Source: Clostridiaceae bacterium (GTDB lineage Bacteria > Bacillota > Clostridia > Lachnospirales > Lachnospiraceae). From it: a stretch of DNA of 64,000 nt. Both the position numbers and the translations under genes were made by a program. The DNA lies in NCBI GenBank assembly GCA_910575795.1, contig CAJTGE010000018.1, positions 28,353 through 92,352 on the forward strand, written 5' to 3'. Under the pieces are notes generated by a model that saw only the letters and a program-made list of their open reading frames with translations, was not told where the DNA came from and made no database searches. Positions 1 to 64,000 of the stretch are shown here, piece by piece (the first letter of the stretch is position 1; the number at the start of each line of letters is the position of its first letter).

Positions 1-15
1 ACAGAACCGTATCAT
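1..15 (-). CDS. Start of an unseen gene leaving the left edge (partial)
   Basis: Only the first five codons (M-I-R-F-C) lie in the window. The call rests on an ATG at 13-15 on the minus strand with a strong AGGAGG ribosome site at 21-26 and a 5-nt spacer. The product cannot be identified. Its importance is positional: it is the first gene downstream of the probable invertible segment at 107-312, so it is the likely target of that switch. Confidence 0.5.
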
Positions 16-79
16 CCGCTCCTCCTGACCGGATTTACAGGAAAGCAAATACCAGCCCATTCAAAGCGCCCCTTTCTGT

Positions 80-106
80 ATACAACATAATACGCATTAT
101 GTCGTA
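80..106 (+). repeat. Left inverted recombination site of a probable invertible segment
   Basis: This 27-bp site is itself near-palindromic: arm TACAACATAAT, centre ACGC, arm ATTATGTCGTA. It matches the reverse complement of 313-339 at 26 of 27 positions. The 4-bp centres (ACGC here, GCGT at the right site) are reverse complements, so the two sites point toward each other, and recombination would invert the DNA between them rather than delete it. Confidence 0.75.
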
Positions 107-312
107 TATGGACAGGCTTCGGCCCGTTTTACGGGCGAAAGGCTGGTACTTCCCTCAAAAGACAGCTACATATGCAATGCAGAATCAGGCTCACAGCAAA
201 TACAATTATAGCGATTCTTCTTTTATATTAAGATTTTTGTAAAAAATTCCGGTTGAAAGCCCTGAAAACATGTGGTAAGATGGTTACAGCCATAGAAACG
301 TGGTGGTATTTG
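107..312. other. Probable invertible DNA segment (phase-variation switch)
   Basis: This 206-bp segment lies between the two inverted 27-bp sites and next to a tyrosine recombinase gene. It is more AT-rich than its surroundings and holds promoter-like sequences but no gene. Inversion would swap which promoter faces the gene at the left edge. It also holds a small hairpin (GCCCGT ttt ACGGGC near 123-137). That it inverts is inferred from the architecture; no inverted copy is visible here. Confidence 0.65.
253..281 (+). promoter_or_regulatory. Sigma-A-like promoter inside the invertible segment, facing right
   Basis: TTGAAA at 253-258 and TAAGAT at 276-281 are separated by 17 bp. In the present orientation it points at the 3' end of the recombinase gene, antisense to it. 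After inversion it would point at the gene starting at position 15. A perfect TATAAT also lies on the opposite strand at 205-210 but has only a poor -35, so the left-facing direction may not be silent now. Confidence 0.55.
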
Positions 313-339
313 TACAACATAATGCGTATTATGTTGTAT
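313..339 (-). repeat. Right inverted recombination site of a probable invertible segment
   Basis: The partner of the site at 80-106. The arms TACAACATAAT and ATTATGTTGTA are perfect reverse complements around the asymmetric centre GCGT. It lies 20 bp beyond the 3' end of the recombinase gene, as expected if the recombinase acts on its own neighbourhood. Confidence 0.75.
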
Positions 340-359
340 TTTTTTATGCAGGAGCCCTC

Positions 360-1298
360 TCAGAGCACCAGGCCCAGCTCCTCGATCTTTTTCCTGTATT
401 CCCTGCCCGATGAAGCCGTATAGATCCTGGTTGTTTCAATATTGCTGTGCCCCATGATGTCCGCCAGCCGGACGACGTCCTTCTGGGCCGCATAAAACGT
501 CCTGGCAAAGAGGTGTCTTAAATTGTGCGGGAAAATCTTGTTCCACGAAACGCCCGACTTCTCACAGAGCCGCTTCATCTCCCTCCAGAGATTGCTCCGG
601 TTAAGACCTCTGCCTGTCCGGGTTGTAAAGACCTCGCCTGTTTTAATCTTTTTCCGTTTCATGTAGGCAAGGAGGCGGGCCTGAAGCGTTCTCCCCATAT
701 ACACGATCCGCCCCTTGCCCTTGTTCAGAATCCGCAGCTTCCCGCTCCGGACCGCCCCGGCTGTGACCGCCTTCAGCTCGCTGATCCGCAACCCCAGCCC
801 GCACAGCGTCTGCAGCGCCAACGAAAGCCGTTCCCTCCCGCGCTTTTCAGCCTCTTTCACGAGACGGTAATACTCCTCGCGCGAAAGCTCCCGCTCCTCC
901 TCACAGATGATCTGCCTCTGGATTTTGATAAATTTCACCCTGAGATCGCCCCATCCCATAAATGCAAAAAAACCGTTCAGCGCCGCCAACATGGAATTCA
1001 CGCTCCGGGGCTGGTAATTTTTTACTAACTGCTCCTTAAACCCAAGCACATCGTCCCTGGACAGGGAGCGCGGCTCTGGCCTGGCCGAAGCCTGCAGGCT
1101 CAGTTGCTCTGCATGTTCACCGCTCTTTTCCGCCTTGTCTTTCTCATCCCCGCCCCGGTATTCCAAAAACAGCCGTATATCATGCAGATATTTTGAGATC
1201 GTCGCCGGGGCGCGCTCCTCCTGCTTTAAATACTGCCTGTACCTCTCGATCTCTTCCATTCCCAATATCCGTTTTTCATCCATCGGTTCCTTCATCAT
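360..1298 (-). CDS. Tyrosine site-specific recombinase (probable DNA invertase)
   Basis: A 312-residue phage-integrase/XerCD-type recombinase. It has an N-terminal SAM-like core-binding region (about 15-130, with a charged insert near 48-80) and a C-terminal catalytic domain. The expected catalytic set is visible: Arg171 (GLRISEL), Lys193/195 (NKGKGR), His258 and Arg261 (HNLRH), His284 (GHSN) and nucleophile Tyr293 (TRIY). An AAGGGGAT ribosome site supports the start at 1298. No phage genes or tRNA attachment site are nearby; instead two inverted 27-bp sites lie immediately downstream, so it is more likely a promoter invertase than a prophage integrase. Its target is inferred from position. 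Confidence 0.9.
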   Translation of the reverse strand: MMKEPMDEKRILGMEEIERYRQYLKQEERAPATISKYLHDIRLFLEYRGGDEKDKAEKSGEHAEQLSLQASARPEPRSLSRDDVLGFKEQLVKNYQPRSVNSMLAALNGFFAFMGWGDLRVKFIKIQRQIICEEERELSREEYYRLVKEAEKRGRERLSLALQTLCGLGLRISELKAVTAGAVRSGKLRILNKGKGRIVYMGRTLQARLLAYMKRKKIKTGEVFTTRTGRGLNRSNLWREMKRLCEKSGVSWNKIFPHNLRHLFARTFYAAQKDVVRLADIMGHSNIETTRIYTASSGREYRKKIEELGLVL

Positions 1299-1374
1299 CT
1301 CTTATCCCCTTTTCGCATTTTCCGGCATTTACCGGTGACAGGCGCTCCTGACAAACGTTCTGTCTGTAAAAATA

Positions 1375-1383
1375 ATTATACCA
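1375..1383 (-). promoter_or_regulatory. Extended -10 promoter for the recombinase gene
   Basis: On the minus strand TGG-TATAAT (TATAAT at 1375-1380, TGG at 1381-1383) lies about 77 nt upstream of the recombinase start. No good -35 is seen. Confidence 0.45.
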
Positions 1384-1491
1384 GAAAGCCGGGCAGGAAG
1401 CGTATGTTTTCTTAAATTAGGAACTGTTTGATTTTTCAGAATTCATATTGAGCCATCTTTAACATCGCAATACATTCCCCACAAACAGGGC

Positions 1492-1520
1492 TTGTTTTTT
1501 ACCTCGTCTTCCTGTATATT
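1492..1520 (+). promoter_or_regulatory. Promoter of the ABC importer genes
   Basis: TTGTTT (1492-1497), 17-bp spacer, TATATT (1515-1520), about 78 nt ahead of the substrate-binding protein gene. Confidence 0.5.
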
Positions 1521-1598
1521 GGAAACGTAAAATCAGCGCCGCCTGCCGCCTAAAAACAGCAAGCGGCAGCATAATCACATATACAGAGAGGAGACCCT

Positions 1599-2669
1599 AT
1601 GATGAAACATATAAAACGCCGCTTTCTCAACCTTCTGGCCGCCGCCATGGCCGCTGCCTCGCTCGCCGCATGCTCCGCTGCCGGCGGCCCTTCTGCCCCC
1701 GCCGAATCCGCCTCCGAGCCTTCTTCCCTATCCGCAGAGGTTTCGGAAGCTTCCGAAGAAGCGCCCCCAGAAAACACTCCGGCGCCCGACGCCCCCATCC
1801 GCGTCGGCTCCCTCAAGGGCCCGACCTCCATGGGGCTTCTGGCCCTCATGGACTCAGACGACGCCGGCAAATATGAATTCAGCATGGTGACCGCAGCCGA
1901 CGAGCTCGTTGCCTCCGTCGCTTCCGGCAAAACGGACATTGCGCTCGTTCCCGCCAATGTGGCCAGCGTTCTCTACAACCGCACAAATGGCGGCGTTACC
2001 GTCATTGACATCAACACGCTGGGGGTTCTCTATGTCCTCTCAGCCGACCCCTCCCTCCAATCCGTCGCCGATCTGAAGGGAAAAACCGTGTATCTCACCG
2101 GAAAAGGAACCACGCCCGATTATGTGGCCCGTTACCTCATCAGGGAGAGCGGCCTGGACGAAGGGGATGTGACCCTGGAATACAAATCAGAGGCAACCGA
2201 GGTCGCCTCCATCCTCGCCGGGCGGGACGACGCCACAGCCCTGCTGCCGCAGCCGTTCGCGACTGTGGCTATGGCCCAGAATCCCTCGTACCGGATCGCG
2301 CTGGATCTGACCAAAGAATGGGATCTGCTCCAGCAAGGCAAAGGCAGCCGCCTCGTGACCGGTGTGACGATTGTGCGGAATGCATTTTTAGAGGGGCATG
2401 AGGAGGAAGTGCGGGCCTTTCTGGACGAGCATCAGGCGTCCGCCGAGGCGGCCTTACAGTTCCCGGAGGAAACCGCACAGCGCATTGTCCGGGCAGGCAT
2501 CATCGAAAAGGCCCCTGTGGCGCAAAAAGCTCTTCCCTACTGCAGCATCACCTGTATTACCGGCAGAGAGATGAAGGAAGCCCTTTCCGGCTATCTGTCC
2601 GTGCTGTTTGGGCAGGATCCACAGTCTGTGGGCGGCGCTATGCCCGGGGATGATTTCTATTTTGAATGA
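1599..2669 (+). CDS. ABC transporter substrate-binding lipoprotein (NitT/TauT/NMT1-like)
   Basis: A 356-residue lipoprotein. A short basic N-terminus and hydrophobic stretch end in a lipobox (SLAAC, Cys25), followed by a Ser/Ala/Glu/Pro-rich linker to about residue 65. The periplasmic-binding fold then begins (IRVGSLKGPTSMGLLALM), a pattern typical of the ThiY/SsuA/TauA-like family that delivers small organic ligands to ABC permeases. An AGAGGAG site precedes the ATG. The stop overlaps the start of the permease-ATPase gene by 4 nt, indicating coupling. The ligand cannot be told from sequence; aromatic sulfonates, thiamine precursors or taurine-like compounds are family possibilities. Confidence 0.88.
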   Translation: MMKHIKRRFLNLLAAAMAAASLAACSAAGGPSAPAESASEPSSLSAEVSEASEEAPPENTPAPDAPIRVGSLKGPTSMGLLALMDSDDAGKYEFSMVTAADELVASVASGKTDIALVPANVASVLYNRTNGGVTVIDINTLGVLYVLSADPSLQSVADLKGKTVYLTGKGTTPDYVARYLIRESGLDEGDVTLEYKSEATEVASILAGRDDATALLPQPFATVAMAQNPSYRIALDLTKEWDLLQQGKGSRLVTGVTIVRNAFLEGHEEEVRAFLDEHQASAEAALQFPEETAQRIVRAGIIEKAPVAQKALPYCSITCITGREMKEALSGYLSVLFGQDPQSVGGAMPGDDFYFE

Positions 2670-4189
2670 GGAAAGACATGAAGCGTAAACTCCGTTTTCC
2701 GGCTGTTCTGGCCTTTTGGCTGGTTCTGTGGCTGGCGGCCGCGGCCGCTGTCTCCAATCCGATCCTGTTTGCCGGCCCCGCCGAGGTGGCCGGCGCTCTT
2801 CTGGCGCAGGCCAGGGAGCCTTCCTTCTGGAGGACGCTCGCTTTTTCCTTTGGCCGGATCCTGGCCGGATTCCTGGCTGCGGCGCTTATTGGCCTCCTCT
2901 CAGGCGCGGTTTCCTTTTGCTGTCCTCTGATACGCAGGCTTCTCTCCCCGGCCATCCTCTTTTTACAGTCTGTCCCTGTGGCCTCCTTTGTTATTCTGGC
3001 CCTGGTGTGGGCCGGATCCGCCAACCTGTCGGTCATCATCTCCTTTATGGTCGCGCTGCCCCTCATTTACCAGGCCTCCCTCTCCGGGCTTTCCCAGACG
3101 GATCCGAAGCTTCTGGAAATGTGCCGGGTCTTTCGCGTGGGGAGGCTCCGCCGCGTCCGGGCCGTCTGGCTGCCCGCCCTCATGCCCTGGCTTTCGGGCG
3201 CAGCCGGATCCGCCCTTGGCCTGGCCGTCAAATCCGGGGTGGCCGCCGAGGTGATCGGCGTCCCGGATCACTCCATCGGGAGCCGGCTTTACACAGCCAA
3301 AATCTACTTAAGCACCGCGGATCTCTTTGCCTGGACGCTTATCATCATCGCCTCCGCCTGGCTGCTCCAATGCGGGCTGCGCGCGGCCCTTTCGCTTCTG
3401 TCCGCCCGCATAACCCCGGACGCTGTATCTCCCGGCTCCGGCAGGTTCCGGGAAAGCCGCCTTTTCCAGGGACCGTGCTTTTTCCAGAGGCCGCGCTTTC
3501 TCCGGGAAAAAAAACGCGCAGGAAACGCCGGGCAGAACCCCTTTTTCAGCCTCTCCCTGCATGCGCTTGACAAGCGCTGCGGCGCGCTCCCGGTTCTTCA
3601 AAACCTGGAGCTTACGTTCCGCTCCCCCGGGATCCACTGCATCATGGCCCCCTCCGGCTCCGGGAAGACAACGCTGCTCCGCCTTCTGGCCGGCCTGGAG
3701 ACGCCGGACAGCGGCTGCATTTCCTTTGAGCCTGACCGGCATACAGACAGCGTGAAAGCAAACCGCGTTTCCTGTGTCTTTCAGGAGGATCGCCTGATTG
3801 ACGCCATGACGCCTCTGCAGAATATCGCCCTGGTTCTTCCCGGAGCGCCCGGCTTTTCCCTCTCCCTGCTGCGCCGGGAATGCGCGCGCCTTCTCCCTGA
3901 GGAATGCCTGGACCGCCCTGTCGCCACCTTAAGCGGGGGCATGAAACGCCGCTGCGCTCTTTTGCGGGCCCTGCTGGCCCCTTTTGATCTGCTCCTTCTC
4001 GACGAGCCCTTCACCGGACTCGACGAAAAGTCCAAAAAAAAGGCGGCCCGCTGCCTTGTTGAAAAGACGCGCGGACGCCTCGTTCTCATAGCCACCCACA
4101 ACCAGGACGACGCCCTGCTGTTAGACGCCCATATTCACCGTTTTGACTCCTTTATCGCGGCGCCCACAGAGGGGAAAGCCGATCGTTAA
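2666..4189 (+). CDS. Fused ABC transporter permease and ATPase (SsuC-SsuB/TauC-TauB-like)
   Basis: One 507-residue protein carries both importer parts. Residues 1-250 form a BPD-type permease with about six membrane segments and an EAA-like loop (SGLSQTDPKLLEMCRVFRVG, 140-159). A basic linker (about 255-290) follows. Residues about 295-500 form the ATPase, with Walker A APSGSGKTT (328-336), Q-loop near 373, signature LSGGM (422-426), Walker B LLLLDEP (442-448) and H-loop His478. In this family the two parts are usually separate genes. A start at 2678, which has a better placed AGGA site, is an alternative to the ATGA-overlap start. The reading frame is open throughout, so the fusion is as read; a sequencing indel joining two genes is the main alternative. 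Confidence 0.85.
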   Translation: MRKDMKRKLRFPAVLAFWLVLWLAAAAAVSNPILFAGPAEVAGALLAQAREPSFWRTLAFSFGRILAGFLAAALIGLLSGAVSFCCPLIRRLLSPAILFLQSVPVASFVILALVWAGSANLSVIISFMVALPLIYQASLSGLSQTDPKLLEMCRVFRVGRLRRVRAVWLPALMPWLSGAAGSALGLAVKSGVAAEVIGVPDHSIGSRLYTAKIYLSTADLFAWTLIIIASAWLLQCGLRAALSLLSARITPDAVSPGSGRFRESRLFQGPCFFQRPRFLREKKRAGNAGQNPFFSLSLHALDKRCGALPVLQNLELTFRSPGIHCIMAPSGSGKTTLLRLLAGLETPDSGCISFEPDRHTDSVKANRVSCVFQEDRLIDAMTPLQNIALVLPGAPGFSLSLLRRECARLLPEECLDRPVATLSGGMKRRCALLRALLAPFDLLLLDEPFTGLDEKSKKKAARCLVEKTRGRLVLIATHNQDDALLLDAHIHRFDSFIAAPTEGKADR

Positions 4190-4190
4190 A

Positions 4191-4236
4191 AGGGCGTGAG
4201 AGGGAGAACCGTCCCCCGCTCCCTCTCTCACGCCCT
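4191..4236. terminator. Hairpin between convergent genes
   Basis: Long inverted arms (AGGGCGTGAGAGGGAG and CTCCCTCTCTCACGCCCT) lie between the ABC gene and the HAD gene and overlap the HAD stop codon. On the minus strand a short TTTT follows. It probably ends transcription from both sides. Confidence 0.55.
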
Positions 4237-4851
4237 GCCAAGCCGCTCCATGAGAAATGCGCGCAGGCGTTTTGTATCCCCGTCGGCAAAGCAGTACCCG
4301 TCCATGCCGCAGGCCCTTCCGCCCTCGATATTGGCAGGCAGATCGTCGATAAAAAAGCATTCTTCAGGGCAGAGGGAGTATTTCTCAAACAATCTTTTGT
4401 AAATGGCCGCGTCCGGCTTTAAAACGCCTTCCTCCGCGGAAACGATCGTCCCGTCAAAATACCGGCTTCCCGGAAGGCGGCCCTCATATACCCTGAGCCG
4501 CCGCGAGGCATTGGAACAGAGATAAATCCCCAGCCCCATCCCCTTTAAGTCCCTGACAAGCTCCTCCATCCCCGGCCGCGGCTCTATATTGTGTATGTGC
4601 CATTCCTGCATACAGCGGTCAGCCAGCGCGCGCAGGCGTTCGTTTGGGAGACGCCTTCTGACCCGCTCCATGGCCTCTTCCTCTGTGACCGCCCCTTTAT
4701 CCAGGAGGATCCATTCCTCTGAACCGAAGAGCTCCCGCCGGATCCACTCAATTTCCCTCTCATCCTGCGCATAAACCCGGCACACGCGCACCGGATCATA
4801 AATAACAAGAACATTTCCCATATCAAATACGATATTGCGAATCATTTCCAT
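4228..4851 (-). CDS. HAD-superfamily hydrolase (subfamily IA, YihX-like)
   Basis: A 207-residue HAD phosphatase. Motif I is FDMGNVLV at residues 9-16, with the nucleophile Asp; motif II is the Ser of LCSNAS; motif III is the Lys of VLKPDAAIY; motif IV is FFIDD. A helical cap lies between motifs I and II. Such enzymes remove phosphate from small metabolites such as sugar phosphates; the substrate is not predictable. An AGAAGGGA ribosome site supports the start at 4851. It runs convergent to the ABC gene and in the same direction as the ECF gene upstream, about 100 nt away. Confidence 0.85.
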   Translation of the reverse strand: MEMIRNIVFDMGNVLVIYDPVRVCRVYAQDEREIEWIRRELFGSEEWILLDKGAVTEEEAMERVRRRLPNERLRALADRCMQEWHIHNIEPRPGMEELVRDLKGMGLGIYLCSNASRRLRVYEGRLPGSRYFDGTIVSAEEGVLKPDAAIYKRLFEKYSLCPEECFFIDDLPANIEGGRACGMDGYCFADGDTKRLRAFLMERLGRA

Positions 4852-4950
4852 AAAAATCCCTTCTGTAAAATACTGCGGTTGTCAGCCCCTTTACGCCGTA
4901 AGCCGCATGCCGGAACCGGAATCAGAATCAGACGGCAGGCAAAGGCGCGC

Positions 4951-5538
4951 TCAGCGCCCAAGCCTCTGCCACGCGGAGCGCACCGGCACATAAAGGACGG
5001 CCGTTCCCGCAACCGTAAACACCGCGTTGATCACCGTAGCCGGAATCGACGTAAGCTCCGCCGCCAGCGAGGCGGCCCATGTTCCTCCCACAAGCACCAG
5101 CGAACATACGGACCATGAAAAATCAATGACTGTATTTGCCGCCCCATAGACAAGCGCGCAGATCACCGCCGCCCGGTATTCTCTTCTCCAGTCCCCCGCC
5201 GCCTTTTTTTCTAAAAAGGAAAACAGGCCGCCTGTCAAAAGGCACAGCGCGATAGCGCTCACAAAGACATTGGGAATGGCGTGGACATACCCATTTAAAA
5301 TGTCAAACGTCACCAGCCCCAGGACTCCGGCCACAGCCGCCCGCCGCCCTCCCAGGCAGAAAATGGCCAGCATGATAAAAATATGGCCAAAATGCACAAA
5401 CGGTGTTCCCACCGCCGCCGGAAGCGGGATCCGGAACGACTGGATTCCCAGAAAAATCACGGCCGCAAAAAAAGCGGTCATCACATTCGCCTTTACGCCC
5501 TTTGCACTCCTCACGCGCAAGGTTCCCTGACTATCCAT
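4951..5538 (-). CDS. ECF transporter S component (ECF-ribofla_trS-like family)
   Basis: About 195 residues with five to six hydrophobic segments. The conserved pattern after the first segment (FRIPLPAAVGTPFVHFGHIF) fits substrate-capture S components of energy-coupling-factor vitamin importers, which share a separately encoded energising module. No EcfA or EcfT gene is in the window. I start at 5538 because GAGAGGG is well spaced from that ATG; a GTG 30 nt upstream lacks a ribosome site. The ligand is unknown. No riboswitch is seen: the leader from the extended -10 at 5595-5603 is only about 50 nt. Confidence 0.75.
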   Translation of the reverse strand: MDSQGTLRVRSAKGVKANVMTAFFAAVIFLGIQSFRIPLPAAVGTPFVHFGHIFIMLAIFCLGGRRAAVAGVLGLVTFDILNGYVHAIPNVFVSAIALCLLTGGLFSFLEKKAAGDWRREYRAAVICALVYGAANTVIDFSWSVCSLVLVGGTWAASLAAELTSIPATVINAVFTVAGTAVLYVPVRSAWQRLGR

Positions 5539-5594
5539 CGAAATTCCCTCTCTTTCTTTTTCAAACACTCTGGAGGATTACTCACTTTTACGAG

Positions 5595-5603
5595 ATTATA
5601 GCA
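5595..5603 (-). promoter_or_regulatory. Extended -10 promoter of the ECF S-component gene
   Basis: Minus-strand TGC-TATAAT lies about 57 nt before the start codon. The -35 region is weak. Confidence 0.5.
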
Positions 5604-5732
5604 TGCATCTGTCATGAATAATATATCCAGTTTTACTGATTTTTAAGAGGTCACTTTTCCAATACCACGTTTTGCAGGCAGCGCGCAAAACGCAGAAAAC
5701 CCCCAAAATGAATAGATCATTCCCCTCCCGTA

Positions 5733-5741
5733 TGCTATAAT
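5733..5741 (+). promoter_or_regulatory. Extended -10 promoter upstream of the cytidylate-kinase-like gene
   Basis: TGC at 5733-5735 followed by TATAAT at 5736-5741. A transcript starting here would carry the palindromic element at 5771-5919 in its leader. Confidence 0.5.
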
Positions 5742-5770
5742 AATCCTATCACCAGCTCGTTAAGGCAAAA

Positions 5771-5919
5771 TGTACTCTCGGAATCTCGCTGCGCCTGATT
5801 TTGTGAGATGATTTTTTGTCAGATGTGCACAAATTTATGAGGCGTACGTTGATTAAATTTGGGTGCATCTGGCGGAAAATCAGCCGCAAAGGCAGGTGCA
5901 GAGAGATTCCGAGAGTACA
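5771..5919 (+). repeat. Family A hairpin element, copy 1 (long form)
   Basis: The ends TGTACTCTCGGAATCTC (5771-5787) and GAGATTCCGAGAGTACA (5903-5919) are perfect inverted repeats. The interior holds further paired arms (CAGATGTGCACAAATTT against AAATTTGGGTGCATCTG). It ends 24 nt before a start codon. Shorter relatives occur at 19126, 32274, 48327 and 61342. Confidence 0.75.
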
Positions 5920-5943
5920 TCAAACAGAAAAGGAGGCGTTTTT

Positions 5944-6582
5944 ATGGCAGATAAAAGACTCGTAATCACCATTGGCAGACAGTACGGAAGCGGCGGCGCG
6001 GAGACGGGAAGGCGTCTGGCTGAGGAGCTGGGGATCGGATTTTACGACAAAAATATCCTCCGCGTCAATTCAGACGAAAGCGGGATCAAAGAAAGCTATT
6101 TCCACCTGGCGGACGAGAAGGCGGGCAGCCGGCTGCTCTACAAAATCATCAGCAGCCTGACGCCGGAAAAGGGCGCGCCTTCCTTCGGCTCGGATCTCGT
6201 TTCCGCGGACAACCTCTTCCGCTTCCAGTCCGAAGTGATCCGCAAGCTCGCCGCCGCGGAGTCCTGCGTGATCATCGGCCGCTGCGCGGACTACGTGTTG
6301 GAGGGTACGGAGGGCCTGGTGCGCATCCACATCTATGCAGACTATGAGGCCAGGGAACAGCGGATCCGGGAGAAGAACCTCTACAGCGAGAAGGAAATCA
6401 AAAAGAACATCAAGCGCATCGACCGGGAACGCCGCGACTATTACAAATATTACACCGGGCGCGACTGGGAGTCGCTTGAAAACTATGATTTGGCCATCAA
6501 CACCACCGCAATCGGCGTAGAGGGCGCGGTGCAGGTTGTCAGGAACTATTTAAGCCTCCTGGGCTATGATTTGGAAAGATGA
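5944..6582 (+). CDS. Cytidylate kinase-like protein (P-loop)
   Basis: A 212-residue P-loop protein of the cytidylate kinase-like family. The nucleotide-binding loop is GRQYGSGGAETGRRLAEELG near the N-terminus. Later come a CVIIGRCADYVL strand and an Arg-rich lid (REQRIREKN, KRIDRERRDYY). This family is widespread in Firmicutes and separate from the true Cmk, which is encoded at 44286-44972. The substrate is not established. I use the ATG at 5944 because AAAGGAGG precedes it; the longer open frame would run into the palindromic element. The stop overlaps the next gene by 4 nt. Confidence 0.82.
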   Translation: MADKRLVITIGRQYGSGGAETGRRLAEELGIGFYDKNILRVNSDESGIKESYFHLADEKAGSRLLYKIISSLTPEKGAPSFGSDLVSADNLFRFQSEVIRKLAAAESCVIIGRCADYVLEGTEGLVRIHIYADYEAREQRIREKNLYSEKEIKKNIKRIDRERRDYYKYYTGRDWESLENYDLAINTTAIGVEGAVQVVRNYLSLLGYDLER

Positions 6583-7865
6583 GGAACCACCCAGTGAATC
6601 CAGATAAAAAAGGCCGCGCGGCAGCCGGGAACGCGCCATCAAAAAATCCATCCAATCATCTATCCCGTGCCAAAAGGGCGGCTGTCCAGGCAGGCCGCCC
6701 TCCCCGGACAAAGACAAAAAAGCCCCGGGCAGACGTCTGTCCCGTATACCGGGCGTGCGGCGCCTGCCAGCTTCTGCATCTGCCCTACCCGGAGCAGCTC
6801 GCCTTAAAGCAGCAGGCAGTCCACGCGCTCTTAAAGGAGTTCTGCCCGGTAAGGCCCATCCTTGGCATGGAGAATCCCCTCCACTACAGGAATAAGGTCC
6901 ATGCCGTCTTTGGCGTTGACCAGAAGGGAAAGCCCATATCCGGCATTTATCAGGAAGGCACGCACCGGATCGTCCCCGCCCGCCGCTGCCTCATCGAGGA
7001 CGAAAAAGCAGCAGAAATCATAGAAACCATCCGTGGAATGCTGAAATCATTTAAAATACGGACCTACGACGAGGACACCGGCTGCGGCCTCCTGCGCCAT
7101 GTTTTAGTGCGCCGCGGCTTTTCCACGGATCAGACGATGGCAGTCCTCGTGACCGCCTCCCCCGTATTTCCGTCAAAAAATAATTTCGTAAAGGCGCTGC
7201 GCAGCGCGCACCCGGAGATCACCACGATCCTGCAGAATGTAAATGACCGCGGCTCCAGTATGGTTTTGGGACAGAAGGAACGCGCGCTGTACGGCCCCGG
7301 ATGGATTGAGGACGTCCTGTGCGGACTTACATTCCGCATCTCATCCCAGTCATTTTATCAGGTCAATCCCGTACAGACCGAACGGCTGTACCAAAAAGCC
7401 CTCGATCTGGCCGGCCTCACCGGAACTGAAACGGTGCTCGACGCCTACTGCGGGATCGGGACCATCAGCCTCATCGCCAGCGCCAGGGCCAAAACCGTGA
7501 TCGGCGTAGAGCTGAGCCGGGACGCGGTGCGGGATGCCGTTCAGAATGCCCGGCGAAACGCGATCAAAAACGTACAGTTTTACTGCAATGATGCCGGAAC
7601 CTTTATGGCTGACATGGCTTCCCGCGGCGAAACCATTGACGTCGTTTTCATGGATCCGCCCAGAAGCGGCAGCACAGAAGCCTTCATCCGCTCCGTCGCG
7701 CAGGTAAAGCCCAAACGCGTGGTCTACATCTCCTGCTCGCCCGAAACCCTGGCGCGGGATCTGAAGGTTTTTAAGCAAAACGGGTATCAGGCCAGGGAAG
7801 CATGGCCGGTTGATATGTTCTGCGGGACGCGGCATGTAGAGACGGTTGTTCAGTTGTCCCAATAA
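6579..7865 (+). CDS. rlmD: 23S rRNA (uracil-C5)-methyltransferase, RlmD/TrmA family
   Basis: A 428-residue SAM-dependent RNA methyltransferase. An N-terminal basic tail leads to the iron-sulfur cysteines (Cys54, Cys60, Cys63 in CPVYRACGAC). The Rossmann domain has the SAM motif LDAYCGIGTISL, the DPPRSG motif, and YISCSPETLARDL with the catalytic Cys. The family methylates U1939 or U747 of 23S rRNA. The last residues are VVQLSQ followed by TAA. Reading on in the same frame gives 38 more codons that resemble the C-terminal extension I recall from clostridial RlmD proteins, so the tail may have been lost by mutation. The catalytic core is intact. Confidence 0.88.
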   Translation: MRNHPVNPDKKGRAAAGNAPSKNPSNHLSRAKRAAVQAGRPPRTKTKKPRADVCPVYRACGACQLLHLPYPEQLALKQQAVHALLKEFCPVRPILGMENPLHYRNKVHAVFGVDQKGKPISGIYQEGTHRIVPARRCLIEDEKAAEIIETIRGMLKSFKIRTYDEDTGCGLLRHVLVRRGFSTDQTMAVLVTASPVFPSKNNFVKALRSAHPEITTILQNVNDRGSSMVLGQKERALYGPGWIEDVLCGLTFRISSQSFYQVNPVQTERLYQKALDLAGLTGTETVLDAYCGIGTISLIASARAKTVIGVELSRDAVRDAVQNARRNAIKNVQFYCNDAGTFMADMASRGETIDVVFMDPPRSGSTEAFIRSVAQVKPKRVVYISCSPETLARDLKVFKQNGYQAREAWPVDMFCGTRHVETVVQLSQ

Positions 7866-7982
7866 CATATCAACGATTATATCAGAGCTTCGGTAAACTT
7901 AAAGCCGGAGGATGTCACCCCGGCAGAAACGGCAGCTACTTATGATATGATAAACCTAACCCGGACAAGCCGGAACCAATAA
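7866..7982 (+). pseudogene. Decayed C-terminal tail of the rlmD-like gene
   Basis: Directly after the TAA at 7863-7865, the same frame stays open for 38 codons (HINDYIRASVNLKPEDVTPA, then AETAATYDMI) and stops at 7980. The DYIRxSVxLxPEDVTxAExxATY pattern resembles the tail of longer clostridial homologues, recalled and not searched. The end of this stretch no longer fits that pattern, so the rest was probably lost when the AT-rich segment to the right arrived. Confidence 0.45.
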
Positions 7983-8102
7983 TTTTGCCATTTTGCGCAA
8001 AATTTCGTTGTTAAGCGCCTAATAATACATAGTAGATAACAGTAGAGTTCAAATCAGGGCTTGAGATTAATGTAAACTCATAACAAAAAGCAAAACAGAA
8101 AT

Positions 8103-8127
8103 GCCTCGCTTCGGCGGGGCGTTTTTA
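8103..8127 (+). terminator. Intrinsic terminator after the rlmD operon
   Basis: Stem GCCTCGC / GCGGGGC around a TTCG tetraloop, followed by TTTTT. It isolates the AbiE genes from the upstream operon. Confidence 0.8.
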
Positions 8128-8188
8128 TGCGGAAAGTTGAGTGTAAATTTAAATTAAATTCGGCTAAAAAAATAATTGCCGATTTTTA

Positions 8189-8217
8189 TTGAAATCATAA
8201 TGAAAATAGTGTATGAT
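8189..8217 (+). promoter_or_regulatory. Promoter of the AbiE operon
   Basis: TTGAAA (8189-8194), 17-bp spacer, TATGAT (8212-8217), about 72 nt ahead of the antitoxin start. An inverted pair TTCGGC/GCCGA sits just upstream (about 8158-8183). AbiEi antitoxins are known to bind inverted repeats at their own promoters, so it could be an operator; that part is inference. Confidence 0.6.
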
Positions 8218-8288
8218 ATTCGTAGGACAGCAGAGTCAACATTCTACTGCCTTACTTAAAAACGTTTTACGGGAAGGAGGAGTCATAG

Positions 8289-8867
8289 GTGGGCGCTATC
8301 TCTGAAGGCAGAAAATTCATTAAAATTGCTGAGCTAAAAGATATGGGATATTCGTATTATAAGATAGGAAAACTTGAAGAGAACGGAACAATTAAGAGGA
8401 TCAATCGCAGCACCTATGAGAATCTTTCCTATAAGGGCGAGGAAAATGATTTTTTTAGTGCCGAGGCATATGTACCAGATGGAGTTATCTGCCTTATGAG
8501 TGCGGCGAGGTATTATGGTTTGACTGATTTTCTGCCGGATGCGGTAGATGTGGCTATTGCGAGAAAAAAAAAGGTCAGCACTCTTCCTGACTGGCCGGAG
8601 ATCAGGATCTATTATTTTGATCCGGGACGTATGGCTCTCGGTGTTCAGGAAATCCGGGATGGGGAAAATTCATTCAATATTTTTGACATTGAAAAGACAG
8701 TTGTGGATATTATTTATTACCGGAACAAGGTCGGAATAGAGGAGACTTCCGAGATACTGAAAAAATATCTTGAAAGAAAAGATCGGCAGATTGACAGACT
8801 CTACGGGTATGCCAAAAAACTCCGCTGCGAAAAAATAATCAGGACATATTTGGAGGTGTTGATATAA
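8289..8867 (+). CDS. abiEi: AbiEi-type antitoxin / transcriptional autorepressor
   Basis: A 192-residue protein with an N-terminal winged-helix-like region (about 1-60; FIKIAELKDMGYSYYKIGKL) and a C-terminal alpha-beta region (CLMSAARYYGLTDFLP, then IFDIEKTVVDII) typical of AbiEi antitoxins of type IV toxin-antitoxin systems. The start is the GTG at 8289, 8 nt after AAGGAGG. It shares one base with the toxin gene (TAATG junction). Base composition is clearly more AT-rich than flanking genes, suggesting acquisition by transfer. AbiE systems give abortive infection against phage and stabilise mobile DNA. Confidence 0.85.
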   Translation: MGAISEGRKFIKIAELKDMGYSYYKIGKLEENGTIKRINRSTYENLSYKGEENDFFSAEAYVPDGVICLMSAARYYGLTDFLPDAVDVAIARKKKVSTLPDWPEIRIYYFDPGRMALGVQEIRDGENSFNIFDIEKTVVDIIYYRNKVGIEETSEILKKYLERKDRQIDRLYGYAKKLRCEKIIRTYLEVLI

Positions 8868-9757
8868 TGAATGCTGATTCCGTAAAAGCACGACTTAAAA
8901 ATTTTGCCGTGGAGACAGGACATACTTTCCAAGAGGCTCTGGTCTATTATGGGTTGGAGAGAACTATATACAGAATTTCTGTGTCAAAGTATGCGGAGCA
9001 TTTCGTGCTGAAGGGTGGAATATTCCTTTATGCGATTTTTGACAGAAATTATAAGAGAGCGACCACGGATGTAGATCTTCTTGCAAGGCGGATTCCAAAC
9101 AGCAGTGCAGAGATGAAGGGGATCTTCAGAGAACTATTAGCACAAGATACAGATGATGCGCTTACTTTTGATGTTGATTCAATTACGGTGGAAGATATAA
9201 CGGAATTTAAGGAATATCATGGTCTGCACATTTCAGCAGAAGCCTATCTTGACAGGACAAGGCTTCCGATAAGCATAGATATTGGATTTGGTGATGTGAT
9301 TTATCCCGATGCAGTGAAGATGGATTTCCCAGTAATTCTTGATATGGAGGCGCCAAAAGTCAATGCGTACTCGCTGGAATCCTCGATTGCAGAAAAGCTG
9401 GAAGCTATTGTACATAATGGATATCTGAACAGCCGATACAAGGATTTTTACGATATTTATATCCTTACGAGTAAGTATTCGTTTGAATATGAAGATGTAA
9501 AAAATGCAGTATCCGAGACGTTTCTAAACAGAGGAACAGAAATGTCTATGAGTACGGCAGCTTTCAGTGAGGAATTTGTTCATGATCCGCTGCATCAGAC
9601 GAGATGGAAGTCCTTTCTGAAAAAGAAAAAGGCAATGGTTCAGATTTCGCTTGAAGATGTAATCGCGGGTGTAAGGATGTTTACCGCGCCACTGCTAAAT
9701 ATTGACAGTGGCGTAAGAAGAAGGTGGAATCCGGAAAGCAGGATGTGGGAGAAATAA
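8867..9757 (+). CDS. abiEii: AbiEii/AbiGii-type nucleotidyltransferase toxin
   Basis: A 296-residue DNA polymerase-beta-like nucleotidyltransferase. The family motif is FVLKGGIFLYAIF followed by RATTDVDLL, the metal-binding Asp pair, near residues 47-70. Later comes the conserved region EKLEAIVHNGYLNSRYKDFYD. Members modify tRNA ends or transfer GTP and stop growth when free of the antitoxin. TTGGAGG precedes the ATG. It is AT-rich like its partner. No other defence or mobility genes flank the pair, so this is a two-gene island. Confidence 0.88.
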   Translation: MNADSVKARLKNFAVETGHTFQEALVYYGLERTIYRISVSKYAEHFVLKGGIFLYAIFDRNYKRATTDVDLLARRIPNSSAEMKGIFRELLAQDTDDALTFDVDSITVEDITEFKEYHGLHISAEAYLDRTRLPISIDIGFGDVIYPDAVKMDFPVILDMEAPKVNAYSLESSIAEKLEAIVHNGYLNSRYKDFYDIYILTSKYSFEYEDVKNAVSETFLNRGTEMSMSTAAFSEEFVHDPLHQTRWKSFLKKKKAMVQISLEDVIAGVRMFTAPLLNIDSGVRRRWNPESRMWEK

Positions 9758-9887
9758 TTTATCCCGTGGACTGATTTCCTCAAAGCACTATTTTGGGACT
9801 ATGCTGAAAGTGAAAAGCCGCTAACCGTTGACATTCAGGGTATTGTTCCAAGAGGCGGGACTCCTCTCCCGCCCCTTTGCTGCGCCA

Positions 9888-10379
9888 TCATCTCCCCGCT
9901 CTCTGTCCGCCTCCAAAAGCGGCCCCGTTGCCAAACCATCTGCCATGTCCTCTCCCATAACCACAGCCATAACCGCGCCCATAGCCGTACCCGCATCCAT
10001 AGCCATATCCACAGCCATAACCGTCCCCATAGCCCGTGCCGTCGCATACCGCCTGGCGCGCCTTTATTCCGCTTAAGATCCGATCCATCTCCTCCTGCGA
10101 AATGATCCCCTGCTCAGCCTGTTCGCCGAGAACGGCTTCCTGCATATCAAGCCTCCGGGCCTTAAACTCATCCAGCCGCCCGTCCTCTGCCGCAATGGCG
10201 CCATACGTTTTCCCTGTTTCAAACCGCTCCCGCGCCACATCCTCCACGCTTCTTCCCGTCACTTCCGCGGCCGTATCGGCCGGCGTCTGATATTCCGCAG
10301 CCATCGCCGTGGCGGCCGGAGCCATGGAGAGAGCGGCAACCGCTGTAAAAAGAAGAAGATTACGTTTTACATGTTTCAT
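9888..10379 (-). CDS. Secreted small protein with Gly/Tyr/Cys-rich tail (DUF2680-like)
   Basis: A 163-residue exported protein. Residues 1-28 are a signal peptide (hydrophobic LLLFTAVAALSMAPAATAMA ending near AEY). Residues about 30-105 resemble the YckD/DUF2680 helical domain (TGRSVEDVARERFETGKTYG, LSGIKARQ). The last 50 residues are a low-complexity run of GYG, GYGC and GRG units with several Cys. I begin at 10379 because GGGAGG precedes that ATG; the longer frame has no ribosome site. It is divergent from a two-component system, which may control it. The tail could bind metal or self-assemble; neither is shown. Confidence 0.6.
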   Translation of the reverse strand: MKHVKRNLLLFTAVAALSMAPAATAMAAEYQTPADTAAEVTGRSVEDVARERFETGKTYGAIAAEDGRLDEFKARRLDMQEAVLGEQAEQGIISQEEMDRILSGIKARQAVCDGTGYGDGYGCGYGYGCGYGYGRGYGCGYGRGHGRWFGNGAAFGGGQRAGR

Positions 10380-10695
10380 CTCAAAATACCTCCCGGACAA
10401 TCCGTTATTTTTATTTACAGGTACATCATACAGAAAAAAAATGGCAAAATTGTGTCTTTCATCGTCCAAATTTGTGATAAAATATAAAAGCAGGCAGGCA
10501 GCGCCGTATCAGGCCCTCAATAAGACAGGCCAGCCCGCCGTATGATTGCGCCTGAGCCAACGCAAATGCCACAAAAAAAACAAAATTTCATGATATACTG
10601 GTAACCGTTCAGGAATCTGAACGGCTGAAGATACTGAAATTATCAGCTATACCGAGTATCCGCAAATCCTATCAAATTAACAGAGGTCAGCAGTC

Positions 10696-11388
10696 ATGGA
10701 TAAAATTTTAATCGCGGACGACAATGTCCAGATCACAAAAATTCTGAGTGAATTTGCCAAAAAGGAAAACTTTGAGCCCGTCGTCGCCCACGATGGCGAG
10801 GAGGTCATTGAGCTGTTCCAAAAACATATGTGTTCGATTATCCTGCTTGATGTCATGATGCCCAAAAAGGACGGATTTGAGGTCTGCAGGGAGATACGCA
10901 GGGTTTCCAATATACCGATCATTATGATAACGGCCCGGGGCGAGGATTTTGAACGGATTATGGGCCTGGATATCGGCGCGGATGACTACATTGTCAAGCC
11001 CTTCTCGGGCAGCGAGGTCATGGCCAGGGTGCGCGCCGTGCTGCGCCGGATTGATTACTCCAGCCAGACGGCCAGGCAGACGAACCTCTCCTATGACAAC
11101 TTAAGCGTCTGCCTCGATAACGCCGCTGTAACCGTCGGCGGACAGGAGATCGCCTTAACCAAAAAGGAGCTTGAAATCCTCTGGACGCTTCTTGGCAGCC
11201 GCGGAAAAATATTTTCCAGAGACAACTTATTAAATGATCTGTGGGGATATGATTATTATGGGGACAACCGCACGGTTGACAGCCATATCAAACGGCTGCG
11301 CGCCAAACTGGACACGGTTCCCCACCCGAACTGGCAGATCAAGACGATTTGGGGAATGGGCTATAAATTTGAGGGAACAAAGGGATGA
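10696..11388 (+). CDS. OmpR/PhoB-family response regulator
   Basis: A 230-residue regulator. The receiver domain (about 1-118) has acidic residues Asp8 and Asp9, the phospho-acceptor Asp52 (ILLDVMMPKKDG) and Lys101 (VKPF). The C-terminal winged helix (about 130-228; LTKKELEILWTLL, DNRTVDSHIKRLRAKL) binds DNA. The stop overlaps the histidine kinase start by 4 nt, so they are a translationally coupled pair. The signal and targets are unknown; the divergent secreted protein at 9888 is a candidate target. Confidence 0.95.
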   Translation: MDKILIADDNVQITKILSEFAKKENFEPVVAHDGEEVIELFQKHMCSIILLDVMMPKKDGFEVCREIRRVSNIPIIMITARGEDFERIMGLDIGADDYIVKPFSGSEVMARVRAVLRRIDYSSQTARQTNLSYDNLSVCLDNAAVTVGGQEIALTKKELEILWTLLGSRGKIFSRDNLLNDLWGYDYYGDNRTVDSHIKRLRAKLDTVPHPNWQIKTIWGMGYKFEGTKG

Positions 11389-12824
11389 AGCGCACGATCA
11401 CCTACCGTCTAATCGCATATTTTTCCGCCGCGCTCGTCCTCTTCTCCGCCATTGCGGGCCTGTTGTTCTGCGCCCTGTTTTCCTGGTACACGGCCAAAAC
11501 CCATGAGCGGGAATTGAGCGGGCGGGCGCTTTCTATTGCCGATACGCTTTCCCGTTTCTCCCAAAATGAACATCAGGGCCGCGGGATGTCCGGCGGCTTA
11601 GGCGCTTACCTTCGGTTTATCGATGAGATCGCCATGAGCGAAGTGTGGCTGGTGGACGAGCAGGCCCGTATCCTCCAGTCCGGTCACAGAAACAGCGCCT
11701 TGTCCTACAATGAGCTGCCTTCCGGCGCAGAGGATTTGATAGGCCGGATTTTTGAGGGCTGCGTGGCGTCAAACAGGGAGTTCAGCCCCCTGCTCGACGC
11801 GCCCTCCATCACCGTAGGCGCGCCGGTTTATGACGCAAATGGAGACGTGGCCGCCGCGCTTCTCCTGCACAGTCCCATAAGCGGCATACAAAACGCGCAG
11901 CGCGGCGGCATCCATATACTTGTGTTCTGCATCATTACCGCGCTTCCCCTGGCAATCATCCTTTCTGTGTTGCTGGCCCGCCATTTTATAAGCCCCTTAA
12001 AGAAAATCGGCCAGGCGGCGGAACACGTGATGAACGGCGATTACTCCGCGCGCACCGGCGTCAGGCAGGCGGATGAGATTGGCTCTCTGGCCCGCAATAT
12101 CGACGCCTTATTTGTGCAATTATCGAATATAGAGGATGAACGGAAACGCCTTGACCAGATGCGGCAGGATTTTACGTCCAATATATCCCATGAGCTGCGC
12201 ACGCCTGTAACCGTGATCAAAGGGTCGCTGGAGGTCCTGGAACAGGGCCTGGTGACCGACGCGGATGAAATACACGAATATGTCCGGCAAATGCTGTCTG
12301 ACACAGCGCATCTTGAGCGCCTAGTCAATGATCTCCTGGAGCTCTCAAGACTCCAGAACGCGAATTTTCCGATCGAAAAAACCGAGTTTGATCTCATTGA
12401 CGTCATTAAAGAGGCCGCCCGTTCCATGCAGAGGCTGGCCGCACAAAAACAGACGCCGATCGAATTTCGCGAAGAAGCCGGATCCTTCCGTTTTTCAGGG
12501 GATTACGGGCGGCTGCGGCAAATGTTCTTGATCATCCTCGACAATGCCGTCAAATTTTCGCCGCCCGGCCGTCCGGTAACCATCCGGACATACTGGGAGA
12601 AACAAAAGTTCGCCGTATCCATATCCGACTGCGGAAGCGGCATTTCTCCCGAAGACCTCCCTTACATATTTGACCGTTTCTACAGGGAACGCTCCGGGCA
12701 GAACAAAACCGGAACCGGCCTTGGCCTTTCGATCGCCAAACAGATAGCCGGCCGCCATCATATAACCATCGCCTGTGAGAGCCGCGTATCTCAATTTACA
12801 GTATTTACCTTCCTGTTTCCGTAA
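11385..12824 (+). CDS. Membrane sensor histidine kinase
   Basis: A 479-residue kinase. A first membrane segment (about 8-34), an extracytoplasmic sensor (about 35-172), a second membrane segment (about 176-198), a HAMP linker (about 199-250), HisKA with the phospho-acceptor His269 (ISHELRTP), and the HATPase_c domain with N box (ILDNAVKFSPP), G1 (DCGSGISPEDLP), F box (FDRFYRE) and G2 (GTGLGLSIAKQ). It phosphorylates the overlapping response regulator. The sensor region shows no recognisable ligand domain. Confidence 0.95.
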   Translation: MKRTITYRLIAYFSAALVLFSAIAGLLFCALFSWYTAKTHERELSGRALSIADTLSRFSQNEHQGRGMSGGLGAYLRFIDEIAMSEVWLVDEQARILQSGHRNSALSYNELPSGAEDLIGRIFEGCVASNREFSPLLDAPSITVGAPVYDANGDVAAALLLHSPISGIQNAQRGGIHILVFCIITALPLAIILSVLLARHFISPLKKIGQAAEHVMNGDYSARTGVRQADEIGSLARNIDALFVQLSNIEDERKRLDQMRQDFTSNISHELRTPVTVIKGSLEVLEQGLVTDADEIHEYVRQMLSDTAHLERLVNDLLELSRLQNANFPIEKTEFDLIDVIKEAARSMQRLAAQKQTPIEFREEAGSFRFSGDYGRLRQMFLIILDNAVKFSPPGRPVTIRTYWEKQKFAVSISDCGSGISPEDLPYIFDRFYRERSGQNKTGTGLGLSIAKQIAGRHHITIACESRVSQFTVFTFLFP

Positions 12825-12828
12825 CGGC

Positions 12829-13611
12829 TCACCGCTCCTCTTCCCGGTACGTCAGGACCGTCGGAAAGCCCATGCTGCGGAGCTCCCGTTCGAGCTCCAC
12901 CGCATGATCCATGACCTCAAACGCCCCGGCCATCACCTTGTAATAGCCGTCGTCATAGATCAGATACGCCGGGAATCCCCGCGCCTCAAGCTCGTCGAGC
13001 TGCTGCTCTGCCAGAGATCTCGCCCGGTAGACGCCGGTCTGCACCATATAGTAAGAGCGCGCCTCCCCTTCCTCGCGAAGCGTGTTCAAAATCCCGTCCG
13101 CGATCGCCTGTGCGACTGCTTCAAACTCCCGGTCAAACCGCGCGTTATCCTCCGGATTGTCGATAAATCCGGCCTCCACAAGGACAGCCGGCATCATGGT
13201 CCTGCGCAGTACGATCAGATCCGGCCGTTCAAAAATCCCCAGATCTTTAAAACCGGTCTTTTTCAGCTCATCATTGATAGATTCCGCCAGATCCTCCGCG
13301 ATCCCCTCTTCCCCGTACACCAGCGTCATCGTCCCCGAGCCGCGCCCCGGCTCCAGAGCGGCGTTGCGGTGCAGCGATACAAACAGATCCGCCCCTGACC
13401 GGTTCGCCATGCGCGCCTTCTCAAGCGGCGAATCATACACGTCCGTCACCCGCGTATAGAATACATCCACCCCGTTTCTCTCGAGAATATCCCCCACCGC
13501 CAGGGCCAGGCGCAGGTTGTCATCCTTTTCCCGCCTCCCCTCAAATACGGCCCCGGGATCGTAATCGCCGCCGTGACCGGCATCTATCACAACTTTCCTT
13601 TTAGCATCCAA
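12829..13611 (-). CDS. N-acetylmuramoyl-L-alanine amidase with SPOR domain (CwlC-like)
   Basis: A 260-residue peptidoglycan hydrolase. The Amidase_3 domain (about 6-170) shows zinc ligands His13 (IDAGHGG), Glu28 (REKDDN) and the His of SLHRNA, and the catalytic Glu of VLVEAGF. A SPOR domain (about 180-255; YYMVQTGVYRARSLAEQQL) binds denuded glycan. There is no signal peptide, as in spore-formation amidases such as CwlC and CwlH that act from within the mother cell. A sigma-K-like promoter precedes it, so late mother-cell expression is likely. It ends 4 nt from the convergent kinase gene. Confidence 0.88.
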   Translation of the reverse strand: MDAKRKVVIDAGHGGDYDPGAVFEGRREKDDNLRLALAVGDILERNGVDVFYTRVTDVYDSPLEKARMANRSGADLFVSLHRNAALEPGRGSGTMTLVYGEEGIAEDLAESINDELKKTGFKDLGIFERPDLIVLRRTMMPAVLVEAGFIDNPEDNARFDREFEAVAQAIADGILNTLREEGEARSYYMVQTGVYRARSLAEQQLDELEARGFPAYLIYDDGYYKVMAGAFEVMDHAVELERELRSMGFPTVLTYREEER

Positions 13612-13646
13612 AAGAAAAAACTCCTCTCAACATACCTTTGTACTAT

Positions 13647-13674
13647 TACAGTATGTAAAGAGGAGCGAAAGCGT
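13647..13674 (-). promoter_or_regulatory. Sigma-K-like promoter of the SPOR amidase
   Basis: On the minus strand AC (13673-13674) is followed after 17 bp by CATACTGTA (13647-13655), matching the AC-N17-CATANNNTA form reported for mother-cell sigma-K promoters. The amidase start codon is 36 nt downstream with a GAGAGGAG site between. Confidence 0.55.
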
Positions 13675-13723
13675 GACCATTCCGATGCAAACTCATGCGC
13701 ATAAGGGGGGATTGCCAGAGAAA

Positions 13724-13905
13724 TGCCATTGGCCCGTGAATCAATGTCAGTTAGTTAAGCGAAGTGAACGGTTGCAGGGCGTTATCTGTCGTGAAAGGGC
13801 CGCCAGAGTCCGATTCCAAACCCAACGGAACTGGCGACGGCGGCCTCCCCACGATAAACAACATCCCGCAATCGTCCGCTTAACTAACTGCCATTGGCCC
13901 GTGAA
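13724..13905. repeat. Family C mini-element, copy 1 (diverged)
   Basis: CAGTTAGTTAAGC (from 13748) and its reverse complement GCTTAACTAACTG (to 13890) form inverted arms. A 17-bp direct repeat beginning TGCCATTGG and ending CCCGTGAA lies at 13724-13740 and 13889-13905. The right end (CCCGTGAACATTAAC) is close to the terminus of the elements at 27180 and 39653. No protein is encoded. The related, cleaner copy is at 39653-39756. Confidence 0.6.
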
Positions 13906-14178
13906 CATTAACAATTGTGTACCTATGTAAAACGAGTTTATTAGTATACATTGTAAATAGCAGGCAAATAATTTATAATCAAATATATAAATTGAAATTT
14001 GAAAACATTCAAGAAAATTGTAATGATAATTCTGCCCAGAACCACCATTGAGGAAGCAATTACAGAGGGGGCATGGTATGAGAATCCATCAACCGCTGGT
14101 TGAATCTGCCAAAATCAACTACTGGTTAGTTTCAGAACAATTCTTTTTCTATTATACTAACGGCAAGGAGGATAAAAC

Positions 14179-14925
14179 ATGAACCAGGGAACGATAGGAA
14201 AATTCGTTGCAGCCTGCCGAAAAGAGAAGGGGCTTACACAAAAACAGTTAGCAGAAAAGTTAAATATTACCGACCGGGCAGTATCAAAATGGGAAACCGG
14301 AAAAAGCATTCCGGATGCCGCCATTATGCTGGACTTATGTAAAATACTTGGTATCAGCGCAAATGAACTGCTCAGCGGAGAAAGGATTGCCATGGAAAAT
14401 TATCAAAAAAGAGCAGAAGAAAATCTTGTGGAATTGCAGCAAAAAGCAAATAACGCCCAAAAAAGTTCAAATTTACTTGTAAAGCTTGTAGTCCTGATTT
14501 TAGGGGTGCTGTTTATAGTCAAATATGGCATCGGCAGCAAAGGCTGGTATTTTATGGATTCTATCAGCATGGAGTTTATCCTGATTCCCTGCCTCCTAAT
14601 ACTGCTGTGTACAGGGTATTGGCGGGGCTTTCTAAAGGCATTTGTCTATTTAATTAAAAGAGACTATTGCACAGCAGAAATGATAAGGGACAGCGCTGAC
14701 GCGCTTAAACTGGTATGCAGATCCAGTTTGATTTGGGGAAGCATCGGCGTTATAATCAGTACGGTGAATCTTATGCGCCGTCATGCGCTGGAGCCCGAGT
14801 TTGCCGCCTTATGTGGGGATATATCGGTAGCGCTGCTTCCTTTGTTCTACTCCCTGGTTATAAATGCGGTATTGATGCCATTGTATTTTGAACTAAATCG
14901 TTTGCATACGAAAAATGCAGAGTGA
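14179..14925 (+). CDS. XRE-family regulator with membrane-spanning C-terminus
   Basis: A 248-residue protein. Residues about 6-60 are a Cro/CI-type helix-turn-helix (KGLTQKQLAEKLNITDRAVS, WETGKSIPD). Residues about 75-100 are a Gln/Lys-rich helix. The rest carries three to four hydrophobic segments (LLVKLVVLILGVLFIVKY, FILIPCLLILLCTGYW, IWGSIGVIISTVNL, ALLPLFYSLVINAVL), so the DNA-binding head is probably tethered to the membrane. AAGGAGG precedes the ATG. Base composition is lower in GC than its neighbours, as is the leader. The target is unknown; no partner gene lies beside it. Confidence 0.8.
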   Translation: MNQGTIGKFVAACRKEKGLTQKQLAEKLNITDRAVSKWETGKSIPDAAIMLDLCKILGISANELLSGERIAMENYQKRAEENLVELQQKANNAQKSSNLLVKLVVLILGVLFIVKYGIGSKGWYFMDSISMEFILIPCLLILLCTGYWRGFLKAFVYLIKRDYCTAEMIRDSADALKLVCRSSLIWGSIGVIISTVNLMRRHALEPEFAALCGDISVALLPLFYSLVINAVLMPLYFELNRLHTKNAE

Positions 14926-14960
14926 GAGCATATGGGCACATTATGATACGGTAAGATAAA

Positions 14961-15004
14961 AAAGCGCCAACGGATGAATCAATTTCCGAGGGCGCTTTCT
15001 TTTT
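14961..15004 (+). terminator. Intrinsic terminator of the XRE regulator gene
   Basis: AAAGCGCC and GGCGCTTT form the stem, with an inner CGGA/TCCG pair, followed by CTTTTTG. Confidence 0.75.
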
Positions 15005-15015
15005 GTCCTGAATTT

Positions 15016-15215
15016 GTGAGTCAACAACCCCGCTGCAAGCAACGGGGCGTCGAACCTGCAGCGCTGCAGAGCAGCGGGGTATTTGACCCTCGCGGCAGCC
15101 GCCAAATGCGCATGCAAGCATGCCCACTTGGCTCGCTGCCCGCGGGAATAAAATGTCTGCGGAGCGCTGTTTACCCGCGAATTAATGCTTTTGACCCCGG
15201 CATCATGATATTGCG
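15016..15215. repeat. Hairpin-rich intergenic element
   Basis: About 200 bp without a gene. CCCCGCTGCAAG/GCAGCGGGG arms, then a long hairpin (GGCAGCCGCCAAATGCGCAT paired with GCATGCCCACTTGGCTCGCT) flanked by CGCG/CGCGGG. It resembles extragenic palindromes and separates the XRE gene from the convergent dapF operon. No second full copy is visible in this window. Confidence 0.55.
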
Positions 15216-15219
15216 GTAG

Positions 15220-16029
15220 TTAATCCGCACGATCATCCCACTCCCCGCTGAACACCTCCACCGCCGGTCCGGTCATATAAACCGTATCCTTTTCCCTGTC
15301 CCACGTAATATCCAGCGTTCCGCCAAGCAGCTCCACCTGCACGCGGTTCTGCGTATATCCCGCCAGCACGCAGGCCACGGCAGCCGCGCACGCGCCGGTG
15401 CCGCAGGCCATTGTCTCCCCGGAGCCGCGCTCCCAGACGCGCATCTTTATGCGGGTCCTGTCAATCACCTGCACAAACTCCGTATTCGTGCGGTCCGGAA
15501 AACGCGGATGCATCTCAAACCCGGGCCCGATCTGCTTCAGATCGAGTTCTTCAATTGCGTCCATAAAGACCACCGCATGGGGATTCCCCATGGAAATCCC
15601 GGTAAATTCATACCGCGTCCCCTCTGCCACAATCTCTTCCGGAAGATCGGAGGTGATAACCGGCTTTCCCATGTCCACCGTAACCGCCTGCGCTTTCCCG
15701 TTCACGGCCTTAATCTCCAGATGTTTCACGCCCGAAAGCGTTTCCACTGAAATTTTCGTCTTATCCGCAATGTGATGATCATACGCGTACTTTCCCACAC
15801 AGCGTATTCCATTCCCGCACATCGCGCCCCGGGAACCGTCCATGTTGTACATATCCATCCTGCAGTCCGCGATATCCGAGGGCTGAATCAGGATCAGCCC
15901 GTCCGCGCCGATGCCGAAATGGCGGTCGCTGACCAGAACAGCCGTCCTTTTTGGATCCTTCACAGTCTCCTCAAAGCAGTTTACATACACATAATCATTC
16001 CCCAGGCCCTGCATCTTTGTAAATTTCAT
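15220..16029 (-). CDS. dapF: Diaminopimelate epimerase
   Basis: A 269-residue DapF that converts LL- to meso-diaminopimelate for lysine and peptidoglycan synthesis. Both catalytic cysteines are present: Cys71 in MCGNGIRC and Cys209 in MACGTGACA, with the conserved ERGSGET stretch. Length is normal for the family. The TAAGGAGG ribosome site sits in a segment that duplicates the 3' end of the upstream ANTAR gene. It is last in an apparent operon GS-like, ANTAR, dapF. A second, cysteine-less paralogue lies at 18177-19037. Confidence 0.96.
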   Translation of the reverse strand: MKFTKMQGLGNDYVYVNCFEETVKDPKRTAVLVSDRHFGIGADGLILIQPSDIADCRMDMYNMDGSRGAMCGNGIRCVGKYAYDHHIADKTKISVETLSGVKHLEIKAVNGKAQAVTVDMGKPVITSDLPEEIVAEGTRYEFTGISMGNPHAVVFMDAIEELDLKQIGPGFEMHPRFPDRTNTEFVQVIDRTRIKMRVWERGSGETMACGTGACAAAVACVLAGYTQNRVQVELLGGTLDITWDREKDTVYMTGPAVEVFSGEWDDRAD

Positions 16030-16040
16030 TCCAATCAGTC

Positions 16041-16115
16041 CTCCTTAACCGTACAGTCTCAAAATCATTTCCGCTCAATTCTCCTTAACCATACAGCCTC
16101 AAAATCATTTCCGCC
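16041..16115 (-). repeat. 40-bp tandem duplication covering the 3' end of the ANTAR gene
   Basis: 16041-16075 and 16081-16115 match with about three differences at a period of 40 bp. The second copy encodes the true end of the ANTAR protein (AEMILRLYG, stop). The first copy repeats these codons after the stop and supplies the ribosome site of dapF. Confidence 0.75.
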
Positions 16116-16639
16116 GCCTCCGCCATGCCGCATCCGGTATCCATGCTGCATTTCTGCAGATACTTATGCGCCTGCGGCTCTGTCATATGGTTGCGCCCCA
16201 TCAGGAGCTGCTTGGCCTTATCAATCGCCGCGCGCTCCCCGTCCCCCCTCGGCAGCGGTTTCTTCCTCCTCTCCCGCCTTCGTCCGCTCTGCGTCTCCTC
16301 GAGCATGCGCACCGTGGAAATGAGATCGCACATCTTAAAGGGGGTCGGAAGGCAGACGAGGCGTCCCATATCCTCCCCGCTCCATTTGGCCGGGGAGGCG
16401 ATCACCAGGATCTCAAATGCGTCCGAAAGCTGGCGCCCCAGCTCGCGGCACGTCATATCCCCGAAACAAAAGCCGCAGATCACAATCCCGCTCCTCAGAT
16501 CATCCGCATTTGCCAGCACCTGCGCGCCGCAGGTGCATGAAACCGTGGTCTGCAGCCCGTTTTTGACAAGGATATTGCGGATACTTCGTCCGTCCTCCGG
16601 CTTTTTAAATGCCACTATAATATTCGTCAACCGCCTCAC
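16085..16639 (-). CDS. ANTAR-domain RNA-binding antiterminator (NasT/AmiR-like)
   Basis: A 184-residue regulator. The N-terminal 110 residues resemble a receiver domain without the usual Asp pattern. The C-terminal ANTAR domain (about 125-182; AIDKAKQLLMGRNHMTEPQA, HKYLQ, MAEAAEMIL) binds paired RNA hairpins to prevent termination. ANTAR proteins beside glutamine synthetase genes are known in Clostridia, where they link nitrogen status to expression. It starts 9 nt after the GS-like gene; the GTG at 16639 overlaps its GGAGAGG site, so the TTG three codons on is an alternative. Confidence 0.82.
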   Translation of the reverse strand: MRRLTNIIVAFKKPEDGRSIRNILVKNGLQTTVSCTCGAQVLANADDLRSGIVICGFCFGDMTCRELGRQLSDAFEILVIASPAKWSGEDMGRLVCLPTPFKMCDLISTVRMLEETQSGRRRERRKKPLPRGDGERAAIDKAKQLLMGRNHMTEPQAHKYLQKCSMDTGCGMAEAAEMILRLYG

Positions 16640-16648
16640 CTCTCCCCG

Positions 16649-17968
16649 TCAGCAGCGATACAGGTATTCCGCGAGCTCCCAGTCCGTCACATACGAGCAG
16701 AAGCGCTCCCATTCCTCCTTTTTCCCCTCATGGTACACCCGGCAGAGCTTATCCCCAAAGGTGCGCCGGGCAAACGAATTTTCGGGAAGCTGGCGGATCA
16801 GCACGCCCAGCGTCTCCGGAAAGCGCGGATCCGCCTCGTACTGCGTAAGCTCACAGCCATTTTCCAGGCCGTTAAGCCCCGCTGAAAGAATCGCTGCCAG
16901 AGCCAGGTAGGGATTCGCCGCCGGATCCGGGAAAAGCGCCTCCAGAGACGCCCCTCTCTCCGAGCAGCCTGTCAGGCGGACGGCCTTATCGCTTCCCTTT
17001 TCCCAGGCCGCGGCCGGGAATTCCGGCTGGAACACGGATCCGCGGCTGGCTGCCAGGCGTTTGTAGGAATTGATCATAGGATTCGTAAAAATCATCATAT
17101 TGTATAAATTCTTAAGAATTCCCACCCGAAACCGCGCGGCCGCCTCCCCCGCATCCGAGCCGTCCGTCCGCCGGATCGTCATGCCCACATGAAGCCCCGA
17201 GCCGTCCCCGCTCATGTTGGGCTTTGGCATAAAGGTCGCATGCAGCCCGTGGCGCTTCGCAATCCGCTTCACCGCTGTCTTAAACGTCTGCAGATAGTCG
17301 CCTGCCTCCACCCCGCGGCGCGGCGGCAGCCGGAAGCTGTGCTGGCCCGGCGTGAGGCCGTGGCGCGCGCTCTCTGCTTCCATTCCCGCCTCCTCAAGGT
17401 TCATGAGCATATCGCGCCGCACATTCTCCGCCAGATCGATCGGCCCCGCGTCATAATAGCTCGCCACCTCATGCGTGATCGTCGTGGGCCTCCCGTTGTC
17501 ATCCGTGTGGAATAAATAAAATTCACACTGAAAATCAAACTCAACCGCAAGACCCATCTCCCCTGCCCTCTCCACCTGCCTCTGCAGCAGATACCGCGAA
17601 TCCAGCCCGGAAAAAGCCCCGTCCGGGCCGCAGATATTGCAGATCAGCCGCGCCGTATGCGATCCGGCCCCCTCCCAGGGAAGAAGCGCATACGTATGCA
17701 GATCCGGTTTTAAATAGAGCTGCGTTTGCTCCTGCCTGTCCGTTAAGTAATCCGGCGCGGACTCGCTGTCCGTCTCCCCCTTTTTAAGCCCTCCCAGGGC
17801 AAAACGGTTGATCGGATATCCCTCCCTCACAGCCCGTTCCGCCTGGTTTTTCGTCATCTCGACCACCTTATTCTGCCCGAATACGTCTGTAAACTGAAAT
17901 TTTACCAGATCGACTGCCTCGTCAAAAAGGGGGGCGTTGTTCTTTTCCATCTTTATCTTCATCTCCAT
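16649..17968 (-). CDS. Glutamine synthetase-like protein with degenerate active site
   Basis: About 439 residues, collinear with bacterial type I glutamine synthetase. Shared landmarks are FQFTDVFGQNK, LYLKPDLHTYALLPW, HGLHATFMPKPN, NPMINSYKRL and FPDPAANPYLALAAILSAGL. Key residues are altered. The E-x-E metal pair is Q147-C-E149; the HHEVAPGQHE block reads RHGLTPGQHS (Gly204 and Ser211 replace two metal Glu); the GYEAP flap after NSYKRL is absent; and the RVEFR block reads ASLEALF. His260 and Glu343 remain. It is therefore unlikely to make glutamine in the normal way and may be a regulator or a ligase of other specificity. GAGGTGG supports the start at 17968. Confidence 0.85.
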   Translation of the reverse strand: MEMKIKMEKNNAPLFDEAVDLVKFQFTDVFGQNKVVEMTKNQAERAVREGYPINRFALGGLKKGETDSESAPDYLTDRQEQTQLYLKPDLHTYALLPWEGAGSHTARLICNICGPDGAFSGLDSRYLLQRQVERAGEMGLAVEFDFQCEFYLFHTDDNGRPTTITHEVASYYDAGPIDLAENVRRDMLMNLEEAGMEAESARHGLTPGQHSFRLPPRRGVEAGDYLQTFKTAVKRIAKRHGLHATFMPKPNMSGDGSGLHVGMTIRRTDGSDAGEAAARFRVGILKNLYNMMIFTNPMINSYKRLAASRGSVFQPEFPAAAWEKGSDKAVRLTGCSERGASLEALFPDPAANPYLALAAILSAGLNGLENGCELTQYEADPRFPETLGVLIRQLPENSFARRTFGDKLCRVYHEGKKEEWERFCSYVTDWELAEYLYRC

Positions 17969-17991
17969 TTCCACCTCGCGTCTTTTTAACC

Positions 17992-18029
17992 GCAAAAGGG
18001 AGCTGTACCGTTAAAGTCAGCCCCTTTGC
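17992..18029 (-). promoter_or_regulatory. Hairpin in the leader of the GS-like gene
   Basis: On the minus strand GCAAAGGGGCTG pairs with CAGCTCCCTTTTGC around a 12-nt loop, ending about 25 nt before the start codon. Its place ahead of an ANTAR-linked gene makes it a candidate attenuator, but the loop is not the six-base ANTAR loop and the T run is short. Confidence 0.35.
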
Positions 18030-18086
18030 CAATGTTTATGCTGCTGTCTGCGCCTATATTGCACCCGAGTCATATATGATAGGGAT

Positions 18087-18170
18087 CGTGAAAGGGTGCC
18101 AGAGAGCTTCTATTTCTCCGAGCGGGATCGGGGATTCTGTTGGATATAGAAGCTCTCGGGCGGCGGCCGG
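18087..18170. repeat. Family B palindromic element, truncated copy
   Basis: Matches the right half of the full copy at 34255-34378: GAGCGGGATCGGGGATTC, then TTGGATATAGAAGCTCTCGG and GCGGCGGCC, with the GTGAAAGGG left end. It lacks the left inner arm. It lies between the GS-like and dapF-like genes. Confidence 0.6.
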
Positions 18171-18176
18171 GTAGCC

Positions 18177-19037
18177 TCACAACAACTCAAGCCTCTCCGT
18201 CATCCCGCTCCCAAGCGTCATTTTCCCCACATAGCCGACCTCGCCCACCATGTAGACCACGCCGTCCTCCTTGATCTCCACTTCCAGCACGCCGCCGGGC
18301 ATATGCACATACATGTGGCTGTCCGCCAGGCCCAGACGCACGGCCGCGCAGGCCGCGGCGCAGGCGCACGTTCCGGATGCCAGCGTATACCCCGCGCCGC
18401 GCTCATAAATCTCGATCTGGATATTCGTCCGGTCCAGGACATTTAAAAGCTGCGTGTTGACCTTTTCAGGAAAACATTCCGCCCCCTCCGAGTGTTCCCC
18501 GATGCGGCAGACGAGCTCCTTTGAAATCTCATTCATCCAGATCACACAGTGCGGGTTTCCGATGGAAAGGCAGGTGGTCACATACGGGATCTTGCCGAAT
18601 ACCATGGTCTGGTTCACCATCTCCCGCCGCTCGCCGGTCACCGGGATCTCGTCGCTCCAGAATGTCGGGCGGCCGATGGAGATTTTCACGCGCGTTCCCT
18701 GCTCGTTTAAGTAAAAAACCGTCTCCTCCCCGTCCGCTGTCATCCAGGACACGCTCGTCTTCTGGACATAGCCGGCGTCCTTTAAATACTTTGCAAAGAT
18801 CCCCATCCCGTTTCCGCTCTTCTTTGCCTCGCTTCCGTCGGGATTAAAAATCTTTACATACATCCGCTCCTGATCCAGGTAAGGCCCGGCCAGGATACCG
18901 TCTGAACCTGCCCCGAAATGGCGGTTGCAGATGAGCCGTATCCGCTCTTCATTTAACTCCATCTCATTGTGGTTCGGATCATAAATCAGATAATCATTTC
19001 CCATGCAGTGATACTTTTCCAGAACAATCTGCTTCAT
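18177..19037 (-). CDS. DapF paralogue with both catalytic cysteines replaced by serine
   Basis: A 286-residue member of the DapF fold. Family landmarks are clear: MGNDYLIYD, FGAGSDGIL, FNPDGSE, IGNPHCVIW, YERGAGYT. At the two catalytic positions it has Ser74 (KKSGNGMG) and Ser221 (LASGTCACA), where true DapF has Cys; Cys224 appears three residues later. I recall Ser-for-Cys versions of these two motifs in other bacteria, suggesting a distinct subfamily rather than random decay. It may be an epimerase or racemase with another mechanism or substrate, or non-catalytic. A canonical dapF is 2 kb away. It is the first gene after a family A hairpin. Confidence 0.85.
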   Translation of the reverse strand: MKQIVLEKYHCMGNDYLIYDPNHNEMELNEERIRLICNRHFGAGSDGILAGPYLDQERMYVKIFNPDGSEAKKSGNGMGIFAKYLKDAGYVQKTSVSWMTADGEETVFYLNEQGTRVKISIGRPTFWSDEIPVTGERREMVNQTMVFGKIPYVTTCLSIGNPHCVIWMNEISKELVCRIGEHSEGAECFPEKVNTQLLNVLDRTNIQIEIYERGAGYTLASGTCACAAACAAVRLGLADSHMYVHMPGGVLEVEIKEDGVVYMVGEVGYVGKMTLGSGMTERLELL

Positions 19038-19125
19038 CCGCGCATCCTCCTATCGCTGATATAATGGACAGCCATGATTTCGTTTTCACGGGCCGGGCCG
19101 GAGCTTTTTCCTCCGCCCACTTATA

Positions 19126-19179
19126 TGTACTCTCGGACTCTACCCCCGCAAATCAGGCGCGGTGAGAGCCCGAGAGTGG
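19126..19179 (-). repeat. Family A hairpin element, copy 2 (short form)
   Basis: TGTACTCTCGGACTC and GAGAGCCCGAGAGT form arms around a GC-rich loop containing CAGGCGCGG. It lies 88 nt upstream of the dapF-like start and just after the stop of the AI-2E-family gene. Confidence 0.6.
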
Positions 19180-19181
19180 AT

Positions 19182-20306
19182 TTATGAGCGGCGAAAGCGC
19201 TCGATCTCGCGCCAGAGCGCCCGCGCATTCTCAATCAGGCCATCAAACGCCCCATACTTATAAAAATTAATAAACAAAAGGCCCACAGGCACGGCCAGGA
19301 TCATGCCGGCAATCCCGCGCGCCTTAAAGCCGATATACAGCAGAAACAGCGTCATCAGCGGCGGGATCCCCATGGAATCCCCCACGATCTTCGGCTGAAT
19401 AATCTGGCGCACCACCTGAGTCAGGATGTAAATCAGGATCAGGCCCGCTCCATACGCATATTCGCCTGTAAAAAGCTTGATCGCCGCCCACGGAAGCAGC
19501 ACGGTCCCGGTCCCGAATATGGGCAGGAAATCCAGCAGGGCGATGAGCACAGCCAGCACAAGCCCGTACCGCACGCCCAGCACAAGAAGCCCTGCGGCCA
19601 ATATGCCCGCCACCACGAACATAATCCGAAACTGCGCCAGAAAATAGCCGCCGATCAGGCCCTTTGCATCCCTTTTTAAATACTCCGTATACTGGAACAC
19701 GGCGCGCGGCAGATGCGCCGTGAGCCAGCCCATGACTGCCTCCCGCTCTGCCAGGAACAGGTACGAGGCCAGAAACATCACGATCGTATTCACCATCGCA
19801 TTCGGTATGCCTCTCGCCACGCTTCCGGCCAGCTCCACCGTCGGCACCGCCGCCTTTGACACCAGACCCCCGATGCTTCCCCTCACAGCCTCCCAGAGCC
19901 CGGAGAGAAGGCCGCTCATGCCGTCCGGCAAAAAGGAAAACAGCCGTTCGCCGTTTGCAAACGCCCCGTCGATCTCCAGCAGCGCGTGCTCATACAGGGC
20001 CGGGATATCGGCGGCAAAGGCCGACAGCTCCCGGTAAACCAGCAGGACCGCCAGGTAGATAAGCCCAATCACTGCCGCAAGCGCCGTTACCATGACCGCT
20101 ATGGAGCTGTGCCGTCTCACAATCCGCAGGCGGCGTTCCAGATAACGGACCGGCGCGTTGGCCGCCATGGCGACCAGCCATCCGACGACGAACGGCATAA
20201 AAAAGCTCAAAAGCTTAGGCCCCCACACGCAGGCCAGGTAAATCCCGGCCAGAGGAAACGCGACATTGAGCAGCATCCGGACATACCGCTTTACGTCCTC
20301 TGTCAT
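19182..20306 (-). CDS. AI-2E family transporter (DUF20 permease)
   Basis: A 374-residue integral membrane protein with about seven to eight hydrophobic segments. The pattern fits the AI-2E/PerM family (LIALLDFLPIFGTGTVLLPW, LTQVVRQIIQPKIVGDSMGI, PPLMTLFLLYIGFKARG). Members export small molecules or exchange ions; substrates are mostly unknown, and the autoinducer role is shown for few. The start overlaps the upstream aminotransferase stop by 4 nt, so the two are coupled. Confidence 0.88.
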   Translation of the reverse strand: MTEDVKRYVRMLLNVAFPLAGIYLACVWGPKLLSFFMPFVVGWLVAMAANAPVRYLERRLRIVRRHSSIAVMVTALAAVIGLIYLAVLLVYRELSAFAADIPALYEHALLEIDGAFANGERLFSFLPDGMSGLLSGLWEAVRGSIGGLVSKAAVPTVELAGSVARGIPNAMVNTIVMFLASYLFLAEREAVMGWLTAHLPRAVFQYTEYLKRDAKGLIGGYFLAQFRIMFVVAGILAAGLLVLGVRYGLVLAVLIALLDFLPIFGTGTVLLPWAAIKLFTGEYAYGAGLILIYILTQVVRQIIQPKIVGDSMGIPPLMTLFLLYIGFKARGIAGMILAVPVGLLFINFYKYGAFDGLIENARALWREIERFRRS

Positions 20307-21496
20307 ATCAGGCCGTAGTGTTGCGCAATCGCCCGGAACGCGGGCAGAGAGCGCTCGATCTGTTCATAGGACACACAGTACGCAAGCCGCACATATCCGC
20401 CGCAGGCGAATGAGCTTCCCGGAACCACCAGGACATTGTGTTTCTTGCAGACCTCGCAGAACTCCTTCTCATCCTCCTCCGGAGATTTCATAAAGAGATA
20501 AAATGCGCCCTGCGGTTTCACGCATGTGAACCCGCACTCCCGCAAACCGTTGTACAGGAGATTCCGGTTCCGGTCATACGCCGCCACATCCACCTCCGCG
20601 TCCAGACAGCGCCCAATCACGCGCTGCATCAGGGAGGGCGCGTTCACGCAGCCCAGGACGCGGTTCGCAATCGAGGCCGCCTTAAAGACCTCTCCCGCAC
20701 TTTCCATCTCATCCGGGATCACCAGATAGCCGATCCGCTCCCCGGGCAGGGACAGGGACTTGCTGAACGAATAGCAGATAACCGTATTCCTGTAATACCC
20801 GGTGACAAAAGGAACCTTTACGCCGTCATACGCCAGCTCCCGGTACGGCTCATCTGAGATCAGGGCGATCTGCGACTGGAATTCCCCCTGCTTCCTCTCA
20901 AGGATCCCTGCGATCCGTCTCAGCGTCTCATCCGAATAAACCACGCCTGTGGGGTTATTCGGCGTATTGATGATCACCGCCTTAGTCCGCTTGCTGATCC
21001 GCTTCTCAAATTCCTCAAGATCCGGCTGGAAATCTGCGGTATTGGGGGGTACGACGCGCAGCTCCCCGTCATAATTGCGCACATATGAGCCGTACTCCAC
21101 AAAATACGGGGCAAACGTTACCACCTCGTCGCCCGGATCCAGAATGGTCTTTAAGATCACATTCAGCCCGCTGGCCGCCCCGACCGTCATCAGGATATTC
21201 CCCTTGTGGAACCGCGTCCCAAAGCGCCGGTTCAGCGAAGCGGCGACCGCCTCCCGCACATCCTCATAGCCCGCGTTGGACATGTAGCCGTGGACAAACA
21301 GGGAATCCTCCTGCTCCAGGATATCCAGAATCGCCTCCTTTACCTCACCCGGCGCAGGGACGCTCGGATTTCCGAGGCTGAAATCAAACACATTTTCCCG
21401 GCCGTAAAGGCGCGCCAGCCGGTTTCCCTCCTCGAACATCATCCGGATCGCGGAATTGTTCTGAATCATCGGCGTCATTTTTTTGGAAATCATCAT
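20303..21496 (-). CDS. PLP-dependent class I/II aminotransferase
   Basis: A 397-residue aspartate-aminotransferase-fold enzyme. Visible landmarks: substrate loop FSLGNPSVPAPGEV, cofactor region TVGAASGLN, NTPNNPTG, SDEPYRELAYDG and the PLP lysine in CYSFSKSLSLPGERIGY. It moves amino groups between an amino acid and a keto acid; the sequence does not tell which. It overlaps the polymerase-like gene upstream by 4 nt and the AI-2E gene downstream by 4 nt, forming a tight three-gene unit. Confidence 0.9.
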   Translation of the reverse strand: MMISKKMTPMIQNNSAIRMMFEEGNRLARLYGRENVFDFSLGNPSVPAPGEVKEAILDILEQEDSLFVHGYMSNAGYEDVREAVAASLNRRFGTRFHKGNILMTVGAASGLNVILKTILDPGDEVVTFAPYFVEYGSYVRNYDGELRVVPPNTADFQPDLEEFEKRISKRTKAVIINTPNNPTGVVYSDETLRRIAGILERKQGEFQSQIALISDEPYRELAYDGVKVPFVTGYYRNTVICYSFSKSLSLPGERIGYLVIPDEMESAGEVFKAASIANRVLGCVNAPSLMQRVIGRCLDAEVDVAAYDRNRNLLYNGLRECGFTCVKPQGAFYLFMKSPEEDEKEFCEVCKKHNVLVVPGSSFACGGYVRLAYCVSYEQIERSLPAFRAIAQHYGLI

Positions 21497-22842
21497 AATA
21501 AAGCCCCTTTCTTAATCGCAAAGCGCCTGCCTCCCTTACGGCGCCCGCTCCCGGACAGGCCGCTTCCCTTAAAAAAGGAGACATAAAGCGCCGCCGCCCC
21601 TGTGACTGCCAGATAAAACCAGGTCGCGGGATTGCTGAACCACGTTGTAAAAAAGGATAAAAGCAGATAAAACGCCATCTGCGCATACAGCAGGTACAGG
21701 ATGGGATTGCGCACATGCTCCATCTTCCGCATCAGGACAAAGGATACAAAGCCCAGGACACAGGAAAACATCAGCACGCCGAGCAGCCCAAAATCATAAT
21801 ATGCGTCATAAATCAGCGTTAATGTCGTCATCTCCGTCCTGGTGACAAAAACCGGCCCCGGCGTCAGGGACGGATACAGAAATTTCAGCCCGCTTAAGCT
21901 CCACAGAGGGGCCAGCATCCGCATGCCCCATGTGTGCCCCGCGCCCTGCCCGGTCAGGCAGTTAAAATTATCGTAATTGTTGGCCACATACATATAGGGC
22001 TGTGAAAGAAAGAGCGGCATCTTCTCCTGCTTCATCTCAAAAACGGCCTTTAAATACGCGCTGTCATGGCTTCTGGCAGCCGTCATCGCCACATACGCCG
22101 CGGCAAACGCCGCCGCCGCGCCCAAAAGGATGGGCAGGCGCACCCGTTCCCCCATCTGGATATACGTAAAGGCCGCCAGAAGCACTGCCAGAAGAAGCTG
22201 GGAACGCGACACACAGAGAACGGGAATCAGCAGGGCCAGCGCGTCCATCACAAGAAGCGCCGCGGTCTGCGTCTGATTTCGGCCCCGGTCAATACAGAAA
22301 TACATCACGGAAAGGGACGGCACAAGCGCGCACGACACGGTCACATAATGGATCCCCGTCAGGTGGAAATACGAATACGCGTGCGGAACCCCCCTCACGA
22401 AAAGCGGGACATAGCCAAGCGCCGCCGCCTCGGCCGCAAAACACCCGGCTGACAGCACGGTAAGGATACAGGCCGCCGCAAAGATCGGCTGCTTCGCATC
22501 CCCAAAATCCGCGCGCCGGCTCTGGCGGTTCCACCTCGCGCCGCTTCCGCCCTCCAGATACCAGAAGACCGCATAAAAACCGGAAAACGCAGCCAGAAAC
22601 GAAAGCCAGGTCATGGCATTCCAGTCCTGGCTTAAACGGCTGAGCCGCAGGGCGGCCAGCCCCTGCCCGCCCACAAAGGACAGCGCAAACAGGGCGCGCA
22701 GGTGGAGCGCGTTCCCGGACCGCCTGTAATCCTCATAATACAGCCACAGCGCCGCCCCCAGAAGGCAGAGCCCGGCCGGATACGGATGCCGGCTCATAGC
22801 AAACATCCAGGCCGCCCCATAGCACAATACATAAACGATCAT
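21493..22842 (-). CDS. O-antigen/oligosaccharide repeat-unit polymerase-like membrane protein
   Basis: A 449-residue protein with about eleven hydrophobic segments and a large extracytoplasmic loop (about 290-360; YVANNYDNFNCLTGQGAG, then the TPGPVFVTRTEM region), the layout of Wzy-type polymerases that join polysaccharide repeat units outside the membrane. No glycosyltransferases are in the window, so it is isolated from any capsule cluster. It overlaps the aminotransferase gene by 4 nt. The call rests on topology and loop character. Confidence 0.68.
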   Translation of the reverse strand: MIVYVLCYGAAWMFAMSRHPYPAGLCLLGAALWLYYEDYRRSGNALHLRALFALSFVGGQGLAALRLSRLSQDWNAMTWLSFLAAFSGFYAVFWYLEGGSGARWNRQSRRADFGDAKQPIFAAACILTVLSAGCFAAEAAALGYVPLFVRGVPHAYSYFHLTGIHYVTVSCALVPSLSVMYFCIDRGRNQTQTAALLVMDALALLIPVLCVSRSQLLLAVLLAAFTYIQMGERVRLPILLGAAAAFAAAYVAMTAARSHDSAYLKAVFEMKQEKMPLFLSQPYMYVANNYDNFNCLTGQGAGHTWGMRMLAPLWSLSGLKFLYPSLTPGPVFVTRTEMTTLTLIYDAYYDFGLLGVLMFSCVLGFVSFVLMRKMEHVRNPILYLLYAQMAFYLLLSFFTTWFSNPATWFYLAVTGAAALYVSFFKGSGLSGSGRRKGGRRFAIKKGALL

Positions 22843-22939
22843 GAACTTGTTTCCCTTCCATAAGACGGAAGGGCCGCGTTTCTCCTTCGCCGCCCTTCCC
22901 TTTTCGTGTCCGCGCCCTCACGCGATGCCGCGTGCAGAC

Positions 22940-23203
22940 CTATTCCCCCAGTCCCTCGTCCACAATCCGCAGCATGGAGGACAGCGCTTCCTCCTCGTCC
23001 CGTCCCTCACAGATAAATTCGATCTCGTCCCCGCACTTAATACACGCGCCCAGCACGCTCAGCACGCTTTTTGCGTTGGAGATCGTATCCCTGAATTTAA
23101 ACGTAACGGAACACTCATGCCTCGACGCCTCATTGCACAGGATCCCGGCCGGCCTCAGATGGAGGCCCGTTGAATTTTTAATTGTCGCCATCGCGCGAAC
23201 CAT
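22940..23203 (-). CDS. HPr-family phosphocarrier protein
   Basis: About 87 residues. The HPr active site is present in STGLHLRPAGILC (His near position 13), and the helix carrying the regulatory Ser appears as NAKSVLSVLGACIKCGDEIE. It can therefore plausibly take phosphate from enzyme I and be controlled by HPr kinase. No other PTS gene is in the window, and it differs from typical HPr in the Cys-rich IKCG region, so it may be a paralogue with a regulatory role. GGAGGTG fixes the start at 23203. Confidence 0.82.
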   Translation of the reverse strand: MVRAMATIKNSTGLHLRPAGILCNEASRHECSVTFKFRDTISNAKSVLSVLGACIKCGDEIEFICEGRDEEEALSSMLRIVDEGLGE

Positions 23204-23294
23204 CGCCAAACACCTCCGTTTCTTCCTTTCTGTCAAACCGATATGGCCGCTGTCGCCATAAACATGCGGCCCTCACAGCATCATCTCAATATTT

Positions 23295-24635
23295 TTACTG
23301 CGTCTCTCCCTCTGTCTCTGCCGCAGTTTCCGCTTCCGTCTCCGGGCCGGCCCCGGCGGCCGCTTCCTGGGCGCCTTCCGCTTCATTCGGCCTGTCCGCC
23401 TCTGCCACGGTCACCGTAACCGGGGACGAGGCGATCACCTCAAACGCGTCATCCAGCCGGATCTGAGCCGTGACCGTGTGGACGCCGGGCGTAAGGCCCG
23501 TCACGTCCGCCTGTATATTCATTTTATCCACAGAAAGACTGTCCAAATCCTCTTTTAAGCCCCTCACACGGATCTCTGCCTTTGAATCTCCCAGGGAATA
23601 GCTTAGTGAATCCTCCTGGCCGGTAAGCGTGATATCCTTTGCCTCTGCCGTAAAGCTCCGCTCCCTCAGCCGCTCCACCCGAAGCGTGATCTCCACCACC
23701 GTATTCTCCAGCCCGGCGATGCTCAGCTTGGGATCCAGATGATCCGCCAGATCAATCTGGCACACCTTATCCTGCGTCGCGCCCTGGATATTCAGGGCCG
23801 GATCCTGGATGGTAATGGTGTTTAAAGAAGCCAGATCGGATTTAAGCCCCGCCACGGATATGGTGCGCAGACTCGCCTCCGCGCCCGTGTAGCGGTATCC
23901 GGCCGCCACCTCGCCGCTCACCACAAAATCAAGCGGAATCTCCCTGACCTTCAAAATCTGCATCGAATAGGAAACATCGCCGCTCAAGGTGCGGACCGAT
24001 TCGCCCAAATCCTTCAGCACATTTCCGTTTGCGTCATAGTACACAGGCGTCGCTATGCCGCTCACATCCGCCGTCGCTCCCTCTACGTCAAATTCGATTC
24101 CCACGCTGCTGATCTGCCCCATCAGGGAGACAGGCCCCCTGACCGATACCTGGGAGGGGATTATGGAAATCGTACCCGGCTGGCAGCCCTCGCCCGGCGT
24201 TCCGGCCGGCCGGGCCTCCAGGGCAAAGGATTTTGTAAGAATGTCCTCGGTCTGGATCTTCAAAACCTCCGGAGCCTTCACCACCGGGGCCGATTCAAGC
24301 AAATCCTTATTTTTCAGGACCTCCACCCGGATCGGTATCGCGCCTGTCACATCATACATCTCCGACAGATCCACATAAGCCCTGAAATCCGTATCGCGCA
24401 GCCGGTACGCGTCCTTGGTCCGGATCTTGTAGCTTATGGTAGCCGTCTTCTTTCCAACCACCTCATACGCCAGATTTGCCCGCTCCAGAATCGAATCATT
24501 TACAATCTCAACCTCAATCTCCTGTGTCGCCGTCACAATCGGGTTGGCGATATTGACCACAGCCAGCCACACAAAGAATGCGCAGAACAGCGAGAGAAGC
24601 TTGATCCACAAATTTCTAGTCAGCCTTTCTTTCAT
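23295..24635 (-). CDS. cdaR: YbbR-domain protein CdaR (regulator of diadenylate cyclase)
   Basis: A 446-residue protein with one N-terminal membrane anchor (LWIKLLSLFCAFFVWLAVV, about 9-27) followed by about four extracytoplasmic YbbR repeats and an Ala/Glu-rich acidic tail (last 45 residues). CdaR binds and tunes the membrane cyclase CdaA. It overlaps cdaA by 20 nt. The usual third gene of this operon, glmM, is not here; an HPr-like gene follows after 90 nt. Confidence 0.9.
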   Translation of the reverse strand: MKERLTRNLWIKLLSLFCAFFVWLAVVNIANPIVTATQEIEVEIVNDSILERANLAYEVVGKKTATISYKIRTKDAYRLRDTDFRAYVDLSEMYDVTGAIPIRVEVLKNKDLLESAPVVKAPEVLKIQTEDILTKSFALEARPAGTPGEGCQPGTISIIPSQVSVRGPVSLMGQISSVGIEFDVEGATADVSGIATPVYYDANGNVLKDLGESVRTLSGDVSYSMQILKVREIPLDFVVSGEVAAGYRYTGAEASLRTISVAGLKSDLASLNTITIQDPALNIQGATQDKVCQIDLADHLDPKLSIAGLENTVVEITLRVERLRERSFTAEAKDITLTGQEDSLSYSLGDSKAEIRVRGLKEDLDSLSVDKMNIQADVTGLTPGVHTVTAQIRLDDAFEVIASSPVTVTVAEADRPNEAEGAQEAAAGAGPETEAETAAETEGETQ

Positions 24636-25488
24636 TCCTCCGCCTTCCCTTCCAAATCCTGAACCTTCCCGCTCCCGCGTCGTCCCGCTTTATCATGACA
24701 GAGAGAAGCCCGCGCAGATCCTCCGCGTCCGACACCCGGCGGAGCTGCCCGCCCGAGGCCACGGAAACGCGGCCCGTCTCCTCCGACACCACAAGGGTAA
24801 TGCTGTCCGAGGATTCGCTGACTCCCACCGCCGCGCGGTGCCTGGTGCCCAGATCCTTGCTGATCGCCATGTTATCCGACAGCGGCAGGTAACATGTGGC
24901 CGCCGTCACACGGTTGCCGCGGATCACGACTGCGCCGTCGTGAAGCGGCGTATTGTGCTCGAAAATATTGATCAGAAGCTGGCTCGTCACAATACCGTCC
25001 ACCTGGATCCCCGTGCGCTCGATCTCATTCAGCTTCGTCGTCCGCTCAATCACCATCAAAGCGCCGGTCTTCACTTTGCCCATCTCAAAGCAGGCCCGCA
25101 CCAGCTCATGGATCGTCTTCTCCGTAAACGCCTCGTTCTGCTTCTCATCCTCCTGCGCAAACAGGCTGGTGAGCACGTTCCTGCTCCCGAGCTGCTCCAA
25201 TGCCTTCCTGAGCTCCGGCTGAAAAATAATCAGAATCGCCGTCACCGCGATATAGGAGATCTTCTCCAGAAGCCACAGGATCGTATCCAGCTCCATCACA
25301 GCGGCAAACATGAAAAATGCAAGGATAAACAGAATCCCTTTAAGGAGCGTCCATGCCCTTGTATTCTTTATCCAGACCAGCACCTCATAGATTACGATGG
25401 CAATGATCGCAATCTCCAGAAAGTTTTTTATCGTAATCTTCGGTACAAACGAGATCCAGGAATAGATCTCCTTTAAAAATTCTGCCAT
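24616..25488 (-). CDS. cdaA: Diadenylate cyclase CdaA
   Basis: A 290-residue enzyme making cyclic di-AMP from two ATP. Three N-terminal membrane helices (about 15-85) precede the DAC domain (about 90-260), where the catalytic signatures are clear: NTPLHDGAVVIRGNR (DGA motif) and GTRHRAAVGVSE (RHR motif). Cyclic di-AMP controls potassium and osmolyte transport and cell-wall balance. Two membrane proteins of unknown role lie upstream in the same direction (45-nt gap), suggesting one operon ending in cdaR. Confidence 0.96.
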   Translation of the reverse strand: MAEFLKEIYSWISFVPKITIKNFLEIAIIAIVIYEVLVWIKNTRAWTLLKGILFILAFFMFAAVMELDTILWLLEKISYIAVTAILIIFQPELRKALEQLGSRNVLTSLFAQEDEKQNEAFTEKTIHELVRACFEMGKVKTGALMVIERTTKLNEIERTGIQVDGIVTSQLLINIFEHNTPLHDGAVVIRGNRVTAATCYLPLSDNMAISKDLGTRHRAAVGVSESSDSITLVVSEETGRVSVASGGQLRRVSDAEDLRGLLSVMIKRDDAGAGRFRIWKGRRRNERKAD

Positions 25489-25532
25489 GCATCCACTTCC
25501 CTTAAAAGCGCGGGCGCCGGGCGGACGCAGAT

Positions 25533-26474
25533 TCAGCGCCTGGCCGCCTTGCGCGTATTAATCCTTTTTACCTTAACGTCCGGCCTTGTCACCGTAAGCT
25601 TCGGGACCGCCTTCACATAATAATAATACTCGTCATCCTCAAACTGCACGTATTCCGTCCTGCTATAGTCTACGGCAAAAACAAAAAAATGGTACGCCCC
25701 GGCCGCTGCGCAGGACAGCACAATCCCAAGCGTCATCTCCGGCAGCGACATCTCCACGCCGAACCGGAAATCCCCCACAAAAATGACCACCACCTGCGCG
25801 ATCACACCCGCCGCGATGGCGATGATCCAGGAATAGCTGACGGACCACCTCTTAATCAGATGAACAACCAGGACGCCCAGACAGCAGGCGGCCATCATCA
25901 CCAGCATGACCTGATTGCCCAGAAGGCCCTTCACAGCCCCGATAAAGACCTGCGTCATCTCCTCCTGCCCGCTGCCGGCCAGAAAGCCGCTGTTCATCTT
26001 TGTATACAGCATCACATAATAAATGAAAATCCCGCAGCACATGGGAATCACGGAAAGAAGGCTGCCCGCCAGCCCCGTAAGCAGCGGAATCACAAACGGC
26101 ATCTTCAGAAAAAACAGAATCGGCGCCGCAAGAAGCAGCACGCTGTCCCCGGGCCGGAAGCTGTAGTAGAGAAGCGCCACCACCAGGATAAACACCAGCG
26201 TGATCACCGTCACCTCCATGGAAGCCGCCGAGAGCTGCGCCAGCAAAAAGCCGCCGCACAAAAACGCGATCGCCCCGTAAGGAAGGCACGCGCATACAAA
26301 ACCCATCCCCGCCGGAACTAGCGGCCCGCTGAGCTTTGGCATAAAACCCACGTTCTGGTTCATCAGAAAAACGGCCGTAAAGCCGACCGCAAAGCGGATC
26401 ACCGGTATGGCAAACGCGCTGTACTTCGCGTAAAAGGCTTTAAGCCCCTCCTTAAATACAAGCAGTCCCATCAT
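25533..26474 (-). CDS. Conserved multi-pass membrane protein upstream of cdaA
   Basis: A 313-residue protein with about eight hydrophobic segments and a charged, Tyr-rich cytoplasmic tail (VQFEDDEYYYYVKAVPKLTV, ending KRINTRKAARR). I do not recognise a named family. Overlap of 4 nt with the gene upstream and 45 nt to cdaA place it in the cyclic-di-AMP operon. The basic tail after an acidic tyrosine cluster is notable. Confidence 0.75.
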   Translation of the reverse strand: MMGLLVFKEGLKAFYAKYSAFAIPVIRFAVGFTAVFLMNQNVGFMPKLSGPLVPAGMGFVCACLPYGAIAFLCGGFLLAQLSAASMEVTVITLVFILVVALLYYSFRPGDSVLLLAAPILFFLKMPFVIPLLTGLAGSLLSVIPMCCGIFIYYVMLYTKMNSGFLAGSGQEEMTQVFIGAVKGLLGNQVMLVMMAACCLGVLVVHLIKRWSVSYSWIIAIAAGVIAQVVVIFVGDFRFGVEMSLPEMTLGIVLSCAAAGAYHFFVFAVDYSRTEYVQFEDDEYYYYVKAVPKLTVTRPDVKVKRINTRKAARR

Positions 26475-26899
26475 ATGCGTCCGCCCTCCCTGGCCAGCTC
26501 CCTGGAACGGCTCTGATACTCATAACGCTTGTCCAGGTGCTTTAATTTCGAGATGTAGATGCGGTTCATCTTCACCTCATACTCATAACGCCTGCTGTAT
26601 ACCGCTACAACCAAAAGCAGGTAGGCCAAAAGCCCCGCGCCGTATATCCAGCCGCCCTTAAGCGCCAGGGCCGCCAGGCGCTCAAACTCCATGGTGCTTA
26701 AAAATTCATCCATATTCATCAGCACCCACAGGGCCAGAAGCATCAAAAAACACAGCGTATAGTGAATCAGACCGCTGATCAGGCCCCTGCTGATATAATC
26801 GCTCTTAAAATAACCGGACGCGTCCCTTAAGCAGCACTGGTTCTTCTTCTCAAACATAGCCAGATCCGTCATCAGACGGATCTTTTCTTCATTCAGCAT
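26471..26899 (-). CDS. Small membrane protein with two helices, first gene of the cdaA operon
   Basis: A 142-residue protein with two hydrophobic segments (IHYTLCFLMLLALWVLMNM and IYGAGLLAYLLLVVAVY) between soluble ends; the C-terminal end is a charged helix (YEYEVKMNRIYISKLKHLDK). No known family recognised. I start at the ATG at 26899, 9 nt after GGAG; the longer frame begins with TTG. It overlaps the next gene by 4 nt (ATGA). Confidence 0.7.
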   Translation of the reverse strand: MLNEEKIRLMTDLAMFEKKNQCCLRDASGYFKSDYISRGLISGLIHYTLCFLMLLALWVLMNMDEFLSTMEFERLAALALKGGWIYGAGLLAYLLLVVAVYSRRYEYEVKMNRIYISKLKHLDKRYEYQSRSRELAREGGRI

Positions 26900-26995
26900 A
26901 ATGTCACTCTCCAAACCTGATGCGCAAACATGTATGGTTCAAGCGGCTGTCCCGGCCGGGGCGCGCTGTCTGTAATACAGTAAGGAACTGTGAAT

Positions 26996-27046
26996 AAAAG
27001 AGAAAATTTGCTTTTGTGCTGGCGCATGGCAGATTCTCTCTTTTTT
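26996..27046. terminator. Bidirectional terminator-like inverted repeat
   Basis: AAAAGAGAAAATTTGC and GCAGATTCTCTCTTTTTT can pair; T runs follow on both strands. It lies between the efflux operon end (27515) and the cdaA operon start. Confidence 0.45.
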
Positions 27047-27179
27047 AACGAGGCAGACGGCCTGTGGAACAAACCTCTGATTGTTTTGCGTGGCTCATAG
27101 CATATGGAGTTATTATATCATAAGTTATGGTAAATGGCGAGCATATTACAGAATTTTCATAAAATTGTAATGTAACTGG

Positions 27180-27324
27180 GTTACTGTTCACGGCTGCGCC
27201 ATTCACAGCAACATGATGCACACAAAATGGGCAGACTGCCCATTTTGGCGCCTGCTGCCCTCGGGTTTTCTGTGACCTTCGCTCACAAAAAACACCTCGC
27301 GGAATACTACCCGTAAACAGTAAC
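27180..27324. mobile_element. MITE-like element, tandem copy 1 (145 bp)
   Basis: Ends GTTACTGTTCACGG and CCGTAAACAGTAAC are inverted repeats with one mismatch. The interior has an AAAATGGGCAG/CTGCCCATTTT hairpin. It is flanked by the 8-bp direct repeat GTAACTGG (27172-27179 and 27325-27332), the mark of transposition. It encodes no protein, so it would need a transposase elsewhere. Confidence 0.75.
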
Positions 27325-27332
27325 GTAACTGG

Positions 27333-27477
27333 GTTACTGTTCACGGCTGCGCCGTTCACAGCAACATGATGCACACAAAATGGGCAGACTGCCCATTTTG
27401 GCGCCTGCTGCCCTCGGGTTTTCTGTGACCTTCGCTCACAAAAAACACCTCGCGGAATACTACCCGTAAACAGTAAC
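27333..27477. mobile_element. MITE-like element, tandem copy 2 (145 bp)
   Basis: Almost identical to copy 1 (one visible base difference), and separated from it by a third-party copy of the GTAACTGG duplication; the same 8 bp recur at 27478-27485. The whole array therefore reads target-element-target-element-target with a 153-bp period. Confidence 0.75.
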
Positions 27478-27514
27478 GTAACTGGTTACTAAATGTTGCC
27501 GGTAATGGACCGGC

Positions 27515-28735
27515 CTACTCATACCGCAGCGCATCAATCGGATCCGCCTTCGCCGCCTTGGACGCGGGATAAAGCCCGAAAAAGATCCCCACCACGGCCG
27601 AGAACGACACAGCCAGAATCACCACTCCCGGTTTTACGATCGTCGGAACGCCGAGGGCCATCCCGGCGAGGCTGACGATGCCTCCGCCGAGGATGATTCC
27701 GATGACGCCCCCGCACGCGGAGAGGATGGCGGACTCGGTCAGGAACTGGATCAGGACGTCCCGCGTGCGGGCTCCCAGCGCTTTGCGGATGCCGATCTCG
27801 CGCGTCCGCTCCGTGACGGATACAAGCATGATGTTCATGATGCCGATTCCGCCCACGATCAGGGAGATCGCCGCGATCCCGCCGACCGCCATGGAAAGGT
27901 TGGCCATCATGGAGTCCATCTGGCCCATCTGGCCGATAGCGGTTTCCATGCGGAAATCCTCCGGCCTGCGATCCTTAAGCTTTGCGACATAGGCGGTTAT
28001 CTCGCTGTAAAAGGTGTTCAGCTCCAGCTCCGTCATGCCTGTGTCCGCGAAAAAATGGCAGAAATAGAAATAATCGTTGGGCCAGGTAAGAAGCGTCCAG
28101 GGCACGTATGCCTTTCCGTTGTCGCCGCCCGAGCCCATCACCATCTGCTGGAAGGCGCTCATTTTTTTCTGATAAACGCCGACAACCGTGTATTCCTGCA
28201 TATTTCCGAAAATCTCGGCCCGGAAGGTCCGGCCCACCGCGTTTTCCGTCCCGAACAGGCGTCTGGCGCTGTCTGCCTCCATGACCGCGTTCTGGCGGCG
28301 GCCCTTGATGTCGCCGGCGTTCAGATAACGGCCGTACAGGATATCCACTGGCTGCACCTCCTGATAGAGATAATCCACGCCGGAAAAATTGAATTTAAGC
28401 GAAGCATACTCCGAAACGGCCTCGCTGCTGGCGCTCATGTTGCTGTCGATATAGCTGATTTTATCCCCGAACACTTCCTTGATCCGGCTTAAATCATCCA
28501 TCGTAAAATAATCGCTCTGCCTGACATCGTCCACCCAATACCCGATGCTTAGGTACGCCTGCGTGATGCCGATGTCCTGATAAATGCTGGAAAACAGGCC
28601 GCGCATCGTGTCCCCGATGGAGACAATGGCAATCACCGAGCCGATGCCGATGATGATGCCCAGCATGGTCAGGAAGGCGCGCATCTTATTGGCGCGCAGG
28701 GCCGTAAAGGCCATCTTCATATTTTCTAACAGCAT
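27515..28735 (-). CDS. MacB-type ABC transporter permease (FtsX domain)
   Basis: A 406-residue permease. One N-terminal helix (about 17-40; RAFLTMLGIIIGIGSVIAIV), a large extracytoplasmic MacB core domain (about 45-270), then three C-terminal helices with the FtsX signature (SVTERTREIGIRKALGARTR). Such proteins work as mechanotransmitters for peptide or drug export or for lipoprotein handling rather than classic channels. It overlaps the ATPase gene by 10 nt in a three-gene export operon. Confidence 0.92.
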   Translation of the reverse strand: MLLENMKMAFTALRANKMRAFLTMLGIIIGIGSVIAIVSIGDTMRGLFSSIYQDIGITQAYLSIGYWVDDVRQSDYFTMDDLSRIKEVFGDKISYIDSNMSASSEAVSEYASLKFNFSGVDYLYQEVQPVDILYGRYLNAGDIKGRRQNAVMEADSARRLFGTENAVGRTFRAEIFGNMQEYTVVGVYQKKMSAFQQMVMGSGGDNGKAYVPWTLLTWPNDYFYFCHFFADTGMTELELNTFYSEITAYVAKLKDRRPEDFRMETAIGQMGQMDSMMANLSMAVGGIAAISLIVGGIGIMNIMLVSVTERTREIGIRKALGARTRDVLIQFLTESAILSACGGVIGIILGGGIVSLAGMALGVPTIVKPGVVILAVSFSAVVGIFFGLYPASKAAKADPIDALRYE

Positions 28736-29583
28736 ATATTCCCCGCCTCCTTATCCCCGTCCGTCCCCGGATCCCGGGCCGGCTTCCGGGGCGGACTGTC
28801 CACGCCGCCCGCCGCCTCTGGCGAAAGATCCCGCCGCCGCGCCGGTTTGGGGTTCCTGACATCGCTTACCACCTTCCCGTCCCGGAAACGGATGATCCGC
28901 TCCGTGAACGCCGCGATGTCCTCCTCATGCGTTACCACCACCACCGTGGCCCCCTCGTCGTGAAGCGCGGAAAACAGCTCCATGATCTCGATCGAAGACG
29001 CTGTATCGAGGTTTCCGGTGGGCTCGTCCGCGAGAATGAGCGGCGGCTCATTGGCCAGCGCCCTGGCAATGGCCACCCTCTGGCGCTGGCCGCCTGACAT
29101 CTCGTTCGGCATATGTTCGATCCGCTTCCCAAGGCCCACGCGCTCCAGAAGCGCCACCGCGCGCTCATGGCGCAGCCGCTTTGGCACATGCGCGTACGTC
29201 ATGGGCAGCTCCACATTCTTGACCGCGGGCGTCCTCGAGATCAGATTAAAGGACTGGAACACAAAGCCGATCTTCTGGTTGCGGATCCGCGAGAGCTGAT
29301 CCTCGTTCAAGGTGGAGATATCGATCCCGTCCAGGTAGTAATGTCCCAGCACCGGGCGGTCCAGGCATCCCAGAATATTCATCAGCGTGGATTTTCCGGA
29401 GCCGGACTGGCCCATGATCGCCACGAACTCGCCCTTTTTAATGGTCAGGTTGATGTTGCTTAAGCCGATCACCTTCACAGCCCCGGTATCATATACCTTA
29501 CAGAGATTCACGATCTTGATCAGCTCATCCGTCTCCACTTCCGGGAGCTCCCCCCTGCTGCTTTTAAGCCATCTCCTTATCAT
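28726..29583 (-). CDS. MacB/LolD-type ABC transporter ATPase
   Basis: A 285-residue ATPase. Walker A GQSGSGKST, Q-loop FVFQSFNLI, signature MSGGQRQRVAIARAL, Walker B LILADEPTGNLDT and the H-loop VVTHEE are all present. A Pro/Arg-rich 45-residue tail after VVSDVRNPKP is unusual. The N-terminal 20 residues before the domain are also extra. It pairs with the permease (10-nt overlap) and the adaptor (4-nt overlap). Confidence 0.95.
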   Translation of the reverse strand: MIRRWLKSSRGELPEVETDELIKIVNLCKVYDTGAVKVIGLSNINLTIKKGEFVAIMGQSGSGKSTLMNILGCLDRPVLGHYYLDGIDISTLNEDQLSRIRNQKIGFVFQSFNLISRTPAVKNVELPMTYAHVPKRLRHERAVALLERVGLGKRIEHMPNEMSGGQRQRVAIARALANEPPLILADEPTGNLDTASSIEIMELFSALHDEGATVVVVTHEEDIAAFTERIIRFRDGKVVSDVRNPKPARRRDLSPEAAGGVDSPPRKPARDPGTDGDKEAGNICC

Positions 29584-31061
29584 ACGCCAGCCCCCTGCGC
29601 CATGGTCACAGACATGCCTTCCGCCAGGCCCGCGGGATTGGGGATGAGCAGCATCCCCTCTGTGAGAGCGCCCTCCTCAACGGGGAGAATCTCCACCTCC
29701 AGATCACTTTCCACACCGGTCGTGACCGGAATCAGATGCACGAGATTCGTTGCCGCGTCCACGGTCGCCACGCACACGTTCCCCTCCGCGTCCGCGGTCA
29801 GGGCCGTCTGCGACACCTTAAAAGTCTGGCTCGCCTCCCCGATCACGATCGACGCCTTGGCGGTGATCCCTGCAATCAGGCCGCCGGAGCTCTCCCCGTC
29901 GATGCGGATCGTGGCGGGAACCACGCGCTCCGAGGATCCGCCCCCCTTTTCCTCTCCGGTCGGGGAAATGGAGACGATCTCGCCCCGGGCAGGCGTCCCG
30001 TTGAGAATATCAGCCGTGATCTCCGCCTTCTGCCCCACCTGCACCTTGCCGATGGAATACTCGCTGACCGCGATCACCATCTCCAGGATGTCCAAGTTCT
30101 CCACGATGAACATGGGCTTTTCATCCTCGGGCTTATCCGCAAACTGCCCCACCTTGGAGTTTACCCGCACCACAGTCCCGGCGATCGGGCTCTTCACCTC
30201 CGTATTCTCCAGATCCTTCTTCTTCTGATCCAGCTCAAACTGGGCGGACTTCACCTTCAGCTCATACGATTTGTCCGGAACCGCCCGGCCGCCCTGCACA
30301 GTAAAGGATTCCACCTGCCGCGCCGCGTCCTTTAACGCATTATTCACCTGCTCCATCTCCGCCTGGGAAATGTCGCCCGCCGCAAACAGGACCTGATTGC
30401 GGTTATAATTCAACTGCGCGGTCTGGTAATCCTGCACGGCCTTCTCATAATTGTGCTGCGTATCCCGGATATTCTCATTGTATTCGCTGACAGCCAGCTC
30501 ATACGAGTTCTGCGCTATCTCCACTTCCCTGGCTGCGTCCGAGCTGTCGATCCGGGCCAGCGTCTGCCCCTTTTCCACCCGGTCGCCCTCTCGCACCATG
30601 ATCTCCAGCACCTCCGCGTGCAGATTGGACACTACATCCGCGCTCTCCGTGCCGGACACCGGCCCGTTTAAGCTCAAAACCTCCGTCACATCCCCCTTTT
30701 CCAGCGGGAGCGCGGAAACCATGACAGCCGGCTCCTTTTTCGGGCAGGCCGCCCGGCTTATCACAAACAGCAGTACGGCAGACAGGGCAAAAAGCCCCAG
30801 CTTTTTCTTCCCGCTAAGGCCCCGGATTCCGTTAAAAACAGCCTTTGCGCGGCCGCCTTTCCCCTCGTTTGCCCTGTCTTTTTCCCGCGCTTTATCCCTG
30901 CGCTTTCCGCCCTTTTTCTTCTTTCCCGGGGAATGATCCTCTGACAGGTATTCTCCCAGGATCTCCTGCATCTCCTCGTCCGTCTTCTCTTCTGCAAATT
31001 CCGGTTTCTGGCCTTTTTTCTGCATCTCCATCTTCTCTTCTTTTTCCTTTTTATGCCACAT
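29580..31061 (-). CDS. Efflux adaptor (HlyD/MacA-like) with long cytoplasmic N-terminus
   Basis: About 493 residues. The first 95 residues are highly charged (KKKKGGKRRDKAREKDRANE), then a membrane anchor (KKLGLFALSAVLLFVISRAA). Outside are the lipoyl/barrel-sandwich halves (about 125-185 and 295-330), a coiled-coil hairpin (about 185-290; AREVEIAQNSYELAVSEYNE) and beta-barrel domains to the end. It forms the extracytoplasmic link of a MacAB-like exporter. A GGGAG site fixes the start at 31061; the longer frame lacks one. Cargo unknown; antimicrobial peptides are typical. Confidence 0.9.
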   Translation of the reverse strand: MWHKKEKEEKMEMQKKGQKPEFAEEKTDEEMQEILGEYLSEDHSPGKKKKGGKRRDKAREKDRANEGKGGRAKAVFNGIRGLSGKKKLGLFALSAVLLFVISRAACPKKEPAVMVSALPLEKGDVTEVLSLNGPVSGTESADVVSNLHAEVLEIMVREGDRVEKGQTLARIDSSDAAREVEIAQNSYELAVSEYNENIRDTQHNYEKAVQDYQTAQLNYNRNQVLFAAGDISQAEMEQVNNALKDAARQVESFTVQGGRAVPDKSYELKVKSAQFELDQKKKDLENTEVKSPIAGTVVRVNSKVGQFADKPEDEKPMFIVENLDILEMVIAVSEYSIGKVQVGQKAEITADILNGTPARGEIVSISPTGEEKGGGSSERVVPATIRIDGESSGGLIAGITAKASIVIGEASQTFKVSQTALTADAEGNVCVATVDAATNLVHLIPVTTGVESDLEVEILPVEEGALTEGMLLIPNPAGLAEGMSVTMAQGAGV

Positions 31062-31185
31062 ATCCGACTCCCTGTATATGTATTGTCCCGGGGCGTGTCT
31101 GAAAATGCCCCGCCGCCCGGCGGCCTGAAGGCCAAAACACATCTGCCGCCTTTATTTATAGAACGAGACAGAGCTTCCTATCTCT

Positions 31186-32244
31186 TCAAATTTCTTTTAA
31201 AATTGCATTCCCCACTTCCTGCGTCGAGGATGTTCCTCCCAGATCCGGGGTAAGGGCCTCGCCCTTAACGAGCACGCGCTCGATCGCCGCCAGGATCCGC
31301 GCCCCCCATTCCTCATAGCCAAAGAAATCAAGCATCTGCGACACAGACCATACAGCCGCCATGGGATTGGCGATCCCCCTGCCGGCAATATCCGGGGCCG
31401 AGCCGTGGATCGGCTCAAACATAGACGGGTAACGCCGCTCCGGATTTAAGTTCGCGCCGGCCGCAAGGCCCATCCCGCCGGCGATCGCCGCGCCCAGATC
31501 CGTTAAAATATCGCCGAACAGATTACTCGTCACCACCACCTCAAAACGCCCCGGATCCTTTACCATAAACATGCTTGCCGCGTCCACCAGGTATGCGTGC
31601 GTCTCCACATCCGGATACTCCCGGCTGACTTCATCAAATATCTGATCCCAGAACACCATGGAATAATTCAGCGCGTTTGCCTTGCTCACGCTCGTTAAGC
31701 TCCGCCTCTCCCGCCGCGCCGTCTCAAAAGCATAGCGGATGATCCGCTCGCAGCCCGCCCTGGAAAATACGCCGTCCTGGATCACCACCTCCTGCGGCTT
31801 TCCCCGGTACAGCCAGCTCCCGCTCCCGGCATACTCGCCCTCGCTGTTTTCGCGGATAAAGGTCATGTTTACCTCTTCCTTTTTAACGCCTTTTAGCGGG
31901 CACGGCGCTCCGGAAAGCAGCTTCACCGGACGCAGGTTCACATACTGATCAAACCCCTTGCGGATCGTGAGCAGGAGATCCCACAGGGAAATGTGATCCG
32001 GCACGCCCGGCGCGCCCACGGCCCCCAGAAAAATCGCGTCAAAGTCCTTAAGCCGCTCCATCCCGTCCTCATCCATCATGCGCCCGCGCTTTAAATAATA
32101 CTCGCACCCCCACGGAAACCAGATATCCTCCACCGCAAACGCGCCGTCCATCCGCGCAACCTGCTTTAAAAGCTTCATTCCCTCCGCGACCACCTCCGGT
32201 CCCACCCCGTCGCCCGGGATCACGGCAATCTTCCATGTTTTCAT
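31186..32244 (-). CDS. Tartrate/D-malate dehydrogenase-like (isocitrate/isopropylmalate dehydrogenase family)
   Basis: A 352-residue beta-decarboxylating dehydrogenase. Landmarks: KIAVIPGDGVGPEVVAEG, the substrate arginines in YVNLRPVKLL, FIRENSEGEYAG, the metal aspartates in LVDAASMFMV and SNLFGDILTDLGAAI, and the cofactor loop FEPIHGSAPDIAG. The FIRENSEGEY stretch resembles tartrate/D-malate dehydrogenases more than LeuB. It probably oxidises D-malate or tartrate with NAD+ and releases CO2. GGAGAAG fixes the start at 32244. A family A hairpin, itself split by another palindrome, lies 30 nt upstream. Confidence 0.88.
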   Translation of the reverse strand: MKTWKIAVIPGDGVGPEVVAEGMKLLKQVARMDGAFAVEDIWFPWGCEYYLKRGRMMDEDGMERLKDFDAIFLGAVGAPGVPDHISLWDLLLTIRKGFDQYVNLRPVKLLSGAPCPLKGVKKEEVNMTFIRENSEGEYAGSGSWLYRGKPQEVVIQDGVFSRAGCERIIRYAFETARRERRSLTSVSKANALNYSMVFWDQIFDEVSREYPDVETHAYLVDAASMFMVKDPGRFEVVVTSNLFGDILTDLGAAIAGGMGLAAGANLNPERRYPSMFEPIHGSAPDIAGRGIANPMAAVWSVSQMLDFFGYEEWGARILAAIERVLVKGEALTPDLGGTSSTQEVGNAILKEI

Positions 32245-32273
32245 AATCTTCTCCTTTCCTCCGTAAGCGTCCA

Positions 32274-32306
32274 ATATACTCCGGAATCTCGCTGCGCCTG
32301 ATTTTG
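32274..32306 (-). repeat. Family A hairpin element, copy 3 (interrupted)
   Basis: ATATACTCCGGAATCTCGCT followed by GCGCCTGATTTTG matches the left arm of copy 1. The expected right arm is missing; instead the 166-bp palindrome at 32307-32472 begins here, and TACATTTC resumes after it. Confidence 0.6.
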
Positions 32307-32472
32307 CTAGAGCGTGTTTGAAAATTGCTTTCTGGTAGCTGTGCGTGCCACTTTGTGGGAGATTTGTGCCAAATGAACGCGGCGCAGCGGGCTGCGTTAA
32401 GTGAATTTGGCACAAATATGCCGCAAAGTGGGGCGTGCAGATGGCGGGAATGAATTTTCAAACACGCTCTAG
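32307..32472. mobile_element. 166-bp palindromic mini-element inserted in a family A repeat
   Basis: CTAGAGCGTGTTTGAAAATT and AATTTTCAAACACGCTCTAG are perfect 20-bp inverted ends. Inner arms also pair (GTGCGTGCCACTTTG against CAAAGTGGGGCGTGC; ATTTGTGCCAAAT against ATTTGGCACAAAT). No gene inside. CTAG at both edges may be a palindromic target site. Confidence 0.7.
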
Positions 32473-32664
32473 TACATTTCATAACCTCTGAACTGTACTT
32501 CCCTGTCACTGCGGGGCAATTTTCCCGCCCGATGCCAGGCCGCAACGCAAAACAGCCATAACCGGAACCCTGTCCGGATATGGCTGCACAGGCGCCCTCC
32601 CCAACGAAAACAATGCCTGAGGCGGACGCCGTACCCGTCCAGCTCGTCTGAACGGGGGTATGTC

Positions 32665-34140
<1,476 letters not shown>

Positions 34141-34254
34141 TTATTTTTGTGTCTTTGGACTAAAGACTACAATTTTAGTAGTATCTTAGTGTATCAGATT
34201 TGGACAATATTGTCAATCGGAAAATCTTTTGGAAAATCTTTTGGATTTTGCTAA

Positions 34255-34378
34255 TTGTGAAAGGGACGCCGTGGACAGGCTCTATATCCAACGGAACCCC
34301 GCTCCCGCTGCGCTTTTCTCCGAGCGGGAGCGGGGTTCCGTTGGATATAGAGGCTCTCGGGCGGCGGCCTTTACACAA
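34255..34378. repeat. Family B palindromic element, full copy
   Basis: Outer arms TTGTGAAAGG and CCTTTACACAA; inner arms CTCTATATCCAACGGAAC and GTTCCGTTGGATATAGAG; innermost CCCCGCTCCCGCT and AGCGGGAGCGGGG around a 13-nt loop. A truncated copy is at 18087-18170. No protein is encoded. Confidence 0.7.
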
Positions 34379-34432
34379 TAAACCGCGGCCGGCAATCCTT
34401 CACTCCGCTTAAGTATCCGTTCATACCCCTTC

Positions 34433-34461
34433 TTGACTTTCCCTCCCCCCTTTGCTAGTAT
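34433..34461 (+). promoter_or_regulatory. Promoter of the apbE operon
   Basis: TTGACT, 17-bp spacer, TAGTAT (overlapping a TATAAT), about 45 nt ahead of the start codon. Positions are given to within a few bases. Confidence 0.5.
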
Positions 34462-34507
34462 AATGTAAAACCCGACAACCCATGCCCCAAAAGAGGAACA
34501 TAACCCC

Positions 34508-35521
34508 ATGAAGCCCAGACGAATCATCCTCCTGCTCCCGGCCCTGCTTATACTGATCCTGGCCCTGAGAGCCGCCTTTACCCCAAAGCACACCGAGATC
34601 AGCCGCACGGATTTCCTTTTAAATACATTTGTTACCATCACGCTCTACGATACCCGGGATGAAGCCATCCTTGATTCCTGTATGGATCTGGTAAAAAGCT
34701 ACGAAAACAGATTCAGCAAGACCATAGAATCAAGCGAGATTTACCGCTTAAACCACCGCGCCCCCGGCGAGACGGTTTTCACCCTGTCCGACGACACGGC
34801 GGAGCTGATCCGCACAGGGCTTTACTACAGCGGGCGCTCCGGCGGGGCCTATGATCTGACGATCGAGCCTTTGAGCACCCTCTGGAATTTCACCGGCGGG
34901 ACGCATGAGGTCCCGCCCGCGCAGGCAGTTGCCGAAGCGGCGGCCCGCGTTGATTACCGTCTTATCCGGCTTGAGGGGAACACGCTGACCTTTCTCTCTC
35001 CGGATGTGACCCTGGATCTCGGCTCCATTGCCAAGGGCTACATCGCGGATCGGGTAAAGGAATACCTTGTAAGCCGGGGGGTGGCGAGCGCGATCATTAA
35101 CCTGGGGGGGAATGTCCTCTGCGTGGGCCAGAGGCCGGACAATGAACCGTTTCGCATCGGCCTGCAAAAGCCCTTTGAGGATCGCAATGAGCTGATCGCC
35201 CGGCTGCGGATCCGCGATCAGTCGGTTGTCTCCTCCGGCGTGTATGAGCGCTGTTTTACCGTGGACGGGACGAATTACCATCATCTGCTGAACCCGGATA
35301 CCGGGTACCCTTACGACAACGGGCTGATCGCCGTTACGATCGTTTCCCCCCATTCTGTGGACGGGGACGCCTTAAGCACCGCCTGCTTTTCCATGGGGCT
35401 GGAAAAAGGGATGGCCCTCCTTCAGTCCATGGAAGGCATTTACGGATACTTTATAACCGGGGACTATGAGATTCATTATTCGGACGGCGCAAAAGAGCTT
35501 TTGGAGCCGGGACAGGGATGA
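34508..35521 (+). CDS. apbE: FAD:protein FMN transferase (ApbE)
   Basis: A 337-residue enzyme that attaches FMN covalently to Thr/Ser of target flavoproteins. An N-terminal hydrophobic anchor (RIILLLPALLILILALRAAF, about 5-24) has no lipobox Cys. Family motifs: FLLNTFVTITLY, SIAKGYIADRVKEYL, ASAIINLGGNVLCVG, TNYHHLLNPDTGYP and GDALSTACFSMGLEKG, which hold the metal and FAD residues. The NusG-II gene 46 nt downstream is a common partner. No RNF or flavinylation-target gene is in the window. Confidence 0.95.
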   Translation: MKPRRIILLLPALLILILALRAAFTPKHTEISRTDFLLNTFVTITLYDTRDEAILDSCMDLVKSYENRFSKTIESSEIYRLNHRAPGETVFTLSDDTAELIRTGLYYSGRSGGAYDLTIEPLSTLWNFTGGTHEVPPAQAVAEAAARVDYRLIRLEGNTLTFLSPDVTLDLGSIAKGYIADRVKEYLVSRGVASAIINLGGNVLCVGQRPDNEPFRIGLQKPFEDRNELIARLRIRDQSVVSSGVYERCFTVDGTNYHHLLNPDTGYPYDNGLIAVTIVSPHSVDGDALSTACFSMGLEKGMALLQSMEGIYGYFITGDYEIHYSDGAKELLEPGQG

Positions 35522-35567
35522 ACCGATGGACGCAGGCTGTTTGCGTGAAAGGAGGCTTTTCTGAAAT

Positions 35568-35909
35568 ATGGAGCGCAAAAAACGAAATGACCGCATCCTT
35601 GCCGGCGGGCTGCTTGCCCTGGCCGCCGTGTTTCTTGCCGGCGCGCGCCTCGCCCGCCGGGATGCCGGCCGCATCGCGCAGGTTGACATCGACGGGCAGA
35701 CTGTGTGGGAGCTTCCCCTCTCCCGGGATACGGAGCTTCTTCTCGAAAATAAAAACGGCGGCGTAAACCGCCTGGTGATCCGGGACAAAAAAGCCTCTGT
35801 CACAGAGGCTTCCTGTCCGGATCAGATCTGCGTCCGCCAGGGCGGGGCCGGCGATAGCGGGCAGACCATCGTCTGCCTGCCGAACCGCATCGTGATCACG
35901 ATCCGCTGA
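35568..35909 (+). CDS. NusG domain II-containing protein
   Basis: A 113-residue protein with one N-terminal hydrophobic segment (ILAGGLLALAAVFLAGARLA) and an extracytoplasmic NusG-II fold (QVDIDGQTVWELPLSRDTEL, then ASCPDQICVRQGG and NRIVITIR). The CPDQICV motif with two Cys is typical. The role is unknown; these genes repeatedly sit beside apbE and membrane flavoprotein genes. The stop overlaps the convergent fdpF gene by 14 nt. Confidence 0.85.
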   Translation: MERKKRNDRILAGGLLALAAVFLAGARLARRDAGRIAQVDIDGQTVWELPLSRDTELLLENKNGGVNRLVIRDKKASVTEASCPDQICVRQGGAGDSGQTIVCLPNRIVITIR

Positions 35910-38436
35910 GCGGGACGATCTCCTCCATGAGGTTTGCCATTTCAGACAGATCGCCCATGAGCACGGCGCCCTTTAAGCGGCCGTTGACAAACACGCGTTT
36001 TTTATACGCATTTCTCGCCTCATCCAGCTCCTCCGCGATTCGGGAGGGGCTGTTTTCATCTGTGTGAACGTCTCCGATGCAAAACAGCGCGGTCTGAAAG
36101 CCGTGAAAGGAAATCCCGGACGCAGCGGGCTCATAGCACACCGCCTCCCCGGCTGCGTTTGCGCCCGCCGTTTTGCCCTGCTGCGCCGCTGCGCTCCAGA
36201 GCCCTTCGATTGTCCCTGCGTACTCTGCGCAGTCCCCGCAGGCGTAGACGCCGCTATGGCTCGTCTCCATGCGCTCATTTACGAGAACTCCGCGCCGGAT
36301 ATCAAGCCCGGCCTGTTTCGCAAGCTCTGTATTGGCCCGGATCCCGACGGAGACGATCACCAGATCCGCCGGAATAAATCCCCCGTCCTCAAGGCTCACG
36401 CCAAAGTCCCCGCCGTCTCCCGCCTGGTACGGCGCAATCTCCTTTACCCTGGCTCCTGTCAGGATCCGCGCGCCCTCCTTCTCTGCGAGTGTCTTTAACA
36501 GATCCGCTGTGCGGACGTCAAGCTGGCGCGGCATCAGGCATGGCCCGGACTCCACAACCGTGACCTGGCAGCGCACCCGGCAAAACTCCCACGCCGCCTC
36601 CAGCCCCAGCACGCCTCCCCCGATCACCGCCACGCGGCGCAGCCCTGGAAGCATCTCCTGGATCCGTTTGACATCCGAGAGACGGCGTATGGCAATCACA
36701 CGCTCCTGCGCAGCCCCTTCGACGGGGGGGAGCGCCTGCTCTGCCCCCAGGGCATAGATGAGCTTATCCCAGGGAAGCTTTGTCCCGTCCGAAAGTACGG
36801 CTTCCTTTCTGTCCCTGTCAACCGAAACGGCCCGTTTGCCCAGAATCCGGTAAATCCGGCGCTTTTCATACCATTCCTCCCCGTAAACGGCCGTCTGCTC
36901 CGGCGCGGGATTTGCCAGAAGCGCCTTGGTCAGCATGGGGCGGTTATACGTATCATACATCTCCTCCGAGACAAGGATCACAGAAGCCGTCTGATTTCTC
37001 TGCCGGATGGCCTCCGCCGCCGACAGCCCGGCAATGCCGTTTCCGAGAATGACAAAGCGTTCCCTTGTATCGCGCCGCCAGGAAGTCTCCTCCTCCTGCG
37101 CCGGGACAAAGTATTCCTTTCCCACGCCGCAGACCGGGCATGTCTCCAGGGACGAGTCAAAGATCTCCCCGCAGACCAGGCATTTAACCAGCGTCCGCGC
37201 GCCCTTTTTCTCAGCCTGCTTCTTTCCCGCCTCCGCCCCGCCCTGCACGAGCAGGCCGAAACGGAAGCCATATTCGTACGCGTCCGCGCAGCCCGTCTTC
37301 CCCGGCTTAAACCGCACCCTGAGGCCGTCGTCCGGAACGCGGAATTTGAGCTGGCGCAGGCGTTCCGTTATGTGCGTCACGCCCTCCCCGCTCCAGCCGT
37401 AGCTGCCAAAAGCCGCCGCATACGCACCTTTATGCGCGACCGGGAATATGGACGTCGTCAGATCCCAGATCGGCTTTAAAGCCTCTCCCAGAATCGTCGG
37501 CGTTCCGAACAGGATTCCGTCCGCAATGGAAATCTCCGCAAGAACCGCCGCCGGATCCGCCTCCACCATGTCATAGAGCCGCGCCGCCACAGGACCGCTG
37601 TCCCGGATTCCGTCCGCGATCCCCTCGGCCAGCTCCTTTGTATAGCCATATGCGCTGACATACGGAATCACCACCGTCTTTTCCCGGTTCGGGTTCTCTA
37701 TCCTGCACCAGTCCTCATAAAGGCTGAATATCTCCCCGATTTTCGTATCCAGCACAGGCCCGTGCCCGGTGCAGATCATCGAGGGCTTAAGCGCCCGCGC
37801 CCGCTCAAGGCCCTTTTGCATATACGGCTTAAAGGGGCCGAGAATATTGTCAAAATAATACTTCGCCGCCTTTTTGTAGCTCTCCTCGTCCCGCACCTCG
37901 CTGCGCAGGATCCCCTCTGTCCCGTAATGCGCCCCAAAGGAGTCGCATGTCAGAAGGATCGCGTCCTCTTCAATGAACGTATACATCGTATCCGGCCAGT
38001 GCAGGTTCGGAACCGACAGAAAGCGGAGCGTCTTACCCCCGATCCGCATGGTTTCCTGATCCTTTACCGCAATCCCGAAAAAATCGCGGTTTACGATGTG
38101 CTTTAAGAAATTCAGGGCGCAGCCGGTGGCCACGATTTTAAGGCCCGGATTTCGCTCCAGCAGATATTCCACGCTGCCCGCGTGATCCGGCTCCGTGTGA
38201 TCAAGGATCAGGTAGTCGATCTGCCCCACCCCGGCCAGCGACTCAAGCTCCTCTATATATTCCTCCAGAAACACGGCCTTCGCCGTCTCAAACAGAATCG
38301 TCCTGCCCTCTGTTTTCAGCACATACGAATTATATGTGGTTCCAAACTCGGTCTTCATGATGATGTCAAAGATCCGGAGATTCGGATCCATGATCCCAGT
38401 CCAGTAAAACCCCTCCCTGAGCATTTTTGTGCGCAC
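35896..38436 (-). CDS. Flavodiiron-rubredoxin-NADH reductase fusion (FdpF-type)
   Basis: About 846 residues in three modules. Residues about 1-390 are the flavodiiron core: a metallo-beta-lactamase diiron domain (DHTEPDHAGS, CDSFGAHYG, CTGHGP) and a flavodoxin domain (VIPYVSAYGYTKELAEGI, TPTILGEALKP). About 410-450 is a rubredoxin with CLVCGEIF and CPVCG. About 455-846 is an FAD/NAD reductase (FVILGNGIAGLSAAEAI, VAVIGGGVLGLEAAWEF, VYACGDCAEYAG). The same order in Clostridioides FdpF gives a self-contained NADH:O2 reductase. The GTG at 38436 has a well spaced AAAGGAG. It likely protects against oxygen. Confidence 0.93.
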   Translation of the reverse strand: MRTKMLREGFYWTGIMDPNLRIFDIIMKTEFGTTYNSYVLKTEGRTILFETAKAVFLEEYIEELESLAGVGQIDYLILDHTEPDHAGSVEYLLERNPGLKIVATGCALNFLKHIVNRDFFGIAVKDQETMRIGGKTLRFLSVPNLHWPDTMYTFIEEDAILLTCDSFGAHYGTEGILRSEVRDEESYKKAAKYYFDNILGPFKPYMQKGLERARALKPSMICTGHGPVLDTKIGEIFSLYEDWCRIENPNREKTVVIPYVSAYGYTKELAEGIADGIRDSGPVAARLYDMVEADPAAVLAEISIADGILFGTPTILGEALKPIWDLTTSIFPVAHKGAYAAAFGSYGWSGEGVTHITERLRQLKFRVPDDGLRVRFKPGKTGCADAYEYGFRFGLLVQGGAEAGKKQAEKKGARTLVKCLVCGEIFDSSLETCPVCGVGKEYFVPAQEEETSWRRDTRERFVILGNGIAGLSAAEAIRQRNQTASVILVSEEMYDTYNRPMLTKALLANPAPEQTAVYGEEWYEKRRIYRILGKRAVSVDRDRKEAVLSDGTKLPWDKLIYALGAEQALPPVEGAAQERVIAIRRLSDVKRIQEMLPGLRRVAVIGGGVLGLEAAWEFCRVRCQVTVVESGPCLMPRQLDVRTADLLKTLAEKEGARILTGARVKEIAPYQAGDGGDFGVSLEDGGFIPADLVIVSVGIRANTELAKQAGLDIRRGVLVNERMETSHSGVYACGDCAEYAGTIEGLWSAAAQQGKTAGANAAGEAVCYEPAASGISFHGFQTALFCIGDVHTDENSPSRIAEELDEARNAYKKRVFVNGRLKGAVLMGDLSEMANLMEEIVPLSGS

Positions 38437-38558
38437 GCCCGCCACTCCTTTCCCGGCCTGCCGCGGCGTGAAAGACGCCGCGCCAATCCTTTTTTCGTAT
38501 AGTATGGCAGGCTTTACAGAAATCTATTCCGGCGGGCGTTTTCTGTTTAAGAAGTTCC

Positions 38559-39380
38559 TTACTGCGCCTCAAACGCCTCTCCCTGCTTTCCCGCCGGATC
38601 CTTCTGGCTCAGCGCCAGGGGCATGTTGATGCTCATCGGATTCAAGAGCATCCCCTTTGCCTGCGGCGCCAGCGCCTTCATAATCTTGTCAAACGGTATC
38701 ACAAGCGGGCGCAGCTTGTCCTCCTTATTGAACTTCTGGAATTCCAGCGCATCCGTAAAAAACGGCTGATACACCGTATCCGCGCCCAGCTTCATAAGCG
38801 GCACACGGCTCGTCTCCTTCTCCACCCCCAGGATATAGCTTCCCCTCTTTAAATGGACGGTAATCTCCTCCTGCAGCCTCTGAAGCTGCGGCGTGTTCTC
38901 CAGATTCGGCTGCCGCCTCAGCTCCTGCATATAATAAAGGGACGTCAGATAAAGGGCCGGATTTTCGATCCATACCTTGCCCTCCGGAAGCGAGTCCGGC
39001 GTCCGCCGCTGCAGGATCTCCTCAAGCTGAATCACCTCCCGCTCCCGGGAAGCCTCAGTCAAAAGCGCGTTAATTCCCATTGTGTAAAGGCTGGTATAAA
39101 AAGCCAGCAAATGCTCGCCCTCCACCCGGGCCACCTGCACCGGAATCTTCTGCTCTGAAAAGCGCTCGCTCTCGGCCCTGGCCTCTTCCCGGTCAAGAAA
39201 AACCAGAATCTCATCGTCAAACGTCTCCGGATCGCAGAGCACATACGGCGCTCTTGTACACATTGATAACAGAAAATACACATGCGGCGCAGACTTGAGG
39301 GCTGACAGCACCTTCCTCTCCTGCCCTGTCCCGTCTGCGCGGCTCTCCCCATTTATATTCCCGTTCTTATATTCATCCAT
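38559..39380 (-). CDS. SseB-family protein
   Basis: A 273-residue soluble protein. The N-terminal part (about 25-110; VLSALKSAPHVYFLLS, LVFLDREEARAESERF) and the C-terminal GMLLNPMSINMPL stretch match the SseB N-terminal domain pattern, often found in proteins of unknown role. The middle is helical and charged (VIQLEEILQRRTPDSLPEGK). The start at 39380 follows a GGAGGAT site. It is alone between fdpF and an element-rich gap. No function can be given. Confidence 0.68.
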   Translation of the reverse strand: MDEYKNGNINGESRADGTGQERKVLSALKSAPHVYFLLSMCTRAPYVLCDPETFDDEILVFLDREEARAESERFSEQKIPVQVARVEGEHLLAFYTSLYTMGINALLTEASREREVIQLEEILQRRTPDSLPEGKVWIENPALYLTSLYYMQELRRQPNLENTPQLQRLQEEITVHLKRGSYILGVEKETSRVPLMKLGADTVYQPFFTDALEFQKFNKEDKLRPLVIPFDKIMKALAPQAKGMLLNPMSINMPLALSQKDPAGKQGEAFEAQ

Positions 39381-39513
39381 TGTTCATCCATCCTCCTTAT
39401 CAACACTGTCAGACAAAAGGCCGGCGGCCTTATCTTATCCATCCATTATAACGATTTTCCTGCGGGTATGCAACTTCAAAGTGTATCTGCCAGCTTTGAA
39501 GAATGAATTTTGT

Positions 39514-39646
39514 GTAACAGTTCAGACAACCTGAACTGTTACGGCATCCGCCCATGAAAATCACTTCGCGACGGGGCAGATGCCTGCTGCCGCTATGTTT
39601 TCGTACGGTCAGCGCAACAGGTGCGCAGACCTATCTGAACTGTTAC
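39514..39646. mobile_element. Mini-element with 8-bp target duplication (family E)
   Basis: Ends GTAACAGTTCAG (39514-39525) and CTGAACTGTTAC (to 39646) are perfect inverted repeats. It is flanked by the 8-bp direct repeat AATTTTGT (39506-39513 and 39647-39654). The left end is itself a hairpin. The interior resembles 58984-59059 in reverse. It encodes no protein. Confidence 0.72.
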
Positions 39647-39652
39647 AATTTT

Positions 39653-39756
39653 GTTACTATTCACGGGCAATGTCAGTTAGTTAAGCATCAGGTTAGACCT
39701 TTATAGCAGAATCTAACCTGATGCTTAACTAACTGACATTGCCCGTAAACAGTAAC
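39653..39756. repeat. Family C mini-element, copy 2 (near-perfect palindrome)
   Basis: Ends GTTACTATTCACGGGC and GCCCGTAAACAGTAAC are close inverted repeats. Inside, 34 bp beginning CGGGCAATGTCAG and ending CAGGTTAGA pair perfectly with the other side around a 14-nt loop. The termini are shared with the 27180 elements although the interior differs. It overlaps the target duplication of the neighbouring element by two bases. Confidence 0.72.
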
Positions 39757-39795
39757 CGATATCCTGCCTTACACATAAATATTCCCAGAAACCGC

Positions 39796-39824
39796 TTTAC
39801 CGAACCTGAGATTTGTGGTACAAT
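39796..39824 (+). promoter_or_regulatory. Promoter of the chemoreceptor gene
   Basis: TTTACC (39796-39801), 17-bp spacer, TACAAT (39819-39824), about 150 nt upstream of the start. Confidence 0.5.
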
Positions 39825-39977
39825 TTGTATAAGGTTTCATATTCATGCATAAAATTTTTGTCACTATTTACCTATGTATCAGACAAAAACTTTATCATAC
39901 GGCGGCGCGGCGGGACGAACAGCCGCGTACAGCCCAAATGGACGGCAAACCAAAAATTTTTAAGGGAGGATTTAGAT

Positions 39978-42047
39978 ATGAAACATGGGGGGGACTCTTC
40001 CCGCGCGGCGGGGAGACGGCGCAGAACAAGTATACGCACTAAAATTATCAGCATGGCCATGCTGGTTTCCCTGATACCGCTGATACTGTCTTATATCATC
40101 AGCCTGTCCATATCTGCAAAGTCCGGGCGGGAGGATGCTTATGACAAGATCCGCGATCAGACAAGCAGCGTTGCGGAGCAGGTGCGGCTCTATGTCGAAA
40201 AAGGATATGCCGTGGTCGAGGCGCTGTCAAGCGGCGAGGATATCCTTTCCTCTGATCCGGACATCCAGAAAGAGATTCTGGTCAGTACCGCGGAAAATAA
40301 TCCGGCCTTTCTCCTCTTATACAATCAGGACACTACCGGACAGCAGACCGCCAGGAGCACGGGCGAACTCGGAAACCGCGCGGACCGCTGGTGGTTTATC
40401 CAGGAGATGGAGACGCACAAGCCGTTTGTATCCAAATCGTACTACACACTCAACACCAACGAGGCCGTGACCTCCATCGTTTTCCCTGTCTGGGACAGAA
40501 ATGATGAGATTGCCGGGGTACTGGCCGCTGACATGAGCCTTGCGCAGCTCCAGGAGATCATCAACCGCTACAACACAGCCGACCTCTACACGGTCCTCAT
40601 CGACGGCGAGGGCAATGTCATCGCCCATCCGGACGAAACGCAGGTATCTGAGATCTACAACTATATCAAAGGTACGAAATCCATTCTGAACGGAGATACC
40701 ACGACCGAGACGCCGATTGACCTTCCGGACGGGCTTCAGGATATGACTCGCCAGCTCCTTGACGGACACTCCGGCACCACGGAGCTCAAAAACATGAAGG
40801 GCAGGGATTCCCTTTACTCCTATTGTCCCATCGAGATTCCGGGCGATTCTGAAATGTGGGGCGCCGTGACGGTCCAGACAAAGGCCGCCGCCTATGCCAG
40901 CACCTATCACATGATTTACTTAAACATCCTTCTGGCTGTAGTGATGGTGATTGTGGTTGTGATTGTCGCAGTCATCTTTGCCAACCGCCTCACCAAACCG
41001 CTCAAGACGCTCTCAAACGCCGCCGAGCAGATTGCGGACGGGAATTTTGACGTACATCTCAGGGCCGAAGGCAATGACGAGATTGGGGACGTATCAGAAG
41101 CCCTCGGCAAGACCGTGGTGCGTTTAAGCTCCTACATCAACTACATAAACGAGATCACCGATGTTTTAAACCGCATATCAAAGGGCAACTTAAAGTTTGA
41201 GCTCACTTACGACTATGCCGGTGAATTTGCCAAGATTAAGGAAGCCCTGTTCAACATCCGCACCACGTTAAACGACACGATCTCCCAGATCAAGAAGGTG
41301 GCCCATGTCGTCAATTCCGAGTCCGGTACGCTCCTGAACGGCTCTCAATCCCTGGCTCAGGGAACGACAGAGCAGGCTTCCTCTGTTGAAAAACTGTCCG
41401 AAAGCATCAACGAGATTTCAAGCCATGTCAGAAAGAGCGCTGAAAACGCCCGAAATGCGGAGCGGATCTCCGAGCAGACCGGAATCGTTGTGGAAAAGGG
41501 CAATGAACAGATGGGCGAGATGATCTCAGCCATGGACGAGATCTCCAGAAGCGCCCGCGAGACAGGCAAGATCGTGAAAACCATCGACGATATCGCCTTC
41601 CAGACCAATATACTGGCGCTCAACGCCGCGGTGGAGGCCGCCAGGGCCGGAGACGCCGGAAAGGGCTTTGCCGTCGTAGCCGACGAGGTGAGAAGCCTGG
41701 CCCAGCGTTCCGCTGACGCCGTAAAAGAAACCACCGCCCTCATCGGCCGCTCGGTCAAGACAGCCGAAAAAGGCGCGGCGATTGCCAACGAGACAGCCTC
41801 CAGTTTAAACGAGATTGTAAACGGCAGCAACCAGACGCTGAACCTGATCCGCGAGATTGCCACAGCAGGAAAGGAAGAAGCGGACTCCATCACCCAGGTC
41901 ACCGAGGGCGTGAGCCAGGTGTCCGCCGTCATCCAGACCACCGCGGCCACCGCCGAGGAGAGCGCCGCCGCCAGCGAGGAGCTGTCTGAGCAGGCTGAGA
42001 GGCTGCAGAAGCTGGTGAATCTGTTCAATTTGAATGACGAGCGTTAA
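39978..42047 (+). CDS. Methyl-accepting chemotaxis protein with Cache sensor
   Basis: About 689 residues. A basic N-terminus, a first membrane helix (about 25-47), an extracytoplasmic double-Cache sensor (about 48-300; [53 protein letters not shown]), a second helix (about 305-330), HAMP, and a long signalling coiled coil with the conserved hairpin tip [20 protein letters not shown]. The Cache class usually binds amino acids or carboxylates. GGGAGG fixes the start at 39978; the longer frame has no site. No chemotaxis or flagellar genes lie nearby. Confidence 0.94.
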
Positions 42048-42084
42048 GCCGCATGTAAAGGATTATAGCGTATAGGATGTAAGG

Positions 42085-42131
42085 AAAAGCCAACTGTCTG
42101 ATCGCTTCAGGATCGGGCGGTTGGCTTTTTT
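42085..42131 (+). terminator. Intrinsic terminator of the chemoreceptor gene
   Basis: AAAAGCCAAC and GTTGGCTTTT form the stem, followed by a T run. Confidence 0.8.
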
Positions 42132-42199
42132 ACATGCTCTTCTTTAAGAAAAAACCTTTTCTCCCGCGCTTTTGCCGCCAAAAGGAAAGGTTCTTCTCT

Positions 42200-42246
42200 C
42201 AAACAAATCCGCTTTTCTGCCCCGCAAAGGAAGCAGAAAAGCGGAT
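42200..42246 (-). terminator. Intrinsic terminator of the cmk-ispH-S1 operon
   Basis: On the minus strand ATCCGCTTTTCTGC pairs with GCAGAAAAGCGGAT (arms 42207-42220 and 42233-42246) and is followed by TTGTTTG. Confidence 0.7.
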
Positions 42247-42307
42247 CCGACAGAATTGTCTTAAAATCATTTGCACCGGCCCACGGCCCTATGCACATCG
42301 CTGTTCT

Positions 42308-43444
42308 TTACTGCGCATCTTCACTTGCAGCCACCGCGTCGATATCCACATCCGCGATATCCGCATCCTGCGAGCTGTTCTGGGACTCCAGGGCTTTCAT
42401 GCTGAGGCTGATCTTTCTGTCCGCCTCGTTGAAATCAACGACTCTGGCCCGGATGATCTGGCCTACGCTCAGTACATCGGAGGGCTTATCCACATGCTCT
42501 CTGGAAATCTGTGATACATGTAAGAGCGCGTCCACACCCGGCTCCAGCTCAACGAATGCGCCAAAATCCGTCATGCGGGCCACTCTGCCCTCTACCACGT
42601 TGCCCGCCGCATAATTCACAGCCGCCTTTGCCCACGGGTTTGTCTCCGGGAACTTAAGGCTTAAAGCGATCTTCTCGCCATTGATATCCTTGATCAGGGC
42701 TCTCACCTGATCGCCTACTTTGAAGACCTTCTTCGGGTTCTCTACCCGGCCCCAGGACATCTCGGAGATGTGCAGGAGGCCGTCTGCGCCGCCAAGGTCA
42801 ATGAACGCGCCGAAATCCGTCACATTCTTTACCGCGCCTTCCACGGTCTGGCCCACCTCGATGCGCTCGAATAACTCCTTCTGCATCGCCGCCTTCTTTG
42901 CGATCATGAGCTGCTTGCGGTCGCCGATGATCCTGCTTCTTCTGCCGCTCGGGTTGAATTCGGTCACAACGAACTCAATCTCCTGGCCCGCATATTTTGA
43001 TAAATCCTTGTCGTAGGTATCGGAAACCATACTGGCAGGAATGAATACTCTCGTTCCCTCTACCTCCACTACAAGGCCCTTTTCCATAACCTGTGTCACC
43101 TTCTCGGTCAGGACTTCCTTATTCTCAAAAGCCTCTTTTAAGCGCTTTAAGCCCTTGTCTGCCGCAAGCCTCTTATAGGATAAGGACGCCATACCCTCGC
43201 CGTCGTTTACCTTTAAAACCTTTGCCTCCAGCTCGTCGCCTACGGAAACTCTGGTCGTCAGATCCACATTCGGCTCATTCGTAAACTCGCTGCGGGTAAT
43301 GATACCCTCAGACTTGCTTCCAGCGATGCTGAGAATGATTTCATCTTCTTTTACGCCGATAACCTGACCCGTTACTGCCTCTCCTGCACGTAATCGCTTA
43401 ATTGATGATTCTTCAAACATTTGTTCAAAACTTAATTCTGACAT
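42308..43444 (-). CDS. S1 RNA-binding domain protein (ribosomal protein S1 homologue)
   Basis: A 378-residue protein of four S1/OB-fold repeats (about 18-90, 105-170, 190-260, 275-345). Each carries the G-FG or DFGAFV pattern (GAVKNVTDFGAFIDLGGADG, GRVARMTDFGAFVELEPGVD). The acidic C-terminal tail ends DADIADVDIDAVAASEDAQ. It binds mRNA and helps it onto the ribosome. Clostridial genomes often fuse this to IspH; here the two genes overlap by 20 nt in different frames, with a GAGGAGG site inside ispH, so they are coupled but separate. Confidence 0.92.
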   Translation of the reverse strand: MSELSFEQMFEESSIKRLRAGEAVTGQVIGVKEDEIILSIAGSKSEGIITRSEFTNEPNVDLTTRVSVGDELEAKVLKVNDGEGMASLSYKRLAADKGLKRLKEAFENKEVLTEKVTQVMEKGLVVEVEGTRVFIPASMVSDTYDKDLSKYAGQEIEFVVTEFNPSGRRSRIIGDRKQLMIAKKAAMQKELFERIEVGQTVEGAVKNVTDFGAFIDLGGADGLLHISEMSWGRVENPKKVFKVGDQVRALIKDINGEKIALSLKFPETNPWAKAAVNYAAGNVVEGRVARMTDFGAFVELEPGVDALLHVSQISREHVDKPSDVLSVGQIIRARVVDFNEADRKISLSMKALESQNSSQDADIADVDIDAVAASEDAQ

Positions 43445-44276
43445 TAGTATGAACCTCCTCGATAATATAATTCGGGGTTGACGCCCCTGCCGTAATACCT
43501 ACGCTGCGCACAGTACCTGCCTTCTCAGGTTTGAAATCACTCAGTGTCTGGATATAATACGTATCCTTACATTCCCTGCGGCAAATCTCGTACAGCTTCT
43601 GGGTGTTGGAACTGTTTCGTCCTCCGATTACAATCATCACATCCACCTCTGACGCGATTCGCCCCGCTTCCACCTGTCTCTCCTGTGTTGCATTGCAAAT
43701 CGTATTTAAAACAAGTATATCATAACGCTTTTTAGAAATTTTTTCAACTAAATCTTGAAATTTATTGTAGTTAAATGTCGTCTGCGCCACGAGACACAGC
43801 TTTTCTCCTTGTTCCACGGGCATTTTTTCAAATTGCTCCGCGCTCTCAATCACTAAAGTATCGCCGTTTCCCCAGCCTTTTATTCCTTCCACCTCCGGAT
43901 GGCGCTCATTTCCCACAATTATCACGCGCCGCCCGGCCGCGGTCTGCTCCCTCACGATCCGGTGGATCTTTTTCACAAAGGGGCACGTCGCGTCCACAAT
44001 CTCAATCCCGTTTGCCTCAAGGATATCGTAAATCTCCTTCCCCACCCCGTGGGAGCGGATCACCACGACGCCTTCCTTAAGCCTCCTCAGCTCCTCCTTT
44101 GTATTAAGGACGCGGACGCCCCGCTCCTCCAGATCCCGCACCACCTCTTCATTGTGGATAATGGGGCCAAAGGTAAAGATCGGCTTCTTTCCGGTCGCGA
44201 GCTGCTCATATACGCATTCCACCGCCCGCTTCACGCCAAAGCAGAAGCCGGCTGTCTTTGCCACAATGACTTCCAT
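43425..44276 (-). CDS. ispH: 4-hydroxy-3-methylbut-2-enyl diphosphate reductase
   Basis: A 283-residue iron-sulfur enzyme, the last step of the MEP isoprenoid pathway, yielding IPP and DMAPP. The three cluster cysteines appear in AGFCFGVKRAV, DATCPFVKKI and NTICNATQERQ, with the substrate residues VIRSHGVGK, FNPHHNEEV-like IIHNEEVV, and the catalytic Glu region near RHPEVEGI. The end runs into the S1 gene start (20-nt overlap). It starts 9 nt after cmk stops, so the three are one operon. Confidence 0.96.
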   Translation of the reverse strand: MEVIVAKTAGFCFGVKRAVECVYEQLATGKKPIFTFGPIIHNEEVVRDLEERGVRVLNTKEELRRLKEGVVVIRSHGVGKEIYDILEANGIEIVDATCPFVKKIHRIVREQTAAGRRVIIVGNERHPEVEGIKGWGNGDTLVIESAEQFEKMPVEQGEKLCLVAQTTFNYNKFQDLVEKISKKRYDILVLNTICNATQERQVEAGRIASEVDVMIVIGGRNSSNTQKLYEICRRECKDTYYIQTLSDFKPEKAGTVRSVGITAGASTPNYIIEEVHTNVRIKF

Positions 44277-44285
44277 CCGCTGACC

Positions 44286-44972
44286 TCAACAACCGCAGCA
44301 GCCGCGGCTGCCTGCGTCCTCCACCAGCTCCTCAAGCTCACGGACTGCCTCCTCAAGGGACATGTCCGAGGTGTCCAGGAGCACCGCGTCCTCCGCCCGC
44401 TTAAGCGGAGAAATCTCCCGTTCCATATCCTGCTTATCCCTGGCGGTAATCTCCGCCTCCACCTCGTCAAGGCTTACGCCCGCCTGGCCGGCCGGAAGCT
44501 CCTTAAAGCGCCGCAGCGCGCGCACATGGGCGCTTGCCGTTAAGTACACCTTTAAATCTGCATTGGGGAGCACCGCGGTCCCGATATCTCGGCCGTCCAT
44601 CACCACATCGCGCCGCCCGGCCAGCTTCCGCTGAAGCTCCACCAGCTTCGCGCGCACCGCGCCGTACGCGGACACGGCCGACGACGCCCGGCTCACCTCA
44701 GGCGTGCGGATCTCAGCCGTCACATTCTCGCCGTTTAACAGGACCTGCTGGACGCCGTCCTTATATTCCAGGGAAATATCAGCCTTTTCGCAGGCCGCCT
44801 CAACCGCCCCCTGATCCGCCGGATCGATCTCCTCCCGCAGCATATAAAGCGCCATGGCCCGGTACATCGCGCCGGTGTCCACATAAATATAGCCAAACTT
44901 CTCCGCCACCATCCTGGCCGCCGTGCTCTTCCCCGCTCCGGCCGGGCCGTCGATTGCAATATTCATCGGCAT
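44286..44972 (-). CDS. cmk: Cytidylate kinase
   Basis: About 228 residues. The P-loop is IAIDGPAGAGKSTAARM at the N-terminus, followed by YVDTGAMYRAMAL, the CMP-binding region VSRASSAVSAYGAVR, DGRDIGTAVLPNAD and the lid region ARDKQDMERE. It phosphorylates CMP and dCMP. A C-terminal tail ending SRGCCGC is unusual and Cys-rich. The start at 44972 follows GGAAGGGAG; an alternative ATG lies two codons later. First gene of the cmk-ispH-S1 unit. Confidence 0.94.
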   Translation of the reverse strand: MPMNIAIDGPAGAGKSTAARMVAEKFGYIYVDTGAMYRAMALYMLREEIDPADQGAVEAACEKADISLEYKDGVQQVLLNGENVTAEIRTPEVSRASSAVSAYGAVRAKLVELQRKLAGRRDVVMDGRDIGTAVLPNADLKVYLTASAHVRALRRFKELPAGQAGVSLDEVEAEITARDKQDMEREISPLKRAEDAVLLDTSDMSLEEAVRELEELVEDAGSRGCCGC

Positions 44973-45040
44973 GGTATTTCTTCTCCCTTCCTCAGATAAG
45001 CCTGCGCGGCAAAACGGCTTATCTGCCATTTCTTCATTTC

Positions 45041-46309
45041 TTATATAACTATATCACAGTTTTCCGGATCTTTCAAACAGGCCGCGCTCCTTCCCGCCAA
45101 CACCCCCGTAGACCAGGCGATCTGCAGGTTATATCCCCCGGTAACCGCGTCCACATCGAGCGCCTCCCCCGCGAAATAAAGCCCGGAAAGCTTCTTTGAT
45201 TCCATCGTTGACGGATTAATCTCCTTCACATTCACGCCGCCCTGGGTGATGATGGCCTCATTGTACCCCCGCAGCCCGGTCAGCGTCAGGCAGAAGCGCT
45301 TCGTCTCCTCCACAAGCCGCCTCCGCTCTTTTCGGGTAATCTCATTGACCCTTTTTTCCGGAGAAATGCCGCTGCGCTGAATCATGACCGGGATCAGCCT
45401 CGCGGGAAACAGGCGGTCCAAAGCGTGCTTAAACTGCCGGTTTTTGCCCTCCTCAAAGTCGCGCAGGATGCGGGCGTCAAGCTGCCCGTCCGTAAGGGCC
45501 GGCTTTAAGTCGATGGCCAGGGTGAGCGGCCGTTTTTTCAGGAGGCGGGCCGCATAGCTGCTGGCGCTTAAAATCACCGGGCCGGATACGCCGAAATGGG
45601 TGAACAGCATTTCTCCAAACTCCCGGTAAATCTCCTTTTTTCCGTCCAGCACGGCTGCCTCGATGTTCTTAAGCGCCAGGCCCTGCAGGCTTTTTCCTGC
45701 GTCCCCGGACGTCTCAAAGGGCGCGAGGGCCGGGGACAGCTCTGTGACGCGGTGCCCGGCCTGCGCGGCCATGCGGTAGCCGTCTCCAGTGGAACCCGTC
45801 GTCGGGTAGGAAAGGCCGCCTGTGGCAATGATCACCGCGTCCGCGGCCATCTTCCGGTTTCCCTTTTTCAGGATCACGCCTTGTAACCGCCCGTCCTCTA
45901 TCCAGAGCTCTTTTACCTCCTCGTTTAAGCGGATATCTGTCTTAAGCTTCCGAAGCCGCCCCGACAGCGCGGCCGTGACGTCTGACGCCTTGTCGGATAC
46001 AGGAAATACCCGTCCGCCCCGCTCGGTCTTAAGGGGGCAGCCGCATTCCTCCAGAAGGGCCGTCATATCCCGGTTTGTAAAGCCGTAAAAGGCGCTGTAG
46101 AGGAACCTTGCGTTGGTCGCCACATGTCCGAAGAACTCCTCTGCAGCGCAGGCGTTCGTCACATTACAGCGGCCTTTTCCGGTAATATAAAGCTTTTTGC
46201 CCAGCTTTTCATTTTTTTCGAGCAGCAGCGCAGGCGCGCCGGCCTCCCCGCAGGCGATGGCCGCCGCCATCCCGGCCGCGCCCCCGCCGATCACTATGAT
46301 ACGTCTCAT
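45041..46309 (-). CDS. NAD(P)/FAD-dependent oxidoreductase (HI0933/YhiN/BaiN-like)
   Basis: A 422-residue flavoprotein. N-terminal FAD motif IIVIGGGAAGMAAAIAC, then KNEKLGKKLYITGKGRCNVT, a family hallmark, ATGGLSYPTTGSTGDGY, and the C-terminal ITQGGVNVKEINPSTMESKK and YFAGEALDVDAVTGGYNLQI, the last closing the FAD site. The family includes BaiN, proposed to reduce bile-acid intermediates, but most members are uncharacterised. It overlaps the upstream pap gene by 4 nt. Confidence 0.92.
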   Translation of the reverse strand: MRRIIVIGGGAAGMAAAIACGEAGAPALLLEKNEKLGKKLYITGKGRCNVTNACAAEEFFGHVATNARFLYSAFYGFTNRDMTALLEECGCPLKTERGGRVFPVSDKASDVTAALSGRLRKLKTDIRLNEEVKELWIEDGRLQGVILKKGNRKMAADAVIIATGGLSYPTTGSTGDGYRMAAQAGHRVTELSPALAPFETSGDAGKSLQGLALKNIEAAVLDGKKEIYREFGEMLFTHFGVSGPVILSASSYAARLLKKRPLTLAIDLKPALTDGQLDARILRDFEEGKNRQFKHALDRLFPARLIPVMIQRSGISPEKRVNEITRKERRRLVEETKRFCLTLTGLRGYNEAIITQGGVNVKEINPSTMESKKLSGLYFAGEALDVDAVTGGYNLQIAWSTGVLAGRSAACLKDPENCDIVI

Positions 46310-47817
46310 CTTCTGTTCTCTTTTTCCACCTCTTTTATTTTCTGTTCCAGGGCCTTTACCACGGTTTTTACAACCTTCACCCTGGCGTAATACTTGGAAT
46401 TGCCCTCTACAATCGTCCAGGGCGCGTAGGTGGTGGAGGTGCGCACCAGCATCTCATTGACCGCTGTCTCATAGGCGTCCCATTTCTCGCGGTTTCTCCA
46501 GTCCTCGTCCGTGATTTTCCACTGCTTCGCCGGATCCTCCATGCGCTCCTTAAACCGCTTTTCCTGCTCGTCCTTGTCAATGTGAAGCCAGAATTTCAGG
46601 ACCACGGCCCCGAAATTTGCCATGTGGGCCTCCATCTCATTGATCTCCTGATAAGCCCGCCGCCAGTCCTCCTCGTGGCAGAAGCCCTCAATGCGCTCTA
46701 CCATGACGCGCCCGTACCAGGTTCGGTCAAAAATGGCGATATGGCCGGCCTTTGGCATGTTGTTCCAGAAACGCCAGAGATAATGATGGACCCGCTCCAC
46801 GTCATTCGGCGCCGCGGTGGGATTCACCTTGTAGCCCCTGGGATCCAGATGGCTCGTCAGGCGGCGGATCGCGCCTCCCTTTCCGGCCGCGTCCCAGCCC
46901 TCGAACCCGATGACCACCGGGATCCGCAGGCGGTATATCTCGCTGTGTAAGTATTCCAGGCGCTTCTGGAGCTTGTCAAGCTCTCCGCGGTATTCCCCGG
47001 GCTTTAAAGATTTTGACAGATCCGCTCCGGAAAGCGCCCCGTTTTTAAAGCGATCCGCCGGGATAGGCGCGTGGAGGCGTCTGGCTGTGTCCGTCTTTTC
47101 CTCCTCCCGCTGCCCCAGCTCATACTCCAGGCGGTCCGCTACTGTGGCCATGATCTTCATCGCCGCATAATTCTTATCCGTGGCCTCAATGATCGTCCAC
47201 GGCGCATGTCCCGTATCCGTGCGCTGGAGCATCTCCTCATTCATGGCCAGATACTTATCATACTCCCTGTTCCTCTTCCAGTCCGCCTCCGATACCCGCC
47301 AGGCCGTCTCCCGGCTCTCCGAAAGCTTTTTAAAACGTTTTTTCTGTTCTTCCCTGGAAATATAGAGAAACAGCTTAATAATCACGCATCCGCCGTCGGT
47401 GAGCTGCTTTTCAAAGGACAGGATATCGCCAAACGCCCCTTCAAGCTCCCCGCTCTTTATGCGCCTGTCAAACCGATCCTCCGTCACGCGGCTGTACCAG
47501 CTTTTGTCAAAAATGGCAATCCGCCCGTTTTCCGGCGTCTTGATCCAGTAACGCCACAAAAACGGGCGCATCCTCTCCTCCTCGCCCGCTTTCCGGCTGG
47601 CATACACATCAAAGCCCCTGGGATCAAGCGGCTTAATCAGCCGGTTAATCTGCACGCCCTTCCCTGCGGCATCCAGTCCCTCGAACACAATGATCACCGG
47701 AATCTTCTCCGCCTTGCATTTCCTCTGCAGGACGCCAAGGCGCGCGCTCAGCTCGTCGCTGACTCTCTTATAGGACTCCTTGTCCACGCTCTTTTCCAAA
47801 TCTACCTTCTCCAGCAT
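46306..47817 (-). CDS. pap: Polyphosphate:AMP phosphotransferase (two PPK2 domains)
   Basis: A 503-residue fusion of two PPK2 units. The first Walker A is VFEGLDAAGKGVQINR (about 43-58) and the second GFEGWDAAGKGGAIRR (about 305-320). Each unit also has a KSWYSRV/RTWYGRV block and a lid (RREDRF-like, RIEGFC). Two-domain enzymes of this class make ADP from AMP with polyphosphate. Length matches the known class II enzymes. The gene overlaps the flavoprotein gene downstream by 4 nt. Confidence 0.92.
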   Translation of the reverse strand: MLEKVDLEKSVDKESYKRVSDELSARLGVLQRKCKAEKIPVIIVFEGLDAAGKGVQINRLIKPLDPRGFDVYASRKAGEEERMRPFLWRYWIKTPENGRIAIFDKSWYSRVTEDRFDRRIKSGELEGAFGDILSFEKQLTDGGCVIIKLFLYISREEQKKRFKKLSESRETAWRVSEADWKRNREYDKYLAMNEEMLQRTDTGHAPWTIIEATDKNYAAMKIMATVADRLEYELGQREEEKTDTARRLHAPIPADRFKNGALSGADLSKSLKPGEYRGELDKLQKRLEYLHSEIYRLRIPVVIGFEGWDAAGKGGAIRRLTSHLDPRGYKVNPTAAPNDVERVHHYLWRFWNNMPKAGHIAIFDRTWYGRVMVERIEGFCHEEDWRRAYQEINEMEAHMANFGAVVLKFWLHIDKDEQEKRFKERMEDPAKQWKITDEDWRNREKWDAYETAVNEMLVRTSTTYAPWTIVEGNSKYYARVKVVKTVVKALEQKIKEVEKENRR

Positions 47818-47861
47818 ATGTTTCCCCTCCTTGCCGATATTGTGTGCTCCCGGACAATTCC

Positions 47862-48293
47862 TTACGTCGCGCCGCCCTGCCCCCCGTCTATGGCAGCCGA
47901 CATGCTCTCATGCTCCCTTCGTATCTCGCGGTACAGCCTTACCGAATCCCAGTTCTTATTATATGGCGTTAAAACCGCCTTATAATCAATGCGCCCAACC
48001 CCGTTCCTGCGCAGGGCCCGGATGAACGCGTCCACCTGCGCGGAGGTAACGCCCGCCATCACCGCCATCTCGTCGGAAAAATCAATCTCCCCGCCCCTGG
48101 CGCCCTCTCCGCCTGAGGGTTCTGCGGCCGCCTCATCCTCCATGCCCTTCACGCCGGCCAGCGCTCCCACCGGCTTTTTGTAATCCTCTTTCCGCACGAT
48201 CCGGAGCCGGAAACCCAGCGGCAGCAGCGCCTGTTGCACTTTTGCCAGACGGTTTGGATCTGTAAAATTATATAGCAGTACGGTCTGCTTCAT
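47862..48293 (-). CDS. DUF3783 domain protein
   Basis: A 143-residue protein. The N-terminal strand LLYNFTDPNRLAKVQQALLP and the later EIDFSDEMAVMAGVTSAQVD, FIRALRRNG, match the DUF3783 pattern found in Clostridia. The C-terminal part (ILTPYNKNWDSVRLYREIRR) is helical. A 20-residue Glu/Ala/Gly linker separates the halves. Function is unknown. A family A hairpin lies 34 nt upstream of the start. Confidence 0.75.
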   Translation of the reverse strand: MKQTVLLYNFTDPNRLAKVQQALLPLGFRLRIVRKEDYKKPVGALAGVKGMEDEAAAEPSGGEGARGGEIDFSDEMAVMAGVTSAQVDAFIRALRRNGVGRIDYKAVLTPYNKNWDSVRLYREIRREHESMSAAIDGGQGGAT

Positions 48294-48326
48294 GCGATGC
48301 CTCCCTGTTTTGTGATAAATCGTTGA

Positions 48327-48381
48327 TGTACTCCCGGAGACTCTCTGCGCCTGCCTTTGCGGCTGAGATTCCGGGAGTACA
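48327..48381 (-). repeat. Family A hairpin element, copy 4 (short form)
   Basis: TGTACTCCCGGAGACTCTC and GAGATTCCGGGAGTACA form the arms with CTGCGCC/GGCTG-type inner pairing. Read toward the gene at its left, the strand contains CCGCAAAGGCAGGCGCAGAG, the same as the gene-near arm of copy 1. Confidence 0.7.
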
Positions 48382-48558
48382 TTATGGCTATGGTATAAGG
48401 GGATTGTCTGTGGTTATATCTATTATAACCATTATATCCCATATCCGGCGTAAAATACCGGATTTGCGATTAGTTTACCATTGTTTGGGGGACATTTCAA
48501 GATAATTTGGGGAATAGAGAAACAGGGGCCGTCCATCAGTTGTTACTTTTCACGGGGC

Positions 48559-48822
48559 TCATCTTCTTGTCCGGCTATGCCGGACAAGAAGCATCAGGCG
48601 GAATGCCGCTCCGTACAGGAGCGTGAAAAAACCAATCCTTAAAAGCTCGTCCCCGATGCCTGCGTGAATTGCGTATTGGATTTGCAGCTCAAGCGGCGGA
48701 TCCTGATATGGGATTCCGGCTTTTATTACCGTATAATAGGCCCCGGTTATGAAAATGATGGCGCCCGCTAACAGCGCGGCATTGCTTGCGGTATAAAGCG
48801 CATGTTTTACTTTTTCTGTCAC
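48559..48822 (-). CDS. Small two-helix membrane protein
   Basis: An 87-residue protein with two hydrophobic segments (ALLAGAIIFITGAYYTVI and LRIGFFTLLYGAAFRLML) and basic ends. No family recognised. The GTG start is 7 nt after AGGAGG. It lies 82 nt downstream of a DUF1848 gene in the same direction. Confidence 0.6.
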   Translation of the reverse strand: MTEKVKHALYTASNAALLAGAIIFITGAYYTVIKAGIPYQDPPLELQIQYAIHAGIGDELLRIGFFTLLYGAAFRLMLLVRHSRTRR

Positions 48823-48904
48823 AGTACATCCTCCTGAACGGCCTTTGGCGGGATTGCCGCCCCAAGACGTTCCTGAACGGTTCCCGGCCGGTCTTTTGCC
48901 GTGT

Positions 48905-49846
48905 TTACAGATCCCAAAGCGTCAACTGGCTCTCCTTCCATGATGTTACGTCCCGTTCTGTAATCCTGTCGTCTTTTGTGATGCTTCCGCACAACAGCGG
49001 GGAATGGGCGTCATATAATCTGCAGGTGTTAGAAACGCGTTCCGGACTGTCGTTTGCATAGCAGTACCGGCATCCGTTTCTGCAGGTATTGTATGCGCCG
49101 ACGTCAATGCTTTCTATGCAGCCGCACTCGCTTCTTTGATTCCGGTCTTTACCCGCCCGGATTCTGCATCCGGTTATGTTCTCAATGAATTCTTTATCAA
49201 TGCAGCAGCCATGTTCGATTCCACAGGATGAGAGATCGGCTGCCTCGGCACATGACGCGGTTTTTATGTTGTATCCGGCCGCGATCTGCGCGATTTCCCC
49301 GGCGAATGCGGTTAAATCCTGTTCTGTCAGGGAAAAAGCGCCCAGGGCTTCCATGCTTTTTTTGTTTTTAGCATAGGTATCGGCAAAGCTGATCACGCAT
49401 CTGGACGTATATCCATACAGCTCTTTTGCAATCTGTTCAAACGCCCTTAAGTGATATTGCGGATTATATTGATCCGTAAAGAGGATCGGATCGTATCTCC
49501 ATATCACCCTTTCCCTGCCGATTTTATCCGACAGTGTCCGGAAGACCGGAATCATCACTTTTTTCTTATGCGGAATGTGAGATTCGATGTCACGGCCGAA
49601 ACCGGTAAGTGTAAATTGAAAATAATATGGATACGCGCCCAGCTCTCCTAACCTGGCGAACATGGGTTCCGGGTTTTTCGTCCAGAAAACGATACAGTCC
49701 ACAACCTCCGGAGAGATTGTAATTTTGCTGATCTGACGCGCATGGAACGGGTTGCGGACATATAGATATCCTTCCTTTATCCGGTTCAAAAACCATTCCG
49801 AATAATAGTTGGGAATATCCGTCCTGCGGCTGGCGCTTAAAATCAC
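48905..49846 (-). CDS. DUF1848 protein with C-terminal CxxxCxxC motif
   Basis: A 313-residue protein. The N-terminus ILSASRRTDIPNYYSEWFLN and the block VVDCIVFWTKNPEPM are hallmarks of DUF1848. Near the C-terminus CGCIESIDVGAYNTC leads into CRNGCRYCYAN, a CxxxCxxC pattern like the iron-sulfur motif of radical SAM enzymes, with further Cys at CGIEHGCC. The function is unknown; relatives include proteins linked to phage or DNA repair in annotation only. The start is a GTG after AAGGAAG. Confidence 0.8.
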   Translation of the reverse strand: MILSASRRTDIPNYYSEWFLNRIKEGYLYVRNPFHARQISKITISPEVVDCIVFWTKNPEPMFARLGELGAYPYYFQFTLTGFGRDIESHIPHKKKVMIPVFRTLSDKIGRERVIWRYDPILFTDQYNPQYHLRAFEQIAKELYGYTSRCVISFADTYAKNKKSMEALGAFSLTEQDLTAFAGEIAQIAAGYNIKTASCAEAADLSSCGIEHGCCIDKEFIENITGCRIRAGKDRNQRSECGCIESIDVGAYNTCRNGCRYCYANDSPERVSNTCRLYDAHSPLLCGSITKDDRITERDVTSWKESQLTLWDL

Positions 49847-49903
49847 GGCTTCACTTCCTTAAAAAACGGGAGGCCGTTCAGGCAGCCTGAACGGCCGTCT
49901 CAT

Positions 49904-51559
49904 TTATACCTTAAAACAGCTTCCCCCCACAAACTCGCGGAGAATCGAATTCTGCGGAATCTGCTCGCTGCTGACCCCCAGGAAGTAATCCAGGAATTTA
50001 AGCAGCCGCTTCGCCTCCTGATACTCCCCGCATTCCCTCGGGATCCCGAACAAAAGCGGCTCTGCATACTGCTTTAACACCGCCAGCTCATACAGAAGCG
50101 CGGAATTAAACATCACATCCGCCTCCTCCTGGAACGGGAAGATATTCCGCTCCTCCCCGCGCCGCACCGAATCCCACATGCGGATGGTCACGCGGGCCGA
50201 GGATCCGCGTGTCCGCGCGTCGCGGATCATGCGGCGGATCAGCCGCCCGTCTGTGGTAGGGATGCGGTTGTGCTCATCGATATTGAGCTGCGTCAGGGCG
50301 CTGATATAGATCTTAAACTTGCTCTCCTTGGGCAGCGTATACGACAGCTCGTCATTTAAACAGTGGATCCCCTCAATCACGAGGATATCGTTCTTCCCGA
50401 GCGTCAGGGTCGTCCCCTTGTACTCGCGCTCGCCTGTCACGAAATTGTAGCGGGGCATATTGACCGTCTCCCCGTTAAGGAGCGCTGTCATATCCTCATT
50501 GAACTGCTTCAGATCAATGCAGTGCAGGGACTCATAGTCGTAATTCCCGTCCGCGTCCCGCGGGCTGTCCACCCGGTTGACAAAATAATCATCCACCGCG
50601 ATCGGGTGCGGCTTTAAGCCAAGAGCGCCGAGCTGAATGGAAAGGCGGTGGGAAAAGGTCGTTTTTCCCGACGAGGACGGCCCGGCGATCATCACGAACT
50701 TGCTCCGCCCGGACGATGCGATTTGCTCCGCAATGTCCCCGATCTTCTTTTCCTGCAGCGCCTCCTGCATCTGAATCAGATCCCCCGTCCGGCCCGCGGC
50801 GATCGCATCGTTTAAAGCGCCCACATTCGGTACGCCCAGCCTGCGCCCCCACCGGCCCGCTTCCTTCTGCACCTCAAACAGCTTCTTCCTCGGCTTTAAG
50901 GGCAAAATCTCCTTCGGACTGGCCCTTAAAGGGAGGATCAGGACAAAACCCTCATCATAGAGCTTCAGATCAAAGTAGCGGATCAGGCCCGTGCTCTGCG
51001 CCATATACCCGTAAAAATAGTCCTCAAAATGCTCGATGCTGTAGATATTGACCCTTGACGCGCGGCGGTAATGGAACAGCTTTTCCTTGTCGTACATGCC
51101 GTGCCTGTGGAAGAGCTCCACCGCGTCGTCTGTATTTTCACTCCGCTTGCGGATCGGCAGATCCAGCGCGACGAGACGCCGCATCTCCTCCTTTACGCGC
51201 TCTAAAAGCCCCTGATTAAGGCAGACCGCCCCCTCAGGCTTTATAAAAAGGCTGTTTCCCATAGAAAAGCACACGGTCAGCTTCGTCACATTTTCCTTTC
51301 CGGCCACGTCAAAAAACGATTTCAGGAGCAGGAACAGGGCGCTTCTCTGATAGGTGGCAAAGCCCTCCCGGTCCCTGGCTGTAATAAAGCGTACCTCGCA
51401 GTCCTCCTTCACCGTCTTGTGCAGCTCCTGAAGCCGGCCGTTTGACAGGACGAGTAAAATATCGTCCTCCATCTTTTCCTGATATGTTTTGGCAATCTCC
51501 GCGTATGTAACCCCGTTCCTGTAGCTTCGTCTCTCATCTCCTATCGTCACGTTCAGCAT
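49904..51559 (-). CDS. Nucleoside (uridine) kinase fused to TGS/ThrRS-like N-terminus
   Basis: A 551-residue protein. Residues about 1-65 resemble a TGS domain; about 65-240 resemble the second additional (editing-like) domain of threonyl-tRNA synthetase; about 285-480 is a phosphoribulokinase/uridine kinase domain with Walker A AGPSSSGKTTFSHRL, followed by AVDDYFVNR and DILVIEGIHCLND. This architecture is known in Clostridia and some other bacteria as a nucleoside kinase. The partner of the N-terminal domains is unknown. Confidence 0.88.
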   Translation of the reverse strand: MLNVTIGDERRSYRNGVTYAEIAKTYQEKMEDDILLVLSNGRLQELHKTVKEDCEVRFITARDREGFATYQRSALFLLLKSFFDVAGKENVTKLTVCFSMGNSLFIKPEGAVCLNQGLLERVKEEMRRLVALDLPIRKRSENTDDAVELFHRHGMYDKEKLFHYRRASRVNIYSIEHFEDYFYGYMAQSTGLIRYFDLKLYDEGFVLILPLRASPKEILPLKPRKKLFEVQKEAGRWGRRLGVPNVGALNDAIAAGRTGDLIQMQEALQEKKIGDIAEQIASSGRSKFVMIAGPSSSGKTTFSHRLSIQLGALGLKPHPIAVDDYFVNRVDSPRDADGNYDYESLHCIDLKQFNEDMTALLNGETVNMPRYNFVTGEREYKGTTLTLGKNDILVIEGIHCLNDELSYTLPKESKFKIYISALTQLNIDEHNRIPTTDGRLIRRMIRDARTRGSSARVTIRMWDSVRRGEERNIFPFQEEADVMFNSALLYELAVLKQYAEPLLFGIPRECGEYQEAKRLLKFLDYFLGVSSEQIPQNSILREFVGGSCFKV

Positions 51560-51610
51560 ATCGTCCCTCCTCGTAAATAAGCCTTATCCGCACGCTGGTA
51601 TATCAGGCGT

Positions 51611-52411
51611 CTAAACCACATGGCACGGAAATACGGTCTTCTCCTTCACCGCCCGCACCTGCCCCCGCAGCCTTCGCTCCAGGTAATCCGCCATAAAATC
51701 CACAAAAATATGTTCGATCCCATAATGCCCCGCATCGATCACAGACATCCCCTGCGCCACGGCGTCGATCCCCTCGTGGTGCCCGATATCGCCTGTGACA
51801 TAGACATCCGCCCCGCTTTTTATGGCCTCCTGTAACGTCCCGCCCCCGGCGCCCGGGCACACGGCGGCCCGGCGGATCCTCTTTTCGCCCCCGTCATCCC
51901 CGTACACCGTGACATGCGAAAGCCCGAACGCCTCTTTCACGCGCTCTGCGGCCTCTGAAAGGCAGATTCTCTGCTCAAAGTCCCCGCAAAGCCCGATCCC
52001 ATAGGGAACGCCCTCCTTCGTGCGGCCCATCTCCTCCAGCACGCAGGTATGCGCAAGCCCCAGGCGCTCCCCGGCCAGGGCGGCCATGCATCCCGGCGCG
52101 GCGTCAAAATTTGTGTGCATCGCATAGTACGGGCAGTCCGCCTGAATCAGGCGGAGAAGCCTGCGCCCGATAAAATCGCGGTCCGTTACGCTCTTAACAG
52201 GCTTAAAAATGAGCGGGTGATGCGTAAGCAGCATATCTGCGCCGGCCTCCTCCGCCTGGTCAAGAACCGCGTCCGTGGCGTCTACTGCCACCAGGATCGT
52301 CTTCACCTCCTTATCGCCGCGCCCGGCCAAAAGGCCCGGATTGTCCCACTCGCAGGCCAGCTCCTTCGGGGCCAGCTCCTCCAGGATCTCCATGATCTCA
52401 CTGCATTTCAT
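51611..52411 (-). CDS. Nif3-like dinuclear metal-centre protein (YqfO-like)
   Basis: About 266 residues. Metal-binding histidines sit in LLTHHPLIFKP and GDIGHHEGIDA, with Asp near DATDAV and Glu in the final HIFVDFMADYLE. The short form lacks the YqfO central insertion. A candidate GTP cyclohydrolase-like or NIF3 protein; the reaction is not settled. GAGGAGG fixes the start at 52411, overlapping trmK by 14 nt. Confidence 0.9.
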   Translation of the reverse strand: MKCSEIMEILEELAPKELACEWDNPGLLAGRGDKEVKTILVAVDATDAVLDQAEEAGADMLLTHHPLIFKPVKSVTDRDFIGRRLLRLIQADCPYYAMHTNFDAAPGCMAALAGERLGLAHTCVLEEMGRTKEGVPYGIGLCGDFEQRICLSEAAERVKEAFGLSHVTVYGDDGGEKRIRRAAVCPGAGGGTLQEAIKSGADVYVTGDIGHHEGIDAVAQGMSVIDAGHYGIEHIFVDFMADYLERRLRGQVRAVKEKTVFPCHVV

Positions 52412-53090
52412 ATCGCGCCTCCTCAATCACGGCCAGACGCTCAGCGAGCGCGGCCTGTCTCTTCCTCACGTTCTCTGTCTGCGCCTGCGAAAGCCCTTCA
52501 AGGATCGAGCTCACGATCCTCTTCTCCCTGTCCAGATAACGGAAGAGCGCCGGATCCCTTTTTTCAATCAGATCTCTTCCGTACTCATAATAACAGGCCC
52601 TTACAAGACGCATTTCTCCCCTTGACACATCCATGACCACATAAAACTTCCCGTCTTCCTCGACCATGGCCTCCCGGTCGATGCAAAAGCCCGCCTGCTC
52701 CAGGAAACGGCGCGTCTCGCCTATGTCGGACTGGGGCGACAAAATAAACTGCTTCACCGAATCCCACACATGGCGGCCCTGTTCCAGGATGCGTATGGTA
52801 AGCTTTCCCCCCATGCCGGCGATAATCACTGTATCCGCCTCTCCCGGCTTAAGCCCCGAAAGGCCGTCCGACAGGCGCAGCGCAATGCGGTCCGAAAGCC
52901 CGTACTCCCTCACATGCTCCTTTGCCCGCTCCAGAGGCCCTTTCCTCACATCCATGGCCAGAGCGCGCGGGGCGACGCCCTCCTTCACGAGATAAACCGG
53001 TATGTAGCCGTGATCCGTCCCGATATCGGCCACGGCGCTCCCCGAAGCCACAAAGGAGGCAACCGCCTGCAGCCGTTTTGACAGCTTCAC
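52398..53090 (-). CDS. trmK: tRNA (adenine(22)-N1)-methyltransferase
   Basis: About 230 residues. The SAM motif is VADIGTDHGYIPVYL near the N-terminus; the conserved DTVIIAGMGGKLTIRIL follows, then ILSPQSDIGETRRFLEQAGF, as in TrmK/YqfN. It methylates A22 of tRNA. I use the GTG at 53090 because the ORF's first GTG overlaps its AGGAGG. The end overlaps the Nif3-like gene by 14 nt, the usual clostridial pairing. Confidence 0.92.
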   Translation of the reverse strand: MKLSKRLQAVASFVASGSAVADIGTDHGYIPVYLVKEGVAPRALAMDVRKGPLERAKEHVREYGLSDRIALRLSDGLSGLKPGEADTVIIAGMGGKLTIRILEQGRHVWDSVKQFILSPQSDIGETRRFLEQAGFCIDREAMVEEDGKFYVVMDVSRGEMRLVRACYYEYGRDLIEKRDPALFRYLDREKRIVSSILEGLSQAQTENVRKRQAALAERLAVIEEARYEMQ

Positions 53091-53166
53091 TCTTTCCCTC
53101 ACCTCCTGTCCATCCGCAGCTATCCCGAAACCGCTTTAAAGCAGGCCCGCCGCGGCCGGCGCTGCG

Positions 53167-54285
53167 CTAATCCAGGTAATCCTTCAGCTTCTTGCTCCGG
53201 CTCGGATGGCGCAGCTTCCTCAGCGCCTTTGCCTCAATCTGGCGGATGCGCTCCCTGGTCACATTAAACTCCTTTCCGACCTCCTCCAGCGTCCTGGGTC
53301 GGCCGTCGTCCAGCCCGAAGCGAAGCCGCAGCACCTTCTGCTCCCGATCCGTTAAGGTGTCAAGCACCTCCATGAGCTGTTCGTGAAGCAGCGTGTACGT
53401 CGCCGCGTCCGCCGGAACCTGCACATGCTCGTCCTGGATAAAATCGCCCAGATGGCTGTCCTCCTCCTCGCCGATCGGCGTCTCCAAAGACACCGGATCC
53501 TGGGAAATCTTCATAATATCCCGCACACGGTCCACCGGCATGTCCATCCGCGCCGCTACCTCCTCCGCCGACGGCTCGCGCCCCATCTCCTGGAGAAGCT
53601 GCCTGGATGTGCGGATCAGGCGGTTGATCGTCTCCACCATATGCACCGGTATACGGATCGTGCGGGCCTGATCGGCAATGGAACGTGTGATCGCCTGCCG
53701 GATCCACCATGTCGCGTAGGTGCTGAACTTAAAGCCCTTGGAATAATCATACTTCTCGACTGCCTTGATAAGCCCCAGATTGCCCTCCTGGATCAGATCA
53801 AGGAACTGCATCCCGCGGCCCACATACCGCTTGGCAATGCTCACCACCAGGCGCAGGTTCGCCTCCGCCAGGCGTTCCCTGGCCGACTCGTCCCCTGCCT
53901 CCATGCGTCTCGCCAGCTCAATCTCCTCCTCCTGTGAAAGGAGCGGGACCTTGCCGATCTCCTTTAAGTACATCCGCACCGGATCCTCTAAATTCACGCC
54001 CTCGGGTATGCTCAGATCCAGATTTTCCATATCCAGATCGTCCTCGCCGTCCAGATCCTCCTCCAGGAACAAATCGGGATCCATATCCAGATCCTCATCA
54101 AAACGGAGCACATCCACCTTATTCCGATCCAGAAAATCATCAATCTGATCCAGCCGGTCCGGACTCAGAAGCTCGCCATGAAAAAAATTCAGAATCTCTT
54201 TGTTGTCCAGCACATTTTTTTTGCTTTTAGCCAATTCCAGAAGCTGCGCCAGCTTTTCCTCAAATGTAGTCATCTTTTCTTCCAT
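53167..54285 (-). CDS. rpoD: Primary RNA polymerase sigma factor
   Basis: A 372-residue sigma-70. Regions 1.2 to 4.2 are clear: [80 protein letters not shown] and the helix-turn-helix [20 protein letters not shown]. An acidic N-terminal stretch ([20 protein letters not shown]) precedes region 1.2. TGGAGG fixes the start at 54285. It lies just downstream of dnaG as in many Firmicutes. Confidence 0.97.
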
Positions 54286-54406
54286 ACAATTCCTCCATCC
54301 TTTCACAGCTACCCCGCTGCCGCCGCGCCTCCTGTGTGTACTCTTCCATACGGCAGATGATACGCGAACTGTCCATACGGCTTAAAACGCCTGCTAATAC
54401 TCTCAT
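54260..54406 (-). CDS. Possible small gene between dnaG and rpoD
   Basis: A 48-codon frame ([20 protein letters not shown], ending GRKDDYI) starts two bases after the dnaG stop, with a GGAGCGGGG stretch just before, and overlaps the rpoD start by 26 nt. It may be a translational link between the two genes or chance; a homologue search is needed to decide. No domain is seen. Confidence 0.35.
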
Positions 54407-54407
54407 T

Positions 54408-56207
54408 TTATCCCCGCTCCGGCGAAATATGCAGGTTCGCAAGCCCGGCCTGCTCTTTAATGAGCCTCTGCAGCTCGTCAATCCCTTTTGCCCGCCGGAT
54501 CTGATGCTCCAGGCTGTTTTTCTTGACGCGACGCACCGTCTCTGAAAACGCTTTTTTCTGCTCCTCGTTTGTCAGGGACTCGTCAAGGGACGCATTAAAC
54601 AGCGCCGCGACTTCCTTATAGCTTCCCTCATCGTCAATAAAACGATTCAGGATCGCCGCGGGCTTCACCTCCCCGGCCTCGCGCGCCTCAAACACCGCCT
54701 CAGCCGCGGCGCGGTAGAGCGGCTTCACAAAATCCTCCGGCCCAATGATGCCGTGGATCACATCAAACAGCCGCGGCTCCTCGATCAGCCATGTCAGAAG
54801 CAGGCGCTCCGACGAGCGGATCCCTTCCTCCTTCTCCCGCCGTTTCGCGGCCGGGGCCGGCCGCGCTTCCCGCGCCTCCTCCTGCGAAAGCCGCTGCGGA
54901 CGGGAAGACGCCGCCGGCCCGCCGCGAAGCCCCAGCCGGTTCACCAGCGCCCTCAGATCGTCATAGGGAATCATATATTCCCTGGAAACGGCCTGGATGT
55001 AATTATCGCGCTCCAGCGCCTCGGAAAACTCCAAAAGCTTTTCGGCCGCCCGGTTATAGAATTCCGTCTTCTGCTCCGGATCGCCCATGTCATAACCGGA
55101 TTTGAGCACATCAATCTCAAACAGGAAGCTGTTTCTGGCATGCTCCGCCCGTTTTTTAAACTCCTCCGGCCCCAGCGTCTTCATAAATTCATCCGGATCC
55201 TTGCAGGGGCGCATATCAAGAACCCTGGCTGAAAGCCCGGCCTCCCGGAGCATGGGGATCGCCCGCAGCGCCGCCTTCACGCCCGCCCCGTCGCTGTCAA
55301 ATGTCAGGATCACCTGATCCGTATAGCGCTTCAAAAGGATCGCGTGCCTCTCTGTAAACGCCGTTCCCAGGGAGGCCACCGCGTTCGTAAACCCCGCCTG
55401 CTGCATGGCAATCACATCCATATAGCCCTCGCACAGAAACATATGGCGCTCCCTGGACGTCCTTGCATAATTCAGGCCGTATAAGTTCCGGCTCTTGTCA
55501 AACAGCGCCGTCTCCGGGGAATTTAAGTATTTCGGCTCCCCGTCCCCCAGCACGCGGCCGCCAAAGCCCACGACACGGCTGTTGACATCCATGATCGGAA
55601 ACATCACCCGGTTATAAAACTTGTCCCTGGTTCCCCGCTCCTCGATTGTCACCAGCCCCGAATCCTTCAAAAACGCGTCCTCATAGCCCTTGCTGCGCAG
55701 ATAGCGGTAGAGATCATCGCGGACCTTGTTCGCATAGCCGAGCCCAAAGCGGCGGATCGTCTCATCCGTCAGCCCCCGGCCGGTAAGGTAGGCATACCCC
55801 GCCTTCCCCTGCGGCTGCTTTAGCTGATAGTAGAAATAATTTGCCGCCAGCTTATTCGCCGCCAGGAGCGCCGCCCGGCGGTCCGCCATGGCCCTCTGCT
55901 CCTTAGAATACTCCATTTTCGGAAGTTGTATCCCGGAACGCTCTGCTAAGAGCTGCACCGCCTCCTGAAACGAATAATTCTCATATTCCATCACAAACGT
56001 AATCACATTTCCGCTTGCGCCGCAGCCAAAGCAGTAATACATCTGCTTTGACGGGGAAACCGAAAAGGAAGGCGATTTCTCGTGGTGAAACGGGCACAGC
56101 CCGAACAGGTTGCTCCCTTTTTTCTGCAGGCGCACGTACCCGGAAATGATGTCCACGATATCGCTTCTCGTCCTCACTTCCTCCAGAACCTCTTCCGGAT
56201 AAAACAT
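54408..56207 (-). CDS. dnaG: DNA primase
   Basis: A 599-residue primase. The CHC2 zinc finger is CPFHHEKSPSFSV and YYCFGCGASG near the N-terminus; the TOPRIM core has EGYMDVIAMQQAGF and TFDSDGAGVKAALRA; the C-terminal helical part (about 430-599) binds the helicase. It makes the RNA primers for replication. GGGGAGG fixes the start at 56207; upstream dgt ends 14 nt before. Confidence 0.97.
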   Translation of the reverse strand: MFYPEEVLEEVRTRSDIVDIISGYVRLQKKGSNLFGLCPFHHEKSPSFSVSPSKQMYYCFGCGASGNVITFVMEYENYSFQEAVQLLAERSGIQLPKMEYSKEQRAMADRRAALLAANKLAANYFYYQLKQPQGKAGYAYLTGRGLTDETIRRFGLGYANKVRDDLYRYLRSKGYEDAFLKDSGLVTIEERGTRDKFYNRVMFPIMDVNSRVVGFGGRVLGDGEPKYLNSPETALFDKSRNLYGLNYARTSRERHMFLCEGYMDVIAMQQAGFTNAVASLGTAFTERHAILLKRYTDQVILTFDSDGAGVKAALRAIPMLREAGLSARVLDMRPCKDPDEFMKTLGPEEFKKRAEHARNSFLFEIDVLKSGYDMGDPEQKTEFYNRAAEKLLEFSEALERDNYIQAVSREYMIPYDDLRALVNRLGLRGGPAASSRPQRLSQEEAREARPAPAAKRREKEEGIRSSERLLLTWLIEEPRLFDVIHGIIGPEDFVKPLYRAAAEAVFEAREAGEVKPAAILNRFIDDEGSYKEVAALFNASLDESLTNEEQKKAFSETVRRVKKNSLEHQIRRAKGIDELQRLIKEQAGLANLHISPERG

Positions 56208-56220
56208 AGGCGCTCCTCCC

Positions 56221-57228
56221 CTATATCTTCCAGGATTTCGGGATAAACAGCGCCTCAAAGCGGTCGATCGCATAGCCGTCCGTCATGCCGGCAATATAAT
56301 CGCAGACCGTTCTCTCCTCTGTCTCGTCCCGCTCCCGCATCATCTGTAAATACTCCTTTGGCAGCTCCCCGATATGCTTTCTGTAATAATCGTACAGCAT
56401 TTCCAGCATGTGCTGCGCCCTGGTCTCCTCGGTCCTGGCCGCGCCGTTTTCATACACATTTTCAAACATCCACTTCCTCAGGCCGTGCATCGCGCTCTCC
56501 ATGCCCGGAGACATGCAGATCCGATCCTTTCCCATGCTCTGGCCAATCAGGTCATGGATCATGGTATTGAGGCGCTCCCGGACGCTGTGCCCCAGCACAT
56601 CCGTATACGCTGCCGGCAGATCCGGCTCCTCAAAGATCTTCGCCCGGATCGCGTCGTCTATATCATGGTTAATATACGCAATCTTATCCGAGAGGCGCAC
56701 GATATGGCCTTCCAGCGTAGAGGGGCAGCCGCTCGTCGGATGGTTCAAAATCCCGTCCCGCACTTCCCAGGTAAGGTTTAAGCCCTTTCCCTTTTTCTCC
56801 AGCGCCTCCACCACCCGGACGCTCTGCTCATAATGGGAAAAACCGCCGCTGCAGAGCTGGTTTAAAATCGCCTCCCCCGAGTGGCCGAACGGCGAATGCC
56901 CCAAATCATGGCCCAGGGCGATCGCCTCGGTCAGCGACTCATTCAGCCGCAGCGCCTTTGCGATCGTACGCGCAATCTGCGCCACCTCCAGCGTGTGCGT
57001 AAGCCTTGTCCTGTAATGATCTCCCTCCGGCGCCAGAAATACCTGCGTTTTGTGCTTCATCCGCCTAAACGCCTTGCTGTGCAGGATCCGGTCGCGATCC
57101 CGCTGATACTCCGGGCGGATATCGCACAGCGGCTCCGCCTGATCCCTGCCCCTTGTATCCGCGCTCAGAGAGGCATAAGGGCTTAAATACCGCCTCTCCC
57201 ATTCTTCTGTCGTTTCCCTGATATTCAT
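56221..57228 (-). CDS. dgt: Deoxyguanosinetriphosphate triphosphohydrolase-like HD protein
   Basis: A 335-residue HD-domain phosphohydrolase. HD motifs: RRMKHKTQVFLAPEGDHYRT (His), LGHDLGHSPFGHSGE (His-Asp pair), and IAYINHDIDDAIR. The family cleaves dNTPs to nucleoside and triphosphate, controlling dNTP pools; allosteric details vary. It begins the dgt-dnaG-rpoD-trmK-nif3 cluster. Two palindromes in its leader (57258-57271 and 57293-57304) could be operators. Confidence 0.93.
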   Translation of the reverse strand: MNIRETTEEWERRYLSPYASLSADTRGRDQAEPLCDIRPEYQRDRDRILHSKAFRRMKHKTQVFLAPEGDHYRTRLTHTLEVAQIARTIAKALRLNESLTEAIALGHDLGHSPFGHSGEAILNQLCSGGFSHYEQSVRVVEALEKKGKGLNLTWEVRDGILNHPTSGCPSTLEGHIVRLSDKIAYINHDIDDAIRAKIFEEPDLPAAYTDVLGHSVRERLNTMIHDLIGQSMGKDRICMSPGMESAMHGLRKWMFENVYENGAARTEETRAQHMLEMLYDYYRKHIGELPKEYLQMMRERDETEERTVCDYIAGMTDGYAIDRFEALFIPKSWKI

Positions 57229-57257
57229 AGCGATCCCACCCTTTTTCAGAACACTTA

Positions 57258-57304
57258 TGAAATATATTTCAAAAGTTTACCCATTATCTTACTATGATAT
57301 CATA
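57258..57304. promoter_or_regulatory. Two palindromes upstream of dgt
   Basis: TGAAATATATTTCA (57258-57271) and TATGATATCATA (57293-57304) are perfect palindromes in an AT-rich leader. They are operator candidates by form only. Confidence 0.3.
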
Positions 57305-57455
57305 TTTTTTACTTTTTTTCAGCCCCTATTCGGATTTATTTCTTACAATTATATGTATGGCGCTGTAAAAATATGACATGATGTTGGAGTCAAAAAGTCT
57401 TTTAACATCTGATGCCTGCCGATGGATCCGCATATCATGCTCCCGTAAAATATAA

Positions 57456-57484
57456 TTGTTTTTATTTTCAATTCATGTTATACT
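57456..57484 (+). promoter_or_regulatory. Promoter of the AgcS symporter gene
   Basis: TTGTTT (57456-57461), 17-bp spacer, TATACT (57479-57484), about 59 nt before the start. Confidence 0.55.
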
Positions 57485-57542
57485 ATATTTTCAGTCAGGG
57501 ACGTATTTTTTTCATATTTATCAAGAAAAGGAGAATTCCGTT

Positions 57543-58916
57543 ATGGAAGCACTGGAAACAGTTCTGACAAAATTTAACTCTATTTTATGGGGCAACTGGC
57601 TTGTATTTGTTCTGTTAGCCCTTGGCGTGCTCTACACCTTCACGAATGGATTTATCCAAATCCGCTATTTTGGGTTTATCATCAAGAAAACCCTGATCGA
57701 TTCTTTTAAAGCGAGAAATGAGGACAAGGGAAGCGGCTCTATCTCCACCTTCAAGGCCATGATGGTCACGCTGGCGGGCAATGTCGGCGGCGGCAATGTG
57801 GTCGGCGTTGCGACAGCCATTGTGGCTGGAGGCATGGGCGCGGTGTTCTGGATGTGGTTCGCCGCATTTTTCGGCATGGCCTTAAAATATGGCGAGATCG
57901 TCCTTTCCCAGCTTTACCGCGGGCGCGATAAGGACGGGAATCTCTTAAGCGGACCGATGTATTACATCCGGGACGGGCTGAAAGCGCCGTGGCTTGGCGT
58001 TGTGATTGCCGCGCTGATGTGCCTTAAGATGATGGGCGCAAATCTCGTCCAGTCCAACACGATCTCCGGTATTCTGAACACGCAGTACGGGGTTCCCACC
58101 TGGCTGGTCGGTATTTTCCTCATCGGGCTTTTGATGTGCATCACTTTAGGCGGCTTAAAACGCGTTGCGGATATCGCCACCTCCCTGGTGCCGACCATGT
58201 CTATTTTTTACATTGTGATCGGTATTCTGGTGATCCTTCTTAATATCGGACAGGTTCCGGCTGTATTTGCCCTGATCTTCTCCGAGGCGTTTTCGATGCA
58301 GGCTGTGGCAGGCGGCGCGGGCGGCTATGTAATGGCAAAGGCCATGCAGTTTGGCATCACCCGGGGCATGTACTCCAACGAGGCCGGCGAAGGCACGGCT
58401 CCGTTTGCCCATGGCTCCTCCCTGGTGGATCATCCCTGTGAAGAGGGCATTACCGGTGTGACAGAGGTCTTTCTTGACACGATCATCATCTGTACCATCA
58501 CCGCCCTCGTTATCGGCGTAACCGGAATTTATCAGCAGAGTGATCTGAACGCGACCGTTATGGCTATCTCCGCCTTTGGCACCATCTGGACCCCGTTAAA
58601 GCATCTGGGCGCGTTTGCCCTCCTTGTTTTCTGCTTTACCACGCTGATGGGCCAGTGGTTCAATGCGGCGAAAAGCTTTACATATGCATTCGGACCTGCC
58701 CTGACCAGCAAGATCAAATATGTTTATCCGTTCCTCTGCATCGTGGGGGCCGTACAGAAGATAAGCCTTGTCTGGACTGTGCAGGATCTGGCCATGGGGC
58801 TTGTGATTATCCCGAATATGATCGCCCTGGTTGTGCTCTTCCCGCAGGTGCGCAGGCAGACAAAGGAATATTTTTCCAATCCGAAATTTTATCCGAAGGC
58901 TGCTTCTAAAAATTAA
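57543..58916 (+). CDS. Alanine/glycine:cation symporter (AgcS family)
   Basis: A 457-residue transporter with about eleven hydrophobic segments. The family signatures are present: TLAGNVGGGNVVGVATAIVA (helix 2), GAVFWMWFAAFFGMALKYGE and FGITRGMYSNEAGEGTAPFA. It imports alanine or glycine with sodium or protons. AAAAGGAG fixes the start at 57543. It is monocistronic, with a strong terminator downstream. It is divergent from the dgt operon. Confidence 0.93.
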   Translation: MEALETVLTKFNSILWGNWLVFVLLALGVLYTFTNGFIQIRYFGFIIKKTLIDSFKARNEDKGSGSISTFKAMMVTLAGNVGGGNVVGVATAIVAGGMGAVFWMWFAAFFGMALKYGEIVLSQLYRGRDKDGNLLSGPMYYIRDGLKAPWLGVVIAALMCLKMMGANLVQSNTISGILNTQYGVPTWLVGIFLIGLLMCITLGGLKRVADIATSLVPTMSIFYIVIGILVILLNIGQVPAVFALIFSEAFSMQAVAGGAGGYVMAKAMQFGITRGMYSNEAGEGTAPFAHGSSLVDHPCEEGITGVTEVFLDTIIICTITALVIGVTGIYQQSDLNATVMAISAFGTIWTPLKHLGAFALLVFCFTTLMGQWFNAAKSFTYAFGPALTSKIKYVYPFLCIVGAVQKISLVWTVQDLAMGLVIIPNMIALVVLFPQVRRQTKEYFSNPKFYPKAASKN

Positions 58917-58983
58917 TAACGAAGTCCTTCAAATGCATTTCATGATCATGACGGCGGCTGCAGTTCCGATCGAGCCGCGTATC

Positions 58984-59059
58984 TGCCGTGCTGACCGTAT
59001 AGTAACATAGCAACGGCAGGCGCCCCATCGCAAAGCGATTTTACGGGCTGAAGCCGTCA
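58984..59059 (-). repeat. Relic related to the interior of the 39514 element
   Basis: The reverse complement (GACGGCTTCAGCCCGTAAAA, then GATGGGGCG, CCTGCCGTTGCTATG and ACGGTCAGCAC) aligns with the interior of 39514-39646. No terminal repeats or target duplication are visible, so it appears to be a decayed copy. Confidence 0.5.
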
Positions 59060-59096
59060 GATTCCATCATGCAATATAGTCCCTGAGTTTGAACAC

Positions 59097-59131
59097 AAGG
59101 CTGCGCCAGCAAAAGCTGGCGCAGCCTTTTT
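59097..59131. terminator. Strong bidirectional terminator between agcS and hflX
   Basis: AAGGCTGCGCCAGC and GCTGGCGCAGCCTT pair perfectly (14 bp) around AAAA, followed by T runs; A runs upstream make it work on both strands. Confidence 0.85.
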
Positions 59132-59260
59132 CTGAACCGCGCTGCCTTCTATTTCTGAGACAGGCTTTAAAAGTCTGCAACTCCGCCGCAAGCAGCGAGG
59201 CAGCAGCTACGGGTTACAGGCGGCGCCCCGGATTTTTTCCGCAAAGCTTTCCCGCGCGCC

Positions 59261-60529
59261 CTATTTCCCCGGACTGCCGGATTCCATCAGGGCCGCATAC
59301 TGCTGAGCCGGCACATATGCCTCGACCAATATCCCGTCTTCCCTGTACTCTTCCTTCAAAAGCTGGCCCATTTTGCGGATCTGCTGGATCTTTGCCGCAT
59401 CCCGGTACGGATAGAGCCGTTCCAGATAAATCCGCCGGCTGCGGAGGATCCGTTCCAGAAGCAGTTTTAACTCTTCTATCCCCTCTCCGGTCTTTGCCGA
59501 AATCCGCGCCTGGTAATCGGAGCGCAGATCCCGCAATACCGCCTCCTCTGTCAGGCAGTCGATCTTATTAAATACAGTTATGATGATTTTATCCTGAATC
59601 CCCAGCTCGCGCAGCGTCTCGTATACCACATGCAGCCGCAGATCCATCTGATCATCCGAGCAGTCCGCCACATGGAGCAGGATGTCGCTGTAGCGCGCCT
59701 CCTCCAGGGTGCTCTTAAACGCCTCGATCAGATGATGCGGAAGCTTTCTGATAAAGCCCACCGTATCTGTCAGGAGAATCGTCTCCCCGCCGGGGAGCGC
59801 GCAGCCTCTTGTCGTCGGATCCAGCGTCGCGAACAGCTTGTCCTCCGCCAGGATCCCGGCGCCTGTCAGGCGGTTTAAAAGCGTTGATTTGCCCGCGTTT
59901 GTGTATCCCACAATCGCTGCGGACATAGCATGGCTCTGCCGCCTCTTTTTCCTCGAAATCTCCCGGTGGCGCTTGACGCCCTCAAGCTCCTCCTTTAGCT
60001 GCCCGATCCGCCGGTGGATCAGCCGCCGGTCCATCTCCAGCTTCTTCTCGCCCGGCCCCCTTGTCCCGATCCCGCCTCCTAAGCGGGACAGGGAGCTGCG
60101 AAGGCCCACCAGGCGCACGGCCCTGTATTTAAGCTGCGCCAGCTCCACCTGAATCTTGCCCTCGCTGCTCGTCGCATGGGCGGCAAAAATATCGAGAATC
60201 ACCATGGTCCGATCCATCACCTTGGTCTGCAGCGCCTCCTCAAGGCCGCGCATCTGCGCCGGGGACAGCTCGTCGTCGCAGACGATCCCCGTGGCCTTAA
60301 ACTCCTCTATCTGATCTCTCAGCTCCTCAAGCTTTCCTTTTCCCAGATATGTTCCGGGGTGGATCCGCTCCCGGTTCTGAATCATGCGCCCGACGGCCAC
60401 GCCGTTCGCTGTCCTGACAAGCTCCGCCAGCTCGTCAAGGGAGCGCTCCGTATCATCCTCCTCACAGGTGCTGACTCCCACCAGGATCACCCGCTCCTCC
60501 TCTTCCTTCAGCTCAATTAAATCTGCCAT
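59261..60529 (-). CDS. hflX: GTPase HflX
   Basis: A 422-residue GTPase. The N-terminal HflX domain has GRMIQNRERIHPGTYLGKGK and DDELSPAQMRGLEE; a coiled coil leads to ALSRLGGGIGTRGPGEKKLE; the G domain has G1 VGYTNAGKSTLLNRL, G3 DTVGFI and G4 FNKID. It splits stalled ribosomes and takes part in stress recovery. The TPR lipoprotein gene lies 10 nt upstream in the same direction. Confidence 0.95.
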   Translation of the reverse strand: MADLIELKEEEERVILVGVSTCEEDDTERSLDELAELVRTANGVAVGRMIQNRERIHPGTYLGKGKLEELRDQIEEFKATGIVCDDELSPAQMRGLEEALQTKVMDRTMVILDIFAAHATSSEGKIQVELAQLKYRAVRLVGLRSSLSRLGGGIGTRGPGEKKLEMDRRLIHRRIGQLKEELEGVKRHREISRKKRRQSHAMSAAIVGYTNAGKSTLLNRLTGAGILAEDKLFATLDPTTRGCALPGGETILLTDTVGFIRKLPHHLIEAFKSTLEEARYSDILLHVADCSDDQMDLRLHVVYETLRELGIQDKIIITVFNKIDCLTEEAVLRDLRSDYQARISAKTGEGIEELKLLLERILRSRRIYLERLYPYRDAAKIQQIRKMGQLLKEEYREDGILVEAYVPAQQYAALMESGSPGK

Positions 60530-60539
60530 AGCCCTCCTG

Positions 60540-61313
60540 TCACCGACTCTCTAAAAATGCAATCTCCCTGTCAACCTCCGGAACCGATCCCCAGGAGGCC
60601 CGGTACTCCCGGAGCAGCTCCAGCGCTTTCGCAAAGTCCAGCTTCTGCTCATACACCGCCGCCAGGTTGCGCGTCAGCACAGCGGCCGCCTCGCCTTCCG
60701 CCTGCAAAAGCCCCTGCTCAAAGTAGCTGACAGCCTCGTCGAGATTCCCCGCCTGCGCAAGGCCAAGCCCCATCTGGTTCAAAATCCCCGGTCCCGCCAT
60801 GCCGCCGTCAATCGCTGTCCGGCAGTATTCCAGCGCTTTTTCCGTCTCTCCGGCCTGCCTGGCCGCCTCTGAGAGCGCTGTCAGCGCAGCCGATGCCGCG
60901 GCCTGCGCGCTCTGATCCGATACCTTTGAAAGTCCCGCCGCCGCCTCGTAATCCGTCTGCGCCGTCTCAAAATTGCCGGCCATCGCCTCAGCCGCCGCCT
61001 TATAATACCGGTATTCCGCCCTCTCGCCTTCTACCTGCTCCAGCGTGCCGTACGTATATGCCGCCGCCGCATAGTCCCGTGCCAAATACTCCGCCTCGCC
61101 CCGGTACTTTAAAATATCAAGCTCAAACCGGTCCACGATCCCGTCAGACGCTTCCAGCGCTTCCTCAAAAGAAGCGATTGCCCCGCCGTAATCCCCTTCC
61201 GCCATCCTCTCAATGCCCGAAAGCCTGGCCTCCTTTGCCTCTTTCGACTCCCCGCACCCGCATAACAGGACGGCTGCGAGCAGGCCGGCGCACAAACTGA
61301 TCCGTTGTCTCAT
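60540..61313 (-). CDS. TPR-repeat lipoprotein
   Basis: A 257-residue protein. The signal peptide ends in a lipobox (AVLLCGC, Cys about 20). Four to five TPR-like helices follow (GDYGGAIASFEEALEASDG, DYAAAAYTYGTLEQVEGE, FETAQTDYEAAAGLSK, GNLDEAVSYFEQGLLQAEG). Such proteins scaffold extracytoplasmic complexes. Partner unknown. A family A hairpin lies 29 nt upstream of the start. Confidence 0.82.
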   Translation of the reverse strand: MRQRISLCAGLLAAVLLCGCGESKEAKEARLSGIERMAEGDYGGAIASFEEALEASDGIVDRFELDILKYRGEAEYLARDYAAAAYTYGTLEQVEGERAEYRYYKAAAEAMAGNFETAQTDYEAAAGLSKVSDQSAQAAASAALTALSEAARQAGETEKALEYCRTAIDGGMAGPGILNQMGLGLAQAGNLDEAVSYFEQGLLQAEGEAAAVLTRNLAAVYEQKLDFAKALELLREYRASWGSVPEVDREIAFLESR

Positions 61314-61341
61314 CCGTTATTCTTCCCTCTTTCCTCTGTGA

Positions 61342-61394
61342 TGTATTCTTGGAATCCCGCTGCACCCGCCTTTGCTGCTGATTTTGTGGGTACA
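61342..61394 (-). repeat. Family A hairpin element, copy 5 (diverged)
   Basis: TGTATTCTTGGAATCCCGCT and the right end GGGTACA pair imperfectly. Read toward the lipoprotein gene it contains CAGCAAAGGCGGGTGCAGC, as in copies 1 and 4. Confidence 0.55.
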
Positions 61395-61431
61395 TCGTGT
61401 AAATGCATCCGCCCCGCAACGTTTAATTCGT

Positions 61432-61596
61432 GTTACGGTTCACACCCCTGCCGGGCTGTGCCCAGTAATACGCTTCGCGATGCACACAAACCGCCAGAAA
61501 ATGCGGTTTGGCGCCGCTGCCCTCGGGTTTTCCGCGACTTCCGCTGCGCTGCACTCACAAAAAACACCTCGCATTGGCTGATGTGTGAACAGTAAC
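61432..61596. mobile_element. MITE-like element with 8-bp target duplication at the dut stop
   Basis: Ends GTTACGGTTCACAC and GTGTGAACAGTAAC are inverted repeats. It is flanked by TAATTCGT at 61424-61431 and 61597-61604. The interior shares GATGCACACA, GCCCTCGGGTTTT and CTCACAAAAAACACCTCGC with the 27180 elements. The dut stop codon TAG (61596-61598) uses the element's last base. Confidence 0.78.
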
Positions 61597-62027
61597 TAAT
61601 TCGTCCCTGTGCTCCCATGCCCTCCCCGGTCCGCATGGCCCAGAAGCGCCGTCTCCTCAAAGTCGAGCGCCGGCTGATGCTCCATAATCCGGAACTGGCA
61701 GATGCGGTCATTTACATGGATCACCGTATCCCGCAGGGCATACGCCGGAAAAAACCACTGATCCTGATCCCCGCAGTAGCTCTCGTCAATGACCCCCATA
61801 TGGTTTGTCTGTATGATCCCGAAATTTTTAAACGTACTGCTCCTGGGGACCACATGGGCCTCATACCCGGCCGGAAGCTCCATGGCCACGCCCAGGGGAA
61901 TCAGGGCAAATTCACCCTTTTTAAGCGTAACCTCCTTCGCCGCCCGCAGATCGATCCAGTCCGATTTGCCGCCAATATAGGCAAGCTTTTCTATGTCCTC
62001 CGTGAAATATTTGATTCTGATCTTCAT
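61596..62027 (-). CDS. dut: dUTP diphosphatase
   Basis: A 143-residue trimeric dUTPase. Motifs in order: [14 protein letters not shown] (motif 1), the PRSS of VVPRSSTF (motif 2), [13 protein letters not shown] (motif 3), DRICQFRIM (motif 4) and [11 protein letters not shown] (motif 5). It hydrolyses dUTP to dUMP and keeps uracil out of DNA. The AGGAGA site supports the start. A mobile mini-element ends exactly at the stop codon. Confidence 0.94.
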
Positions 62028-62358
62028 GTGTCATTCTCCTGTCCTTTGTCGTTCCTGCTGATATTCACCGTTATTAACGCAATGCTGTAATAGCGGCTGA
62101 TTAGTATAGCTCAATTCAAATAACTCTATGCATTATAGATTTTACAGACTACCACGATACTTGTGTTTTTCCGGACAATAATGTAAAGTTATTTAAATTG
62201 GCTTATATTAGTTTGTACAAATCCAAAACAATTGATACAATTTAACGATGACCCGACTTTTGCTCCCGGCATCCTATCATAAACTCAAGCTCCTAAGCAT
62301 GTCTTTCAGAATCAAGGCAGGCCGATCATGTAGCCATCATCAGGCTCTGCATATATCC
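62028..62358. other. AT-rich intergenic region with no gene
   Basis: About 330 bp between scpB and dut. No open frame, RNA gene or repeat recognised. A TATAAT on the minus strand (near 62129-62134) may be part of the dut promoter, but no convincing -35 is present. Confidence 0.4.
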
Positions 62359-62985
62359 TTATATAATTGACATCGATTCCCCCGCATCCTCTGACAGCTC
62401 CCGCTCCTCCCCTGCCGCAAGCTTCAGCTCCTCCTCCGCCTCCAGCCGGAACTCATCCAGCTTATCCTGCGCCGGCACAGGCAGCTCCTTTGTGGATCCG
62501 ACGCCGAAACGCCGGAGAAATTCCTCTGTGGTCGCAAATAAAGCCGGCCGGCCCGGCGCGTCCAGGCGGCCCACCTCATAGACGAGATTATAATCGATCA
62601 GGCGGTTTACGGCATGATCCGACTTCACCCCCCGGATCTTCTCGATCTCCAGCTTGGTGATCGGCTGCTTATAGGCAACGATGGAAAGCGTCTCCAAAGC
62701 CACATCGGTCAGAACCTGCTTTTTGGGCGCGGACGCCACCTCGATCAGGTTTTCATAGTATTCGGCCCGGGTGCACATCTGCCAGCTATCCTCCAGGCGG
62801 GTGATCTGCATCCCGTGCTTTCCCCTGTCGTAGCGCTTTTTAAGGCGCAGCGCCGCCTCCCGCGCCGTGTCCATATCCGCCCGCAGGGCGGCTGCAAGCT
62901 GCCTTGTCTCTACGGATTTGCCCATGGTAAACAGCACGGCTTCCACGATGGCCTCTTCCTCTGCACTCTTATTTTTTTTCATCAA
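62359..62985 (-). CDS. scpB: Segregation and condensation protein B
   Basis: A 208-residue ScpB with two winged-helix domains (about 8-85 and 95-170). Landmarks: AIVEAVLFTMGKSVE, VLTDVALETLSIVAYKQPIT and EIEKIRGVKSDHAVNRLIDY, GRPALFATTEEFLRRFGV. An acidic tail follows. With ScpA and SMC it forms condensin. It overlaps scpA by 17 nt. Confidence 0.94.
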   Translation of the reverse strand: MMKKNKSAEEEAIVEAVLFTMGKSVETRQLAAALRADMDTAREAALRLKKRYDRGKHGMQITRLEDSWQMCTRAEYYENLIEVASAPKKQVLTDVALETLSIVAYKQPITKLEIEKIRGVKSDHAVNRLIDYNLVYEVGRLDAPGRPALFATTEEFLRRFGVGSTKELPVPAQDKLDEFRLEAEEELKLAAGEERELSEDAGESMSII

Positions 62986-63766
62986 AATCCTCCAGGCCCT
63001 CCAGGGAAATCTCCTCTGCCCCTTCTGTGTCCCGGGCCTCTATGTACATGTCGCCAAAAGGCGCTTCCTGGCTTAAATACACGCTGCCGATCTTCATCAG
63101 CTCCAGCACGGCCAGAAAGGTCACCACCACGTCCAAGCGGTCAGTGCGGCGCTTTAGAACCTCGTGAAAGCGAAAACGCCTGTGCGTCCTGGCATACTCC
63201 ATCACAGATCCGATCCGCTGCTCTAAGCTGACCGATTCCTTGCGGATGGCGCCGAAACGGCTCCGGATCGGATCGATCCTGTCCTCGCTCCGCTTCATGA
63301 CCGACTGAAAAATCTTCTGCAGCTTGGCCAGCGTTAAGCCCTCTAAGAGGCTGTCCAGATCAACCGGCGCCTCATGCCTGGCCACCTCCTTCGGGATATC
63401 GGGTTCCCGGTAGAGAATAAGCTGCGCGTCCTGCTCCAGCTCCATAAGCTCACGGGCCATATATTTGTACATCTTATATTCCAGCAGGCGGCGCGCCAGC
63501 TCTGCTCTCGGATCCTCCTCTTCCTCCTCTTCCTCCCTGGCGGGCAGAAGCATCCGCGACTTGATGTCAATCAGCGTGGCCGCCATGACTAAAAAGTCGC
63601 TGACCACGTCCAGATCCTCCTCCTCCATGCGGCTGACATAGTCCAAATACTGCTCCGTGATCAGAACGATGGGAATGTCGTAGATACTGACTTTATTTTT
63701 CTCGATCAGATGCAGCAGCAGATCAAGCGGGCCTTCAAAGTTATCGAGCTTGTAGGAAAGAACCAT
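62969..63766 (-). CDS. scpA: Segregation and condensation protein A
   Basis: A 265-residue kleisin. N-terminal YKLDNFEGPLDLLLHLIEKN, then VSDFLVMAATLIDIKSRMLL and an acidic run (REEEEEEEDPRAELARRLLE); the C-terminal winged helix (LERLTDRLDVVVTFLAVLEL-like, MKIGSVYLSQEAPFGDMY) binds the SMC head. It starts 14 nt after the metallophosphoesterase stop, so they are probably cotranscribed. Confidence 0.94.
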   Translation of the reverse strand: MVLSYKLDNFEGPLDLLLHLIEKNKVSIYDIPIVLITEQYLDYVSRMEEEDLDVVSDFLVMAATLIDIKSRMLLPAREEEEEEEDPRAELARRLLEYKMYKYMARELMELEQDAQLILYREPDIPKEVARHEAPVDLDSLLEGLTLAKLQKIFQSVMKRSEDRIDPIRSRFGAIRKESVSLEQRIGSVMEYARTHRRFRFHEVLKRRTDRLDVVVTFLAVLELMKIGSVYLSQEAPFGDMYIEARDTEGAEEISLEGLEDFDEKK

Positions 63767-63779
63767 TCCAAAACCTCCC

Positions 63780-64000
63780 TTAACAGCCGTCCCCGCCGCC
63801 GCGGATCGTCACCCACACGAGATGCGGCCGATCGTTCAGACGGATATTGATCGAATGCGTGCCGAGCCCCCGGCTCACAATCATCGTCTTTCCCTCCCGG
63901 TCAAAACGCCCCGCGCACCAGGGCAGGAAAAAATGGTACTGCGGCGTCATCACGCCGCCCAGGAACGGGATCCGGATGGTGCCCCCGTGAAAATGTCCGG
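63780..64000 (-). CDS. Metallophosphoesterase, C-terminal part (YkuE-like; partial)
   Basis: The last 73 codons lie in the window; the gene enters from the right edge. The opening GHFHGGTIRIPFLGG carries the metal-binding His pair in the G-H-x-H-G-G form of calcineurin-like phosphoesterases, and SRGLGTHSINIRLNDRPHLV fits the YkuE-like end. The domain before it is not visible. Confidence 0.85.
   Translation of the reverse strand, partial: GHFHGGTIRIPFLGGVMTPQYHFFLPWCAGRFDREGKTMIVSRGLGTHSINIRLNDRPHLVWVTIRGGGDGC

Follow-up and report, generated by a model that had tools for sequence, protein, structure and literature searches.

Does the left end of the stretch of DNA analysed here (64,000 nucleotides, G000:C18:28353-92352, referred to as the window) carry a promoter that is turned around by its own recombinase, and which genes would such a promoter serve? 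A tyrosine recombinase encoded near an invertible promoter is a well-known arrangement; in the fimS switch of E. coli, for instance, a promoter segment lies between short inverted repeats, and the genes of tyrosine recombinases (FimB/FimE) are found beside it. The switch in the window belongs to this known kind and is an inverton with an adjacent tyrosine recombinase: inverted repeats surround a promoter-bearing segment upstream of a gene, and both orientations occur in nature. We propose that it is very probably a phase-variation switch, in which the recombinase flips a 206-bp promoter segment, the ON orientation serving two LoaP-like genes and a polysaccharide operon, and the OFF transcript probably being terminated at a recombination site. 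The features are listed below (window coordinates unless a contig is given).

1..60, minus strand: 5' end of the target gene, coding for a LoaP-like NusG-family protein (start codon 58-60, ribosome site about 62-71)
80..106, no strand: distal recombination site, 27 nt, core ACATAAT-ACGC-ATTATGT, one of an inverted-repeat pair and member of a site family
107..312, no strand: invertible segment, 206 bp, probably in the OFF orientation in the window
253..281, plus strand: extended -10 promoter TTGAAA-N17-TAAGAT, facing the recombinase in the window (from scan and conservation)
312..345, plus strand: putative intrinsic terminator of the OFF-state transcript, site hairpin followed by a T-run at 339-345
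313..339, no strand: recombinase-proximal recombination site, 27 nt, core ACATAAT-GCGT-ATTATGT, the other member of the inverted-repeat pair
360..1298, minus strand: tyrosine recombinase, 312 aa, PF00589 (E 1.5e-22) and a SAM-like N-terminal domain
G000:C18:27147-27668 (= L009:12148-12669), left of the scaffold gap: intact target gene, 173 aa

Recombination sites and recombinase

The two 27-bp inverted sites with 206 nt between them, and their ACGC and GCGT centres, had been described in the initial annotation and were found again on recomputation; the sites match as an inverted repeat at 26 of 27 positions (96% complementary). In the 6.2-Mb genome, exact ACATAATNNNNATTATGT occurs at nine places, every one of them at one of four recombinase loci (one of the four being a relic), and the window pair and its left-contig copy account for four of the nine. 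The reversed pattern of ACATAATNNNNATTATGT, searched as a control in the same genome, gave 0 matches. Because exact ACATAATNNNNATTATGT is confined to recombinase loci and the control is empty, the sites in the window are not a product of chance.

The claim that a complete tyrosine recombinase is encoded 20 bp from the proximal site was borne out, and the 3' end of its gene faces the switch. The five residues named earlier (R171, H258, R261, H284, and Y293), together with K195, are invariant in an alignment of 18 sequences, and we take all six to be the catalytic residues on the basis of established family knowledge. The protein thus has both the R, K, H, R, H, Y set and the PF00589 match of a tyrosine recombinase. 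It scored below the cut-offs of the curated XerC, XerD, and XerA models (123.8 vs 220, 102.4 vs 335, and 101.8 vs 330 bits, respectively). The tyrosine recombinase gene beside a short-repeat promoter segment resembles fimS, but the protein is unlike the FimB/FimE type, as the DNA invertase models NF007370 and NF007371, presumably representing that type, gave 29.5 and 29.2 bits (cut-offs 221 and 222). The nearest solved structures are 4a8e (XerC-like, 131 bits) and XerD 1a0p (105.7 bits).

Relatives of the recombinase (E <= 1e-45) were detected in 57 of 299 family genomes, the window's own counted, the 299 being an even draw from a larger group. A scan of named genomes gave at least 572 confirmed candidates, of which the best 80 were taken (mostly Clostridia by their titles). 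With regard to a possible mobile origin, relatives were also present in five plasmid records (E <= 1e-30) and one phage record (E <= 1e-25), all of them with less than 60% identity.

Both orientations of the segment

The window is preceded by a single n, a one-base scaffold gap, and the contig end to the left of this gap contains, in order, the LoaP-like gene, the distal site, the inverted segment, a site, and an inverted copy of the gene start. The inverted arms in this left contig run for 431 bp with 1 mismatch, located inside the site. The expected flipped sequence, computed by exchange in the middle of the sites, agrees with the left contig for 339 bases, and the unflipped window for only 102; one base differs at 102, in the position predicted for an exchange in the site core. 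Both orientations are present in the assembled sample. In the simplest reading, the assembler encountered both and fused the left junction of the ON state with a reversed copy of that of the OFF state; of the two ON junctions, the chimaeric left contig shows the left one, not the one at the recombinase. A true inverted duplication at the left edge of the window is possible, but it would need to end precisely at the scaffold gap.

A search of related genomes for both orientations, as had been suggested, gave the same picture. Among 76 pairs of similar segments (all 141 segments, near copies included), 57 were oriented alike relative to the recombinase and 19 in opposite directions; with near copies removed, 39 pairs among 33 loci remained, 28 same and 11 opposite. 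The pairs are not independent, since five of the eleven opposite ones include the locus G006:C249, in which the conserved part of the window's segment is inverted. Contigs also end within 400 bp of the recombinase more often on the switch side (33) than on the other side (5), as counted at 200 of the 207 loci, with some records in both sets; this is expected if mixed orientations break assemblies, and the repeats themselves could contribute. The proposed phase-variable promoter layout is hence supported by both orientations in the assembly, by homologous loci in opposite states, and by spacers matched in 122 of 123 loci (see below).

Promoter and state of the switch

The TTGAAA-N17-TAAGAT promoter reported in the segment was recovered at 253-281 on the plus strand, with a TG preceding the second hexamer, and it is kept in six intact homologous switches and in a relic on contig C28. 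In a consensus scan of the region, five promoters were found vs 3.4 +/- 2.1 in shuffles, which is not above chance. A leftward candidate (TTTACA-18-AAGAAT, 214-243, 9/12, no TG) is directed toward the target even in the window state; the rightward promoter is preferred over it because of its conservation in the six homologous switches and the relic. The leftward TATAAT at 205-210, previously cited as a reason for doubt about the state, is present in G003:C55 and C337, but it was not returned by the scan and is absent from C2 and G003:C314.

The window is probably in the OFF state, as had been suspected, since the conserved promoter faces the recombinase, and the weak leftward candidate leaves some of the doubt in place. 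The conserved promoter faces the recombinase (OFF) at the window, C2, G003:C55, G003:C337, and G003:C314, and the LoaP-like gene (ON) at the congeneric locus G006:C249. Over the family, strict promoters (at least 11 of 13) were present in 54 of 126 nonredundant segments vs 1-7 in ten shuffles, and they pointed to the recombinase only in 40, to the target only in 11, and to both in 3 (neither, 72). At a threshold of 10, which is the score of the window's own promoter and lies below the strict one, the numbers were 66, 15, and 13 (neither, 32), with shuffles already reaching 20-37. The ratio of 40 to 11 among strict promoters indicates that assemblies mostly catch the OFF state.

Target gene and polysaccharide operon

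The leftward gene had been assigned a start at position 15; the start codon is instead at 58-60, and the ATG at 15 is codon 16 of MGWYLLSCKSGQEERM... The homologues of the target begin with MGWY or VGWY, which supports the start at 58-60. When the sequence was extended leftward, as proposed in the initial annotation for identifying the target, it led to the LoaP-like gene and then to a polysaccharide operon. For the first LoaP-like protein the best Pfam model is NusG (22.0 bits, cut-off 22.2, E 2.3e-4) and the best NCBIfam model is LoaP, NF033641 (104.1 bits, cut-off 125); a second LoaP-like gene comes next (NF033641 122.8 bits, cut-off 125; Pfam NusG 39.8). Both are named LoaP-like only, because they score below the LoaP cut-off. 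The genes that follow encode a DegT-type aminotransferase, a bacterial sugar transferase, a FemAB/acetyltransferase-like protein, a group-1 glycosyltransferase, a LicD protein, an IspD-type cytidylyltransferase, an epimerase/dehydratase, a family-2 glycosyltransferase, a 439-aa protein without Pfam match, and a WsaF-type glycosyltransferase. Judged by these predicted products, the genes behind the LoaP-like pair are a surface-polysaccharide operon.

A conserved noncoding element of about 130 nt was observed after the first LoaP-like gene (L009:11995-12125, minus strand, G000:C18:26994-27124; also L282-L289). It occurs at nine places in six of the eight genomes of the genus (E <= 0.001), including G004 and G005, which hold no close relative of the window recombinase. 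Its best match in Rfam had an E-value of 0.23, below gathering, a two-sided change was seen in only 1 of 22 predicted pairs, and a model of the element, run with strict filters on 150 family genomes, matched only its own genome. Antitermination by the LoaP-like proteins might act through this element. In the available text of PMC12691694, LoaP of Bacillus velezensis is described as binding a UNCG-type hairpin and antagonising NusA, the requirement being a UNCG-type RNA hairpin and a terminator in the leader of the controlled operon.

Site family and spacer rule

The sites follow a simple grammar, in which conserved arms (ACATAAT/ATTATGT) flank four free bases. A spacer-blind search (ACATAAT-N4-ATTATGT, up to 3 mismatches over the 14 arm bases, two best sites per locus) was applied to a start set of 207 loci, i.e., 125 from family genomes, 80 from named genomes, C2, and the window; 21 loci were dropped at 90% or higher identity, and 155 of the remaining 186 had at least 450 bp downstream. 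Of these 155 loci, 123 had two suitably spaced sites, vs 0-2 loci in each of 20 block shuffles. The spacers were reverse-complementary within the pair in 122 of the 123 nonredundant loci (101 of 101 at up to 2 mismatches), vs 104 of 15,006 comparisons between loci (0.7%), and the two-site loci in the 20 shuffles had no spacer match. At the single exception, L201, a third nearby site does match. Altogether 80 different spacers were seen, or 60 when reverse complements are counted as one. The recombinase protein of L011 is unreliable in the redundancy filter; its sites are unaffected.

In a relaxed search of the 32 loci without a canonical pair, 16 gave repeats above the shuffled maximum (most with other arms, some marginal, and two merely beyond the earlier search range), four gave N-runs, and 12 gave nothing, so that a site pair was absent from 12 of the 155 loci with enough sequence. 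Because half of these non-canonical loci keep matched repeats, mostly with other arms, it is the spacer that agrees within a pair; the arms seem, from the sequences compared, to vary with the recombinase. The chemistry known for tyrosine recombinases predicts identical spacers in partner sites. In the loci scanned, the matched pairs sit 3' of the recombinase gene, and none was found 5' of it within the stretch searched.

The four N-runs belong to draft genomes (L171, L218, L236, and L244) and are located past the recombinase, within the switch or close to it. Some switches have three or more sites with the same spacer (L083, L112, L141, L143, L158, L160, L165, L166, L195, L229, and L261), L261 having three on each side; such an arrangement would permit nested inversions or deletions.

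One genome, G007, contains eight pairs with eight different spacers. Selection for unique spacers within a genome was tested for and found no support, since three collisions were found among 100 within-genome pairs in 14 genomes (G259, C180/C66; G256, C13/C2; G169, C182/C152) and 1.4 were expected by shuffling. Insulation between loci may instead follow from the spacer rule. Palindromic spacers were present in two of 122 loci (AATT and CATG), with 7.6 expected were all 256 spacers equally likely, which is only suggestive of avoidance.

Recombinase-side site as a possible terminator

Each site is a palindrome able to fold. For bases 305-350 of the window the folding energy is -12.4 kcal/mol (z -2.84), a T-run lying where the stem ends, and the other site folds at -13.6 and -13.7, without a T-run; a terminator scan of the region, which demands more G-C, did not list 312-345. 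Within 16 bases outward of the site, a run of five or more T residues was counted at the recombinase-side site in 44 of 122 loci (window included) and at the target-side site in 9 of 122; T-runs reading inward from the sites were seen in 2 and 6 of 122. The T-runs just outside the hairpin suggest a transcript stop, and on sequence grounds the recombinase-side site may double as a one-way terminator that keeps the antisense OFF transcript out of the recombinase gene.

We tentatively combine these observations in an addressing code, in which the arms are read by the recombinase and the four central bases are a free address that partners must share, with the recombinase-side site of the close clade acting as a one-way terminator; we put this combined reading at slightly less than an even chance. 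If true, such a code lets many cassettes with the same arms share a genome without cross-inverting the chromosome. Among the matches listed in literature searches on invertible promoters, LoaP, Clostridia invertons, site spacers, and the arm sequence (titles and abstract starts), there was no description of the site family or the spacer rule. With the rule, Clostridia genomes can easily be searched for such switches, and the 80 spacers are a natural recombinase/site set in which one can test directly whether spacers must be identical and how likely cross-inversion between loci is.

Proposed mechanism and alternatives

In the mechanism we propose, the adjacent recombinase would exchange strands within the central bases of both 27-bp sites and so flip the 206-bp segment. 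In the ON orientation (left contig), the extended -10 promoter would transcribe the first LoaP-like gene, the second LoaP-like gene, and the operon, which the LoaP-like proteins would antiterminate; in the OFF orientation (window), the promoter would be aimed at the 3' end of the recombinase gene, and its transcript would probably be stopped at the site hairpin and T-run.

The two orientations could also reflect a mixed sample or bin in which two related strains are each locked in a single state, with no ongoing clonal switching. The genome is a draft of 273 contigs with an estimated contamination of 6.88%, as such a mixture might give, but the sequence shared across the gap is identical except for the one base inside the site, as inversion predicts (431 bp with 1 mismatch, 339 bp with 0); moreover, strains that differ by an inversion would also imply recombination at some point, and related loci repeatedly show opposite orientations, so we regard a mixture as quite improbable. 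It is hardly credible that the inverted repeats are terminators or protein-binding sites and the inversion incidental: palindromic sites and recombinase-side T-runs would fit, but such functions do not call for four bases that vary freely from locus to locus and still are reverse complements inside each pair, and the inverted states are observed.

Two further alternatives accept the inversion and differ from the proposed mechanism in the enzyme or in the fate of the OFF transcript. A paralogue or a host Xer protein might act in trans in place of, or beside, the adjacent recombinase, as RecV of C. difficile does on several switches according to the available part of PMC5903667; in its favour, the arms are the same at C1, C2, C18, and C28, and the spacers of C18 and C28 are identical. 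The position of the matched pairs on the 3' side of the recombinase argues against this, as does the finding that some relatives adjoin pairs with other arms, which hints at co-evolution of enzyme and arms, and we consider action in trans unlikely. We also doubt that the OFF promoter produces an antisense RNA that passes the site and, by repressing the recombinase, makes the OFF state more stable: the promoter does face the recombinase 3' end, and strict promoters toward the recombinase outnumber those toward the target (40 vs 11), but the T-runs beyond the recombinase-side hairpin, the window's among them, suggest that the transcript stops there.

Relation to known systems

As in the capsule switches of Bacteroides, an invertible promoter here precedes the gene of a putative NusG-family antiterminator and a polysaccharide operon, an arrangement now seen in a Lachnospiraceae-type gut genus with an adjoining recombinase. 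It differs from the UpxY switches of Bacteroides, which belongs to another phylum, in that the putative antiterminator fits the LoaP model best and the recombinase adjoins the locus; to our knowledge, the recombinases and sites of the Bacteroides capsule switches are unrelated to those described here. With the Xer/dif system the switch shares a site made of two inverted arms around a short centre, but its sites are paired, inverted, and beside a gene, and its recombinase scores below the Xer cut-offs.

The available text of PMC11892184 notes UpxY genes near invertons and describes an inverton group 139, detected from sequencing reads, with 33 invertons, 32 of them from the class Clostridia; the group is significantly linked to nearby tyrosine recombinases (invertase group 35), and its IR motif is reported as novel. 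The switch family of the window probably overlaps this group, as far as the two can be compared by description, and the main text of that report, as available, contains neither 'spacer' nor 'loap'. PMC5903667, in its available part, places inversion signatures in Clostridia near signalling and chemotaxis genes; the RecV switches of C. difficile (cwpV, flagellum, and pdcB/pdcC) are likewise cases of clostridial site-specific inversion, but RecV serves several switches in trans and here each switch has its own adjacent recombinase. An example of what shared sites may do is found in Eggerthella lenta, in which, according to the available text of a preprint (PMC13174815), megabase inversions take place at copies of a 16-bp repeat located next to capsule clusters and loaP, with no adjacent recombinase gene.

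Targets across the family

Targets were assigned by a first-ORF rule, which gave a protein for 129 of 206 loci (74 from family genomes, 75 with that of the window, and 55 from named genomes), and their families were counted among the 25 commonest Pfam families per set. The commonest named targets in the family genomes are the polysaccharide ones, CpsB/CapC (11 of 75) and NusG (6 of 75), followed by signal peptidase S26 (5), helicase-associated domain (3), diguanylate cyclase (2), and helix-turn-helix (2) proteins; four-helix-bundle sensor, choline-binding, leucine-rich-repeat, and also DNA-repair-type proteins occur singly. Among the 55 named-genome targets there were response-regulator domains (4), SPFH domains (3), diguanylate cyclase (3), and CpsB/CapC (1). 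Going by Pfam names, many targets elsewhere belong to neither the surface nor the polysaccharide category.

In the recombinase tree (the row for L011 is not to be counted), the recombinase of the window groups with five relatives whose targets are LoaP-like, at a support of 100/100, and recombinases with CpsB-type targets are scattered over several places; further targets in the tree are LoaP-like at L151 and CpsB-like, by its letters, at L158. Since the recombinases with LoaP-like targets form one supported group, a cassette appears to keep its type of target, at least there, and the tree argues against target hopping in that group.

Other switches and neighbouring genes in the same genome

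Contig C2 carries a second switch, with the same gene order as at the window, both LoaP-like genes included, and C1 carries a third one, located before a gene for a 112-aa helix-turn-helix protein. At the C28 relic (L010:9328-11520, G000:C28), the promoter, a recombinase gene without its middle, and a single site remain; the spacer of this site is that of the window. On the target side of the relic there is a 338-aa ORF that is transposase-like by eye.

Beyond the recombinase gene, positions 1599-4189 of the window encode an NMT1-type binding lipoprotein and then an ORF that fuses ABC permease and ABC ATPase domains. An AbiEii-type nucleotidyltransferase toxin (PF08843, E 9.9e-42) is encoded at 8289-9757, and a 192-aa ORF immediately upstream of it, with no Pfam match, may be its antitoxin.
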